DNA of 42,065 nt, from NCBI GenBank assembly GCA_013152435.1, contig JAADGJ010000143.1, positions 1 through 42,065 of the forward strand, read 5' to 3'. Made by a program: the position numbers and the translations under genes. The DNA is from Chloroflexota bacterium (GTDB taxonomy: Bacteria > Chloroflexota > Anaerolineae > DUEN01). Below the pieces are notes generated by a model. The model ran no database searches. It was not told the origin of the DNA and was given only the letters and a program-made list of their open reading frames with translations. Positions 1 through 42,065 of this stretch are shown here, piece after piece; position 1 is the stretch's first letter, and every line of letters begins with the position of its first letter.

Positions 1-371
1 AAGAAAGGGGCCAGCGCCCCGGCGCCCAGGGCGAGCACGCCCGCAGCCCGCCCGCCGATCCGCCGCCCCAGGAGGAACAGCAGCGGCGCGCTGAGCAGGC
101 CGAAGTACGCGGAGAGGGATCGCACGGCGAACTCCGACCGGCCGAGCAGTCCCATCCAGACGTGGAGGAAGTAGAAGTAGAGGGGCGGCTGGATGTCCAG
201 CTCCTGGGACCCCGCGATGGCGGCCAGGGGCCGGCCGGCCACATCGATGTTCCGGCCCTCGTCCCACCAGATGTTCTGGACGTCGATGCGATACAAACGC
301 AGCGCGAGCCCACCCCACAATAGCAGGATGATCAGCGCCCATTGACGCCCGCGTGAGCTCACAAAAGGCAT
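1..371 (-). CDS. GT-C family (ArnT/PMT-like, GT39) membrane glycosyltransferase, N-terminal part, cut by window edge
   Basis: The frame is open from an ATG at 371 to the edge of the window, giving 123 residues of the N-terminus. A transmembrane segment at about residues 11-27 is followed by the acidic loop WWDEGRN (Asp37, Glu38), the usual place of the catalytic acidic residues in GT-C enzymes that take sugars from polyprenyl-phosphate carriers. The text QPPLYFYFLHVW after it is typical of PMT_2/GT39 proteins. The family acts in the cytoplasmic membrane and glycosylates lipid- or protein-linked acceptors outside; the acceptor cannot be told here. Two more GT-C genes lie in the window, and the envelope operon nearby runs in the same direction. 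Family assignment is firm; specificity is unknown. Confidence 0.85.
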   Translation of the reverse strand, partial: MPFVSSRGRQWALIILLLWGGLALRLYRIDVQNIWWDEGRNIDVAGRPLAAIAGSQELDIQPPLYFYFLHVWMGLLGRSEFAVRSLSAYFGLLSAPLLFLLGRRIGGRAAGVLALGAGALAPF

Positions 372-390
372 CCGACACACCTTTGTATGC

Positions 391-803
391 CTAAACCCCT
401 GCATGGATAACGTTCATCACGTTGTACTTTCCTCTCAATCTGACAGCGTGTCTGAAAATTTACCGGCAAGATGCTTTGAGGAGGCTCCCTCAACCGCCAG
501 CTCCACAGGGGGAGGTGTGGAGGGGGCCTCCCTTCCACAGAAATCCCACCTTTCCGGCCTGTACCTGTCTCTCTCGGCCCTTCCCGAAGGGCCCAGGCCG
601 AGGCCAAGCAGGTCGAGGGCAAAAGAAGGGTTTTCTCCGGAGGGGCTCCCCCCAACAGAAGCAACAGCATTTTTCAGACACACTCTGACAGCCCATTCAA
701 CGAACTCCCGCAGGTCGTCGCCGTAGGAGACGCTGTCGTCCCGCAGGTCGTGGCAATAGTTCCAGACGCGCTGGGCGATGGTGGATGTGGTGGATGCGGT
801 CAT
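391..803 (-). pseudogene. hsdM-like 5' fragment, carrying an inserted inverted-repeat element
   Basis: The ORF starting with ATG at 803 reads MTASTTSTIAQRVWNYC followed by HDLRDDSVSYGD. This is the typical N-terminus of type I restriction methyltransferase subunits (HsdM), which normally continue for about 480 residues. Here the similarity stops after some 30 residues. The frame then meets the right end of the 240-bp element at 684. Taking out the element and one copy of its flanking CTGAC joins the frame to a short tail that stops at TAG 391-393, about 55 codons in all. The ATG overlaps the stop of the transposase gene as ATGA. No methyltransferase motif, hsdS or hsdR is present, so this is a remnant or a small ORF of unknown use. 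Confidence 0.5.
445..684. mobile_element. MITE-like non-autonomous element, copy 1 (240 bp)
   Basis: The ends are imperfect inverted repeats: AGCGTGTCTGAAAA on the left and TTTTCAGACACACT on the right. The 5-bp sequence CTGAC sits directly outside both ends (440-444 and 685-689), as expected of a target-site duplication. The interior closely resembles a second copy at 23233-23489. Both contain a CTCCACA/TGTGGAG hairpin and the GGAAATCCCACCTTTCC-type block, and neither codes for a transposase. The element lies in the hsdM-like fragment, downstream of the transposase. The short ORFs inside it are by-products of its base composition. I cannot name the IS family that mobilises it. Confidence 0.75.
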
Positions 804-1498
804 GACTGATCCTCCGATGTGGCGCTGGTAGAGGTGATCCGGTGGGGCATCCCTACACTGCGGGCATCTTCCTGTATCATGTTCCAGAGATCTTTGGCCC
901 AGGGATCAGGGCCGATCGCGTCGGGATTGTAGCGATCCCAGGCCCAGCGGGCGGGGTTGTAGACGATATAGCGACGAATAGCGTCAAGCGCGCGTTTGTT
1001 GCGGATGATATGTTCCCAGTAGTTGCGTTGCCAGACACGCGCGCCGGGCGTCTCGCGCAAGACATTAATGCGGCGGGCGGAGAAGGATTTGAACGCCCGG
1101 ACGATTTCCGAAAGTGGGTGCCGCTTTAGGGGAGAGGATGTTGGTTCTGTGTGGGCAGGACCCGGTTCTGTAGAGGCTGTAGGGGCAGGTCTGAGACCTG
1201 CCCCTACAGAATTCGCGAAATTCGCGGGCAGATCCACAGTCAAGGCGATGATACCATGTACGTGGTTGGGCATAATGACGAACGCGTCCAATTCCACATG
1301 GTGGTAATGGTTAGGCAAGTCGAACCACGCGTCGCGCACGATCTCCCCAAATTCATTCAATTCCATCACCCCATCCACCACGCGGCCGAACAGGTGTGCG
1401 CGCCGGTGGGTGCAAATGGTGACGAAATACGCACCGGGCTCGGTATAATCCCATTCCTTCAGGCGGATGGATTTGCGGCGATAGCACTCATGGGACAC
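800..1498 (-). CDS. REP-associated tyrosine transposase (RAYT, IS200-like Y1/HUH family)
   Basis: The 232-residue protein has the RAYT layout. An N-terminal YFVTICT strand comes first, then the HUH motif MPNHVHG (His79, His81), which binds the catalytic metal, and the nucleophile Tyr160 in QRNYWEHIIR. These enzymes cut and rejoin single-stranded DNA at REP palindromes and are often domesticated rather than freely mobile. GTG at 1498 is preceded by AGGA nine bases upstream. Unusually, codons for about residues 97-107 are a 33-bp perfect palindrome (1177-1209), adding an in-frame GAGLRPAPT peptide between the HUH and Tyr halves. The stop overlaps the next ATG as ATGA. All key residues are intact, so it could be active. 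Confidence 0.92.
   Translation of the reverse strand: MSHECYRRKSIRLKEWDYTEPGAYFVTICTHRRAHLFGRVVDGVMELNEFGEIVRDAWFDLPNHYHHVELDAFVIMPNHVHGIIALTVDLPANFANSVGAGLRPAPTASTEPGPAHTEPTSSPLKRHPLSEIVRAFKSFSARRINVLRETPGARVWQRNYWEHIIRNKRALDAIRRYIVYNPARWAWDRYNPDAIGPDPWAKDLWNMIQEDARSVGMPHRITSTSATSEDQS
1177..1209. repeat. REP-like perfect palindrome inside the RAYT gene
   Basis: Two 15-base arms, CTGTAGGGGCAGGTC and its exact complement, are separated by TGA. The palindrome keeps the reading frame and encodes part of a loop between the two catalytic halves of the transposase. A second palindrome with the same GTAGG...CCTAC ends, but a different core, stands at 26222-26250. Confidence 0.85.
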
Positions 1499-1690
1499 AC
1501 GAATTTATCCTCAGTGACTCTACCCGACCTTCCATCCCACCTCAAACCCCGTCTCAGTTTCTCGAAGCACAAGAAAACGAAACGCTACAGGCCAGACTCT
1601 TGGATCAGCTGAATGCGCTCTGAATCGAAAATCACTCCGTTGTCCCCAGATGTCGACCTATAGAGGGAAACGCATGCGTCACCCCACCGC

Positions 1691-3931
1691 TCAGCGCACA
1701 ACTTCGATCACGGCGATCCGGATGGCGTTATCCACTACGGCGTCCGTCACCGGCGAGACGGGCAGCCGAACGCCGTCCTCCAGGGTGTACATGCCCACCA
1801 ACAGCGGGTAGAAGCCAGGCGGCGTATCCTCCGGCACCGGCAATTGATAACGATCCACCACCGGCCACCCGGGCTCCCAGGCTATGGTGGGCCAGGCGCC
1901 ATCCAGCGGGGTCTTGTCGTGTTGCGTGATCACGGAGCGACGATCATCCTCCAGGTGGGTGAACACGGTGAAGCTGCGATTCACAGGAGCCGTCGCTCGC
2001 CAATACAGCGTCACCGTCACGGTCTCGCCAGGACGGACCTGCGCCGACGACAGATCGAAGCCGTCCAGAACGATGGCGTTGCCCAGCCGGAAATCCAACG
2101 GCTCCGCAGGCGTCACAGAGGGGCGCTCCCGCGGCAGGACGCGGATCCAACCGATGAGATTATCCATCTGGTTCCCATCGGCATCGAACGTGGGGATCCC
2201 CTGCTGGGATTCACGATCGAACAGGCCGACATTTACACGGGCGACGGTAGGCACTGGCGCATCATGACGAATGAGCACAGGATAGCGATCCGGCAGAACG
2301 GTCCCCGGGCGCAACAGACGGGTGGGCAACGTCCCCATCCCGGGCCAGGTATCCACCTGCCCGATCACCCGCCCGTCCGGCGTCAACACGTGCACGAAGA
2401 CGCTGTAATCACGACGGAAATGCCTCAAAGGCTCCCAGTACACGGTCAGCCACAAAGTCTCGCCTGGGGTCACCGTATCCTGCTGGATCTCGGCGCCCAC
2501 AACCCGCATCAGATCGTCATGATAGATGGGATCCATGCGCGCCGATGCCGGCACCATCTCCGGACGAATGTAGCGGGGACGCGCATACGCCGGCTTGATC
2601 ACATAAAACGGCGAGGCCACGGTGAAGACAAACATGAACCCCACCAACGCCCCCATCCAATATCGGCGCCACGTCCTCGGCACCCACTGGCACCATCCCA
2701 GGGCCGTCAGGAGCATCACCGCGGAGATGGCGGGGAACAGGAGGCGTCCCTGCGTCCCCGGCGTCAGGCGGGTCCAGCGCACAAGCCCGGCGAACAGGAG
2801 AGCCAGCCACCCGGTCGGCAGCGTGAGCCACCACACCTCACGCGGGATCGGCGGCTTCCCTCGCCGCCACAGCCCCACCAGCAACCCGCCAAGAGAGATC
2901 ACGCCGATCGCGTCCAGCACGCGATAGATCCACGTGGGCACCAGGATGCTGAACCACCCGAACAGTGCCCAGAACGAGATGCGCAACCCTTCAAACTCCT
3001 TGCCCAGCTGCGCCAGGGTGGGCGGGTTCTCCCGAGGTCCCACGATCTGAAGCATGACGTTGAGCCCTGTAGGATCCCCGTACAGCCGCCAGTTGCGCAC
3101 ATACCACCACCCCGAGATCGCCAGCGCGCTGCCGAAGACGATGAGACTATCGCGCCACAGCCGGCGCCACCGTCGAGCCATGCCGGCTCTGGCGACCAGG
3201 ATGATCGCGGCGAGGAGCCAGAGGAAGAGCCCGCTCAGCTTGGCCAGGGCGGCCAGCCCCAGCGTCACCCCCAAGGCGAGGTCAGTCACGCCGTCCTGGC
3301 CCTGCAACACCCGAACCAGCCACCATAACGCCAGCGTGGACAGGAACACGATGGCCGAGTCGTTGCTCACCGCCGCGTGGATGAAGTCGAACTGGGGGGT
3401 AAAGGCGACCAGCGCGGCCGCCCCGTGGGCGATGACCGGACGGCCGGGCAGCAGCGCCTGGGCCACCCGGTAGGTCAGATAGACGGTCCCAGCTCCCAGC
3501 AATGTGGAAAGGAGGCGGATCAGATGGACGGCCAACACGGTGCCATGATAGGGCCAACGCTCCCGCGGCAGATGCACGAAGCGGTTCTTATTCCCCGGCA
3601 GGGTGGGGTTCCCAATATTGGCGTGCGCGTTGAACCACAACAGCTCATACGCGTCACTGGTATCGATCCAGCGGGTCGCCAACGCCGCCAGCGCGTAGTA
3701 GAGGGGAGGCTGGCTCCCCTCCTGCGCCCACAGATCTCCCCGCTCTGGCACCTGCACAGGGAGGCCGTTCCCGTCGGCCAGATGCTTGACGTAGAAATAG
3801 TGGTGATACTCGTCCGGGGTCTCGAACAGGGGGACGGTCACGTTGTAGATCGTCGCCACGCCCAGGTAGGCAAGCAGGATCACCCAGATCGGGCGCGGGC
3901 GGGTGAGGCGCTTACGCCACCCCAAGGGCAC
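1691..3931 (-). CDS. GT-C glycosyltransferase (GT39-like) with two tandem C-terminal beta domains
   Basis: This is an integral membrane glycosyltransferase of 746 residues. The first transmembrane segment (about 15-33) is followed by the catalytic-type loop FETPDEYHHY (Asp40, Glu41), then about ten hydrophobic segments to roughly residue 450. The last 280 residues form two similar soluble domains. Each begins with a (V)xPGETxxxTxYW strand and contains a FVH/FTH-L strand, suggesting a duplicated extracytoplasmic carbohydrate-binding or linker module. GTG at 3931 is chosen because GGAGGT lies six bases upstream; the ATG at 3964 has no such site. The gene overlaps the end of the GT4 gene by 20 bp and is last in a three-gene glycosyltransferase operon. 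Substrate is not known. Confidence 0.85.
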   Translation of the reverse strand: MPLGWRKRLTRPRPIWVILLAYLGVATIYNVTVPLFETPDEYHHYFYVKHLADGNGLPVQVPERGDLWAQEGSQPPLYYALAALATRWIDTSDAYELLWFNAHANIGNPTLPGNKNRFVHLPRERWPYHGTVLAVHLIRLLSTLLGAGTVYLTYRVAQALLPGRPVIAHGAAALVAFTPQFDFIHAAVSNDSAIVFLSTLALWWLVRVLQGQDGVTDLALGVTLGLAALAKLSGLFLWLLAAIILVARAGMARRWRRLWRDSLIVFGSALAISGWWYVRNWRLYGDPTGLNVMLQIVGPRENPPTLAQLGKEFEGLRISFWALFGWFSILVPTWIYRVLDAIGVISLGGLLVGLWRRGKPPIPREVWWLTLPTGWLALLFAGLVRWTRLTPGTQGRLLFPAISAVMLLTALGWCQWVPRTWRRYWMGALVGFMFVFTVASPFYVIKPAYARPRYIRPEMVPASARMDPIYHDDLMRVVGAEIQQDTVTPGETLWLTVYWEPLRHFRRDYSVFVHVLTPDGRVIGQVDTWPGMGTLPTRLLRPGTVLPDRYPVLIRHDAPVPTVARVNVGLFDRESQQGIPTFDADGNQMDNLIGWIRVLPRERPSVTPAEPLDFRLGNAIVLDGFDLSSAQVRPGETVTVTLYWRATAPVNRSFTVFTHLEDDRRSVITQHDKTPLDGAWPTIAWEPGWPVVDRYQLPVPEDTPPGFYPLLVGMYTLEDGVRLPVSPVTDAVVDNAIRIAVIEVVR

Positions 3932-5120
3932 GATAGACCTCCAGATGGCGCGCCGCGATGTCATCCCAGCGGAAGGCCTCAGCCAGCTGACGAGCCCCCT
4001 GCCCGATCCGCTCCCGCAACAGGGGATCGGACATGAGACGCTGTACAGCGTTCGCCACTCCGGAGGGGTCCTCGGGCGACACCAACAGGACATTCTCGCC
4101 ATCGGCCAGCCGGGGAATGCTGAACGCCGTCGGGGACGGCGGCTCCCCCGGCGCACGGGTCGTCACGATCGGCAGGCCGTGTACCAGAGCGGCCATCAGG
4201 CTCCCCCGCCGGAACGAGGCGCCATCCCGATACGGGAGCACGCAGATGTCGGCCGCCATCAGGTAAGCCGAAACCTCCGGCTCCGGCACATACCCGGTCC
4301 AATGAACCCGCTCCACCAGCCCCAGCCGGTCGATCAACTGCTGCACTCGCCTCAAGTAGGCCACGTTGGTGGGATCGCTGGCGCCCACCTGCCCGCCGAC
4401 CATCAACAGATGCGCGGGCACGCCGCGACGCACCAACTCGGCCAGGGCCAGGATCAGCGTCTCGCCCCCCTTGCTCGCGTTGAGGAACCCGAAGTAGCAC
4501 AGCAAGAGGTCCTCGGGGCGTACCCCCACCTTCGCCCGCCAATCCCCTCGATCGTAGCCGGCCGGGGGACGCGCCTGAATGTTGCTGCCGATGGGGATCA
4601 GATCCAACATGCCGACGCCACCCGCCGACTGCAACGTCTGGAAGTCCGCCGCGTTGGTGGTGATGGCCACATCCGAAGCCCGGGCCAGGCGGAACACCGC
4701 CCAGCGGCGCAATGGGCCGGCCTTGGGGAAGAGATAGGGCACCTTCAGATCGTGGAAGGTCACCGCCAGGCGCGGCCGGGTCTCGTTCTGCAGGAAGCGG
4801 GTGGGCACCAGGTTGATGGCCGGATGCATCCCGTACGCTGCCGCCTGGTACTGGACATGCACCACATCGGGCTGAATCTCACGCGCCACATCCTGGAGGA
4901 TGCGCCAAAACCGCCACCCCCAACGCGGCACGATCGCGTGCACCGTCGGCTCGATAGCCCCCTCACGATGGGGCCGCAAGTGCTCGACCCCGGCCGCCTT
5001 CGCCGTGAGCACGTGCACATCCGCCCCCAGGGCCCCCAACGCGATCCCCAACTCACGCGTGTAGTCTCCTACGCCCCCCTGCATAGGGGGGTATTCGCCC
5101 GACACCAACAGGATGCGCAT
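3912..5120 (-). CDS. Glycosyltransferase family 4 (GT-B fold)
   Basis: The 402-residue protein begins with the GT4 signature MRILLVSGEYPPMQGGVGDY, an N-terminal Rossmann start with a glycine-rich acceptor loop. It has the C-terminal nucleotide-sugar domain with GFLNASKGGETLI and the late DICVLPYRDGASFRRGSL segment, which stands where the usual E-x7-E motif occurs; the first Glu is replaced in this copy. It would transfer a sugar from a nucleotide donor to a lipid-linked or glycan acceptor at the inner face of the membrane. ATG at 5120 follows GAGG nine bases upstream and lies only 3 bp after the GT2 stop, so the two are co-translated in an envelope glycan operon. Confidence 0.88.
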   Translation of the reverse strand: MRILLVSGEYPPMQGGVGDYTRELGIALGALGADVHVLTAKAAGVEHLRPHREGAIEPTVHAIVPRWGWRFWRILQDVAREIQPDVVHVQYQAAAYGMHPAINLVPTRFLQNETRPRLAVTFHDLKVPYLFPKAGPLRRWAVFRLARASDVAITTNAADFQTLQSAGGVGMLDLIPIGSNIQARPPAGYDRGDWRAKVGVRPEDLLLCYFGFLNASKGGETLILALAELVRRGVPAHLLMVGGQVGASDPTNVAYLRRVQQLIDRLGLVERVHWTGYVPEPEVSAYLMAADICVLPYRDGASFRRGSLMAALVHGLPIVTTRAPGEPPSPTAFSIPRLADGENVLLVSPEDPSGVANAVQRLMSDPLLRERIGQGARQLAEAFRWDDIAARHLEVYRALGVA

Positions 5121-5123
5121 CTT

Positions 5124-6083
5124 CTACCGCCTCACTCCTCGCAGGCCAGAGCGCAGCACCTGCACATAGGTCGCCATGCGCTGACGACGCAAGGGCCGCC
5201 GATGGCCCACCACCCACTTGGCGGCCTCCAACATCCACTGATATCCATACGTCGCGAGCAGGAATATCCGCACCGACTCGGCCGCCAGGCGCCCATGATG
5301 CTTGCGGAAGTAGAGCACCTTGGAGCTCTGAAAGTGGATGTGGCGAGCGGGCACGGCCTGCTCGCTGGACTTCCCCTCATGGTGGATCACCCGGGCGGCC
5401 GGCAGATAGACAACCCGCCAACCCGCCGCGCGGGCCCGCCGACACCAATCCAGCTCCTCCGAGTACATGAAGAACCGCTCGTCAAAGCCGCCAACCTGCT
5501 CGACCGCCTGACGACGCACCAGGAGGCAGGCGCCAACCACCCAGTCCACCTCCTGCTCCTGATCATCCGGTCGATCGGCCACGTAATACCGCCGGGCGAC
5601 CGGATTGTTCGGCCACCAGAGATGCAGGACCGTGCTCTCCAGGAAGGCCGTCGCCAGGGTCGGGAAACGCCGCCGTGATGATTGTATACGACCGTCCGCA
5701 TAACGCAACTGTGGCCCCAGCGCGCCGACGTCCGGATGAGCGTCCATATACCGCACCATGGTCACCAGCGACTCGCCGACGATCTCGGTATCCGGGTTGA
5801 GGAACAGCAGGTAGCGGCCTCGCGCCAGCTCCAGCGCCTGGTTGTTCGCTCTGGTGAATCCCACGTTCTCTCGATTGCGGACGACGCGAACCCAGGGGAA
5901 CTCCCGCTCCATCATGGCCACGCTGTCATCCGTGGAGGCATTGTCCACGACGATGACCTCCGCGGCAAGCCCATCGCCCTCCCCGCGTACGTCGACGCCC
6001 GGCGACACGGCGATGGAGGCCAGGCAGCGCCGCAGGAGAGGAGCCACGTTCCAGTTTACGATCAGGACGGAGAGGTCCAACAC
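5124..6083 (-). CDS. Glycosyltransferase family 2 (rhamnosyltransferase-like)
   Basis: The N-terminal domain shows the GT-A fold: VLIVNWN, then VVDNASTDDS (about residues 45-54), NVGFTRANN, and the metal/nucleotide site NPDTE (about 96-100) in place of DxD. The segment GGFDERFFMYSEELDWCRR is typical of the WcaA/rhamnosyltransferase-like branch. A GTG at 6083 with a G-rich ribosome site gives 319 residues. An upstream ATG at 6206 is rejected because the added text is not GT2-like and that start falls inside the terminator of the preceding gene. It heads the operon GT2-GT4-GT-C. Donor could be a dTDP- or GDP-deoxyhexose, but that is inference. Confidence 0.88.
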   Translation of the reverse strand: MLDLSVLIVNWNVAPLLRRCLASIAVSPGVDVRGEGDGLAAEVIVVDNASTDDSVAMMEREFPWVRVVRNRENVGFTRANNQALELARGRYLLFLNPDTEIVGESLVTMVRYMDAHPDVGALGPQLRYADGRIQSSRRRFPTLATAFLESTVLHLWWPNNPVARRYYVADRPDDQEQEVDWVVGACLLVRRQAVEQVGGFDERFFMYSEELDWCRRARAAGWRVVYLPAARVIHHEGKSSEQAVPARHIHFQSSKVLYFRKHHGRLAAESVRIFLLATYGYQWMLEAAKWVVGHRRPLRRQRMATYVQVLRSGLRGVRR

Positions 6084-6197
6084 GCCGGAAGTCCCCCCAA
6101 CGAGCGTGGACACCGCCTGCGGCGACGCAAGGAAAAGCTTCTTCTCACCTTCACAGGGGGCCAACTCCACGCCGCAGACATCCCACGCCCACCCCAC

Positions 6198-6232
6198 AAA
6201 AAGCAAGGGTTAGAGGCAACCGCCCCTAACCC
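6198..6232 (-). terminator. Intrinsic terminator after the polyprenyl synthase gene
   Basis: On the minus strand GGGTTAG pairs with CTAACCC, extended by GGC/GCC around a GGTT loop, and is followed by TTGCTTTTT. It lies 24 bp after the stop at 6256 and separates that gene from the glycosyltransferase operon. Confidence 0.75.
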
Positions 6233-6255
6233 CTCACCTCGCCGCCATGCGCGCG

Positions 6256-7227
6256 TTACCAGCGCCGCTCAACCACGAAGTCGGCCAGATCCGTCAACAC
6301 ATCCCGGGCGGGCACGTCCGGAAGGATGGACAACGCCTCCTGGGCCTTCGCCACGAACTCCCTCGCCTCCGCCTCCGCCGCATCGATGGCGTCCGAGTCC
6401 CGGATCAACGCCACCGCCTCCTCCAGGCGGCTTCCGCCATCCGCCTGCGCATGTTCCAGGATGCGGATCAGCTCCGGGGCCCGCTCATCCTGCTGCAGGA
6501 AGTAGAAGACCGGCAACGTCACCGTGCCCTGGCGCAGATCGCTTCCGGCCGGCTTCCCCATCACCGACTCGTCCCCCACGAAATCGAGGATATCGTCCAC
6601 AATCTGGAAGGCCATCCCGAAGTTATACCCATACGCGCTCAGTGCCTGCACGAACTCCTCGGAGGCGCCGCTGATCACCGCGCCCGTCTCCGCGGCGGCC
6701 TGGAACAGGGAGGCCGTCTTGGCGAAGATGCGCCGGTAATACTCCTCCTTCGGCTGTTTCCAGTTCAACGCCGAGAAGAGCTGTCGTAGCTCCCCGTTGC
6801 AGATCGTTACCAACGTGCGTGAGAAGATGCGGATCACCCGGGGATTGCCGCTCATCGCCGCGAAGTCGGCGGCCTGGGCGAAGAGGAAGTCCCCCGCCAG
6901 CACCGTGGCGCCGCGACTCCACATCGCGTTGAGGGTGGGAAGGCCACGTCGAAGCAGCGCCCCATCAATCACATCATCATGAACCAACGTCGCCGTATGC
7001 AACGCCTCCGCTGCCGCGGCCAGAGGCAACACCAACTGCACATCGCACGGGGAGAACTTCGCGGCCAACAGCGTGATGGCGGGACGCAGCCGTTTGCCAC
7101 CACGGATAATCAGCCCCTCCAACGCCTGTGCGATCGGAGGGAAGGTTTCTTTCAACCGGGCGCGCATGATCTCCTCGACCATGTCGAGCTCATCACGCAC
7201 CAGGTCAAGGGCAGCCAATCGCGTCAA
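6256..7227 (-). CDS. Polyprenyl diphosphate synthase (long-chain trans-prenyltransferase)
   Basis: The enzyme condenses isopentenyl diphosphate with an allylic diphosphate to make long prenyl chains, for quinones or carriers. Both aspartate-rich motifs are visible: DDVID at 84-88 followed by the arginines of LLRRG, and DDILD at 211-215. GGKRLRP (43-49) is the usual N-terminal diphosphate-binding segment. The residues four and five positions before the first motif are small (Thr, Ala), which in this family allows long products. The length of 323 is normal. A TTG start at 7227 with GAGG just upstream is the best choice. The gene is monocistronic by its terminator. The role in quinone synthesis is family knowledge, not shown here. 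Confidence 0.93.
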   Translation of the reverse strand: MTRLAALDLVRDELDMVEEIMRARLKETFPPIAQALEGLIIRGGKRLRPAITLLAAKFSPCDVQLVLPLAAAAEALHTATLVHDDVIDGALLRRGLPTLNAMWSRGATVLAGDFLFAQAADFAAMSGNPRVIRIFSRTLVTICNGELRQLFSALNWKQPKEEYYRRIFAKTASLFQAAAETGAVISGASEEFVQALSAYGYNFGMAFQIVDDILDFVGDESVMGKPAGSDLRQGTVTLPVFYFLQQDERAPELIRILEHAQADGGSRLEEAVALIRDSDAIDAAEAEAREFVAKAQEALSILPDVPARDVLTDLADFVVERRW

Positions 7228-7447
7228 TGGACCTCATCCCCTCATGGTCGTTGTGTTCATCGACAAAGCCGCACTCCCCTACAAAGGTGCGGCCACCCCC
7301 GTTTCACCCCAACAGGACCTGCTCAGCCGTCACCCGGACCGAACACAAACCATCCATGAGCATTCACTAAAATATTCAGGTGGTATTTTACACAAGTCTG
7401 CCGATCTGAGAAAAAACGTCGCCTACAGGGTGGATGATCCCCCCATC
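7228..7447. other. Intergenic region with a leader hairpin before the prenyl synthase
   Basis: On the minus strand GCCGCAC and GTGCGGC (7293-7287 and 7274-7268) form a hairpin about 40 nt before the prenyl synthase start, followed by TTTG. A TAAAAT -10-like box stands further upstream but has no good -35. No coding sequence is visible. Confidence 0.4.
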
Positions 7448-8269
7448 TCACACGCCGACGAAGGTCTCTCCATCCCCTCCCAGACCGGACAACCGGAACA
7501 GGCGTATCGCGTTGTCCGTCGTCCGACGGGCGACCTCCTCCACCGACACACCCTGCAAACGGGCGACGGCCTCCGCGATCAGCGTCAGCCGGGCGGGCTC
7601 GTTGCGCTTCCCTCGATACGGGTGAGGCGACAGATAGGGCGCATCCGTCTCCAGCAACAGGGAGTCCAACGGCAGCTCCGGAACCAGGGCGTGTAGCCGG
7701 CGAGCGTTCCGAAAGGTCACGGGGCCCCCCAGGGCGATCAGGAATCCCATCGCACGTCCAGCCTCCGCCATCGCCTTGTCGCCGGCGAAGGCATGGAGCA
7801 CCCCTCGATACCCGCCCTCCGGCGGCGGGTGCCGATCCGCCCACGCCCGCAACGTCGCCATCACCTGCGACTGCGCCTCCCGGCAGTGGATGATCACCGG
7901 CAGGCGCAGCTCGGCGGCCAGGTCCAGCTGTCGCTCGAAGGCCTCCTGCTGCCGATCCCTGGGCGACAGATCTCGATAGAAGTCCAGTCCGATCTCGCCG
8001 ATGGCCACGACCTTGGGATGGACGGCCAGATCCCGCAGCACGGACAACACGGCATCGTCCACCGTATCCGCGTCATGGGGATGGACCCCGACGGCGGCGT
8101 ACACACCGGGCTCCGCCTCCGCCAGAGCCACCGCCCGCCGGCTGGAGGCGAGATCGGCGCCCGGGTTCACGATGACCCGAACGCCGGCCGCCCGTGCCCG
8201 GTCTAACACGGCCGCCCGATCCGCATCGAACTGCGGGAAGTCCAGGTGGCAATGGGAATCAATCAGCAC
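7448..8269 (-). CDS. TatD family metal-dependent hydrolase (DNase)
   Basis: The 273-residue amidohydrolase-fold protein has the first metal ligands in IDSHCHLD (His6, His8), the GEIGLDFY strand with the bridging Glu, the IHCREA strand with the next His, and the late TDAPYL aspartate. TatD-type enzymes are cytoplasmic 3'-5' exonucleases or phosphodiesterases. GTG at 8269 starts inside the end of the phosphohexomutase gene (11-bp overlap), so the two are coupled in an operon; the ribosome site is weak, consistent with re-initiation. The functional link between the neighbours is not evident. Confidence 0.9.
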
Positions 8270-9695
8270 GCTCTTGATCCAGCCCCGCCAGCTTCAGCCC
8301 GTCCCTCAGGATCGCGTCGATGGCCTCCGGGTGCGTCGTCTCCGTATACACCCGGATGATCGGCTCCGTCCCGGAGAAGCGGATCAGCATCCAGCCCCCA
8401 TCCTCCAGGCTGTACTTGAAACCGTCCATCGTGTTCAGGCCCGTGACCTTCAGCCCGCCGATGACCTCCGGCCGGGCGCTCTCGACACGCCGACGCACGG
8501 CCTCCCGCTTCTCCACCGGGAACGGCACATCGATGCGCTTGTAGTAATGCGCCCCCACTTTGCTGAACAGATGCTCCAGCAGCTGAGTCACCGACTTACC
8601 GGTGCGCACGAGGAGGTCCAGCATGTACAGGCTGGCCAGGATGCCATCGCGCTCCGGGATGTGATCCCCGAAGGCATATCCGCCGCTCTCCTCGCCACCC
8701 ACCATCGCGCCCACTTCCAGCATCTTGGGGGCCACGTACTTGAACCCCACGCCCGTCTCATAGACCGGCACGTTGTAGATCTCGCCCAGCCGGTTCAGCA
8801 TGGAGGTCGTGGACAGCGTCTTGACGATAGGGCCACGCTCGCCGCGGACCTCCAACAGGTACAGGGCGATCAAGCCGTACACACGCAGCTGGTCCACGAA
8901 GTCGCCATGTTCATCCACCACACCCAGGCGATCCGCATCCCCATCCGTGATGAGCCCGATATCCGCCCCCACCTCACGTACCTTGGCCATACAGGGATCC
9001 ACGTTCGGGCGGATGGGCTCCGGCCGCTGCATCTCCGGGAAGATGGGATTGCGTTCCTTGTGGATGGAGATCACCTGCGTGCGTCCTCCCCCGATCAGCC
9101 GCTCCAGCCAGCCGGCGCCATTGCCCCACATCGCGTCCGCCACCACGGTCAACCCGGCCTGGCGAATGGACTCCAGATCCACCAGCCGATTCAACTGCTC
9201 GATGTAAGCCGGAGCGGGATCGAAGTATTCCACCAATCCCTTCTCCAACGCCTCATCCAGATCCATGCGCAACACCTGATCGGACGGCGGGATCAGCGAT
9301 TCGATCTCGGCCAAGCCCTCCGGATCTATAGCGCCGCCCGTCTCATTCCGCACCTTAAACCCGTTATCCGTAGGCGGATTATGGCTGGCCGTGATGTTCA
9401 CCGCGCCGGCCGCCTTCTTGACCACCACGCTATAGGAGATCGCCGGCGTTGGAGCGGCCTCCCTCATGAGGAAGACCCGGATGCCATTGCCGGCCATCAC
9501 CTCCGCCACCGCGGCGGCGAAATGCTCCGACGCGAATCGTCGGTCGAATCCCACCACCACACCGCCATCGACATTTCCCAGCTGCTTCAAATAGAGCGCG
9601 AACCCCTGCGCGCAACGCCGGACGTTCGCGAACGTATAATCCTCGGCGATGCGACCTCGCCACCCATCCGTGCCAAATCGAATCTTCGTCTCCAA
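8259..9695 (-). CDS. Phosphoglucomutase/phosphomannomutase family (alpha-D-phosphohexomutase)
   Basis: The enzyme interconverts hexose 6- and 1-phosphates and so feeds nucleotide-sugar synthesis. All four active-site loops can be read: the phosphoserine loop TASHNPP (Ser104), the magnesium loop DGDADR (Asp251, 253, 255), the sugar loop GEESGG (334-339) and the phosphate-binding [11 protein letters not shown] near residue 448. The N-terminus [11 protein letters not shown] is standard. TTG at 9695 is chosen because GGAGG is placed six bases upstream. Length 478 suits the bacterial family. It precedes tatD in an operon and follows a GDP-deoxyhexose reductase gene, so mannose 1-phosphate supply for GDP-sugars is plausible; glucose versus mannose cannot be decided. 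Confidence 0.93.
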
Positions 9696-9802
9696 TCTAC
9701 TCCTCCTTCACTCTCGATTGGTAGCATCACACGTGAGCGTGGCAGACATGAAAAAGGCCACAGCTGCCACAACCCCTGATCCGTGTGAGGGTCAAACGGG
9801 GC

Positions 9803-10774
9803 TCACGATGCCTCCGTCGAAGCGCGCACCCGGCCCCGCCACTCATCCAGGACGTCGCGCAGGCTCTGCTCCAGGGGGATGCGCGGCTCCCAACCGGTGC
9901 GCTGACGGAAGCGCGACGCATCCGCCACGATCCGGGGCACCTCGGACGGGCGCATGCGCTGGGGGTCCACACGCACCTCCACGTCCATGCCCGTGAGGGC
10001 GATGAGCCGCTCCAACAGTTCTCGTACCGAGTACGCACGTCCCGATCCCAGATTATACACCTGTCCCGGCTCCCCATGAGTCAACGCCAGCCGATACGCG
10101 CGCACCACGTCACGCACATCGCTGAAATCCCGGTAGACGTCGAGGTTGCCCACATAGACTACCGGGGGACGAAGGCCCGCCTCCATCTCGGCGATCTGCT
10201 GGGCAAAATCCGGGACGACGAAGCCGAGACGTTGTCGGGGGCCGATATGATTGAAGGGCCGCACCCTCACGGCGAACACCCCATGACTGAGATGATACTG
10301 CAACCCCAGGAAATCCTGCGCGATCTTGCTCACCGCGTAGGGATTCAGCGGGCGCAAAGGCGTGTCCTCGGTCACCGGCAGCTGGTCTGGCGAGACGAGC
10401 CCGTACTCCTCTCCCGAGCCCACCACCAGCACTCGGCTCTCCAGCCCTAACCGGACGACCGCCTCCAACACGTTCAGCTGCAATCGGATATTCGTCTGTA
10501 ACGTCCCCCACGGATCGCGGCGCGAGAGGGAGGGCAACGGTTGCGCCGCCAGGTGAAAGATGTAATCCGGCCGGACCTGATCCACGATGTCCATGACCAC
10601 CTGCAGACGGGACAGTTCCGCCGGATACAGCTCCAGCCGATCCCGCAGATGGGAGATACCGCTGACATCGCCAAAGAGCGTGCCCGCGACGTGCCAGTCC
10701 GTCTCTGTCAGGAGATGCTCGGCCAGGTGACTGCCAACAAATCCCGAAATCCCCGTGATGAGTGCCCGTGCCAA
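9803..10774 (-). CDS. rmd: NAD(P)-dependent sugar epimerase/dehydratase, GDP-6-deoxy-D-mannose reductase-like
   Basis: This extended short-chain dehydrogenase of 323 residues has the dinucleotide motif TGISGFVGS at its N-terminus, the FHLAAQ strand, GSGEEYG and the catalytic YAVSK. The sequence RPFNHIGPRQ and the string YVGNLDVYRDFSDVRD resemble Rmd, which reduces GDP-4-keto-6-deoxymannose to GDP-D-rhamnose; a GDP-mannose 4,6-dehydratase role is the alternative. The TTG start at 10774 has GGAGGG six bases upstream; the ATG at 10843 would add non-conserved residues and would lie across the promoter. The gene has its own promoter and is followed after 107 bp by the phosphohexomutase. The symbol is tentative. 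Confidence 0.72.
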   Translation of the reverse strand: MARALITGISGFVGSHLAEHLLTETDWHVAGTLFGDVSGISHLRDRLELYPAELSRLQVVMDIVDQVRPDYIFHLAAQPLPSLSRRDPWGTLQTNIRLQLNVLEAVVRLGLESRVLVVGSGEEYGLVSPDQLPVTEDTPLRPLNPYAVSKIAQDFLGLQYHLSHGVFAVRVRPFNHIGPRQRLGFVVPDFAQQIAEMEAGLRPPVVYVGNLDVYRDFSDVRDVVRAYRLALTHGEPGQVYNLGSGRAYSVRELLERLIALTGMDVEVRVDPQRMRPSEVPRIVADASRFRQRTGWEPRIPLEQSLRDVLDEWRGRVRASTEAS

Positions 10775-10813
10775 GTCTATCCCTCCTGGCCGATAACCTA
10801 GCGGTGACCACCT

Positions 10814-10843
10814 ATTATACCCCAGGAGCGACCCGACCCGCAA
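10814..10843 (-). promoter_or_regulatory. Sigma-70 type promoter of the sugar reductase gene
   Basis: On the minus strand TTGCGG (10843-10838) and TATAAT (10819-10814) are separated by 18 bp. Transcription would start near 10807, about 33 nt before the TTG codon and inside the longer possible ORF, which supports the TTG start. Confidence 0.65.
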
Positions 10844-10961
10844 AGAACCCCAGAGACAGGGGGTGGTGTATCCGATCTCAGCCCAGCACCTGCCCCTCCC
10901 CGGCCTGATTGGGCGAGGCCGAGCGCCGCGTGCTCCTGCGATGGACGAGCCTCCAAGCGAA

Positions 10962-10988
10962 GCAGGCCAAGCACGATGCTTGGCCTGC
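10962..10988 (-). terminator. Perfect hairpin downstream of metK, probable terminator
   Basis: GCAGGCCAAGCA and its exact complement are separated by CGA, giving a 12-bp stem about 100 bp after the metK stop. No U-tract follows on the minus strand, so a terminator or a transcript-stabilising structure are both possible. Confidence 0.5.
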
Positions 10989-11085
10989 CCATCTATCCAA
11001 CCGATGGCGATTCCAAAACCGTCGCCCGCCGATATGCCTGCGAATCAGGGGCATCACGCCCCCACGGCGTTATCCGATCGTCGAA

Positions 11086-12300
11086 TCAGTCCAGCCCGGC
11101 CTCATCCCGCAGGACCTCCGCCATATCGATCCGCTCCCACGGGGCGTCGATATCATCTCGCCCGAAGTGACCATACGCGGCGGTCGCCTTATAGATGGGA
11201 CGCCGCAGCTCCAGATGGCGGATGATGGCGGCCGGACGCAGATCGAAGTGCTCCTGGATCAGCTCGATGATCCGCTCGTCGGGCACCTTCCCCGTGCCGA
11301 ACGTCTCCACCGCCAGGGACACGGGCCGCGCCACGCCGATCGCGTAGGAGACCTGCAGCTCGAATCGGCTGGCCAGCCCGGCCGCCACCACGTTCTTGGC
11401 GATGTAGCGCGCCATGTAGGACGCTGATCGATCCACCTTCGTGGGATCCTTGCCGGAGAAGGCGCCGCCACCATGTCGGGCCACCCCGCCGTAAGTGTCC
11501 ACGATGATCTTGCGCCCGGTCATGCCGGCGTCCCCCATGGGGCCGCCCGTCACGAACCGGCCGGTCGGGTTGACGAAGATCTTCGTGCGCTCGTCGATCA
11601 TCTCAGGGGGCACCACCTGCCGGATGACCACCTCCAGGATGTCCTGATGGAGCCTGTCCTGCTCGATCTCCGGGGCATGTTGGGTGGAGACCACGATGGT
11701 GTCCACGCGCACCGGCTTGCCGTAGTGATACTCCACCGTGACCTGCGACTTCCCGTCCGGACGCAGGTAGGGCAACGCGCCGTTCTTGCGCACGGCCGCC
11801 AGGCGCTTGCACAGCTTATGCGCCAACATGATGGACATGGGCATGTATTCCGGCGTCTCATCGCATGCGAAGCCGATCATCATGCCCTGGTCGCCCGCGC
11901 CGATGGCCTCGATCTCGGAGTCGCTCATCTCCCCCGTCTTGGCCTCCAGGGCCTTATCCACGCCCAACGCGATGTCGGCCGACTGCTCCTTGATGGATAC
12001 GATGACCCCACAGGTGTCCGCGTCGAAGCCATACTTGGCGCGCGTGTAGCCGATCTCCCGAATGGTATCGCGGGCGATCCGGGGGATATCGACCGACGCC
12101 GAGGTCGTGATCTCGCCCATCACCACCATCAGCCCCGTGGTCGTGGCGCACTCACAGGCCACCCGCGCATCCGGATCCTGAGCGATGATGGCATCCAACA
12201 CGGCGTCGGAGACCTGATCGCACATCTTGTCCGGGTGCCCCTCCGTCACAGACTCGGAAGTGTAGAAGAGTTGCGGTGAACTCATGAAGGTCGTGGTCAT
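11086..12300 (-). CDS. metK: S-adenosylmethionine synthetase
   Basis: MetK makes SAM from methionine and ATP in the cytoplasm. The 404-residue sequence has the family marks in order: [11 protein letters not shown] (15-25), the GAGDQG ATP-binding hexapeptide (133-138), and the glycine-rich [16 protein letters not shown] loop in the last third. ATG at 12300 has AAGGAG eight to nine bases upstream. It lies 126 bp after ahcY on the same strand, with a strong hairpin in the gap. The neighbouring mtnA, methyltransferase and ahcY genes make this a methyl-cycle locus. No SAM riboswitch directly precedes metK; the only one is at 17785-17911, upstream of mtnA. Confidence 0.98.
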
Positions 12301-12356
12301 ATCGTTTACTCCTTCAACGGTCTCTCATTCCACAAGCGCTCAACCCTCTCCACAAC

Positions 12357-12406
12357 GTCTCACCGGGGATCATCGTGAACGCCCGCCACGCCATCCCCGG
12401 TGAGAC
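12357..12406 (-). promoter_or_regulatory. Long perfect hairpin between ahcY and metK
   Basis: GTCTCACCGGGGAT (12357-12370) and its exact complement (12393-12406) form a 14-bp stem with a 22-base loop. It lies 20 bp after the ahcY stop and 57 bp before metK. No U-run follows on the minus strand, so it may terminate weakly, act as a processing site, or control metK; the sequence does not decide. Confidence 0.5.
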
Positions 12407-12426
12407 GCCAGGTTCGCACAGGGGGA

Positions 12427-13954
<1,528 letters not shown>

Positions 13955-14752
13955 TCAGCCATGCGCCAACATCCGGACGGGCACGGCGATGCCCTCCAGG
14001 AAGGGACAATATCGCCGGTAGCCCAGCCTCTCATACAGGGCAACGGCCGACACGTTCTCCTGGGAGACGTTCAACACGACGTCCATGCCCCGCTCGAGCA
14101 ACTCCGCGGTCACCGCACTGGTCACGGCCGCGCCCAGGCCGCGTCTCCGATGGGCGGGATGCGTGAAGACATTGCCCACCGCCGCCACCCGCTCCTGGGG
14201 AGCCACCAAATGCGTGCCCGCCACGGCGATCAGATCGTCCCCATCCCAACACCCGTAGAAAACCCCCTGCTCAAGCTGATAGGGGGCAAAGGCGTCCGCC
14301 CCGCCGTGCATGTACAGGCGAGATAACGCCGGCAGATCATCCATTCCCAGCCGGCGGGCCCGCTCCAGTCCCATCGGCCGGAAATCCTCAGGGGACACCA
14401 CCATGCGCCACATGGGTATCCGCCCCTCAAAGCGAAGCCAGGACGCCGCCGCGTCCACGTGCTCATCCAGCCCGGTGAAATACACCCGTTCGGGCAGATC
14501 GGCCCGAGCCGCCGCGGCCAACACCCCATCAGCAGGGCCGAAACAAAACAGCGCGGGCGGGTTCAAGCGCTCGAACAACAGGATCAGCGCCTCCGGGCGC
14601 CGACCCCGGCCGGCCACGTACCAGCGGCTGTACTCACGGAAACCCGGCGAGAGGTCGCCCAGGGCGTAGGCGGCGTAGCCGCGGTCCTCGTTCAATAGCC
14701 CGCGGATCTCGTCCGGATCCTCCGAGGGACGAGCCCACCACCCTCCGGTCAC
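13955..14752 (-). CDS. GNAT family N-acetyltransferase
   Basis: The last 130 residues of this 265-residue protein are a GNAT domain. A VGNVFTHPAHRRRGLGAAV segment contains the Arg/Gly acetyl-CoA loop, and LNVSQENVSAVALYERLGY is the usual motif-B end. The N-terminal 120 residues look like a second, degenerate acetyltransferase-like half, as in two-domain GNATs. The substrate cannot be recognised. ATG at 14752 overlaps the stop of the kinase gene by 4 bp (ATGA), making it the last of four translationally coupled genes behind the SAM-I riboswitch. A link to methionine or polyamine metabolites is possible but only inferred from position. Confidence 0.85.
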   Translation of the reverse strand: MTGGWWARPSEDPDEIRGLLNEDRGYAAYALGDLSPGFREYSRWYVAGRGRRPEALILLFERLNPPALFCFGPADGVLAAAARADLPERVYFTGLDEHVDAAASWLRFEGRIPMWRMVVSPEDFRPMGLERARRLGMDDLPALSRLYMHGGADAFAPYQLEQGVFYGCWDGDDLIAVAGTHLVAPQERVAAVGNVFTHPAHRRRGLGAAVTSAVTAELLERGMDVVLNVSQENVSAVALYERLGYRRYCPFLEGIAVPVRMLAHG

Positions 14753-15723
14753 GAGCTCACCACCCCGCTCCGCAATCGCTCCAGCCCCGGCGCGTCCCCA
14801 AAGGTCTCCCGATACCGCTCGATGAACTCATCCAGCGTGAACGAGTGGCTCTGAGTGCCGTACTGCTCCAGCACGTACGTGGCCGCCAGGCTGCCTATCC
14901 GGCCGGTGATCTCCCAGGGGAGTCCCGCCAGCATGCCCACCATGATGCCCGCCCGATACGCGTCGCCTACACCGGTTGGCTCGCCGATCCGCCTCGGCGC
15001 TGCAACGGGCACCTCCACCCGCTGGTCCCCCTCCACGATGACGGACCCCCGCTCGCCACATGTGATAATGGTGGCCTGCGCCATCCCGAAGATCGCCTCG
15101 TCATCCAGGCCCGTCTTGCGCTTGATCATCTCGAACTCATACTCATTCACCACCAACAGGCGAGCCCCCCGGATCCCCTCCAGCAGATCCTCCCCACTCA
15201 GACGAATGACCTGCTGGCTGGGATCGTATACGTACAGCAGATCCAGATCCTTGCACTCCTGCACGTACTTCACCATCGCCGCCGGGTCATTGGGGGAGAT
15301 GATGGCCAGGGCCGCGTCGGCCAGATCCAGATCGTGGAGGGAGAGCTCGGCCGCACGACGCATGGCCCCCGTGTAAAAGCTGGCGATCTGGTTGTTGTCC
15401 AGATCCGTGCTGACGAAGAAGGAGGCGGTGAAATCATCCTCGTACACGCGAATGCCCGATGTGTCGATCCCCTGCTCCTCCAGCCAGCGCCGGTAGTCCC
15501 CGAAATCCTGCCCCACGGTGGCCACGATGTACGGACGCGCCCCCAGCAGGCGCAGGGTGTAGGCGATGTTGGGGGCGCAGCCGCCCCGCTCACGCCGCAT
15601 GGAGTCCACCAGAAAGCTGACTGACAGGTGGTCGATCTTATCGGGCAGGATGTGATCTTTGAATCGGCCGGGGAATGACATGATGTAATCGTACGCCACC
15701 GACCCCGTTACGACGATGGTCAT
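14749..15723 (-). CDS. PfkB (ribokinase) family kinase, possible adenosine or nucleoside kinase
   Basis: The 324-residue protein has the ribokinase fold: GSVAYDYI at the start, the GGCAPNIAYTLRLLGA substrate-side motif (47-62), and the ATP/anion-hole motif GVGDAYRAG (251-259, catalytic Asp254). The YDYIMSFPGRFKDHI start is like nucleoside kinases of the PfkB family. ATG at 15723 overlaps the methyltransferase stop (ATGA); the frame is open further upstream but that text is out-of-frame methyltransferase gene. In an operon with mtnA, a methyltransferase and near ahcY, phosphorylation of the adenosine released by AhcY is the best guess; methylthioribose kinase activity is an alternative. Substrate is not proven. 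Confidence 0.82.
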   Translation of the reverse strand: MTIVVTGSVAYDYIMSFPGRFKDHILPDKIDHLSVSFLVDSMRRERGGCAPNIAYTLRLLGARPYIVATVGQDFGDYRRWLEEQGIDTSGIRVYEDDFTASFFVSTDLDNNQIASFYTGAMRRAAELSLHDLDLADAALAIISPNDPAAMVKYVQECKDLDLLYVYDPSQQVIRLSGEDLLEGIRGARLLVVNEYEFEMIKRKTGLDDEAIFGMAQATIITCGERGSVIVEGDQRVEVPVAAPRRIGEPTGVGDAYRAGIMVGMLAGLPWEITGRIGSLAATYVLEQYGTQSHSFTLDEFIERYRETFGDAPGLERLRSGVVSS

Positions 15724-16655
15724 GCCTCCTCCTCTTCTTTCGCCAGGGCGACCAGGCGACGGCGCGCCAGCTCGCAATACTCCGGCGAGATCTCGTACCC
15801 CACATAGTGACGGCCGGTCTTCACCGCGGCCACCGCCGTCGACCCGGAGCCCATGAAGGGATCCAACACCACGTCCCCCGGAGATGTGTAAAGCAGGATC
15901 AGTCGACGCGGCAGCTCCACCGGGAAGGGGGCCGGGTGATCCACGGTGGACTCCGTGGTGATCCGCCAGGTGCTCTCGGCCGGCCGCGTGAAGTGCTGCA
16001 ACGCGGCGCGGGCCAGCGACTCCGCCAGCCACGCATCGCTCTTCCCGCGCCGCCGGGCATCCGCCAGCTTCTCCCGCATCTTGCGCTGCAGCTCGTCCAA
16101 CCCGTCCTCGGGCCGCCAGACGCTGCGCGTCCAGGTGACGAACTCCCCGCCGGTGATGCCCGTGGGCCCGCCCCCCTTCAGCTTGAGCTCATCCTTGGAG
16201 AAGATCATGATGTACTCATGCACGTCTCGCAATACGGGGTCCGAGGCGCGGCCAAAGCTCCCCCACGCGGTGGAGACCCCCACGGACGCCCCCTTATCCC
16301 AGATGATCTCGCCGCGCATCAGCCATCGCAGCCCCTCCGAACGGCCCATGCGAAGCAGCTCCGTCGTGATGAGCGCGTTCAACGGCAGGTAGGGCTTACG
16401 ATCCGTGTTGGCCACGTTGATGCACAACCGGCCGCCGGGCACCAACACGCGATAGCATTCACGCCACACCTGATTGAGGAACGCCAGGTACTCGTCCAGG
16501 GGGAGATTATCGTTGTGAGCCTCGTAGGGCTTGCCCACGTTGTAGGGAGGCGAGGTCACCACGAGGTGCACGGAGGCATCGGGCACCTCTCGCATATGAC
16601 GGGCGTCCGCGCAATAGATCACATCGACGGGGAAGTCGGGGACAGCCGATTTCAT
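15720..16655 (-). CDS. Site-specific DNA methyltransferase, beta class (N4-cytosine or N6-adenine)
   Basis: The order of motifs is that of beta-class amino-methyltransferases. Catalytic motif [10 protein letters not shown] (34-41) is near the N-terminus, a target-recognition region lies in the middle (about 150-215), and the SAM-binding motif [10 protein letters not shown] (265-273) is near the C-terminus. SPPY rather than D/NPPY is more frequent in N4-cytosine enzymes. At 311 residues it is complete. No restriction endonuclease gene adjoins it, so it is an orphan (solitary) methyltransferase. Its ATG at 16655 overlaps the mtnA stop by 4 bp and its own stop overlaps the kinase start, placing it firmly in the riboswitch-controlled operon. 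Target sequence unknown. Confidence 0.92.
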
Positions 16656-17719
16656 CGATCGCTCCAGATGCGCGCCTCGGCCGCCTCCTTTAAACGGCGC
16701 AGGCTATCATAGAAGGGAGGATAGGCGATTCCCTCCTCGGTGATGATGCCGGTCAGGTAGCGATAGGGGGTCACGTCGAACGCGGGGTTATGTACCGGCA
16801 CACCTTCCGGGGCGATGGAGACGCCATCGATCTTCGTGATCTCCTCCGGATCGCGCTCCTCGATGGGGATATGATCGCCATCCGGCAGGCTCAGATCGAT
16901 GGTGGAGGTCGGCACCACCGCATAGCAGGGGATGCCGTTCTCCCGTGCGCACACGGCGAGCTTATACGTGCCGATCTTGTTCGCCACGTCGCCGTTGGCC
17001 GCCACCCGGTCCGCCCCGAAGAGGACGACGTCGACCTGGCCGGTGCGCATGAGATGGCCCGCCGCGTTGTCCACGATCAACGTCATGGGGATCCCCTCTT
17101 GCATTAGCTCCCAAGCGGTCAGGCGAGCGCCCTGGAGGCGGGGCCGGGTCTCATCCACCCAGACGTGAATCTGCTTGCCCTGCTCATGCGCCGCCCGCAC
17201 CACCCCCAGCGCGGTGCCGTAGTCCACCGTGGCCAACGATCCTGTGTTGCAGTGATGCAGGATACGGGCCCCGTGGGGGATCACCTTCGCGCCGTGCGCC
17301 CCCATGCGCCGGTTGATGGCGATGTCCTCCTCCGCCAAACGCTCCGCTTCGGCCAGCAGGGCCTCCCGGATCTCGTCCACATCGCCCGAGGTCAAGCGCT
17401 CGGCCAGCCGGAGGAGACGCGTGGTCGCCCAACTCAGGTTCACCGCGGTGGGACGGGCGCTATCCAGCACGGCCTTAGCCTCACGCAGGTCCTGCAACAG
17501 GCCCTCCCGATCGCGAGCGGAACTCTGCCGCGCCGCCAACGCCATCCCATAGGCCCCCGCCGCCCCAATGGCCGGCGCGCCGCGAATCACCATATCCGTG
17601 ATGGCCCGCGCCACGTCCCGAAAGTCGTCATACGTGGCGATCTCCAATCGGTCGGGCAACAGCCGCTGGTCGATCATCCTGACCGTGCCCGCCTCCGCAT
17701 CCCACCAGATCGTGCGCAC
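16652..17719 (-). CDS. mtnA: S-methyl-5-thioribose-1-phosphate isomerase
   Basis: MtnA converts methylthioribose 1-phosphate to methylthioribulose 1-phosphate in the methionine salvage pathway, which recycles the methylthioadenosine left by polyamine synthesis. The 355-residue sequence has [13 protein letters not shown] (46-58), the catalytic cysteine in HHCNTG (Cys157), [10 protein letters not shown], and the catalytic Asp237 in [18 protein letters not shown]. This separates it from eIF2B-like regulatory relatives. It is the first gene behind a SAM-I riboswitch and begins a run of four overlapping genes. The start at 17719 follows GGAGGGA. The other salvage enzymes are not in the window. Confidence 0.96.
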
Positions 17720-17745
17720 AGATCCCTCCTACCTGCCCAGGGCAC

Positions 17746-17770
17746 AAAAAACGCGCTCCGATGAGAGCGC
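17746..17770 (-). terminator. Riboswitch-controlled intrinsic terminator upstream of mtnA
   Basis: On the minus strand GCGCTC, loop TCATCG, GAGCGC, then G and six T. The 5' arm and loop contain CTCTCATC, exactly complementary to GATGAGAG, the 3' strand of the riboswitch P1 helix. Antiterminator and terminator are thus mutually exclusive. Confidence 0.93.
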
Positions 17771-17784
17771 ACTTACCAAGCTCA

Positions 17785-17911
17785 CTCTCATCTTCCAGGT
17801 CAGCCGGACACGAGGCCGCCTGCCGGAATTGGCACCGCGGTGAGGCAGCCTTCACCTCACCCGGTTGCCGGAGGTTCACAGGGCCGGTCCCTCCCCTCCT
17901 CTGGATAAGAG
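17785..17911 (-). ncRNA. SAM-I (S-box) riboswitch aptamer
   Basis: The minus-strand RNA opens with CTCTTATCCAGAGGAGGGGA, the conserved SAM-I start, followed by GGGACCGGCCC and CCGGCAACC, all hallmarks of the S-box. The P1 helix pairs CTCTTATC (17911-17904) with GATGAGAG (17792-17785), with one G-U pair. Two further hairpins fill the middle. In the family, SAM binding stabilises P1, frees the terminator and stops transcription, so the downstream genes are made when SAM is low. It controls mtnA and, by gene overlap, the methyltransferase, kinase and acetyltransferase genes. Confidence 0.95.
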
Positions 17912-17940
17912 TGCCACATTCTATTCATTTAGGCGGCGAC

Positions 17941-17969
17941 ATGCTAGCACAGAGGCCCTGATTTGTCAA
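17941..17969 (-). promoter_or_regulatory. Promoter of the SAM riboswitch operon
   Basis: On the minus strand a perfect TTGACA (17969-17964), 17-bp spacer and TAGCAT (17946-17941). Transcription would begin about 20-25 nt before the aptamer. Confidence 0.8.
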
Positions 17970-17993
17970 AGCGGCAAAGGACCGTCCGGCCGC

Positions 17994-19790
17994 TCACCCA
18001 TACCGGATCAGCAGCCAGATCGTGCTCAGCAGAAGGGTGATCACCGTCACCGGCACGCCGTCCCGCATGAACCGCAGGAAGGACAGGTGATACCCCGCGC
18101 GGTCCAACAGGCCCGCCGCCACGATATTGGGCGCCGACCCGAGATAGGTCGCGTTGCCCCCCAGGTCCGCCCCCACCACCAACGCCCAGAAGAGGACGTG
18201 ATTCTCCGCGCCGGGGATGCTCCGGCTCAGGAAGGACGCCACCGGCAACACCGCCAGCGTGAAGGGGATGTTGGCCACGATGGCCGAAGCGATACCCGAG
18301 ATCCACACCATCAAAATCACAGCCAGCGTCAGGTTGCCACCCGCCAGGCTTCCGATCAAATCCGCCACCGCCTGGATCACGCCCGCCTCCTCCAGGCCGC
18401 CCACCAGGATGAACAGGGCCAGGAAGAAGACCAGCGTCGTCCAGTCCACCTCGGAGAGCATGTCGTGCACATCCGGCCGTACCCAGACCAGCAGAGCCGT
18501 CGCGCCCACCAGGGCGACCACGCCGGGGGGCATCCCGAAGAAATCCTCGATGAAGAACAACACGAGCGTAAATCCGGCCACGATCAGGGATTTACGAAGC
18601 AGCTCGGGGTTGGTGATGCGGGAATCGCTCTCCAGGCGGGCCAGGAGCTCAGGCGAGAAGCGAATCCTCGCCCGGGAATACGCCTTGCCATAGAGGAGCC
18701 AGATGATGAGCACCAACACCAGGAGCATCGTGACGCCGAGCGGCCCCATGTTCACCAGGTACTCCGTGAAACCCATCCCCAGGTACGAGCCCACGATGGT
18801 GCTGGGCGGATCCCCGATCAACGTGCTCGCGCCGCCGATGTTCGAGGCCATGACCTCCGGGATGACGAAGGCGAACGGGTGAATATCCGAGATGAGGGCG
18901 ATCTCGATGCTCACCGGGGCGACCAACAGGATGGCGGTCACGTCGTTCAGCAGCGCGGAGATCACGCCGGTCAGCAAGATCAGGATCACCGCCAGGTACC
19001 ATGCGTTGCCGCCCGCCAGCTGAAACGAGCGGTAGGCCAGCCAGGGGAACACCCCCGTCCGGGCCAGCACCGCCATGAAGATCATCATCCCCAGGATCAG
19101 GAAGATGACGTTGAAGTCGATATAGGTCAGGGAACGTTCAAAGGAGAGGATCCAGAAGTCGCGGAAAAAGGTGCCGAGCCCATAGGTCACCAGGAAGATC
19201 AGGCAGGCCCCCAACAGGGCCGCCACCGTCTCGTGCAGGATGTGAAAGGAGATGAGGATGAAGACCAGGAGGAACACCACGCCGGCGATGATGAACCCGG
19301 CGTTGACCAGGCGCACCATGATCACCGGCCCCAGGTCGGCCAGCAGCTCGGACCCGGCGAAGCCCGGATGTCGCACGGGGATGACGGCCGTGCGATAGGC
19401 CGGCTTGGACACGATCACGGAGAGGGTGGAGCGACCCGCGGCGATGTCATCCAGCACGTCTCGTGGCACGGCCAGGGCCAGCCGAAAGGTGCCATCATCG
19501 GCGCTATGCGCCGCGTCCTGATCGGCGTCCTCCACCCGGACCGGCCACCGCCGGCCATCGATGGTCACCTCCACGGCCGCGCCGACGATCGGGTCGCTAT
19601 GCGCGTTGACCAGCCGGCCGGTGATGACCAGATCGATCTCATCCAGCGCCTGGGCCGACGCCGGGCGCGGCGACGCCCAGGCGAACGCGAGCAGCACGAG
19701 AAGGGCAAGGCCCAAGGCCGCTCGCGCACGCCCGCTGAGCCCGCCCCACCCCTTCCCGAGAGGGAACCCCTTCCGACGATGATCGCGCAT
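17994..19790 (-). CDS. ArsB/NhaD (ion transporter superfamily) permease with secreted N-terminal domain
   Basis: A signal-like segment (about residues 25-45, ending ASA) is followed by an extracytoplasmic region of about 110 residues with the pattern of a carboxypeptidase-regulatory/beta-sandwich domain. A membrane transporter of about eleven helices then follows. The two inverted-repeat hairpins of the IT superfamily are readable: ALLNDVTAILLVAP with IGDPPSTIVGS, and ANIPFTLAVLPVA with LGGNATYLGSAPN. Sodium/proton antiport or anion (arsenite, dicarboxylate) transport are the choices; animal P-protein relatives also have an extra N-terminal outer domain. ATG at 19790 is used; a GTG six bases upstream is possible. 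No ars or nha partner gene is near. Confidence 0.8.
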   Translation of the reverse strand: MRDHRRKGFPLGKGWGGLSGRARAALGLALLVLLAFAWASPRPASAQALDEIDLVITGRLVNAHSDPIVGAAVEVTIDGRRWPVRVEDADQDAAHSADDGTFRLALAVPRDVLDDIAAGRSTLSVIVSKPAYRTAVIPVRHPGFAGSELLADLGPVIMVRLVNAGFIIAGVVFLLVFILISFHILHETVAALLGACLIFLVTYGLGTFFRDFWILSFERSLTYIDFNVIFLILGMMIFMAVLARTGVFPWLAYRSFQLAGGNAWYLAVILILLTGVISALLNDVTAILLVAPVSIEIALISDIHPFAFVIPEVMASNIGGASTLIGDPPSTIVGSYLGMGFTEYLVNMGPLGVTMLLVLVLIIWLLYGKAYSRARIRFSPELLARLESDSRITNPELLRKSLIVAGFTLVLFFIEDFFGMPPGVVALVGATALLVWVRPDVHDMLSEVDWTTLVFFLALFILVGGLEEAGVIQAVADLIGSLAGGNLTLAVILMVWISGIASAIVANIPFTLAVLPVASFLSRSIPGAENHVLFWALVVGADLGGNATYLGSAPNIVAAGLLDRAGYHLSFLRFMRDGVPVTVITLLLSTIWLLIRYG

Positions 19791-19998
19791 GGTCACCTGT
19801 GTGGTCTGAAACGTCTCGCCCTCTCCGATATACCGTCAAGCACGCCCTCTTCACACGCGCCACCGAGGAAACGCCGCGCCGCGCGCGTCGAGACGAGCCA
19901 GGCCCAGATCTTTCGGCCTATCCAGCTTTTGACCGCTGACGACTGACGAGGTCAGGGCAGTCAGAAGAAAAACGGAGGGGAAATCACATCCCACAGCT

Positions 19999-20022
19999 GG
20001 TCGGGTAGAGGGCTACCCGACC
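19999..20022 (-). terminator. Hairpin after ruvA, probable terminator
   Basis: GGTCGGGTAG and CTACCCGACC form a perfect 10-bp stem with a 4-base loop, 27 bp after the ruvA stop. A T-rich run (TTTTTCTTC) follows only after about 28 nt on the minus strand, so termination is likely but not certain. Confidence 0.55.
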
Positions 20023-20048
20023 GCACGATATCCGATGGACACCTGCGC

Positions 20049-20624
20049 TCATTCGGCGAAGGAAGCCAACGCCAGACGCAGGCGCTCCTCCACATCGGTG
20101 ACGTCGCGAGGCAGGGACTGAACCGCCCGCTGAGCCTCCACCACGCTGTACCCCAACGCCGTGAGGGCGTCGATCACCTCGGCATCCGCCTCCGTCAGCG
20201 CGGCCAGCTCCTCGGGCACCTCCACGGCCGGCAGCTTGTCCTTCAGCTCGAGCACGATCTTCTGAGCCGTGCGCTTGCCGATGCCGGGGATACGAGACAA
20301 CAGCTCCGGCTGCTCCTGTGCGATGGCCATTCGCAGCGCATCCACGGACATGGCCGACAGCGCGGCCAGCGCCACCCGCGGCCCCACGCCGGAGATGGAG
20401 AGCAGGAGGCCGAACATGGCCAGCTCCTCCTCATCGGCAAAGCCGAACAGGGCCAGGTCGTTCTCCCGCACATGCAGGTGCGTGTGCACGGCCAACCGCT
20501 CTCCGACCCGCGCCTGGGCCAGAAGCGGCGCGGGGGCAAAGACCTTCAGGCCTATGCCCCCCACATCGATCACCACATAATCCTTCCCGCGTGCCAGAAC
20601 ACGCCCTTCCACCCAAGCGATCAT
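20049..20624 (-). CDS. ruvA: Holliday junction branch-migration complex subunit RuvA
   Basis: RuvA binds four-way junctions and loads the RuvB motor. The 191-residue protein has the OB-fold N-terminus (MIAWVEGRVLARG, then VIDVGGIGLKV), the two helix-hairpin-helix loops ISGVGPRVA and IPGIGKRTAQKI, and a C-terminal UBA-like domain that contacts RuvB. The ATG at 20624 matches the normal start; a GTG one codon earlier is possible. The start overlaps the stop of the response-regulator gene (TGATG). RuvC lies further upstream, but ruvB, commonly next to ruvA, is absent here. Confidence 0.96.
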   Translation of the reverse strand: MIAWVEGRVLARGKDYVVIDVGGIGLKVFAPAPLLAQARVGERLAVHTHLHVRENDLALFGFADEEELAMFGLLLSISGVGPRVALAALSAMSVDALRMAIAQEQPELLSRIPGIGKRTAQKIVLELKDKLPAVEVPEELAALTEADAEVIDALTALGYSVVEAQRAVQSLPRDVTDVEERLRLALASFAE

Positions 20625-21385
20625 CACGGTTCCCGGAAGCGATAACCCGCACCTCGCACCGTCAGGATGTGCGTCGGCTTGGACGGATTCTCCTCCACCT
20701 TCTCACGCAACCGTCGAATCCCGACTTCCACCAGGTTCGTCCCGCCCACGAAGTCGTACCCCCACACCTCTCGGAAGAGCGTCTCCTTGGGGACCGTCTG
20801 GCCCGCGTGGGCCATAAGGTAATACAGAAGCTGAAACTCGATGGGCGTCAGATGCCGCGGCTCGCCATCCACGAACACCTCGTGCGATTCGGTATCGATG
20901 GTCACACGACCGATCGAGATCACATGAGGCTTCGGCCGATTGCGGCTCCACTCCACCCGGCGCAGGATCGCCTGGATGCGCGCCTCGACCTCCTTGAACG
21001 TGAACGGCTTGGTGATGTAATCGTCGGCACCCAGCTCGAACCCCTGGACCAGGTCATCGGTGTTGCCAAGAGCCGTCAACATAATGATGGGAACGTCAGA
21101 GCGTTTCCGGATATGGCGACAGACGCTGAAGCCATCCAACCTGGGCATCATGATATCCAGGATCACGAGGTCGATGTCCTGCGAATCGAAGACTTCGACC
21201 GCCTGTTGTCCATCCTCAACGGGGAATACCTCATACCCCGCGTTCTCCAGGGAGAGCTTGAGTAGATTCCGCAGCGGCGCCTCATCCTCGGCGATCAGGA
21301 CGCGATACGCCTTTCGCCCGTCCTCCTCTTGACGGGCCTCGAGCCGCCTATCCCGGCCCTCCGCTGTCATCTCGTCGTTCCCCAT
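20624..21385 (-). CDS. OmpR/PhoB-type two-component response regulator
   Basis: The receiver domain shows the acidic pocket EDE (33-35), the phospho-acceptor Asp77 in LVILDIMMP, Thr104 and Lys126. The C-terminal winged-helix domain has LTPIEFQLLYYLM and the recognition region NLVEVGIRRLREKVEENP, ending with GAGYRF. It is therefore a complete DNA-binding regulator of about 253 residues with a 25-residue hydrophilic N-terminal extension. ATG at 21385 with a G-rich site (GAGGGGGA) is preferred over 21406. No histidine kinase gene is nearby, and it sits between ruvC and ruvA, overlapping ruvA. A role in DNA-damage control is tempting but rests only on position. Confidence 0.93.
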   Translation of the reverse strand: MGNDEMTAEGRDRRLEARQEEDGRKAYRVLIAEDEAPLRNLLKLSLENAGYEVFPVEDGQQAVEVFDSQDIDLVILDIMMPRLDGFSVCRHIRKRSDVPIIMLTALGNTDDLVQGFELGADDYITKPFTFKEVEARIQAILRRVEWSRNRPKPHVISIGRVTIDTESHEVFVDGEPRHLTPIEFQLLYYLMAHAGQTVPKETLFREVWGYDFVGGTNLVEVGIRRLREKVEENPSKPTHILTVRGAGYRFREP

Positions 21386-21478
21386 AGATCCCCCTCGCAC
21401 AGCCATGCAACCACCGCGCTCGCGACGATCGCATCGGAATTGTACCCACCTTGCATGACCGCCTCACGGCAACGCCGG

Positions 21479-21982
21479 TCACGAATCTCCGGCAGCAGCG
21501 GCCATCTGATCCCACTGAGCCGAATGGATGTGACAGATCGCTACAGCGATGGCATCTGCGGCGTCATCCGGGCGCGGTACGTCCGGCAACCCCAGGAGCA
21601 TACGCACCATCTCCTGCATCTGACGCTTGCTCGCGCCCCCGTATCCGATGATCGCCATCTTGACGGCCGTGGGCGTATAAGTGAACACGGGAAGATCGGC
21701 CAGGGCCGCCGCCAACAACGCCACCCCGCGAGCGTGTCCCACCGAGATGGCCGTGCGCACGTTCCGTCCGAAGAAAAGCTCCTCTACCGCCACCGCCTCC
21801 GGCCGATAACGGCCGATCAGATCGGACAGCTCCTGATAGATCGTGCGCAACCTCTCCGCCAACGGCTGGTGCGGCGGCGTCGTCACCACTCCACACGCGA
21901 CCAACGATAGCTGATCGCGCCCCTGCTCCACCACACCATATCCCGTGATGGCGACGCCCGGATCGATCCCTAACACGAGCAC
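21479..21982 (-). CDS. ruvC: Crossover junction endodeoxyribonuclease RuvC
   Basis: RuvC resolves Holliday junctions by paired nicks. The 167-residue protein has the four acidic metal ligands in the RNase H-like fold: Asp7 in LGIDPG, Glu68 in VEELFFGRN, and Asp140 and Asp143 in RPDDAADAIAVA. ATSISVGHARG-like and YTPTAVK segments match the family, and the length is normal. GTG at 21982 has AGGA about nine bases upstream. It lies 31 bp after yebC, a pairing common in bacteria, and 93 bp before the regulator gene. Confidence 0.96.
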   Translation of the reverse strand: MLVLGIDPGVAITGYGVVEQGRDQLSLVACGVVTTPPHQPLAERLRTIYQELSDLIGRYRPEAVAVEELFFGRNVRTAISVGHARGVALLAAALADLPVFTYTPTAVKMAIIGYGGASKRQMQEMVRMLLGLPDVPRPDDAADAIAVAICHIHSAQWDQMAAAAGDS

Positions 21983-22013
21983 CCGGCTTTATCCTCGCCT
22001 TCCTCAGAGGTCC

Positions 22014-22766
22014 CTACGCGGCGGCGAACTCCTCGACGGCCTCCTCCGAGATATCCAGATTCGAGAACACGCGAGAGACGTCCTCCAGATCCTCCAGGGC
22101 CTCGATCAAGGAGAGGTTCTGAAGCGTCTCCTTGGTGCCCAGGGAGACGGGATTCTTCGGCTTCCAGACCAACTCGGCCGTCTCCACGGCGATGCCCTGC
22201 TTCTGGAACGCCTCACGCACGGCCTGCAGATCGGTAGGCGCCGTATACACCTCGGCCACCTCATCGCTGAACTCGACGTCCTCGGCACCCGCCTCAATCG
22301 CGGCCTCGAACAGGGACTCCTCGTCCTTTCCCTCCATGGGAATGGTGATATATCCCTTCATCTCAAACTGCCAGGCCACGCTCCCGGACTCGCCCAGGCT
22401 CCCACCGGCCCGGTTGAACAGGCGGCGGATGTCCGACACGGCCCGATTGCGATTGTCGGTCAGCACCTCCACGATGATGGCCACACCATGAGGCCCATAT
22501 CCCTCGTAGATGATCTGCTCCAGCTTCTCGCCGCCCTTCTCCAGGCCGCTCCCTCGGCGGATAGCCCGCTCGATGTTCTCCTTGGGCATGGAGTGCGCCT
22601 TGGCCTTCTCAATCGCCAGCCGCAGCTTGAAGTTATATTCCGGATCGGGGCCCTCCCGCGCGGCGACCTGAATCTCGCGCGCCAACTTGGTGAAGAGAGC
22701 GCCCCGCTTTGCATCCATGGCCCCTTTCTTCCGCTTAATCGTTGACCATTTCGAATGTCCAGACAT
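22014..22766 (-). CDS. yebC: YebC/PmpR family (TACO1-like) protein
   Basis: The 250-residue protein opens with the family signature MSGHSKWSTIKRKKGAMDAK and continues with FTKLAREI and MPKENIERAI. The central GYGPHGVAIIVE and the acidic middle domain EEDVEFSD-type segment are also present in recognisable form. Members have been described as DNA-binding transcription regulators and, more recently, as translation factors that help ribosomes through difficult stretches such as polyproline. It shares its strand and probably its transcript with ruvC. The promoter candidate is about 310 nt upstream. Confidence 0.96.
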   Translation of the reverse strand: MSGHSKWSTIKRKKGAMDAKRGALFTKLAREIQVAAREGPDPEYNFKLRLAIEKAKAHSMPKENIERAIRRGSGLEKGGEKLEQIIYEGYGPHGVAIIVEVLTDNRNRAVSDIRRLFNRAGGSLGESGSVAWQFEMKGYITIPMEGKDEESLFEAAIEAGAEDVEFSDEVAEVYTAPTDLQAVREAFQKQGIAVETAELVWKPKNPVSLGTKETLQNLSLIEALEDLEDVSRVFSNLDISEEAVEEFAAA

Positions 22767-23081
22767 CAGTCACCCCCACTATCATTCCAACCGGCGACCG
22801 GACAGCGGCCCATCGCCGGACACATAATCCTGACGCCCGCCGAGACGCACGCGCCTCCCGGGCCCTCACGCGGCGGCATCCCCCGCCACCCCTACACGTA
22901 CCCCCGAGAAGTCCCCTTCCACTCACCACGTTGGTCGGGGCCATCCCAAGCCACGTAGCGCCACAGGCGGATGAACCGCCAGATCTCTCGTCCGGATCTC
23001 ACGTACCAACCTCAATCCCGCGCCCGGATCGCCGGCAACAGCACCACGAGCGAGCGCATCTTAACATGTGTTTTCGTCCAC

Positions 23082-23090
23082 ATTATACCA
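23082..23090 (-). promoter_or_regulatory. Extended -10 promoter upstream of yebC
   Basis: On the minus strand TGG followed by a perfect TATAAT (23087-23082) makes an extended -10 element; the -35 region has no good match. The leader to yebC would be about 310 nt. Confidence 0.55.
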
Positions 23091-23232
23091 TAAAGCTGCC
23101 CAAACCACCGCCTGCGATAGCGCCACGCGCGAGCTTTCCCAAGCCGACAACGGGGGCCGGGGAGGCGCAAAGGGAAATTCCCTCCGCAAAAATGTCCACC
23201 TTCTCGCCGCTACCTGCGTGGTTGGGGCTCAG

Positions 23233-23489
23233 AGCGTGTCTGAAAATCTACCGGTCAAGTATCTGAGGAGCTTCCTCGGTTACCAGCTCCACAGGGGGAG
23301 GTGTGGAGGAGACCTTCCCTCCACGGAAATCCCACCTTTCCGGCTTGCACCTGCCTTTCTCTGCCCTTCCCGAAGGACCCGGGCCGAGGCCAGGCGGGTC
23401 CGAAGGCGGAAGAAGGGCTTCTTCCGGAGGGGCTCCGCCCCTCCGGGTCTCCCCATAGCATGGGGGTAACGGCATTTCTCAGACACGCT
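23233..23489. mobile_element. MITE-like non-autonomous element, copy 2 (257 bp)
   Basis: Inverted ends AGCGTGTCTGAAAA and TTTCTCAGACACGCT enclose 257 bp closely similar to the copy at 445-684. CTCAG is repeated directly outside both ends (23228-23232 and 23490-23494). This copy keeps a perfect internal hairpin CCGGAGGGGC/GCCCCTCCGG, which is partly lost in copy 1. It has no transposase gene. Confidence 0.78.
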
Positions 23490-23551
23490 CTCAGACCGAG
23501 AGCCCTCTGCCCCAGGAGGGCAGGTGAAGGGCGAAAAGAATCCGTTTCCTC

Positions 23552-23571
23552 GGAAGAGCTGGCGCTCTTCC
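23552..23571 (-). terminator. Hairpin downstream of pyrG, probable terminator
   Basis: GGAAGAGC, loop TGGC, GCTCTTCC: a perfect 8-bp stem 70 bp after the pyrG stop. A TTCTTTTC stretch follows about 13 nt later on the minus strand. Confidence 0.45.
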
Positions 23572-23641
23572 AGGCCACCCCGGAGACGCGAGGCCCACAG
23601 AACGCAACAGGGGGACACGGGTGGCCGCGACTTGCACCTTC

Positions 23642-25387
<1,746 letters not shown>

Positions 25388-25466
25388 CTACATGATGTGC
25401 CGGCCATTGATCAGCGCGCTGCCATCTCCCTGTTACGGAAGGCCTGGGAGCCCTCAACCCGCTGAA

Positions 25467-25495
25467 ATCCTATCATACCTTACCGGCCCTGTCAA
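25467..25495 (-). promoter_or_regulatory. pyrG promoter
   Basis: On the minus strand a perfect TTGACA (25495-25490), 17-bp spacer and TAGGAT (25472-25467). The transcript would start near 25460 and carry a leader of about 155 nt with the 10-bp hairpin at 25348-25375. Confidence 0.72.
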
Positions 25496-25609
25496 CGCGA
25501 TATGCGAAGAGGTGATATACCCTTTTCATGTGGAAACGCCGCGAGGAGGCATTGAGCCCTCATATGGGCGCACGGCCGTGCGCGTAACCGCGGACATTTC
25601 GCCCCAACG

Positions 25610-25634
25610 AAAAAGCCCGGCGGAGGCCGGGCTT
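25610..25634 (-). terminator. Intrinsic terminator after the small membrane protein gene
   Basis: On the minus strand AAGCCCGGC, loop CTCC, GCCGGGCTT, running into five T. The stem is perfect and lies 22 bp after the stop codon. Confidence 0.88.
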
Positions 25635-25655
25635 ATTATGTCCTGGGGCAATCCT

Positions 25656-26159
25656 TCACTCCTCGGAGGAGCCAGACTCCTTGCTCTTCCGGGCGATCTC
25701 CGCCGCGCGGCGGGCCTGATCCGCCGCGCGACGCACGGCCTCATCCTCCGACTCCGCAGAGGCCTCCTTGGACCGCGCGGCAGAGCTCGACTCCGATGGC
25801 GTCACCGTGCTACGCGAGGAGGTCGTCCGGCTCCCACTGCGGGCGGCGCTCCCCGACCGAGAGGGAGAAGCGGTGGCGCTGCGGGCAAGCTGCTCCCGCA
25901 TCTGGCGCGTGTTCTCCTCGATCCCCAGCAGGACCAGGACCATATCGCCGACAGCATAGAGTATGATGAAGAAGAAGACTCCCGTGATCAGGATAAATAG
26001 AGCCGCCATCCGCACCAGCGAGGTCACAATGGCGGGCATATTCCCCCCGGCCGTTAGCCCCGCGATCAGGCCGATCACGCCGATAATAAGAAGCAAGATG
26101 CCCAACGCCTTACTGGCCAGGGCGACCTTGCGCAATAGGTCACGTCGCGTTTCCAACAT
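25656..26159 (-). CDS. Small two-helix membrane protein with a Ser/Arg/Glu-rich cytoplasmic tail, function unknown
   Basis: I do not recognise this 167-residue protein. Two hydrophobic segments (about 16-38 and 48-74) form a hairpin in the membrane. The rest is low complexity: first a Ser/Thr/Arg-rich stretch, then an acidic and Ala/Arg-rich stretch (EDEAVRRAADQARRAAEIAR) that could be a helix or short coiled coil, ending in SGSSEE. Three consecutive starts occur (GTG, ATG, ATG); the ATG at 26159 has GGAGG seven bases upstream. A REP-like hairpin separates it from the secreted protein gene before it and a clear terminator follows. A scaffold or membrane-anchored regulator is possible; there is no direct evidence. 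Confidence 0.75.
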   Translation of the reverse strand: MLETRRDLLRKVALASKALGILLLIIGVIGLIAGLTAGGNMPAIVTSLVRMAALFILITGVFFFIILYAVGDMVLVLLGIEENTRQMREQLARSATASPSRSGSAARSGSRTTSSRSTVTPSESSSAARSKEASAESEDEAVRRAADQARRAAEIARKSKESGSSEE

Positions 26160-26221
26160 CATCACTCCTCCACAAGCTGATTAGAGCGGGATCGTCGATG
26201 ATGATCCGAACACAAATCTAC

Positions 26222-26250
26222 GTAGGCCCGGTCGTGGTGACCGGGCCTAC
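26222..26250. repeat. REP-like palindrome between two minus-strand genes
   Basis: GTAGGCCCGGTC and its exact complement are separated by GTGGT. The ends GTAGG/CCTAC match those of the palindrome inside the transposase gene. No T-run follows, so it may serve as a weak terminator for the gene ending at 26265. Confidence 0.65.
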
Positions 26251-26264
26251 ACATCGGTCACACC

Positions 26265-27278
26265 TTACTGTCCCGTCGAAAAGTCGTGTAGCGGCAGTTC
26301 CTGCGCGCCGGCCGGCAGAGGGAAGCGAACGGTGATCTGGACATCCGCCGCTTGCAGGACCGGCACCGCATCTCCCGCCAAAGGCGCCCACGGCTGACCG
26401 GCCAACAGGCCAGGCAACACCTCGCCCAACGTGGCCAGGTGGGCCGCATCCCAGACCAGGCGCGGCAACGGTTGGCCGTTCAGGTACAGGTACAGACCAT
26501 CCGGCCAGGTCTTCAACTGCACGTGCTGAACCCCCGCGGCCTCCAGCTGAGCCATCAGGTTTGCCGGCACCACGACAGAGCTCAAATCGATGCCAGCCTC
26601 CTCCTGGATATCCCGGACAGACAGATCCAGGATCGAGGGCACGCCTTCAGCATCCACATCCACGATGGTGTGGAAGATCACCGAGGGGCCCTCGGTTACC
26701 TCCGCGCGAGCGGCCTCAACGTCGACCAGGGACAGATCCTTGGGATCCCGCATGGGCACAGGGCTTGCCCCCTCCGGCAGCGGGAACTGCACCGCCAGAG
26801 AGATGCTAATGTACTGAAGGAAGGGTACAAAACGTCCAATGAGAGCTGCATTGGGCACCTGGAAGGCCTGAAGCACCTCCACCAGGCTGGTCAGCCGTTC
26901 CTGATCCCACTCCAAATATGGCAACGGCTTCCCATTGGCGAACAGGAAAAGGCCCTGCCCATTCAGAACGACTTCAAAGTGCTGGATCCCGGCCTGAGCC
27001 ACCATCTGCATGATGTTGTCCGGCACCTTCGCCATGCTCATGTCCATGCCGGTCATGCTCTGGATGTCCTTGACGCTCAGGCCGAAGACACCGGGGAATC
27101 CTTCCTCGTCAATGGTCACCACGATGCGCGGGAGCTCTAGCCGAAAGGCCGGTTCTTCTTGCGCTAGGGGGGCCACAACAGGGGCCGCAGAGACTCCGCC
27201 TGCCGTGAAGAACGGCAGCAAGAGGCTCAAAACGAGCACCCATACGAAGGATTGCCGCAGGGAACGTCGTGGTCGCAC
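26265..27278 (-). CDS. Secreted protein made of two copies of an unrecognised domain
   Basis: The 337-residue protein has a signal peptide: basic RPRRSLRQS, then a hydrophobic core, with a cleavage-like VSAAPV near residue 30. The mature part is a tandem duplication of about 140 residues. Both halves contain a VTIDEEGFPG / VDVDAEGVPS strand, a L(S/D)LSV(K/R)DIQ segment, an AGIQHFEV / AGVQHVQL strand, NGKPLPYLEWD / NGQPLPRLVWD, and an ending of FPLPEGA / FPLPAGA. I cannot name the domain. GTG at 27278 has GGAGG six bases upstream. It has its own promoter and a leader of about 330 nt, and a REP-like hairpin follows. A cell-surface or envelope role is inferred from the signal alone. Confidence 0.78.
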   Translation of the reverse strand: MRPRRSLRQSFVWVLVLSLLLPFFTAGGVSAAPVVAPLAQEEPAFRLELPRIVVTIDEEGFPGVFGLSVKDIQSMTGMDMSMAKVPDNIMQMVAQAGIQHFEVVLNGQGLFLFANGKPLPYLEWDQERLTSLVEVLQAFQVPNAALIGRFVPFLQYISISLAVQFPLPEGASPVPMRDPKDLSLVDVEAARAEVTEGPSVIFHTIVDVDAEGVPSILDLSVRDIQEEAGIDLSSVVVPANLMAQLEAAGVQHVQLKTWPDGLYLYLNGQPLPRLVWDAAHLATLGEVLPGLLAGQPWAPLAGDAVPVLQAADVQITVRFPLPAGAQELPLHDFSTGQ

Positions 27279-27618
27279 CTTTCACCTCCCATAGTCCGGG
27301 CTTATATGCTCGCTAGGGCCACCTCGTCGCATCCGGACAACCTTGCAGCAGACCCCATCCCGCCCCCGTGGATCGAACGGCTGACGCCGCCCGCCGAGAC
27401 GCCCAACGGCCGCGGATGAAGATCGCTCTATGGACCGATGCTCACGGTGCGCCCTGCACTGTCCGATAAATCCGCTGTGCTCTGGACCGATGACAAGACC
27501 TGGGTTTCGCTTGAGTAGTCACGCTCAGGATGGGATACCTGGATCGTGACCGGCTTCGGGCGGGCCTCCGCCCGGGGACCTCGAGGCACGGATTCCACCC
27601 GATGTGGCAATCCCTTTT

Positions 27619-27647
27619 AGTATCGCGCCGATCGCCGCGAATGTCAA
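27619..27647 (-). promoter_or_regulatory. Promoter of the duplicated-domain secreted protein
   Basis: On the minus strand a perfect TTGACA (27647-27642), 17-bp spacer and GATACT (27624-27619). It would give a leader of about 330 nt before the GTG at 27278. Confidence 0.65.
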
Positions 27648-27936
27648 CCGCGAGGCGCAGCCTCAGCCCGCTTTCACTAGTAATCAACACAGCCAACCGC
27701 TTAAGGTCGCGAAGATCTGGCGAGCTTTTCCTAACAAACCACGGTCGGCTTTCCCGGCCTCACAGATCGTGACGCTGAGCTGCCATTGCAGGATACGGGC
27801 AACCCTATTGTACCACAGATTTCCGATATTCGCCTAGTCACAGAGAACCCAAATTGAGAAATTCAGGGACGAAAAGGCAACGAAATTGAGAACGCCCGAC
27901 GACACGCCACCCGTTGCTCCATTTCCTAACGAGCTA

Positions 27937-27945
27937 TGGTATAAT
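27937..27945 (+). promoter_or_regulatory. Extended -10 promoter of the dinG-like gene
   Basis: TGG followed by a perfect TATAAT (27940-27945). Transcription would start near 27952, only about 22 nt before the ATG at 27974, which excludes the longer reading frame beginning at 27914. Confidence 0.7.
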
Positions 27946-27973
27946 CGAACAATCCCTCCCTCAGAAGAGGCAT

Positions 27974-30796
27974 ATGAAACCCGTATTCGTCGCCCTGGAT
28001 TTAGAGACCACCGGCCTGGACCCGGAACGCGATCGCATCATCGAGATCGGCGTTGTGCGCTTCCACAGTGACGGCGACATCGAGACCTGGTCCACCCTGG
28101 TGAACCCGGAATGCCCGCTGCCGCCCCGGATCGAACAGCTCACCGGCATCTCCTCCGACGAACTCGCCCACGCGCCGACGCTCCCTATGGTGCTCCCCAC
28201 GCTCCGACGCTTCGTGGGAGACGCCATCCTGGTCGGCCATAACGTGGCCTTCGACATCGGCTTCCTGCGCCAGGCCCATCTGCTGGAGCAGAACGCGGCT
28301 ATCGACACCTTCGCCCTGGCCTCCATCGTGCTTCCCCGCCAGCATAGCTACGCATTGGGAGCGCTGACGGAGACCCTGGGCGTGACCCTGAAGGACGCGC
28401 ATCGCGCCCTGGCCGACGCACGCGCCGCCGCCGAGCTCTTCCTGGCCCTGATCCGCTACGCGGAGACGCACATCCCCCCGGACGTGATCCGGCGCATCAA
28501 TCACATCGCCCGGCGATGCCGAGACCCATGGCCCCTGCGCGAGATCTTCCAGGAGATCGAACGGCGCCAGGCCCGTCATGCGTTCACTCAATCGGCCCCC
28601 CGCCCTCGCCCGGCCCCCCCGATGGATATCGACGAGGCGGAGCCGCCGAGAGCCCGTCCGCCCGAGGAGCCGCCGAGCCGCCCGCTCGACGTCGAGGCGC
28701 TGGCCGACATGCTGTCGCCCGGAGGGGCCATCGCGACCGGGCTCCCCGGCTACGAGCACCGGCCGCAGCAGATCGAGATGATGAAGGCCATCGCCCAGGC
28801 CTTCAACGAGGGAGGGCACCTGCTGGTCGAGGCGGGCACCGGCATCGGCAAGTCGCTGGCCTACCTGCTGCCGGCCATCCAGTTCGCCGTGGCGAACCAG
28901 GAGCGGGTGGTGATCTCCACCAACACCATCAACCTGCAGGATCAGCTCTTCGACAAGGACATCCCCACCCTGCAACGCATCCTGGGGGCCAACGTCCGGT
29001 GCGCGATCCTGAAAGGGAGGAGCAACTACCTGTGCCCTCGCCGATTCGAGGCGCTGTGCCGGGCGCCGGACCTCTCCGCCGACGAGATGGACGTGATCGC
29101 CCGCGTGCTGGTCTGGCTGGCCACCACGACGACGGGGGATCAGGCGGAGCTGTTCCTACCCTCGGCGACCTATCGAGCCATCTGGAACCGCATCGCCAGC
29201 GAGCCCAGGGGCTGCACCGCGGAGCGCTGCCTGCGTGAGCAGAAGGGGCGTTGCTTCTTCTACCAGGCCCACAAGCGAGCTCAAAACGCGCACATCATCA
29301 TCGTCAACCACGCGCTGTTGCTATCCGATGTGGCCACGGAGAACCGGGTGCTGCCCGAATACACCCATCTCATCATCGACGAGGCACACCATCTGGAGGA
29401 GGCCACGACCCAGCAGCTTGGCTTCTCCGTCAGTGCCGAGGGGATCGCCCAGCTCCTGAGCACGCTACACACCACCGGACGCCGACCCGGCCTGCTGGAT
29501 GAGATCCTCCCGCGCCTGCGTCCCCTCGCGGAGGGGCGAGATCTCTCACCGGTTCAAGCTCGCGTCCAGACGCTGCAACGGGCCGTCCAGGCCGCCCGCA
29601 CGGCGACGAGGCTCTTCTTCGATGCCGTGTGGGACTTCCTGCGCGAGCACACGAATCAACGCCTGGACGGCCCTTATGACGTGCGCATCCTGCTGGATGA
29701 GGGCATGCGCTATCAGCCGGCCTGGTCCGACCTGGAGATCGCATGGGGCGAGGTGAGCGAACGCCTCACGGATCTGGCCGAACGGCTCATCGATCTGGCC
29801 GACGAACTGAGCCGATGGATGGGACACGACGTCGAGGGCCTGGAGGGGCTGGTCGAAGATCTCACGGCAGCCGCGCGGCATGTCGCCGAGCACCGGGATC
29901 AGATCGAGGCCATCGTCTCATCCCCGCACTCCAACGGCATCTATTGGGCCGAGGTGTCGGTCCGCAGCGGGCAGCTCAGCCTGAAGGCCGTGCCATTACA
30001 TGTGGGCCCCCTGGTGGAACAACACCTGCTGGCCCCCAAACGCACCGTGGTCATGACCTCGGCCACGCTGCGCACGGCCGGCTCCTTCGACTATATCCGG
30101 GAGCGGCTCCACGCCTGGGATGCGGAGGAGCTGGCCGTCGGCTCCCCCTTCAATTACGAGGAGCAAACGCTCCTCTACATCCCCACCGACATGCCGGAGC
30201 CGAACCAGCCCCGCTACCAGGAGACGGTGGAGCAGACCATCATCGAGCTGGCCCGGGCCACCGACGGACGACTACTGGCCCTGTTCACGTCCTATAATCA
30301 GCTGCGCCGCACGACGGAGGCGGTAGCCACGGCGTTGGCCCCGGAAGGGTTCGCCATCTTCAGCCAGGGGGATGGAACCTCTCGGGTCCAGCTCCTGCAG
30401 GGGTTCCGCACCACCCCCAAGGCGGTGCTGCTGGGCACGCGCAGCTTCTGGGAAGGAGTCGACGTGGTCGGCCAGGCGCTCAGCGCGCTGGTGATCTGCC
30501 GGCTCCCCTTCGCCGTGCCCAACGATCCCATCATCCGGGCCCGCAGCCACACCTTCGAGGATCCGTTCAACGAATATTACCTCCCCGACGCCATCCTGCG
30601 CTTCCGCCAGGGGTTCGGCCGTCTGATCCGCAGCCACAACGACATCGGCGTCTGCGTCATCCTGGATCGGCGCGTGATCAGCAAGGCGTACGGCGAGCTG
30701 TTCCTGAAATCCCTGCCCACCTGTCACACGATCCATGGGCCGCTGGCCCACCTGCCTCGCCTGGCCGCCCGCTGGCTGGCCCGGGAACGGACTTGA
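27974..30796 (+). CDS. dinG: DnaQ-like 3'-5' exonuclease fused to DinG-type (XPD-like) helicase
   Basis: The 940-residue protein starts with a DEDDh exonuclease domain (1-165): Asp9 and Glu11 in ALDLETTG, Asp94 in HNVAFDIGFL, His143 and Asp148 in HRALADAR. A proline-rich linker (205-240) leads to a superfamily-2 helicase: Walker A AGTGIGKS (287-294), DEAH box (469-472), and cysteines 354, 414, 419 and 427 placed like those of the XPD/DinG iron-sulfur cluster. The layout is that of the Bacillus-type DinG, though in some of those proteins the cluster is missing. It would unwind and trim DNA in repair. The start at 27974 is fixed by the promoter and by the conserved N-terminus; GAGG lies just before it. 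Confidence 0.93.
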   Translation: MKPVFVALDLETTGLDPERDRIIEIGVVRFHSDGDIETWSTLVNPECPLPPRIEQLTGISSDELAHAPTLPMVLPTLRRFVGDAILVGHNVAFDIGFLRQAHLLEQNAAIDTFALASIVLPRQHSYALGALTETLGVTLKDAHRALADARAAAELFLALIRYAETHIPPDVIRRINHIARRCRDPWPLREIFQEIERRQARHAFTQSAPRPRPAPPMDIDEAEPPRARPPEEPPSRPLDVEALADMLSPGGAIATGLPGYEHRPQQIEMMKAIAQAFNEGGHLLVEAGTGIGKSLAYLLPAIQFAVANQERVVISTNTINLQDQLFDKDIPTLQRILGANVRCAILKGRSNYLCPRRFEALCRAPDLSADEMDVIARVLVWLATTTTGDQAELFLPSATYRAIWNRIASEPRGCTAERCLREQKGRCFFYQAHKRAQNAHIIIVNHALLLSDVATENRVLPEYTHLIIDEAHHLEEATTQQLGFSVSAEGIAQLLSTLHTTGRRPGLLDEILPRLRPLAEGRDLSPVQARVQTLQRAVQAARTATRLFFDAVWDFLREHTNQRLDGPYDVRILLDEGMRYQPAWSDLEIAWGEVSERLTDLAERLIDLADELSRWMGHDVEGLEGLVEDLTAAARHVAEHRDQIEAIVSSPHSNGIYWAEVSVRSGQLSLKAVPLHVGPLVEQHLLAPKRTVVMTSATLRTAGSFDYIRERLHAWDAEELAVGSPFNYEEQTLLYIPTDMPEPNQPRYQETVEQTIIELARATDGRLLALFTSYNQLRRTTEAVATALAPEGFAIFSQGDGTSRVQLLQGFRTTPKAVLLGTRSFWEGVDVVGQALSALVICRLPFAVPNDPIIRARSHTFEDPFNEYYLPDAILRFRQGFGRLIRSHNDIGVCVILDRRVISKAYGELFLKSLPTCHTIHGPLAHLPRLAARWLARERT

Positions 30797-30855
30797 GGGC
30801 GATGGCTCCACGGCATTCTCATTGAAAAGGAGTGCCCCCCTATCACGGAATCAGT

Positions 30856-30884
30856 TTGACTCTCTCATCACCCGTCCGTATAAT
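30856..30884 (+). promoter_or_regulatory. Promoter of efp
   Basis: TTGACT (30856-30861), 17-bp spacer and perfect TATAAT (30879-30884). Transcription would start near 30891, about 26 nt before the efp ATG. Confidence 0.88.
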
Positions 30885-30916
30885 CGTTATAGAATATGGA
30901 TAGGAGGCCTAAACTC

Positions 30917-31474
30917 ATGATCGGCGTGACGGAGATGCGCAAGGGCACCATCGTCGAGTTGGACGGCGAGCTGTATCGCGTGCTGGAGTACCAGCACCAT
31001 AAACCCGGACGGGGCAACGCCATCATCCGGACCAAGCTGCGCAATCTCCGAAGTGGTGCCACCATCGATCGCACGTTCACTTCCGGCGAACGGGTCCAGG
31101 ACGTGCGTCTGGACCACCACACGGTCCAGTATCTCTATCACGACGGCGACCTCTACTACTTCATGGACATGGAGACGTTCGAGCAGCCGGCGCTGAACGC
31201 CTCCGTGCTGGGCGACGCCGTCTACTACCTGACGGAGGGGGTGACCGTCGAACTGCAGACGTACGAGGGAGAGCCCATCGACGTCCAGCTCCCCACGACG
31301 GTGGATCTGAAGGTCGTGGAGGCGGAGCCGGGATTTGCCGGCGACACGGCCGCCAGTGCCACCAAACAGGTCACCGTGGAGACCGGCCTGAAGGTCCAGG
31401 TGCCGCTCTTCATCAACGTCGGCGACGTCATCCGGGTGGACACGCGCAACGGCAACTACGTGACCCGGGTGTGA
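30917..31474 (+). CDS. efp: Translation elongation factor P
   Basis: EF-P rescues ribosomes stalled at consecutive prolines. The 185-residue protein has the KOW-like first domain (MRKGTIVELDGELYRV) and two OB domains, ending with VDTRNGNYVTRV, the usual signature at the C-terminus. ATG at 30917 is chosen because AGGAGG lies nine bases upstream; the ATG at 30896 is nearly at the transcript start. The loop that reaches the peptidyl-transferase centre reads HHKPGRGNA: Arg32 stands at the tip where many EF-Ps have the lysine that is modified. No modification gene (epmA, epmB, earP, ymfI) is visible nearby. Confidence 0.97.
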   Translation: MIGVTEMRKGTIVELDGELYRVLEYQHHKPGRGNAIIRTKLRNLRSGATIDRTFTSGERVQDVRLDHHTVQYLYHDGDLYYFMDMETFEQPALNASVLGDAVYYLTEGVTVELQTYEGEPIDVQLPTTVDLKVVEAEPGFAGDTAASATKQVTVETGLKVQVPLFINVGDVIRVDTRNGNYVTRV

Positions 31475-31478
31475 ATGC

Positions 31479-31507
31479 TTGCCAACCTTCCTGGCTTGAT
31501 ATATAAT
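31479..31507 (+). promoter_or_regulatory. Promoter of tRNA-Thr copy 1
   Basis: TTGCCA (31479-31484), 17-bp spacer and perfect TATAAT (31502-31507), starting five bases after the efp stop and 30 bp before the tRNA. Confidence 0.85.
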
Positions 31508-31537
31508 CGCCGCATCCAGGGGTTTTCCCCGATTTCT

Positions 31538-31610
31538 GCCACCCTAGCTCAATCGGTAGAGCAGCCGCTTCGTAAGCGGCCGGTTATCGGTTCGAGTCCG
31601 ATGGGTGGCT
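31538..31610 (+). tRNA. tRNA-Thr(CGT), copy 1
   Basis: The 73 bases fold into a full cloverleaf: acceptor GCCACCC/GGGTGGC, D arm GCTC/GAGC, anticodon stem GCCGC/GCGGC with loop TTCGTAA (anticodon CGT, reads ACG), T arm ATCGG/CCGAT with TTCGAGT. The 3' CCA is not encoded here (CTG follows the discriminator T). It is identical to the copy at 34563. Confidence 0.97.
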
Positions 31611-31647
31611 CTGTGAAACGAACAATCGCATAACCAATTGGGTATGG

Positions 31648-31681
31648 CGAAGGAGGCGCCGCTCTCGGTCAGCCTCCTTCG
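31648..31681 (+). terminator. Hairpin after tRNA-Thr copy 1
   Basis: CGAAGGAGGC and GCCTCCTTCG form a perfect 10-bp stem with a 14-base loop, about 40 bp after the tRNA, followed by TTCATGTC. Probably a terminator with a poor U-tract. Confidence 0.6.
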
Positions 31682-31773
31682 TTCATGTCACAAACGGTAG
31701 CCGCCGCCTAGATGCAGAGGAAGAGGAATGGGTAAGAGGACTCTCAGTTTCATGCATGTGAGGAGGTTGTTTC

Positions 31774-32943
31774 ATGGCAAGTAAGGTGTTCTTTGGCGAT
31801 GCACGACAGGCAAGGCTGAGTGCAGAAGAGACGCTACCGATGAAGCTGGATCGAATCATCGACGCGCTTCACCTGCGTGATCGCGTCAAAGGGGAGACGG
31901 TTGCGATCAAAATGCATCTAGGCGGCAACGTCGGCTACTCCACGATCCACCCCGTCTTCGTGCGGCGCGTGGTGCAGGCGGTGAAGGACGGTGGCGGCAA
32001 ACCGTTTGTGACCGATCACTCCGGCAGTGCCATGACGGCCTGGCAACGCGGGTACACGGAGGAGACGCTCGGCTGCCCGATCTACCCCGTGGCCGGCCCC
32101 GACGAGAAGTATTCCTACACCTACGAGAGGCCCTATAAGAACGTCAAGGAATGGCACATGGCGGGGATGATCCGGGATGCCACATTCCTGATCGACCTGG
32201 CGCACGTGAAGGGACATCCCTCCTGCGGGTATGGGGGCGTGTTCAAGAACCTGGCCCTGGGCTGTATGACCCGCCAGACCCGAGGCGATATGCACGACAC
32301 GGTGCATTACGACAAGTACTGGTTTAAGGAGAAATGCCCCGACGCGGCCACCCGCCAGAAGATCATCGAGTCGTGCCCCTTCGGCGCGCTGGTGGAGGAT
32401 AAAGAGGATCCGGAGGAGATCCACATCCACTTTGACAACTGCAATCAGTGTGGGCGCTGTCTTCGGGTGGCGCCGCCCGGGTCACTGAAGATCGATCCCG
32501 TCAACTTCGCCTCCTTCCAGGAGGCGAACGCCATCGCCGTCGACCTGGTCCTGAGCACGTTCGAGCCCGGCAAGGCCGTGTTCATCAACATCGCCACCCA
32601 CATGACGCCGGTGTGCGACTGTTTCGGCTTCACGGGGCTCCCCATCCTGCCGGACGTGGGAGTCTTCGGATCGGATGATATCGTCGCCGTGGAACAGGCC
32701 ACGCTGGACGTCATCGGGCGACACCGCCTCATCGAGGAGAACGTGCCCCTGTCGATGGAGGTGCATACCCGCGAGGGGCACCCCTTCCAATGGCTTCATG
32801 GCCCGTACAAGAACCCCTACCTGGTCGTCGAGTACGGCGAGAAGCTGGGGCTGGGCACTCGGGAATACGAGCTGATCGACATCATGCCGCTGGAGAAGAT
32901 CGAGCGCAAGCCCATGGACTACATCGCCGCCGATCAGATGTAG
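31774..32943 (+). CDS. DUF362 domain protein with 4Fe-4S motif
   Basis: The 389-residue protein has the DUF362 core. KMHLGGNVGYSTIHPVFVRR comes near the N-terminus, then the THSGS-like DHSGSAM loop and HVKGHPSCGYGGVFKNLALGCM. The cysteines follow: SCPFGAL, then NCNQCGRCLRVAP (Cys-x2-Cys-x2-Cys), a ferredoxin-type site whose fourth ligand may be the Cys of SCPFGAL or a later one, because the usual CP is replaced by AP. A further CDC lies about 60 residues on. DUF362 proteins are predicted cytoplasmic iron-sulfur proteins without a settled reaction. AGGAGG lies seven to eight bases before ATG 31774. A small zinc-ribbon gene follows after 10 bp. Confidence 0.88.
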   Translation: MASKVFFGDARQARLSAEETLPMKLDRIIDALHLRDRVKGETVAIKMHLGGNVGYSTIHPVFVRRVVQAVKDGGGKPFVTDHSGSAMTAWQRGYTEETLGCPIYPVAGPDEKYSYTYERPYKNVKEWHMAGMIRDATFLIDLAHVKGHPSCGYGGVFKNLALGCMTRQTRGDMHDTVHYDKYWFKEKCPDAATRQKIIESCPFGALVEDKEDPEEIHIHFDNCNQCGRCLRVAPPGSLKIDPVNFASFQEANAIAVDLVLSTFEPGKAVFINIATHMTPVCDCFGFTGLPILPDVGVFGSDDIVAVEQATLDVIGRHRLIEENVPLSMEVHTREGHPFQWLHGPYKNPYLVVEYGEKLGLGTREYELIDIMPLEKIERKPMDYIAADQM

Positions 32944-32953
32944 GAGTCCCAAC

Positions 32954-33145
32954 ATGGCCGGCGAGCGAATCTGCCAGAAGTGCTCCCATGAGCTGTCGCC
33001 CTGGCGAGAGGATGTACTTCACTGCTCTCATTGCAACTTGCTGTGGCGCTGGGATCCCAAAAGCCTGAGCCTGGTCTGCCTGGGATACCCACCACCACCG
33101 GCCAGGGCGGGCGAACAGCGATCTGGGAATCCACGAGACGAATAG
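32954..33145 (+). CDS. Small zinc-ribbon protein (63 residues)
   Basis: Two Cys-x2-Cys pairs, CQKC (7-10) and CSHC (24-27), are spaced as in a zinc ribbon and followed by NLLWRWDPKSLSLVCLG. The last 20 residues are Pro/Arg-rich and may be disordered. GGAG lies seven bases before ATG 32954, and the gene is 10 bp after the DUF362 gene and just before a strong terminator, so it is the second gene of a two-gene unit. Small zinc ribbons can bind nucleic acid or partner proteins; it may serve the iron-sulfur protein, but that is inference. Confidence 0.78.
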   Translation: MAGERICQKCSHELSPWREDVLHCSHCNLLWRWDPKSLSLVCLGYPPPPARAGEQRSGNPRDE

Positions 33146-33174
33146 GCGCGGACGCCATCACACATGTCTGATCG

Positions 33175-33205
33175 GAAGCCGGGGCTTTTCGAGAGCCCCG
33201 GCTTC
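33175..33205 (+). terminator. Terminator of the DUF362/zinc-ribbon unit
   Basis: GAAGCCGGGGCT, a 7-base loop, and AGCCCCGGCTTC form a perfect 12-bp stem 29 bp after the zinc-ribbon stop. A second small hairpin, GCCGCC-GAAA-GGCGGC, follows at 33214-33229. Confidence 0.75.
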
Positions 33206-33291
33206 TCATCTCTGCCGCCGAAAGGCGGCGTATTTCCCCCGCGGAACGGCGGGCGATCCCAATGGAGCTCTCTTCTCCATGGAATATCCTG

Positions 33292-33320
33292 TTGTCAAAT
33301 CACGCCAGGAGTGCTACAAT
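33292..33320 (+). promoter_or_regulatory. Promoter of the LysM protein gene
   Basis: TTGTCA (33292-33297), 17-bp spacer and TACAAT (33315-33320). The start point near 33327 leaves a leader of about 185 nt. The leader has hairpin-forming pairs (CTGTCA/TGACAG near 33340-33365 and CTCCGT/ACGGAG near 33378-33402) and ends with AGGAGGAG before the gene. I could not match it to a known riboswitch. Confidence 0.7.
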
Positions 33321-33510
33321 GAGCCTGAGCGAGATTTCTGTCACCGACTTCCACACTGACAGGATCTTTTGCCCTAGCTCCGTCGTCTTTAACTACGGAG
33401 GAGACTTGCCTCCCTGCCACAAACGCGTTGGGCCATTACCATCCCCTCTCTGCCAGGCGATCGGGTATCGGAACCCCTTGGGGGAACAGGAAGACGATTA
33501 GGAGGAGCAA

Positions 33511-34362
33511 ATGAAAGCCAAAAGGTTCTGGCGAGCGCTCATCATCGGCACATTACTCGCCAGCCTGGTGATCCTCTTGTTGCCTGGCCCGGCCATGGCA
33601 TGCGACCCCGTCTATCACCAGGTGCGGGCAGGAGAGACGCTAGGCAGCATTGCCGCCCGTTATGGGGTCAGCGTATGGGCCATCGCTAGAGCAAACGGGC
33701 TCGCGAACATCAACTACATCTACGTCGGGCAATGGCTACGCATCCCCATCTGTCGGCCGTCAGCTCCCCCATCGGGCTCTTATCGCATTCACATCGTGCG
33801 ACCGGGAGAAACGCTGAGCCTGATCGCCGCCCGTTACGGGGTCAGCATGTGGGAGCTGGCCCGCATCAACGGGATCCGAAACGTGAATCGGATCTACGTG
33901 GGACAGCGCCTGGCAATTCCCGTCCCGTATTCGCCGCCGTTGTGGCCGCCCTATCCGCCCTATCCGCCGCCACCACCGCCGTCACCGCCGCCGAGTTGTA
34001 GTATCACGCCGATTCTCGGGTTTGGCCGTGTATGGAACTCCCACCTGAATGTACAAGCCGCTCTGGGCTGCGCGACGGAGCCCGAGTTCAGCACCGACGC
34101 CACGCAACAGCGCTTCCAGCAAGGGATCGTCCTCTGGCGAGCGGATGAGAACCGATTCTGGGTGCTGTGGAATGACCGACGATGGGGCGAATATGCCGCC
34201 GACCAATGGTATAGCGTCGCCTGGCAGCTCGGCTGGCCGGTGGACGCGGGAGCGCTGACCAAGGTATCCATCCAGCATTTCGACGGCGGCACCATGCTGT
34301 GGACGCCCACCCTGGGCATCTACGTCCTCTACAGCAACGGCATCTGGCAACACTTCAATTAG
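33511..34362 (+). CDS. Secreted protein with two LysM domains and a C-terminal LGFP-like region
   Basis: A signal peptide (1-30, ending AMA-C) is followed by two LysM domains (about 36-79 and 93-137). Each carries the pattern V(R)xGETLxxIAARYGVSxWxxAxxNG...IYVGQxLxIP, which binds peptidoglycan or chitin-type glycans. A proline-rich linker of PPYPP and PPPSPPP repeats comes next. The last 120 residues contain repeated short Trp-rich units (VLWRADENRFWVLWND, GTMLWTPTLGIYVLYSNG), resembling LGFP-like cell-wall repeats. The Cys after AMA might be a lipobox-like residue, but the preceding residues fit it poorly. AGGAGGAG lies close before ATG 33511. It probably sits in the cell wall. Confidence 0.9.
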   Translation: MKAKRFWRALIIGTLLASLVILLLPGPAMACDPVYHQVRAGETLGSIAARYGVSVWAIARANGLANINYIYVGQWLRIPICRPSAPPSGSYRIHIVRPGETLSLIAARYGVSMWELARINGIRNVNRIYVGQRLAIPVPYSPPLWPPYPPYPPPPPPSPPPSCSITPILGFGRVWNSHLNVQAALGCATEPEFSTDATQQRFQQGIVLWRADENRFWVLWNDRRWGEYAADQWYSVAWQLGWPVDAGALTKVSIQHFDGGTMLWTPTLGIYVLYSNGIWQHFN

Positions 34363-34498
34363 GAGCGTCGGCACATTCACGGGCTGTACGGCCCGCCCGT
34401 CGGCCCGAGGGGGATGCTCGCGCGCCGGAGCGAGAGGAGCGGCGGCGGGGCGCTTTCTGTGCCTCGCCCTTGTGCCGCTCCGCCAGGACACCGCGAGT

Positions 34499-34528
34499 TT
34501 GACAAAACGCGGCCGCACGTGGTATTGT
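34499..34528 (+). promoter_or_regulatory. Promoter of tRNA-Thr copy 2
   Basis: Perfect TTGACA (34499-34504), 18-bp spacer and TATTGT (34523-34528), 34 bp before the tRNA. Confidence 0.75.
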
Positions 34529-34562
34529 TACAGCGCTGCTTGACAGCACCGATGTCTAATGG

Positions 34563-34638
34563 GCCACCCTAGCTCAATCGGTAGAGCAGCCGCTTCGTAA
34601 GCGGCCGGTTATCGGTTCGAGTCCGATGGGTGGCTCCA
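34563..34638 (+). tRNA. tRNA-Thr(CGT), copy 2, with encoded CCA
   Basis: The 73-base body (34563-34635) is identical to the copy at 31538, and here CCA follows directly (34636-34638). The anticodon loop is TTCGTAA. It has its own promoter and a strong terminator 10 bp downstream. The flanking sequences of the two copies differ, so the duplication is limited to the tRNA. Confidence 0.97.
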
Positions 34639-34647
34639 GCGTATCGA

Positions 34648-34674
34648 GGCCCCGACCGGCGGTTGGGGCCTTTT
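34648..34674 (+). terminator. Intrinsic terminator of tRNA-Thr copy 2
   Basis: GGCCCCGACC, loop GGC, GGTTGGGGCC, then TTTT: a 10-bp stem with one G-T pair and a U-tract. Confidence 0.9.
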
Positions 34675-34785
34675 CCATATGGGCCCTGATCCGCTCCTGA
34701 CGGCTCAGGGAATCGCAGGGGAGATCGGCACTACTGCTGGCCGAGGCCATGCACACAGGCCACCAGCGGCCGAAGGCGATATGGG

Positions 34786-36318
34786 ATGACCGAACACGCC
34801 GTACCGTCATCGCGAATTCGAGCAGAGATATGGACCACGCTGTGGCGCCTCGCGTCCTCGCCCCGCGTGCGGGCCATCATGCTCGTCATCCTGGCCGCCC
34901 TGGCGCTCCTGTCCACGATGATCCCGCAGATCCCGGAACAGATCGCCGACGATGCGGCGGCCACAGCCCGCTGGCTGGCCACCCACGTCCCCTATGAGGG
35001 GACGCTCGGCCGCATCATGGGATCGCTGGGGCTGTTTCACATCTACCGGAACCCGGTCTGGCGGATCCTCTGCGGGCTCCTGTTCGTCTCCCTGGCCGTC
35101 TACCTGGCCGATCTGCTGCCTGGCCGCTGGCGGCTCTGGACCACCGGGCCGTCACCAGAGGAAGCGACATGGGTCGCCGAGGAGACCTTCGATAGCCCCA
35201 TCCACGAGACGGCCCAATCACTCCGCGCTCGATTGCCCGCCAACGCCGAATCCCCCGACGAGCAGACCCTGGTCGCCCAGCGCGGCCGGATCGGCATCTG
35301 GGCCATGCCCATGGCATCGCTGGGCGGCATCCTGCTGCTCATCGGGCTGTGGGTCAGCAGTCAGATCGCCTGGCACGAGCCCGGGCTGTTCCTGCCCCCG
35401 GGCCGCAGCATCCGTCTGGCCCACCGTCCAGACGTGACCCTCCAGCTGGCCGAGAGCTCACCGCCCCAGATCCAGGTGACCGACTCGCAAGGGAGCGTTC
35501 GGATCACCCCTCGCCCGGGGGATCCGGCTCGCTGGCAAGGGATCGGATTCTACGTAACCGGCCAGCGGCCAGCCGTGGCGGTGAGGGCCACATCCCGGGA
35601 CGGACGAGAGCTCGTTTTGCAACCTCTGGAGGGCGACCCAGGGGCCGAGCTCACCCTGGCGTTCCCGCAAGACCAGACGGAAAGCGGGTTCGCCGTGCCC
35701 GATGAGGGCCTGGTCTTCCGCCTGGTGAACTTCGATCACCCGCCCGAGGATCCCGATGGAGGGCCCGCCATCCTGGTACAGGCCTTCCAGGCCGACCAGG
35801 CGGAGCCCATCTACAACCAATTCATCACGGCCGACACGACGATCGAAGTGGGCCAGGCCCGATACACCTTTCACATCACCTCATCCCCATTGCTGGCGGC
35901 CTCGCACGATCCTGGCTTCCCGTTGGCGGTCGCCAGCGCGGCGCTTATCTGGCTGGGCTACCTCATCTCGCTGGTATCTCCCTATCAGGGATGGCACATC
36001 ACCCTGCGCCCCGCGCGGGAAAGCACCCGGGTCATCTGGCGGATCGTGTCCCTGGAGGGTGCTCCTATCCCGCCAACGCCGCCGGGAAGCCAACGGTCCC
36101 ATCCCAACCGTCGGGCTGCCCACATCATCAAAGCGACCAGCGGGATCTGCATGATCGCCGCCGGATGGCTGGCAGCTTCCTTCTGGTGGAACCAACGTAT
36201 GACAGGCCAGTACTGGACGAGGGGGATCGGATGGGTCCTGCCCTTGGCGCTGACCCTGCTCGCCCTGGCCTGGCACTCCTGGATGCAATCCTCCATGGAG
36301 GAGACGACCCAACCATGA
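34786..36318 (+). CDS. resB: ResB/Ccs1-like cytochrome c biogenesis protein
   Basis: The 510-residue membrane protein has the ResB layout. A first helix (about 28-47) carries the LSTMIPQIPEQ segment typical of the family. A second helix (about 86-108), then a third (about 170-190, GGILLLIGLWVSSQIAWHEPG), lead to a large outer domain with beta-rich sequence. A fourth helix follows near 385-402 (AALIWLGYLISLVSPY), and two extra C-terminal helices come after residue 445. ResB/Ccs1 works with CcsA (ResC) to deliver haem to apocytochrome c outside the membrane; no ccsA gene is in the window. The ribosome site is weak. The stop overlaps the uridine kinase start (ATGA). Confidence 0.78.
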   Translation: MTEHAVPSSRIRAEIWTTLWRLASSPRVRAIMLVILAALALLSTMIPQIPEQIADDAAATARWLATHVPYEGTLGRIMGSLGLFHIYRNPVWRILCGLLFVSLAVYLADLLPGRWRLWTTGPSPEEATWVAEETFDSPIHETAQSLRARLPANAESPDEQTLVAQRGRIGIWAMPMASLGGILLLIGLWVSSQIAWHEPGLFLPPGRSIRLAHRPDVTLQLAESSPPQIQVTDSQGSVRITPRPGDPARWQGIGFYVTGQRPAVAVRATSRDGRELVLQPLEGDPGAELTLAFPQDQTESGFAVPDEGLVFRLVNFDHPPEDPDGGPAILVQAFQADQAEPIYNQFITADTTIEVGQARYTFHITSSPLLAASHDPGFPLAVASAALIWLGYLISLVSPYQGWHITLRPARESTRVIWRIVSLEGAPIPPTPPGSQRSHPNRRAAHIIKATSGICMIAAGWLAASFWWNQRMTGQYWTRGIGWVLPLALTLLALAWHSWMQSSMEETTQP

Positions 36319-36971
36319 CCTCGCAAGAGAGCGCTCCCAGGCGTCCGATCACCATTGGCGTGGCCGGGGGGACCGGCTCCGGCAAGACGACCATCGCCCA
36401 CGCGATCCTGAAGCGGGTGGGGTGGCATCGCATCGCCTACCTGCAACACGACGCGTACTATCACGACGCCAGCAACCTGCCGCCGGAGGAGCGCGCCAAG
36501 CTCAACTTCGACCACCCCGACGCGCTGGACAATGCCCTGCTCGCACAACACATTCGAGACCTCCAGGCCGGACGCCCGGTGGAGGTCCCCATCTACGACT
36601 TCACCACCCACACCCGCAAACCCGAGACCCGCCGCGTGAACCCGGAGCCGGTGATCCTGGTGGAGGGCATCCTGATCTTCGCGGAGCCTATGCTGCGCGA
36701 CCTGATGGACATTAAGATCTTCGTAGACACCGACTCCGATCTGCGCTTCATCCGCCGGCTGCAGCGGGATATCCGAGAGCGGGGCCGGACGGTCGAGTCG
36801 GTGATCGAGCAATACCTGAGCACGGTCCGCCCCATGCATCTGGAGTTCGTCGAGCCCTCCAAACGCTACGCGGATATCATCATCCCGGAAGGCGGGTTCA
36901 ACGAGGTGGCGCTCGACATGGTGGTCGCTCGGATCCGGGCGCTGCTGGGGATGACGGCCGAGGACGTGTGA
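36315..36971 (+). CDS. udk: Uridine kinase
   Basis: Udk phosphorylates uridine and cytidine to the monophosphates in pyrimidine salvage. The 218-residue protein has the P-loop GGTGSGKTT (18-26), the YLQHDAYYHD substrate segment, NFDHPDALD, the PIYDFTTHTR motif, and VEGILIFAEPMLRDLMD with the RRLQRDIRERGR lid region. All these are family marks. ATG at 36315 overlaps the ResB-like stop by 4 bp, and the gene ends within the start of the GT-C gene, so translation is coupled on both sides. The reading frame extends further upstream, but that text overlaps the ResB-like gene and is not conserved. Confidence 0.95.
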   Translation: MTSQESAPRRPITIGVAGGTGSGKTTIAHAILKRVGWHRIAYLQHDAYYHDASNLPPEERAKLNFDHPDALDNALLAQHIRDLQAGRPVEVPIYDFTTHTRKPETRRVNPEPVILVEGILIFAEPMLRDLMDIKIFVDTDSDLRFIRRLQRDIRERGRTVESVIEQYLSTVRPMHLEFVEPSKRYADIIIPEGGFNEVALDMVVARIRALLGMTAEDV

Positions 36972-38458
36972 ACGTGATGCGGGGGCGGCAGGCCATCTCG
37001 CTGGCGATCCTGCTCCTCGCTTTCGCTCTGTGGTGCGGGCGTCTGAACCGCCCCTCGTTCTGGATCGACGAGCAGATCGCGGCGGAGATCGCCGGCGAGC
37101 CTGATGTGAAAAGCGTGTGGCAGAGCGTGGCACGCCGGGAACGCCGTCCCCCGGGCTATCACCTGCTGCTCTTCGCCTGGCGCCACGCCGCCGGAGACAC
37201 CGATTTCGCCCTGCGCTATCCCTCGGCCGCGGCCGGCGTGCTGGCCCTGGCCGTGACCATGCGACTGGCACGGCGCTGGATGGGACGGCGGGCGGCTCTC
37301 GGATGTGGGATCCTGACCGCCGGATCCGCCTTCCTGGCCCTATACGTGCCCATGGCCCGCTACTACAGCCTGGTATGGCTGCTGGCCGCGAGCTCTTGGC
37401 TCACCCTCGAGCGCTGGCTGGCCGGAAGACGGGCCTGGTGGGCATATGCGGCGACCACCCTGGCGCTGATGTACACCGACCCCGCCATTATCCCGGTCCT
37501 GATCGGGCAGGGAATCCGTCTGTACGCCAGGAGGCGAGGGCAGCGGCGAGCGTGGGCGCTTACCGTGCTGGCGCTGGGGCTGGCCACGTTCCCCTGGTGG
37601 CACCTCCTCCGCCGCCAGGCGAGCCGTGATCTGCTCCGAGCCGATCTGTCCGGCACGATCACGGGCATCCTGCTGCGCCTGAGCACCCCCTGGTACGTGT
37701 GGACGGTCGGCGAGGCCACGCTCCCCTGGCAGGGGATCGCCTGGCTGGGCCTGTTGGCAGGTGGCCTGCTCATTCTGGCGGCCATCAGGCAGCCGCGTCC
37801 CCGCGCCGCGCTGGCGCTGGGAGTGCTCGTGCCCCTGGGATTCACCATCGGCCTGACCGAGATCGTAGCTCCCGACATCACCTTCCTCAACACGGCCAGC
37901 CGGGCCTTGTACGCCGCGCCCGCCCTCTACCTCGTATGGGGAGCAGGGCTCATGCGGGTTCGCCGTCCTTTCCGGCTGACGCTGGCGGCCGCCCTGGTCG
38001 CGACGAACCTGGTCGGCCTGATCCACCTGTGGACGGGGCGAGATCTCCTGAATCCCATCTACGCCGTTCCCTCGCGGGAGATCGCCGCCCAGGTGGCCGA
38101 GAGCGCGCACCCCGGCGACCTGTTCCTGGCGGATCGAGACACCGTCGTGCAGCGCTACTGGCCTGCGACTCATCCCGTCCCCCTGATCGCCAGCCGCTCC
38201 CCCCAGGCGCTGAGGGCGCTTCGCACACGTCCCTCCCATGTCTGGCTGCTCACGCTCAACCGGGACCGAACCCGTCCCCTGGCGCCCAGGGAGGCGATCC
38301 AACAGCTGGAACGGAGCTACCGGCGCGTCGCTGAATGGAAATATGTCCCCCTGGATCCGACCTATCGAAAGGTGAAGGCTCGAGTGCTTAGACGTCCGGC
38401 CTACACGCACAAGGCCGTTCTCTCCCTATACGAGGCTCCCGATGCACATCGTGATTGA
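36968..38458 (+). CDS. GT-C family membrane glycosyltransferase (PMT_2/GT39-like)
   Basis: The 496-residue protein has a first helix (about 9-26) followed by the catalytic-type loop PSFWIDEQ (Asp34, Glu35) and RPPGYHLLLFAWRH, then about ten more helices up to residue 350. A C-terminal soluble part of about 130 residues follows, with no second beta domain, unlike the larger paralogue at 1691-3931. GTG at 36968 overlaps the uridine kinase stop; the ATG at 36977 is an alternative. Its end overlaps the next GT4 gene by 17 bp. It probably glycosylates a lipid-linked or protein acceptor outside the membrane using a polyprenyl-phosphate sugar. Confidence 0.85.
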   Translation: MNVMRGRQAISLAILLLAFALWCGRLNRPSFWIDEQIAAEIAGEPDVKSVWQSVARRERRPPGYHLLLFAWRHAAGDTDFALRYPSAAAGVLALAVTMRLARRWMGRRAALGCGILTAGSAFLALYVPMARYYSLVWLLAASSWLTLERWLAGRRAWWAYAATTLALMYTDPAIIPVLIGQGIRLYARRRGQRRAWALTVLALGLATFPWWHLLRRQASRDLLRADLSGTITGILLRLSTPWYVWTVGEATLPWQGIAWLGLLAGGLLILAAIRQPRPRAALALGVLVPLGFTIGLTEIVAPDITFLNTASRALYAAPALYLVWGAGLMRVRRPFRLTLAAALVATNLVGLIHLWTGRDLLNPIYAVPSREIAAQVAESAHPGDLFLADRDTVVQRYWPATHPVPLIASRSPQALRALRTRPSHVWLLTLNRDRTRPLAPREAIQQLERSYRRVAEWKYVPLDPTYRKVKARVLRRPAYTHKAVLSLYEAPDAHRD

Positions 38459-39539
38459 CGCTCGTACGGTCACGCCTCACTTCCCCGGGATCGGGCGCTA
38501 CGTCTCGAACCTGCTGCGCGCTCTGCCCCCGATCATGGCCCCAGGAGAGCAGCTCACCCTGCTTACCCTGAGCGATGTCCCCACCGCCCACGAAAGGGCC
38601 GTCCGAGTTCGGGGAGGGCCGTTCTCCCTGCGCCAGCAATGGGAGGTGCCCCGCGCGCTGAGTCGGCTCCGGGCGGACGTCTATCACAGCACGTACTTCC
38701 TGATGCCCTACCGCCCGGGCGTCCCCACCGTGCTCACCGTATACGACCTGATCCCGATCCTCTACCCGGAGGCCGTGTCCAGACGCGCCCGGTGGTTGTT
38801 CCCCCACCTGCTCCGGCTGGCACTACGCGCCGCCCACCGGGTGATCGCCATCTCCACGGCGACGAAGAAAGATTTATGTCGAGTTACGGGAGTCCCCGAG
38901 AGCAGGATTGACGTGATCCCGCTGGCGCCGGATCCCCGATTCGTCCCCCAACCCGGGCCGATGATCGCCCACCTGCGAGAGCGGCTGGGGCTTCCCCCTC
39001 GATATGCGCTCTACGTGGGCAGCAACAAGCCCCATAAGAACCTGGTGCGCCTGATCGAGGCGTGGGGGCTGGTCTCGAAGACGCCGGAGGCGGCCGGGTG
39101 GGCGCTGGTCATCGCCGGGGTTTGGGATCCCCGCTACCCGGAGGCCCGCCAGCGCGCCCGGACGCTCGGGTTGCAGGACCAGGTGCGGTTCCTGGGACCC
39201 GTGGACGAGGCCGATTTGCCAGCCCTGTACGGGGGCGCCGAGCTCTTCGTCTTCCCATCGTTGTACGAGGGGTTCGGGTTACCGGTATTGGAGGCGATGG
39301 CGTGCGGCGCGCCGGTCGTCTGCTCAGATCGCGCCAGTTTGCCCGAGGTGGCCGGGGACGCCGCCCTGTTGGTGGATCCCACGGACGCGGAAGCGCTGGC
39401 CGGGGCGATCACAAGGCTGCTGACCGATGAGGGCCTGCGCCAGGAGATGCGCCGACGGGCGTTGGCGCGCGCGGCCGAATTCTCCTGGGAGCGAACGGCC
39501 TGCATGACGCTCGCGGTGTACCGGGCGATGGCGAGTTGA
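38442..39539 (+). CDS. Glycosyltransferase family 4
   Basis: The 365-residue GT-B enzyme starts MHIVIDARTVTPHFPGIGRY, typical of the mannosyl/rhamnosyl GT4 branch, and has VYDLIPILYPE, YVGSNKPHKNLVRLIEAW (donor-binding strand-loop), and the E-x7-E motif in FPSLYEGFGLPVLEAMACG. The start codon is inside the end of the GT-C gene (17-bp overlap), so the four genes ResB-like, udk, GT-C, GT4 form one overlapping unit. The donor sugar cannot be told. Confidence 0.92.
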   Translation: MHIVIDARTVTPHFPGIGRYVSNLLRALPPIMAPGEQLTLLTLSDVPTAHERAVRVRGGPFSLRQQWEVPRALSRLRADVYHSTYFLMPYRPGVPTVLTVYDLIPILYPEAVSRRARWLFPHLLRLALRAAHRVIAISTATKKDLCRVTGVPESRIDVIPLAPDPRFVPQPGPMIAHLRERLGLPPRYALYVGSNKPHKNLVRLIEAWGLVSKTPEAAGWALVIAGVWDPRYPEARQRARTLGLQDQVRFLGPVDEADLPALYGGAELFVFPSLYEGFGLPVLEAMACGAPVVCSDRASLPEVAGDAALLVDPTDAEALAGAITRLLTDEGLRQEMRRRALARAAEFSWERTACMTLAVYRAMAS

Positions 39540-39625
39540 CACTCACAGCCTCCCACCCTCTCACTGCCCGAGCTAGCATAGAACGCAGACGACGCAGATC
39601 TTCGCTGATCCCCGCAGATGCCTTG

Positions 39626-39671
39626 GAGAAATCAGCGCTCATCAGCGGGATCAGTGTCCCATTTTCAACAG
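39626..39671 (+). repeat. 46-bp direct repeat, copy A
   Basis: It matches copy B at 39885-39930 at 42 of 46 positions, and all four differences are transitions. The unit itself contains a shorter ATCAGCG repeat in tandem. The flanks also share ATCTTCGC and CGCAGAT words. Confidence 0.8.
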
Positions 39672-39884
39672 CCACGTCCCAGGCGAGCACCGCCTATCTC
39701 GGCGAAAGGCCAGGTATGGAAACCAGCCCTCCTTGTTAGGAATGGGACTTCAATACACACAGCCCTAGCAGTAGGGTGGCTTTCCATAGTTCAAAGGGCA
39801 TGTTTTAAATGAGCAATGTGGGGTGCAACCCTACGAGTACTTACATCTTACCCGTCATCTTGTGTCTGATCTTCGCAGATTCCT

Positions 39885-39930
39885 GAGAAATCAGCGCTTA
39901 TCAGCGAGATCAGCGTCCCATTTCCAACAG
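39885..39930 (+). repeat. 46-bp direct repeat, copy B
   Basis: Second copy of the unit at 39626-39671, in the same orientation and 213 bp further on. Both begin GAGAAATCAGCGCT and end CAACAG. Confidence 0.8.
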
Positions 39931-39968
39931 GATATTAGCTGCCACGAGCGCCGTCGAGCGTTTGAGCA

Positions 39969-39997
39969 TTGTCCCCCCGCCACGCCTGTGCTATCAT
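39969..39997 (+). promoter_or_regulatory. Promoter upstream of the last GT4 gene
   Basis: TTGTCC (39969-39974), 17-bp spacer and TATCAT (39992-39997), with TG at the extended -10 position (39989-39990). The start codon is about 100 bp downstream. Confidence 0.6.
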
Positions 39998-40101
39998 ACG
40001 CCAAGGCTGGGAGAGGCAATGAGACGGCGCATCCTGGCGCAGAAGCTACGCCCACACCATGCCCGAGGAGAGGCCCCATCAGGGAGAAAATCGACGCCGG
40101 A

Positions 40102-41205
40102 ATGAGGATCCTGCACGTATACAAGGATTACTTCCCCGTCCTGGGCGGTATCGAGAACCACATCCGCATGCTGGCGGAGGCCCAGGCGGCCGCGGGCCAT
40201 CAGGTGACCGTGCTCGTCTGTGCGCCAGGATCTCGTACTCGTGTTGAAGACCGGAACGGCGTACACGTCATCAAGGCCGCCCGGCTGGCCACCATCGCCT
40301 CCACCCCCTTAAGCGTACAACAGCCCCGGTTCCTGGCCCGCCTGCGTCCCGATATCGTCCACATCCATTCCCCCTACCCGGTGGGCGAGGCCGCCAACTG
40401 GCTATGGGGACGTGCCCGCGCCACGGTGATCACCCACCACAGCGACGTGGTGCGCCAGAAGCTCATCCTGCGCTTCTACGGGCCGATCCTGCGCCGCGTC
40501 CTGCGCTCCGCCGACGCCATCATCGCCACCAGCCCACGCTACCTGGAGACCTCGCCCTGGCTCCGCCCCGTGCGGGACCGATGCACCATCGTGCCGCTGG
40601 GCATCGATCTGAGCCGCTTCCCCGAGCATCCTAAGCCGCCGATCCACGACCCGCCGAGGATCCTGTTCGTGGGCAAGCTGCGCTACTACAAGGGGCTGGA
40701 CGTCCTGCTGCGCGCCATGCGCTCCCTGCCCGGCGTCCAACTGATCATCGTGGGCGACGGCCCGATGCGCAAGCCGTGGGAACGGCTGGCCCAGGAGCAG
40801 GATCTGGGATCTCGCGTCCGATTCGCCGGCGAGGTGCCCGACGAGGAACTGCCCGGCTATTACGCGAGGGCGGACCTGTTCGTGCTTCCCGCCACCGCCC
40901 GGGCGGAGGCGTTCGGGACCGTGCTGCTGGAGGCGATGGCTATGGCGCTCCCCGTGATCAGCACGGAGCTGGGCACCGGCACCTCCTGGGTGAACCAGGA
41001 CGGGGTGACCGGACGGGTCGTCCCGCCCGATGATCCGGACGCGCTGGCCCGGGCGATCCGGGAGCTGCTGGCGGACCCTGAACGGAGGCGACGGATGGGA
41101 AGGGCCGCGCGAGAGCGGGTGGAGGCGGAGTTCAGCCTGCCGCTGATGGTGCAGCGAGTCAAGGCCGTCTACAAACATGTACTGGAACACCGTATGCCCT
41201 CCTGA
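40102..41205 (+). CDS. Glycosyltransferase family 4
   Basis: The 367-residue protein starts MRILHVYKDYFPVLGGIENH, with the glycine-rich acceptor loop of the GT-B fold. It has THHSDVVRQK, the donor-domain LFVGKLRYYKGLDVLLRA, and the E-x7-E motif in ARAEAFGTVLLEAMAMALP. ATG at 40102 is used because conservation starts there; the frame is open for 93 more codons upstream, but these run across the direct repeat and the promoter. It is probably a single-gene unit. Among GT4 enzymes it resembles the WbdA/PimB-like group; the sugar is unknown. Confidence 0.92.
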   Translation: MRILHVYKDYFPVLGGIENHIRMLAEAQAAAGHQVTVLVCAPGSRTRVEDRNGVHVIKAARLATIASTPLSVQQPRFLARLRPDIVHIHSPYPVGEAANWLWGRARATVITHHSDVVRQKLILRFYGPILRRVLRSADAIIATSPRYLETSPWLRPVRDRCTIVPLGIDLSRFPEHPKPPIHDPPRILFVGKLRYYKGLDVLLRAMRSLPGVQLIIVGDGPMRKPWERLAQEQDLGSRVRFAGEVPDEELPGYYARADLFVLPATARAEAFGTVLLEAMAMALPVISTELGTGTSWVNQDGVTGRVVPPDDPDALARAIRELLADPERRRRMGRAARERVEAEFSLPLMVQRVKAVYKHVLEHRMPS

Positions 41206-41238
41206 TAAGCCCCGATCTCGTCCCCTTCGATGCAGCGT

Positions 41239-41267
41239 TTGGTAATCTGCCAATTCGATTCTACAAT
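41239..41267 (+). promoter_or_regulatory. Promoter of lysK
   Basis: TTGGTA (41239-41244), 17-bp spacer and TACAAT (41262-41267); the transcript would start near 41274, about 20-27 nt before the start codon. Confidence 0.72.
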
Positions 41268-41300
41268 TAGGCAACGAAACTCGAGCTCAAGATGGTGAGA

Positions 41301-42065
41301 ATGAACCCAATCGATAAAGACCTTTCGACCTTGACTACTCACTCTTCTGCCGCTATCGCCCTGCTACGCGGTGCGGTGGAGATCGAGAGCCTCTCCGGGC
41401 AGGAAGGGGCGCTCGCCGCTTACCTGGTGGACGCCATGAGCGCACGCGGCTATGATCGAGCCTTCATCGACGAGGCGGGCAACGCCGTCGGCGAGATGGG
41501 CTCCCCGGATGCCGCGCATACGATCGTGCTGCTCGGGCATATGGACACGGTACCCGGCCATATCCCGGTACGGATCGAGGACGGGAAGCTTTATGGCCGG
41601 GGCAGCGTGGACGCCAAGGGGCCGCTGTGCGCGTTCATCGAGGCCGCCGCGCGGGTACGCCCCCCAACGGACTGGCGCATCGTCGTCGTCGGCGCCGTGG
41701 AGGAGGAATCGGCTACATCCCGGGGCGCCCGCCACATCGCCACCCAGTACCACCCCGATTTCTGCATCATCGGCGAGCCCAGCGCGTGGGATCGGATCAC
41801 GTTGGGCTATAAGGGCCGACTGTTGGCCGACTTCACCGCCCGTCAGCCTATGGGGCACACGGCCGGGCCGATGGGCAGCGTGTGCGAGACGGCCGTCACC
41901 TGGTGGCTGGGCATCCAGCGGTTCGCCGAGGCATTCAATCGGGATCGGAAGGCCGCCTTCGACCGGCTGTTACCCTCGTTGCGGGAGATTCGCTCATCCA
42001 GCGATGGCCTTTATGATCGAGTGGACGCCACGGTCGGGCTGCGCCTGCCGCCGGACATCGAGCGG
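41301..42065 (+). CDS. lysK: [LysW]-lysine/ornithine hydrolase (M20 family), 5' part, cut by window edge
   Basis: LysK releases lysine (or ornithine) from the LysW carrier protein at the end of the alpha-aminoadipate-type pathway. The 255 visible residues have the M20 metal ligands: [10 protein letters not shown] (His80, Asp82), GRGSVDAKG (bridging Asp104), and the EEES pair (Glu134 catalytic, Glu135). [17 protein letters not shown] is typical of LysK rather than ArgE or DapE. The dimerisation domain begins near residue 180 and runs off the end. ATG at 41301 fits the family start; 41292 is in frame too. None of lysW, lysX, lysZ, lysY or lysJ is in the window. Confidence 0.87.

Follow-up and report, generated by a model that had tools for sequence, protein, structure and literature searches.

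Two related copies of a gene-less repeat

What is the short repeat near the start of this contig, with which bases does it begin and end, and what moved it there? The window, the whole stretch of 42,065 nucleotides that was analysed, belongs to a draft genome (G000) of 4,973,004 bases (4.97 Mb) in 149 contigs, with 95.76% completeness and 4.02% contamination. In a preliminary description, two copies of a new MITE-like family had been recognised at 445-684 and 23233-23489. The analysis indicates that 444-685 is very probably a MITE copy that was moved by an IS5-family transposase at CTNAG-like sites, with duplication of TNA. The features of both copies are as follows.

441-443: left target duplication of copy 1, TGA (family-wide, the duplicated part is TNA)
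444-685 (+): MITE copy 1, including the symmetric end bases (earlier given as 445-684)
445-460 (+): left terminal inverted repeat of copy 1, AGCGTGTCTGAAAATT; identical letters stand at one end of the partner insertion sequence in a genome of the same genus
480-531 (+): interior hairpin of copy 1, stem 480-491 with 520-531
671-684 (-): right terminal inverted repeat of copy 1, AGTGTGTCTGAAAA on the minus strand; AGTGTGTCTGA is common to the other end of the partner
686-688: right target duplication of copy 1, TGA (TNA duplicated across the family)
23229-23231: left target duplication of copy 2, TCA
23232-23490 (+): MITE copy 2 (earlier given as 23233-23489), subtype with an extra 15-bp hairpin arm
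23426-23444 (+): palindrome GGAGGGGC-TCC-GCCCCTCC in copy 2, with the loop TCC or its reverse complement GGA depending on the copy
23491-23493: right target duplication of copy 2, TCA

The inverted ends of copy 1 lie where they had been placed, at 445-458 (AGCGTGTCTGAAAA) and 671-684 (TTTTCAGACACACT), and the inverted ends of the family, AGCGTGTCTGAAAA / AGTGTGTCTGARAA, are common to 445-684 and 23233-23489. The relationship between the two copies was also confirmed, with 83-85% identity across the aligned stretches; a repeat search of the window paired 484-614 with 23270-23400 at 85% and 614-653 with 23401-23440 at 83%. The element had been described as having no gene, and the ORFs overlapping copy 1 are indeed short and run across its borders. 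One of these, 435-803, which extends from the flank into the copy, was likened by eye to the beginning of a restriction methylase subunit; this assignment was dropped after a Pfam search of the ORF gave no match.

Several other features were observed in the window. Beside copy 1, a frame at 800-1498 on the minus strand contains an IS200-like Y1 transposase domain (PF01797) and, at 1177-1209, a 33-nt near-perfect palindrome; it is possibly the gene of a REP-associated transposase. The genes flanking copy 2 encode a YebC-like protein and CTP synthase. There are also two tRNA-Thr(CGT) genes of identical 74-nt sequence, 3 kb apart (31538-31611 and 34563-34638), a SAM riboswitch on the minus strand (17785-17911, 80.8 bits), and a 46-bp direct repeat of 91% identity whose units lie 259 bp apart (39626-39671 and 39885-39930).

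Copy number and divergence of the family

Two copies within 42 kb had suggested a frequent genome component. BLAST of copy 1 against its own genome gave at least 43 matches, with the best 40 of 318 candidates scored. The end AGCGTGTCTGAAAA, with at most one mismatch, was found at 98 + 99 = 197 sites of this genome and AGTGTGTCTGA at 45 + 58 sites, while the control patterns gave 0 + 0 in both searches. The stretches around the end sites that were analysed comprise 625,364 distinct bases (625 kb); as they were picked around ends and are no random sample, the counts from them are a lower bound for the genome. They contain 94 inverted end pairs within 3 kb. One of these, a pair 1888 bp apart at contig C37, was rejected as an element and removed before the flanks were counted; in our reading, it consists of a truncated copy and a chance site on either side of an ordinary transporter-like gene. 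The lengths of the remaining 93 paired elements range from 48 to 421 bp and cluster at 230-261 bp, most often near 238 or 255 bp. A BLAST search with the family consensus over the same bases resulted in 156 merged family places, 117 of which are at least 150 bp long, and the summed family length is at least 30,926 bp (~31 kb, or 0.6% of the genome, from the analysed stretches alone). The expected high copy number was thus borne out by 197 end sites against none for the control and by at least 156 family places. Several contigs of the draft terminate inside MITE copies, which account for some of its contig breaks.

The full-size copies (65 copies of 225-275 bp) have a median pairwise identity of 0.862 and a maximum of 0.971, and a single pair among 2080 exceeds 0.95. 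The two members of this pair, at C44 and C115, probably lie in a duplicated segment, because their 15-base left flanks are nearly identical, differing by one base. Two subtypes can be distinguished by the extra 15-bp hairpin arm, which is present in 39 of the 65 full-size copies, copy 2 included, and missing from copy 1. Sixty of the 65 copies were used in the family alignment (A1), with five poorly aligning ones excluded. A search of relatives, which had been proposed together with that of the own genome, gave one match of 80% identity in a genome of the same genus (G001) and no match in 39 others.

Target duplication and true ends of the element

We compared the five flanking bases on the left and right of the 93 copies, against shuffles. 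The middle base (position 3) of CTNAG is equal on both sides in 70 copies, for a shuffle mean of about 24, and differs in the other 23; T predominates at position 2 and A at position 4. At position 1, the two sides agree in 50/93 copies, against a shuffle mean of 50.6, and at position 5 in 68/93, against 62.7 (p about 0.03, a weak signal). An exact TNA stands on both sides of 52 copies (shuffle, 14.4), and identical flanking 5-mers occur at 25 (shuffle, 5.9). The target duplication is TNA (3 bp), perhaps and at most TNAG (4 bp), within a preferred CTNAG context. A hairpin-correction of target bases was also considered and rejected: complementary mismatches of the middle base make up only 8 of the 23, which equals chance.

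The flanking bases also define the borders of the element. Because position 1 is not duplicated and is C on the right in 87/93 copies versus 53/93 on the left, the element ends in the right-hand C, and its symmetric ends are GAGYGTGTCTGAAAA. The 5-bp duplication CTGAC that had been proposed for copy 1 could therefore not be upheld, since its C is part of the element. The pentamer, which flanks both sides of copy 1 only, was mistaken for a repeat because the left terminal base of this copy is C where most copies have G; at copy 2 the flanking 5-mer is CTCAG.

Identical 5-mers such as these (25/93) are also what would speak for an element of another family that duplicates 5 bp, for example a Tn3-derived miniature element (TIME). 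The target duplication of TIMEs is 5 bp long, but the duplication here leaves out the first of the five bases, a nested insertion site at C22 (see below) shows TAA(G) only, and the ends match those of an IS5-family insertion sequence. We regard such an origin as scarcely credible, and membership in the TIMEs was rejected because position 1 of CTNAG is not duplicated.

Empty sites and placement between genes

Empty sites, which had been suggested as a check on the borders, were obtained from a second short repeat with identical ends, family B (about 170 bp, core CACCAAGGCACTAAGACCCTAAG). It is present in the own genome as 21 merged pieces, four of them of at least 150 bp; copies are found at L062:2647-2819 (G000:C91:17646-17818) and, in G001, at L142, with fragments at C47, C61, and C39. 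Copies of the first family are nested inside family B at C76, C22, and C12 and adjoin family B pieces at C48, C106, C137, and C75. The filled site at C22 reads GAGTGTAAG-element-C-TAAGAAG, whereas the family B copies intact at this point, at C39 and C61, have a single TAAG (C61: ...GAGTGTAAGAAG...); thus, TAA(G) was doubled and the C arrives with the element. At C76, CCCTAAG-element-CAAGATAG stands against CCCYAAG in intact family B copies, and the nested site at C137 resolves less cleanly than these two. The two genes that flank copy 2 lie next to each other, with no copy between them, in G001, in G002 (same family), and in G003, where the matched stretches of the pair are about 200-310 bp apart versus 883-923 bp here; a base-level empty site was not obtained from these relatives, whose spacers are too diverged for alignment.

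Insertions are mostly found outside long reading frames. A frame of at least 200 aa spans 14 of 83 insertion sites versus 704 of 1000 random points in the same stretches; the element and one duplicate were removed before this test, and the 10 of 93 sites without a 1.2-kb flank were excluded.

A probable partner insertion sequence with the same ends

The exact end GAGYGTGTCTGAAAA was found in 18 of 396 genomes of a sample of the class, 87 times in G000, 84 times in G015, 29 times in G176, and at most five times in each of the others; a control pattern gave one match in one genome. In G364, an end pair 1050 bp apart surrounds a broken IS5-family transposase, pieces of which match PF13340, PF01609, and NF033580. 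A 113-aa piece of it led to a 1143-bp insertion sequence with an intact 271-aa transposase in G120:C191 (Thermoflexales record JACIWQ010000034.1), with CTAAG followed by AGCTAGTCTGAAAA at one end and TTTTCAGACAAGCT followed by CTGAG at the other. NCBI taxonomy places Thermoflexales in the class Thermoflexia of Chloroflexota; G120 belongs to the GTDB class of the window, which we take to be Anaerolineae.

A scan of genome contigs for relatives of this insertion sequence found 107, in Chloroflexota, Methanosarcina and its kin, cyanobacteria, Rubrobacteraceae, and others. Eighty were kept, and 59 of these loci entered the end search, resulting in 44 loci with ANNNTGTCTNANAA-type ends on both sides (at most one mismatch per end), 25 of which have an exact TNA duplication. 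Transposases of the relatives are matched by PF13340 and PF01609, and the IS5-family model NF033580 (cut-off 110) gives 256.8 bits for the G120 locus (L147) and 125.3 bits for a fragment (L250).

The same insertion sequence is found closer to the window. In the same genus, contig C190 of G001 begins inside it, with a 131-aa transposase N-terminus (70% identity to the L147 transposase over 122 aa and above the NF033580 cut-off) that is followed by TATTCAGACACACT and CTAAG, the end being AGTGTGTCTGAATA and the flank CTAAG. Contig C77 of G001 terminates inside it, with CTAAG, AGCGTGTCTGAAAATTCGAG, and then the transposase C-terminus on the other strand; the two halves, being on separate contigs, may stem from different copies. 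In G002, ends of this insertion sequence are present at several places, mostly contig edges; one copy there, with an internal deletion that leaves about 480 bp (L276, G002:C373 about 3700-4179), may represent an intermediate on the way to a MITE. Like those of the MITE, the ends of the partner differ from each other, AGCGTGTCTGAAAATT standing on one side and AGTGTGTCTGA on the other, and the MITE core has nothing in common with it beyond about 16 left-end and 11 right-end bases. Judged by these ends, flanks, and domain matches, the putative partner is an IS5-family insertion sequence, which may be IS1031-like rather than of the IS427 group, with a 3-bp TNA duplication (4 bp possible).

The preliminary description had called for a full-length insertion sequence with the same ends, and the search located one with these ends in G001, where contig edges cut it, and in G002, and not in the own assembly. 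Here, PF01609 found two transposases, both unrelated and with other ends, and PF13340 found one match. DNA of the partner gave no match in the own assembly with a 489-bp part (26/26 candidates scored) or, with a 116-bp part, among the 40 of 128 candidates that were scored. Two candidates for an autonomous partner were rejected. The PF13340 match, an IS5-type element at C67, has other ends (AGAGCCTGTTATGCACTT); the element at C12 (L037 about 2787-4229), an insertion sequence of the DDE_5 type (PF13546) whose ends are GCTCGACTTTGTACG, simply happened to insert next to a MITE copy, directly at the right target repeat of the latter.

Because no sequence of the insertion sequence was found in the own assembly and only one of 2080 pairs exceeds 95% identity, the family looks old and is probably orphaned in this genome. 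It is rather unlikely that the element is still mobile here through a multi-copy insertion sequence that was lost by short-read assembly. The location of the partner at contig ends in G001 and G002 is typical of multi-copy elements in drafts, and the own assembly is 95.8% complete, in 149 contigs of which several end within MITE copies; however, no end of the insertion sequence stands beside transposase sequence in it, and the one pair above 95% is probably a duplicated segment. A burst and orphaning of the MITE become testable by strain genomes through the contrast between this genome, with many copies and no such insertion sequence found, and the sister species, which has the insertion sequence and a single detected copy.

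Interior structure and other cores with the same ends

The interior had been described as structured, and it does fold better than 200 of 200 shuffles (z of -4.3 and -5.35), the ends contributing part of this effect. Covariation in the consensus is weak, with two-sided changes in 4/41 pairs and a term of -1.21 of -36 kcal/mol, and an Rfam search found no family at the element; a functional RNA was rejected on these two grounds. They also count against a structured transcribed regulatory or terminator-like repeat that is under selection and only incidentally mobile, for which the strong folding, the intergenic placement, and the well-conserved interior would argue. In addition, deletion derivatives as small as 48 bp persist, identical ends surround unrelated cores in other genomes, and both the ends and the target duplication are like those of an insertion sequence, so we consider a selected repeat of this kind highly improbable.

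The palindrome GAGGGGC-NNN-GCCCCTC (at most two mismatches per arm) has 46 matches in the 93 copies, in the extra-arm subtype, with the loops TCC (19), GGA (13), GAA (4), and TTC (1); the three-base loop of copy 2, TCC, is at window positions 23434-23436. GGA is the reverse complement of TCC, so that the hairpin looks as though it was flipped between copies. Elsewhere in the class, the same ends enclose other cores, forming elements of 117, 150, and 351 bp among others, in G015 (L151-L155), G176 (L157-L159 and L163), G174 (L164), and G101 (L166). BLAST similarity between these elements and the present family covers only 16-20 end bases, and their cores appear hairpin-rich by eye. A portable frame, in which the same 16-base IS5-type ends enclose unrelated, separately amplified, hairpin-rich cores with some loops flipped, is a speculative and, in our judgement, improbable extension of these observations. 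If it were true, such MITEs would arise by capturing arbitrary hairpin DNA and not only by internal deletion of an insertion sequence, and hairpins would be inverted during passage through a single-stranded or cruciform stage.

Proposed mechanism

Terminal inverted repeats, a target duplication, a short body (under about 500 bp) with no transposase gene, and many dispersed copies, hallmarks of a MITE, were found in this family. The designation MITE-like has held, by its inverted ends, target duplication, copy number, nested empty sites, and the ends of the partner. We propose that an IS5-family transposase (DUF4096 + DDE type, near the IS1031 group) would have recognised both GAGYGTGTCTGAAAA ends, excised or copied the element, and then inserted it at CTNAG-like sites with duplication of TNA. 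Amplification presumably occurred in this lineage while the insertion sequence was present; the latter may later have been lost from the lineage or may be absent from the assembly only, and the remaining MITE copies would now be mostly fossils. Mobilisation in trans by a transposase of the partner type is what we infer from the ends, the target, and the partner.

Comparison with known systems

The family is new as far as searched, and to this extent the earlier claim of a new family stands; the kind of element, an IS5-type MITE, is well known. A search of openly licensed literature on MITEs in Chloroflexi, Chloroflexota, or Anaerolineae found no paper on such an element. For Chloroflexota, the present family is a well-documented case of a high-copy MITE, with both insertion site and likely partner described. 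MITEs are viewed, in an excerpt of PMC3852290, as internally deleted insertion sequences that have no recognisable ORFs and use a transposase in trans. Excerpts of PMC10969869 describe Chunjie of Geobacter uraniireducens, an element of 178-235 bp with 37 further full copies and 57 partial ones. Likened by that description, the present family agrees with Chunjie in size, copy number, absence of genes, and intergenic location, and in having conserved ends with direct repeats, variants of different size, and numerous partial copies, whereas its host belongs to another phylum.

The IS1031 subgroup of the IS5 family, in excerpts of PMC12016507, prefers TNA and forms a 3-bp direct repeat. Our family shares with it the TNA duplication, ends of the form GA..CTGTCT/GAGYGTGTCT, and, in the partner, an IS5-family transposase, but unlike members of the subgroup the MITE has no transposase itself. 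The same excerpts assign to this subgroup ISLrh of Lacticaseibacillus rhamnosus (857 bp). Although ISLrh is a full insertion sequence with its own transposase, and its ends diverge from those of the MITE past the first dozen bases, it resembles the present element in family, in TNA target, and in the first bases of the inverted repeat.
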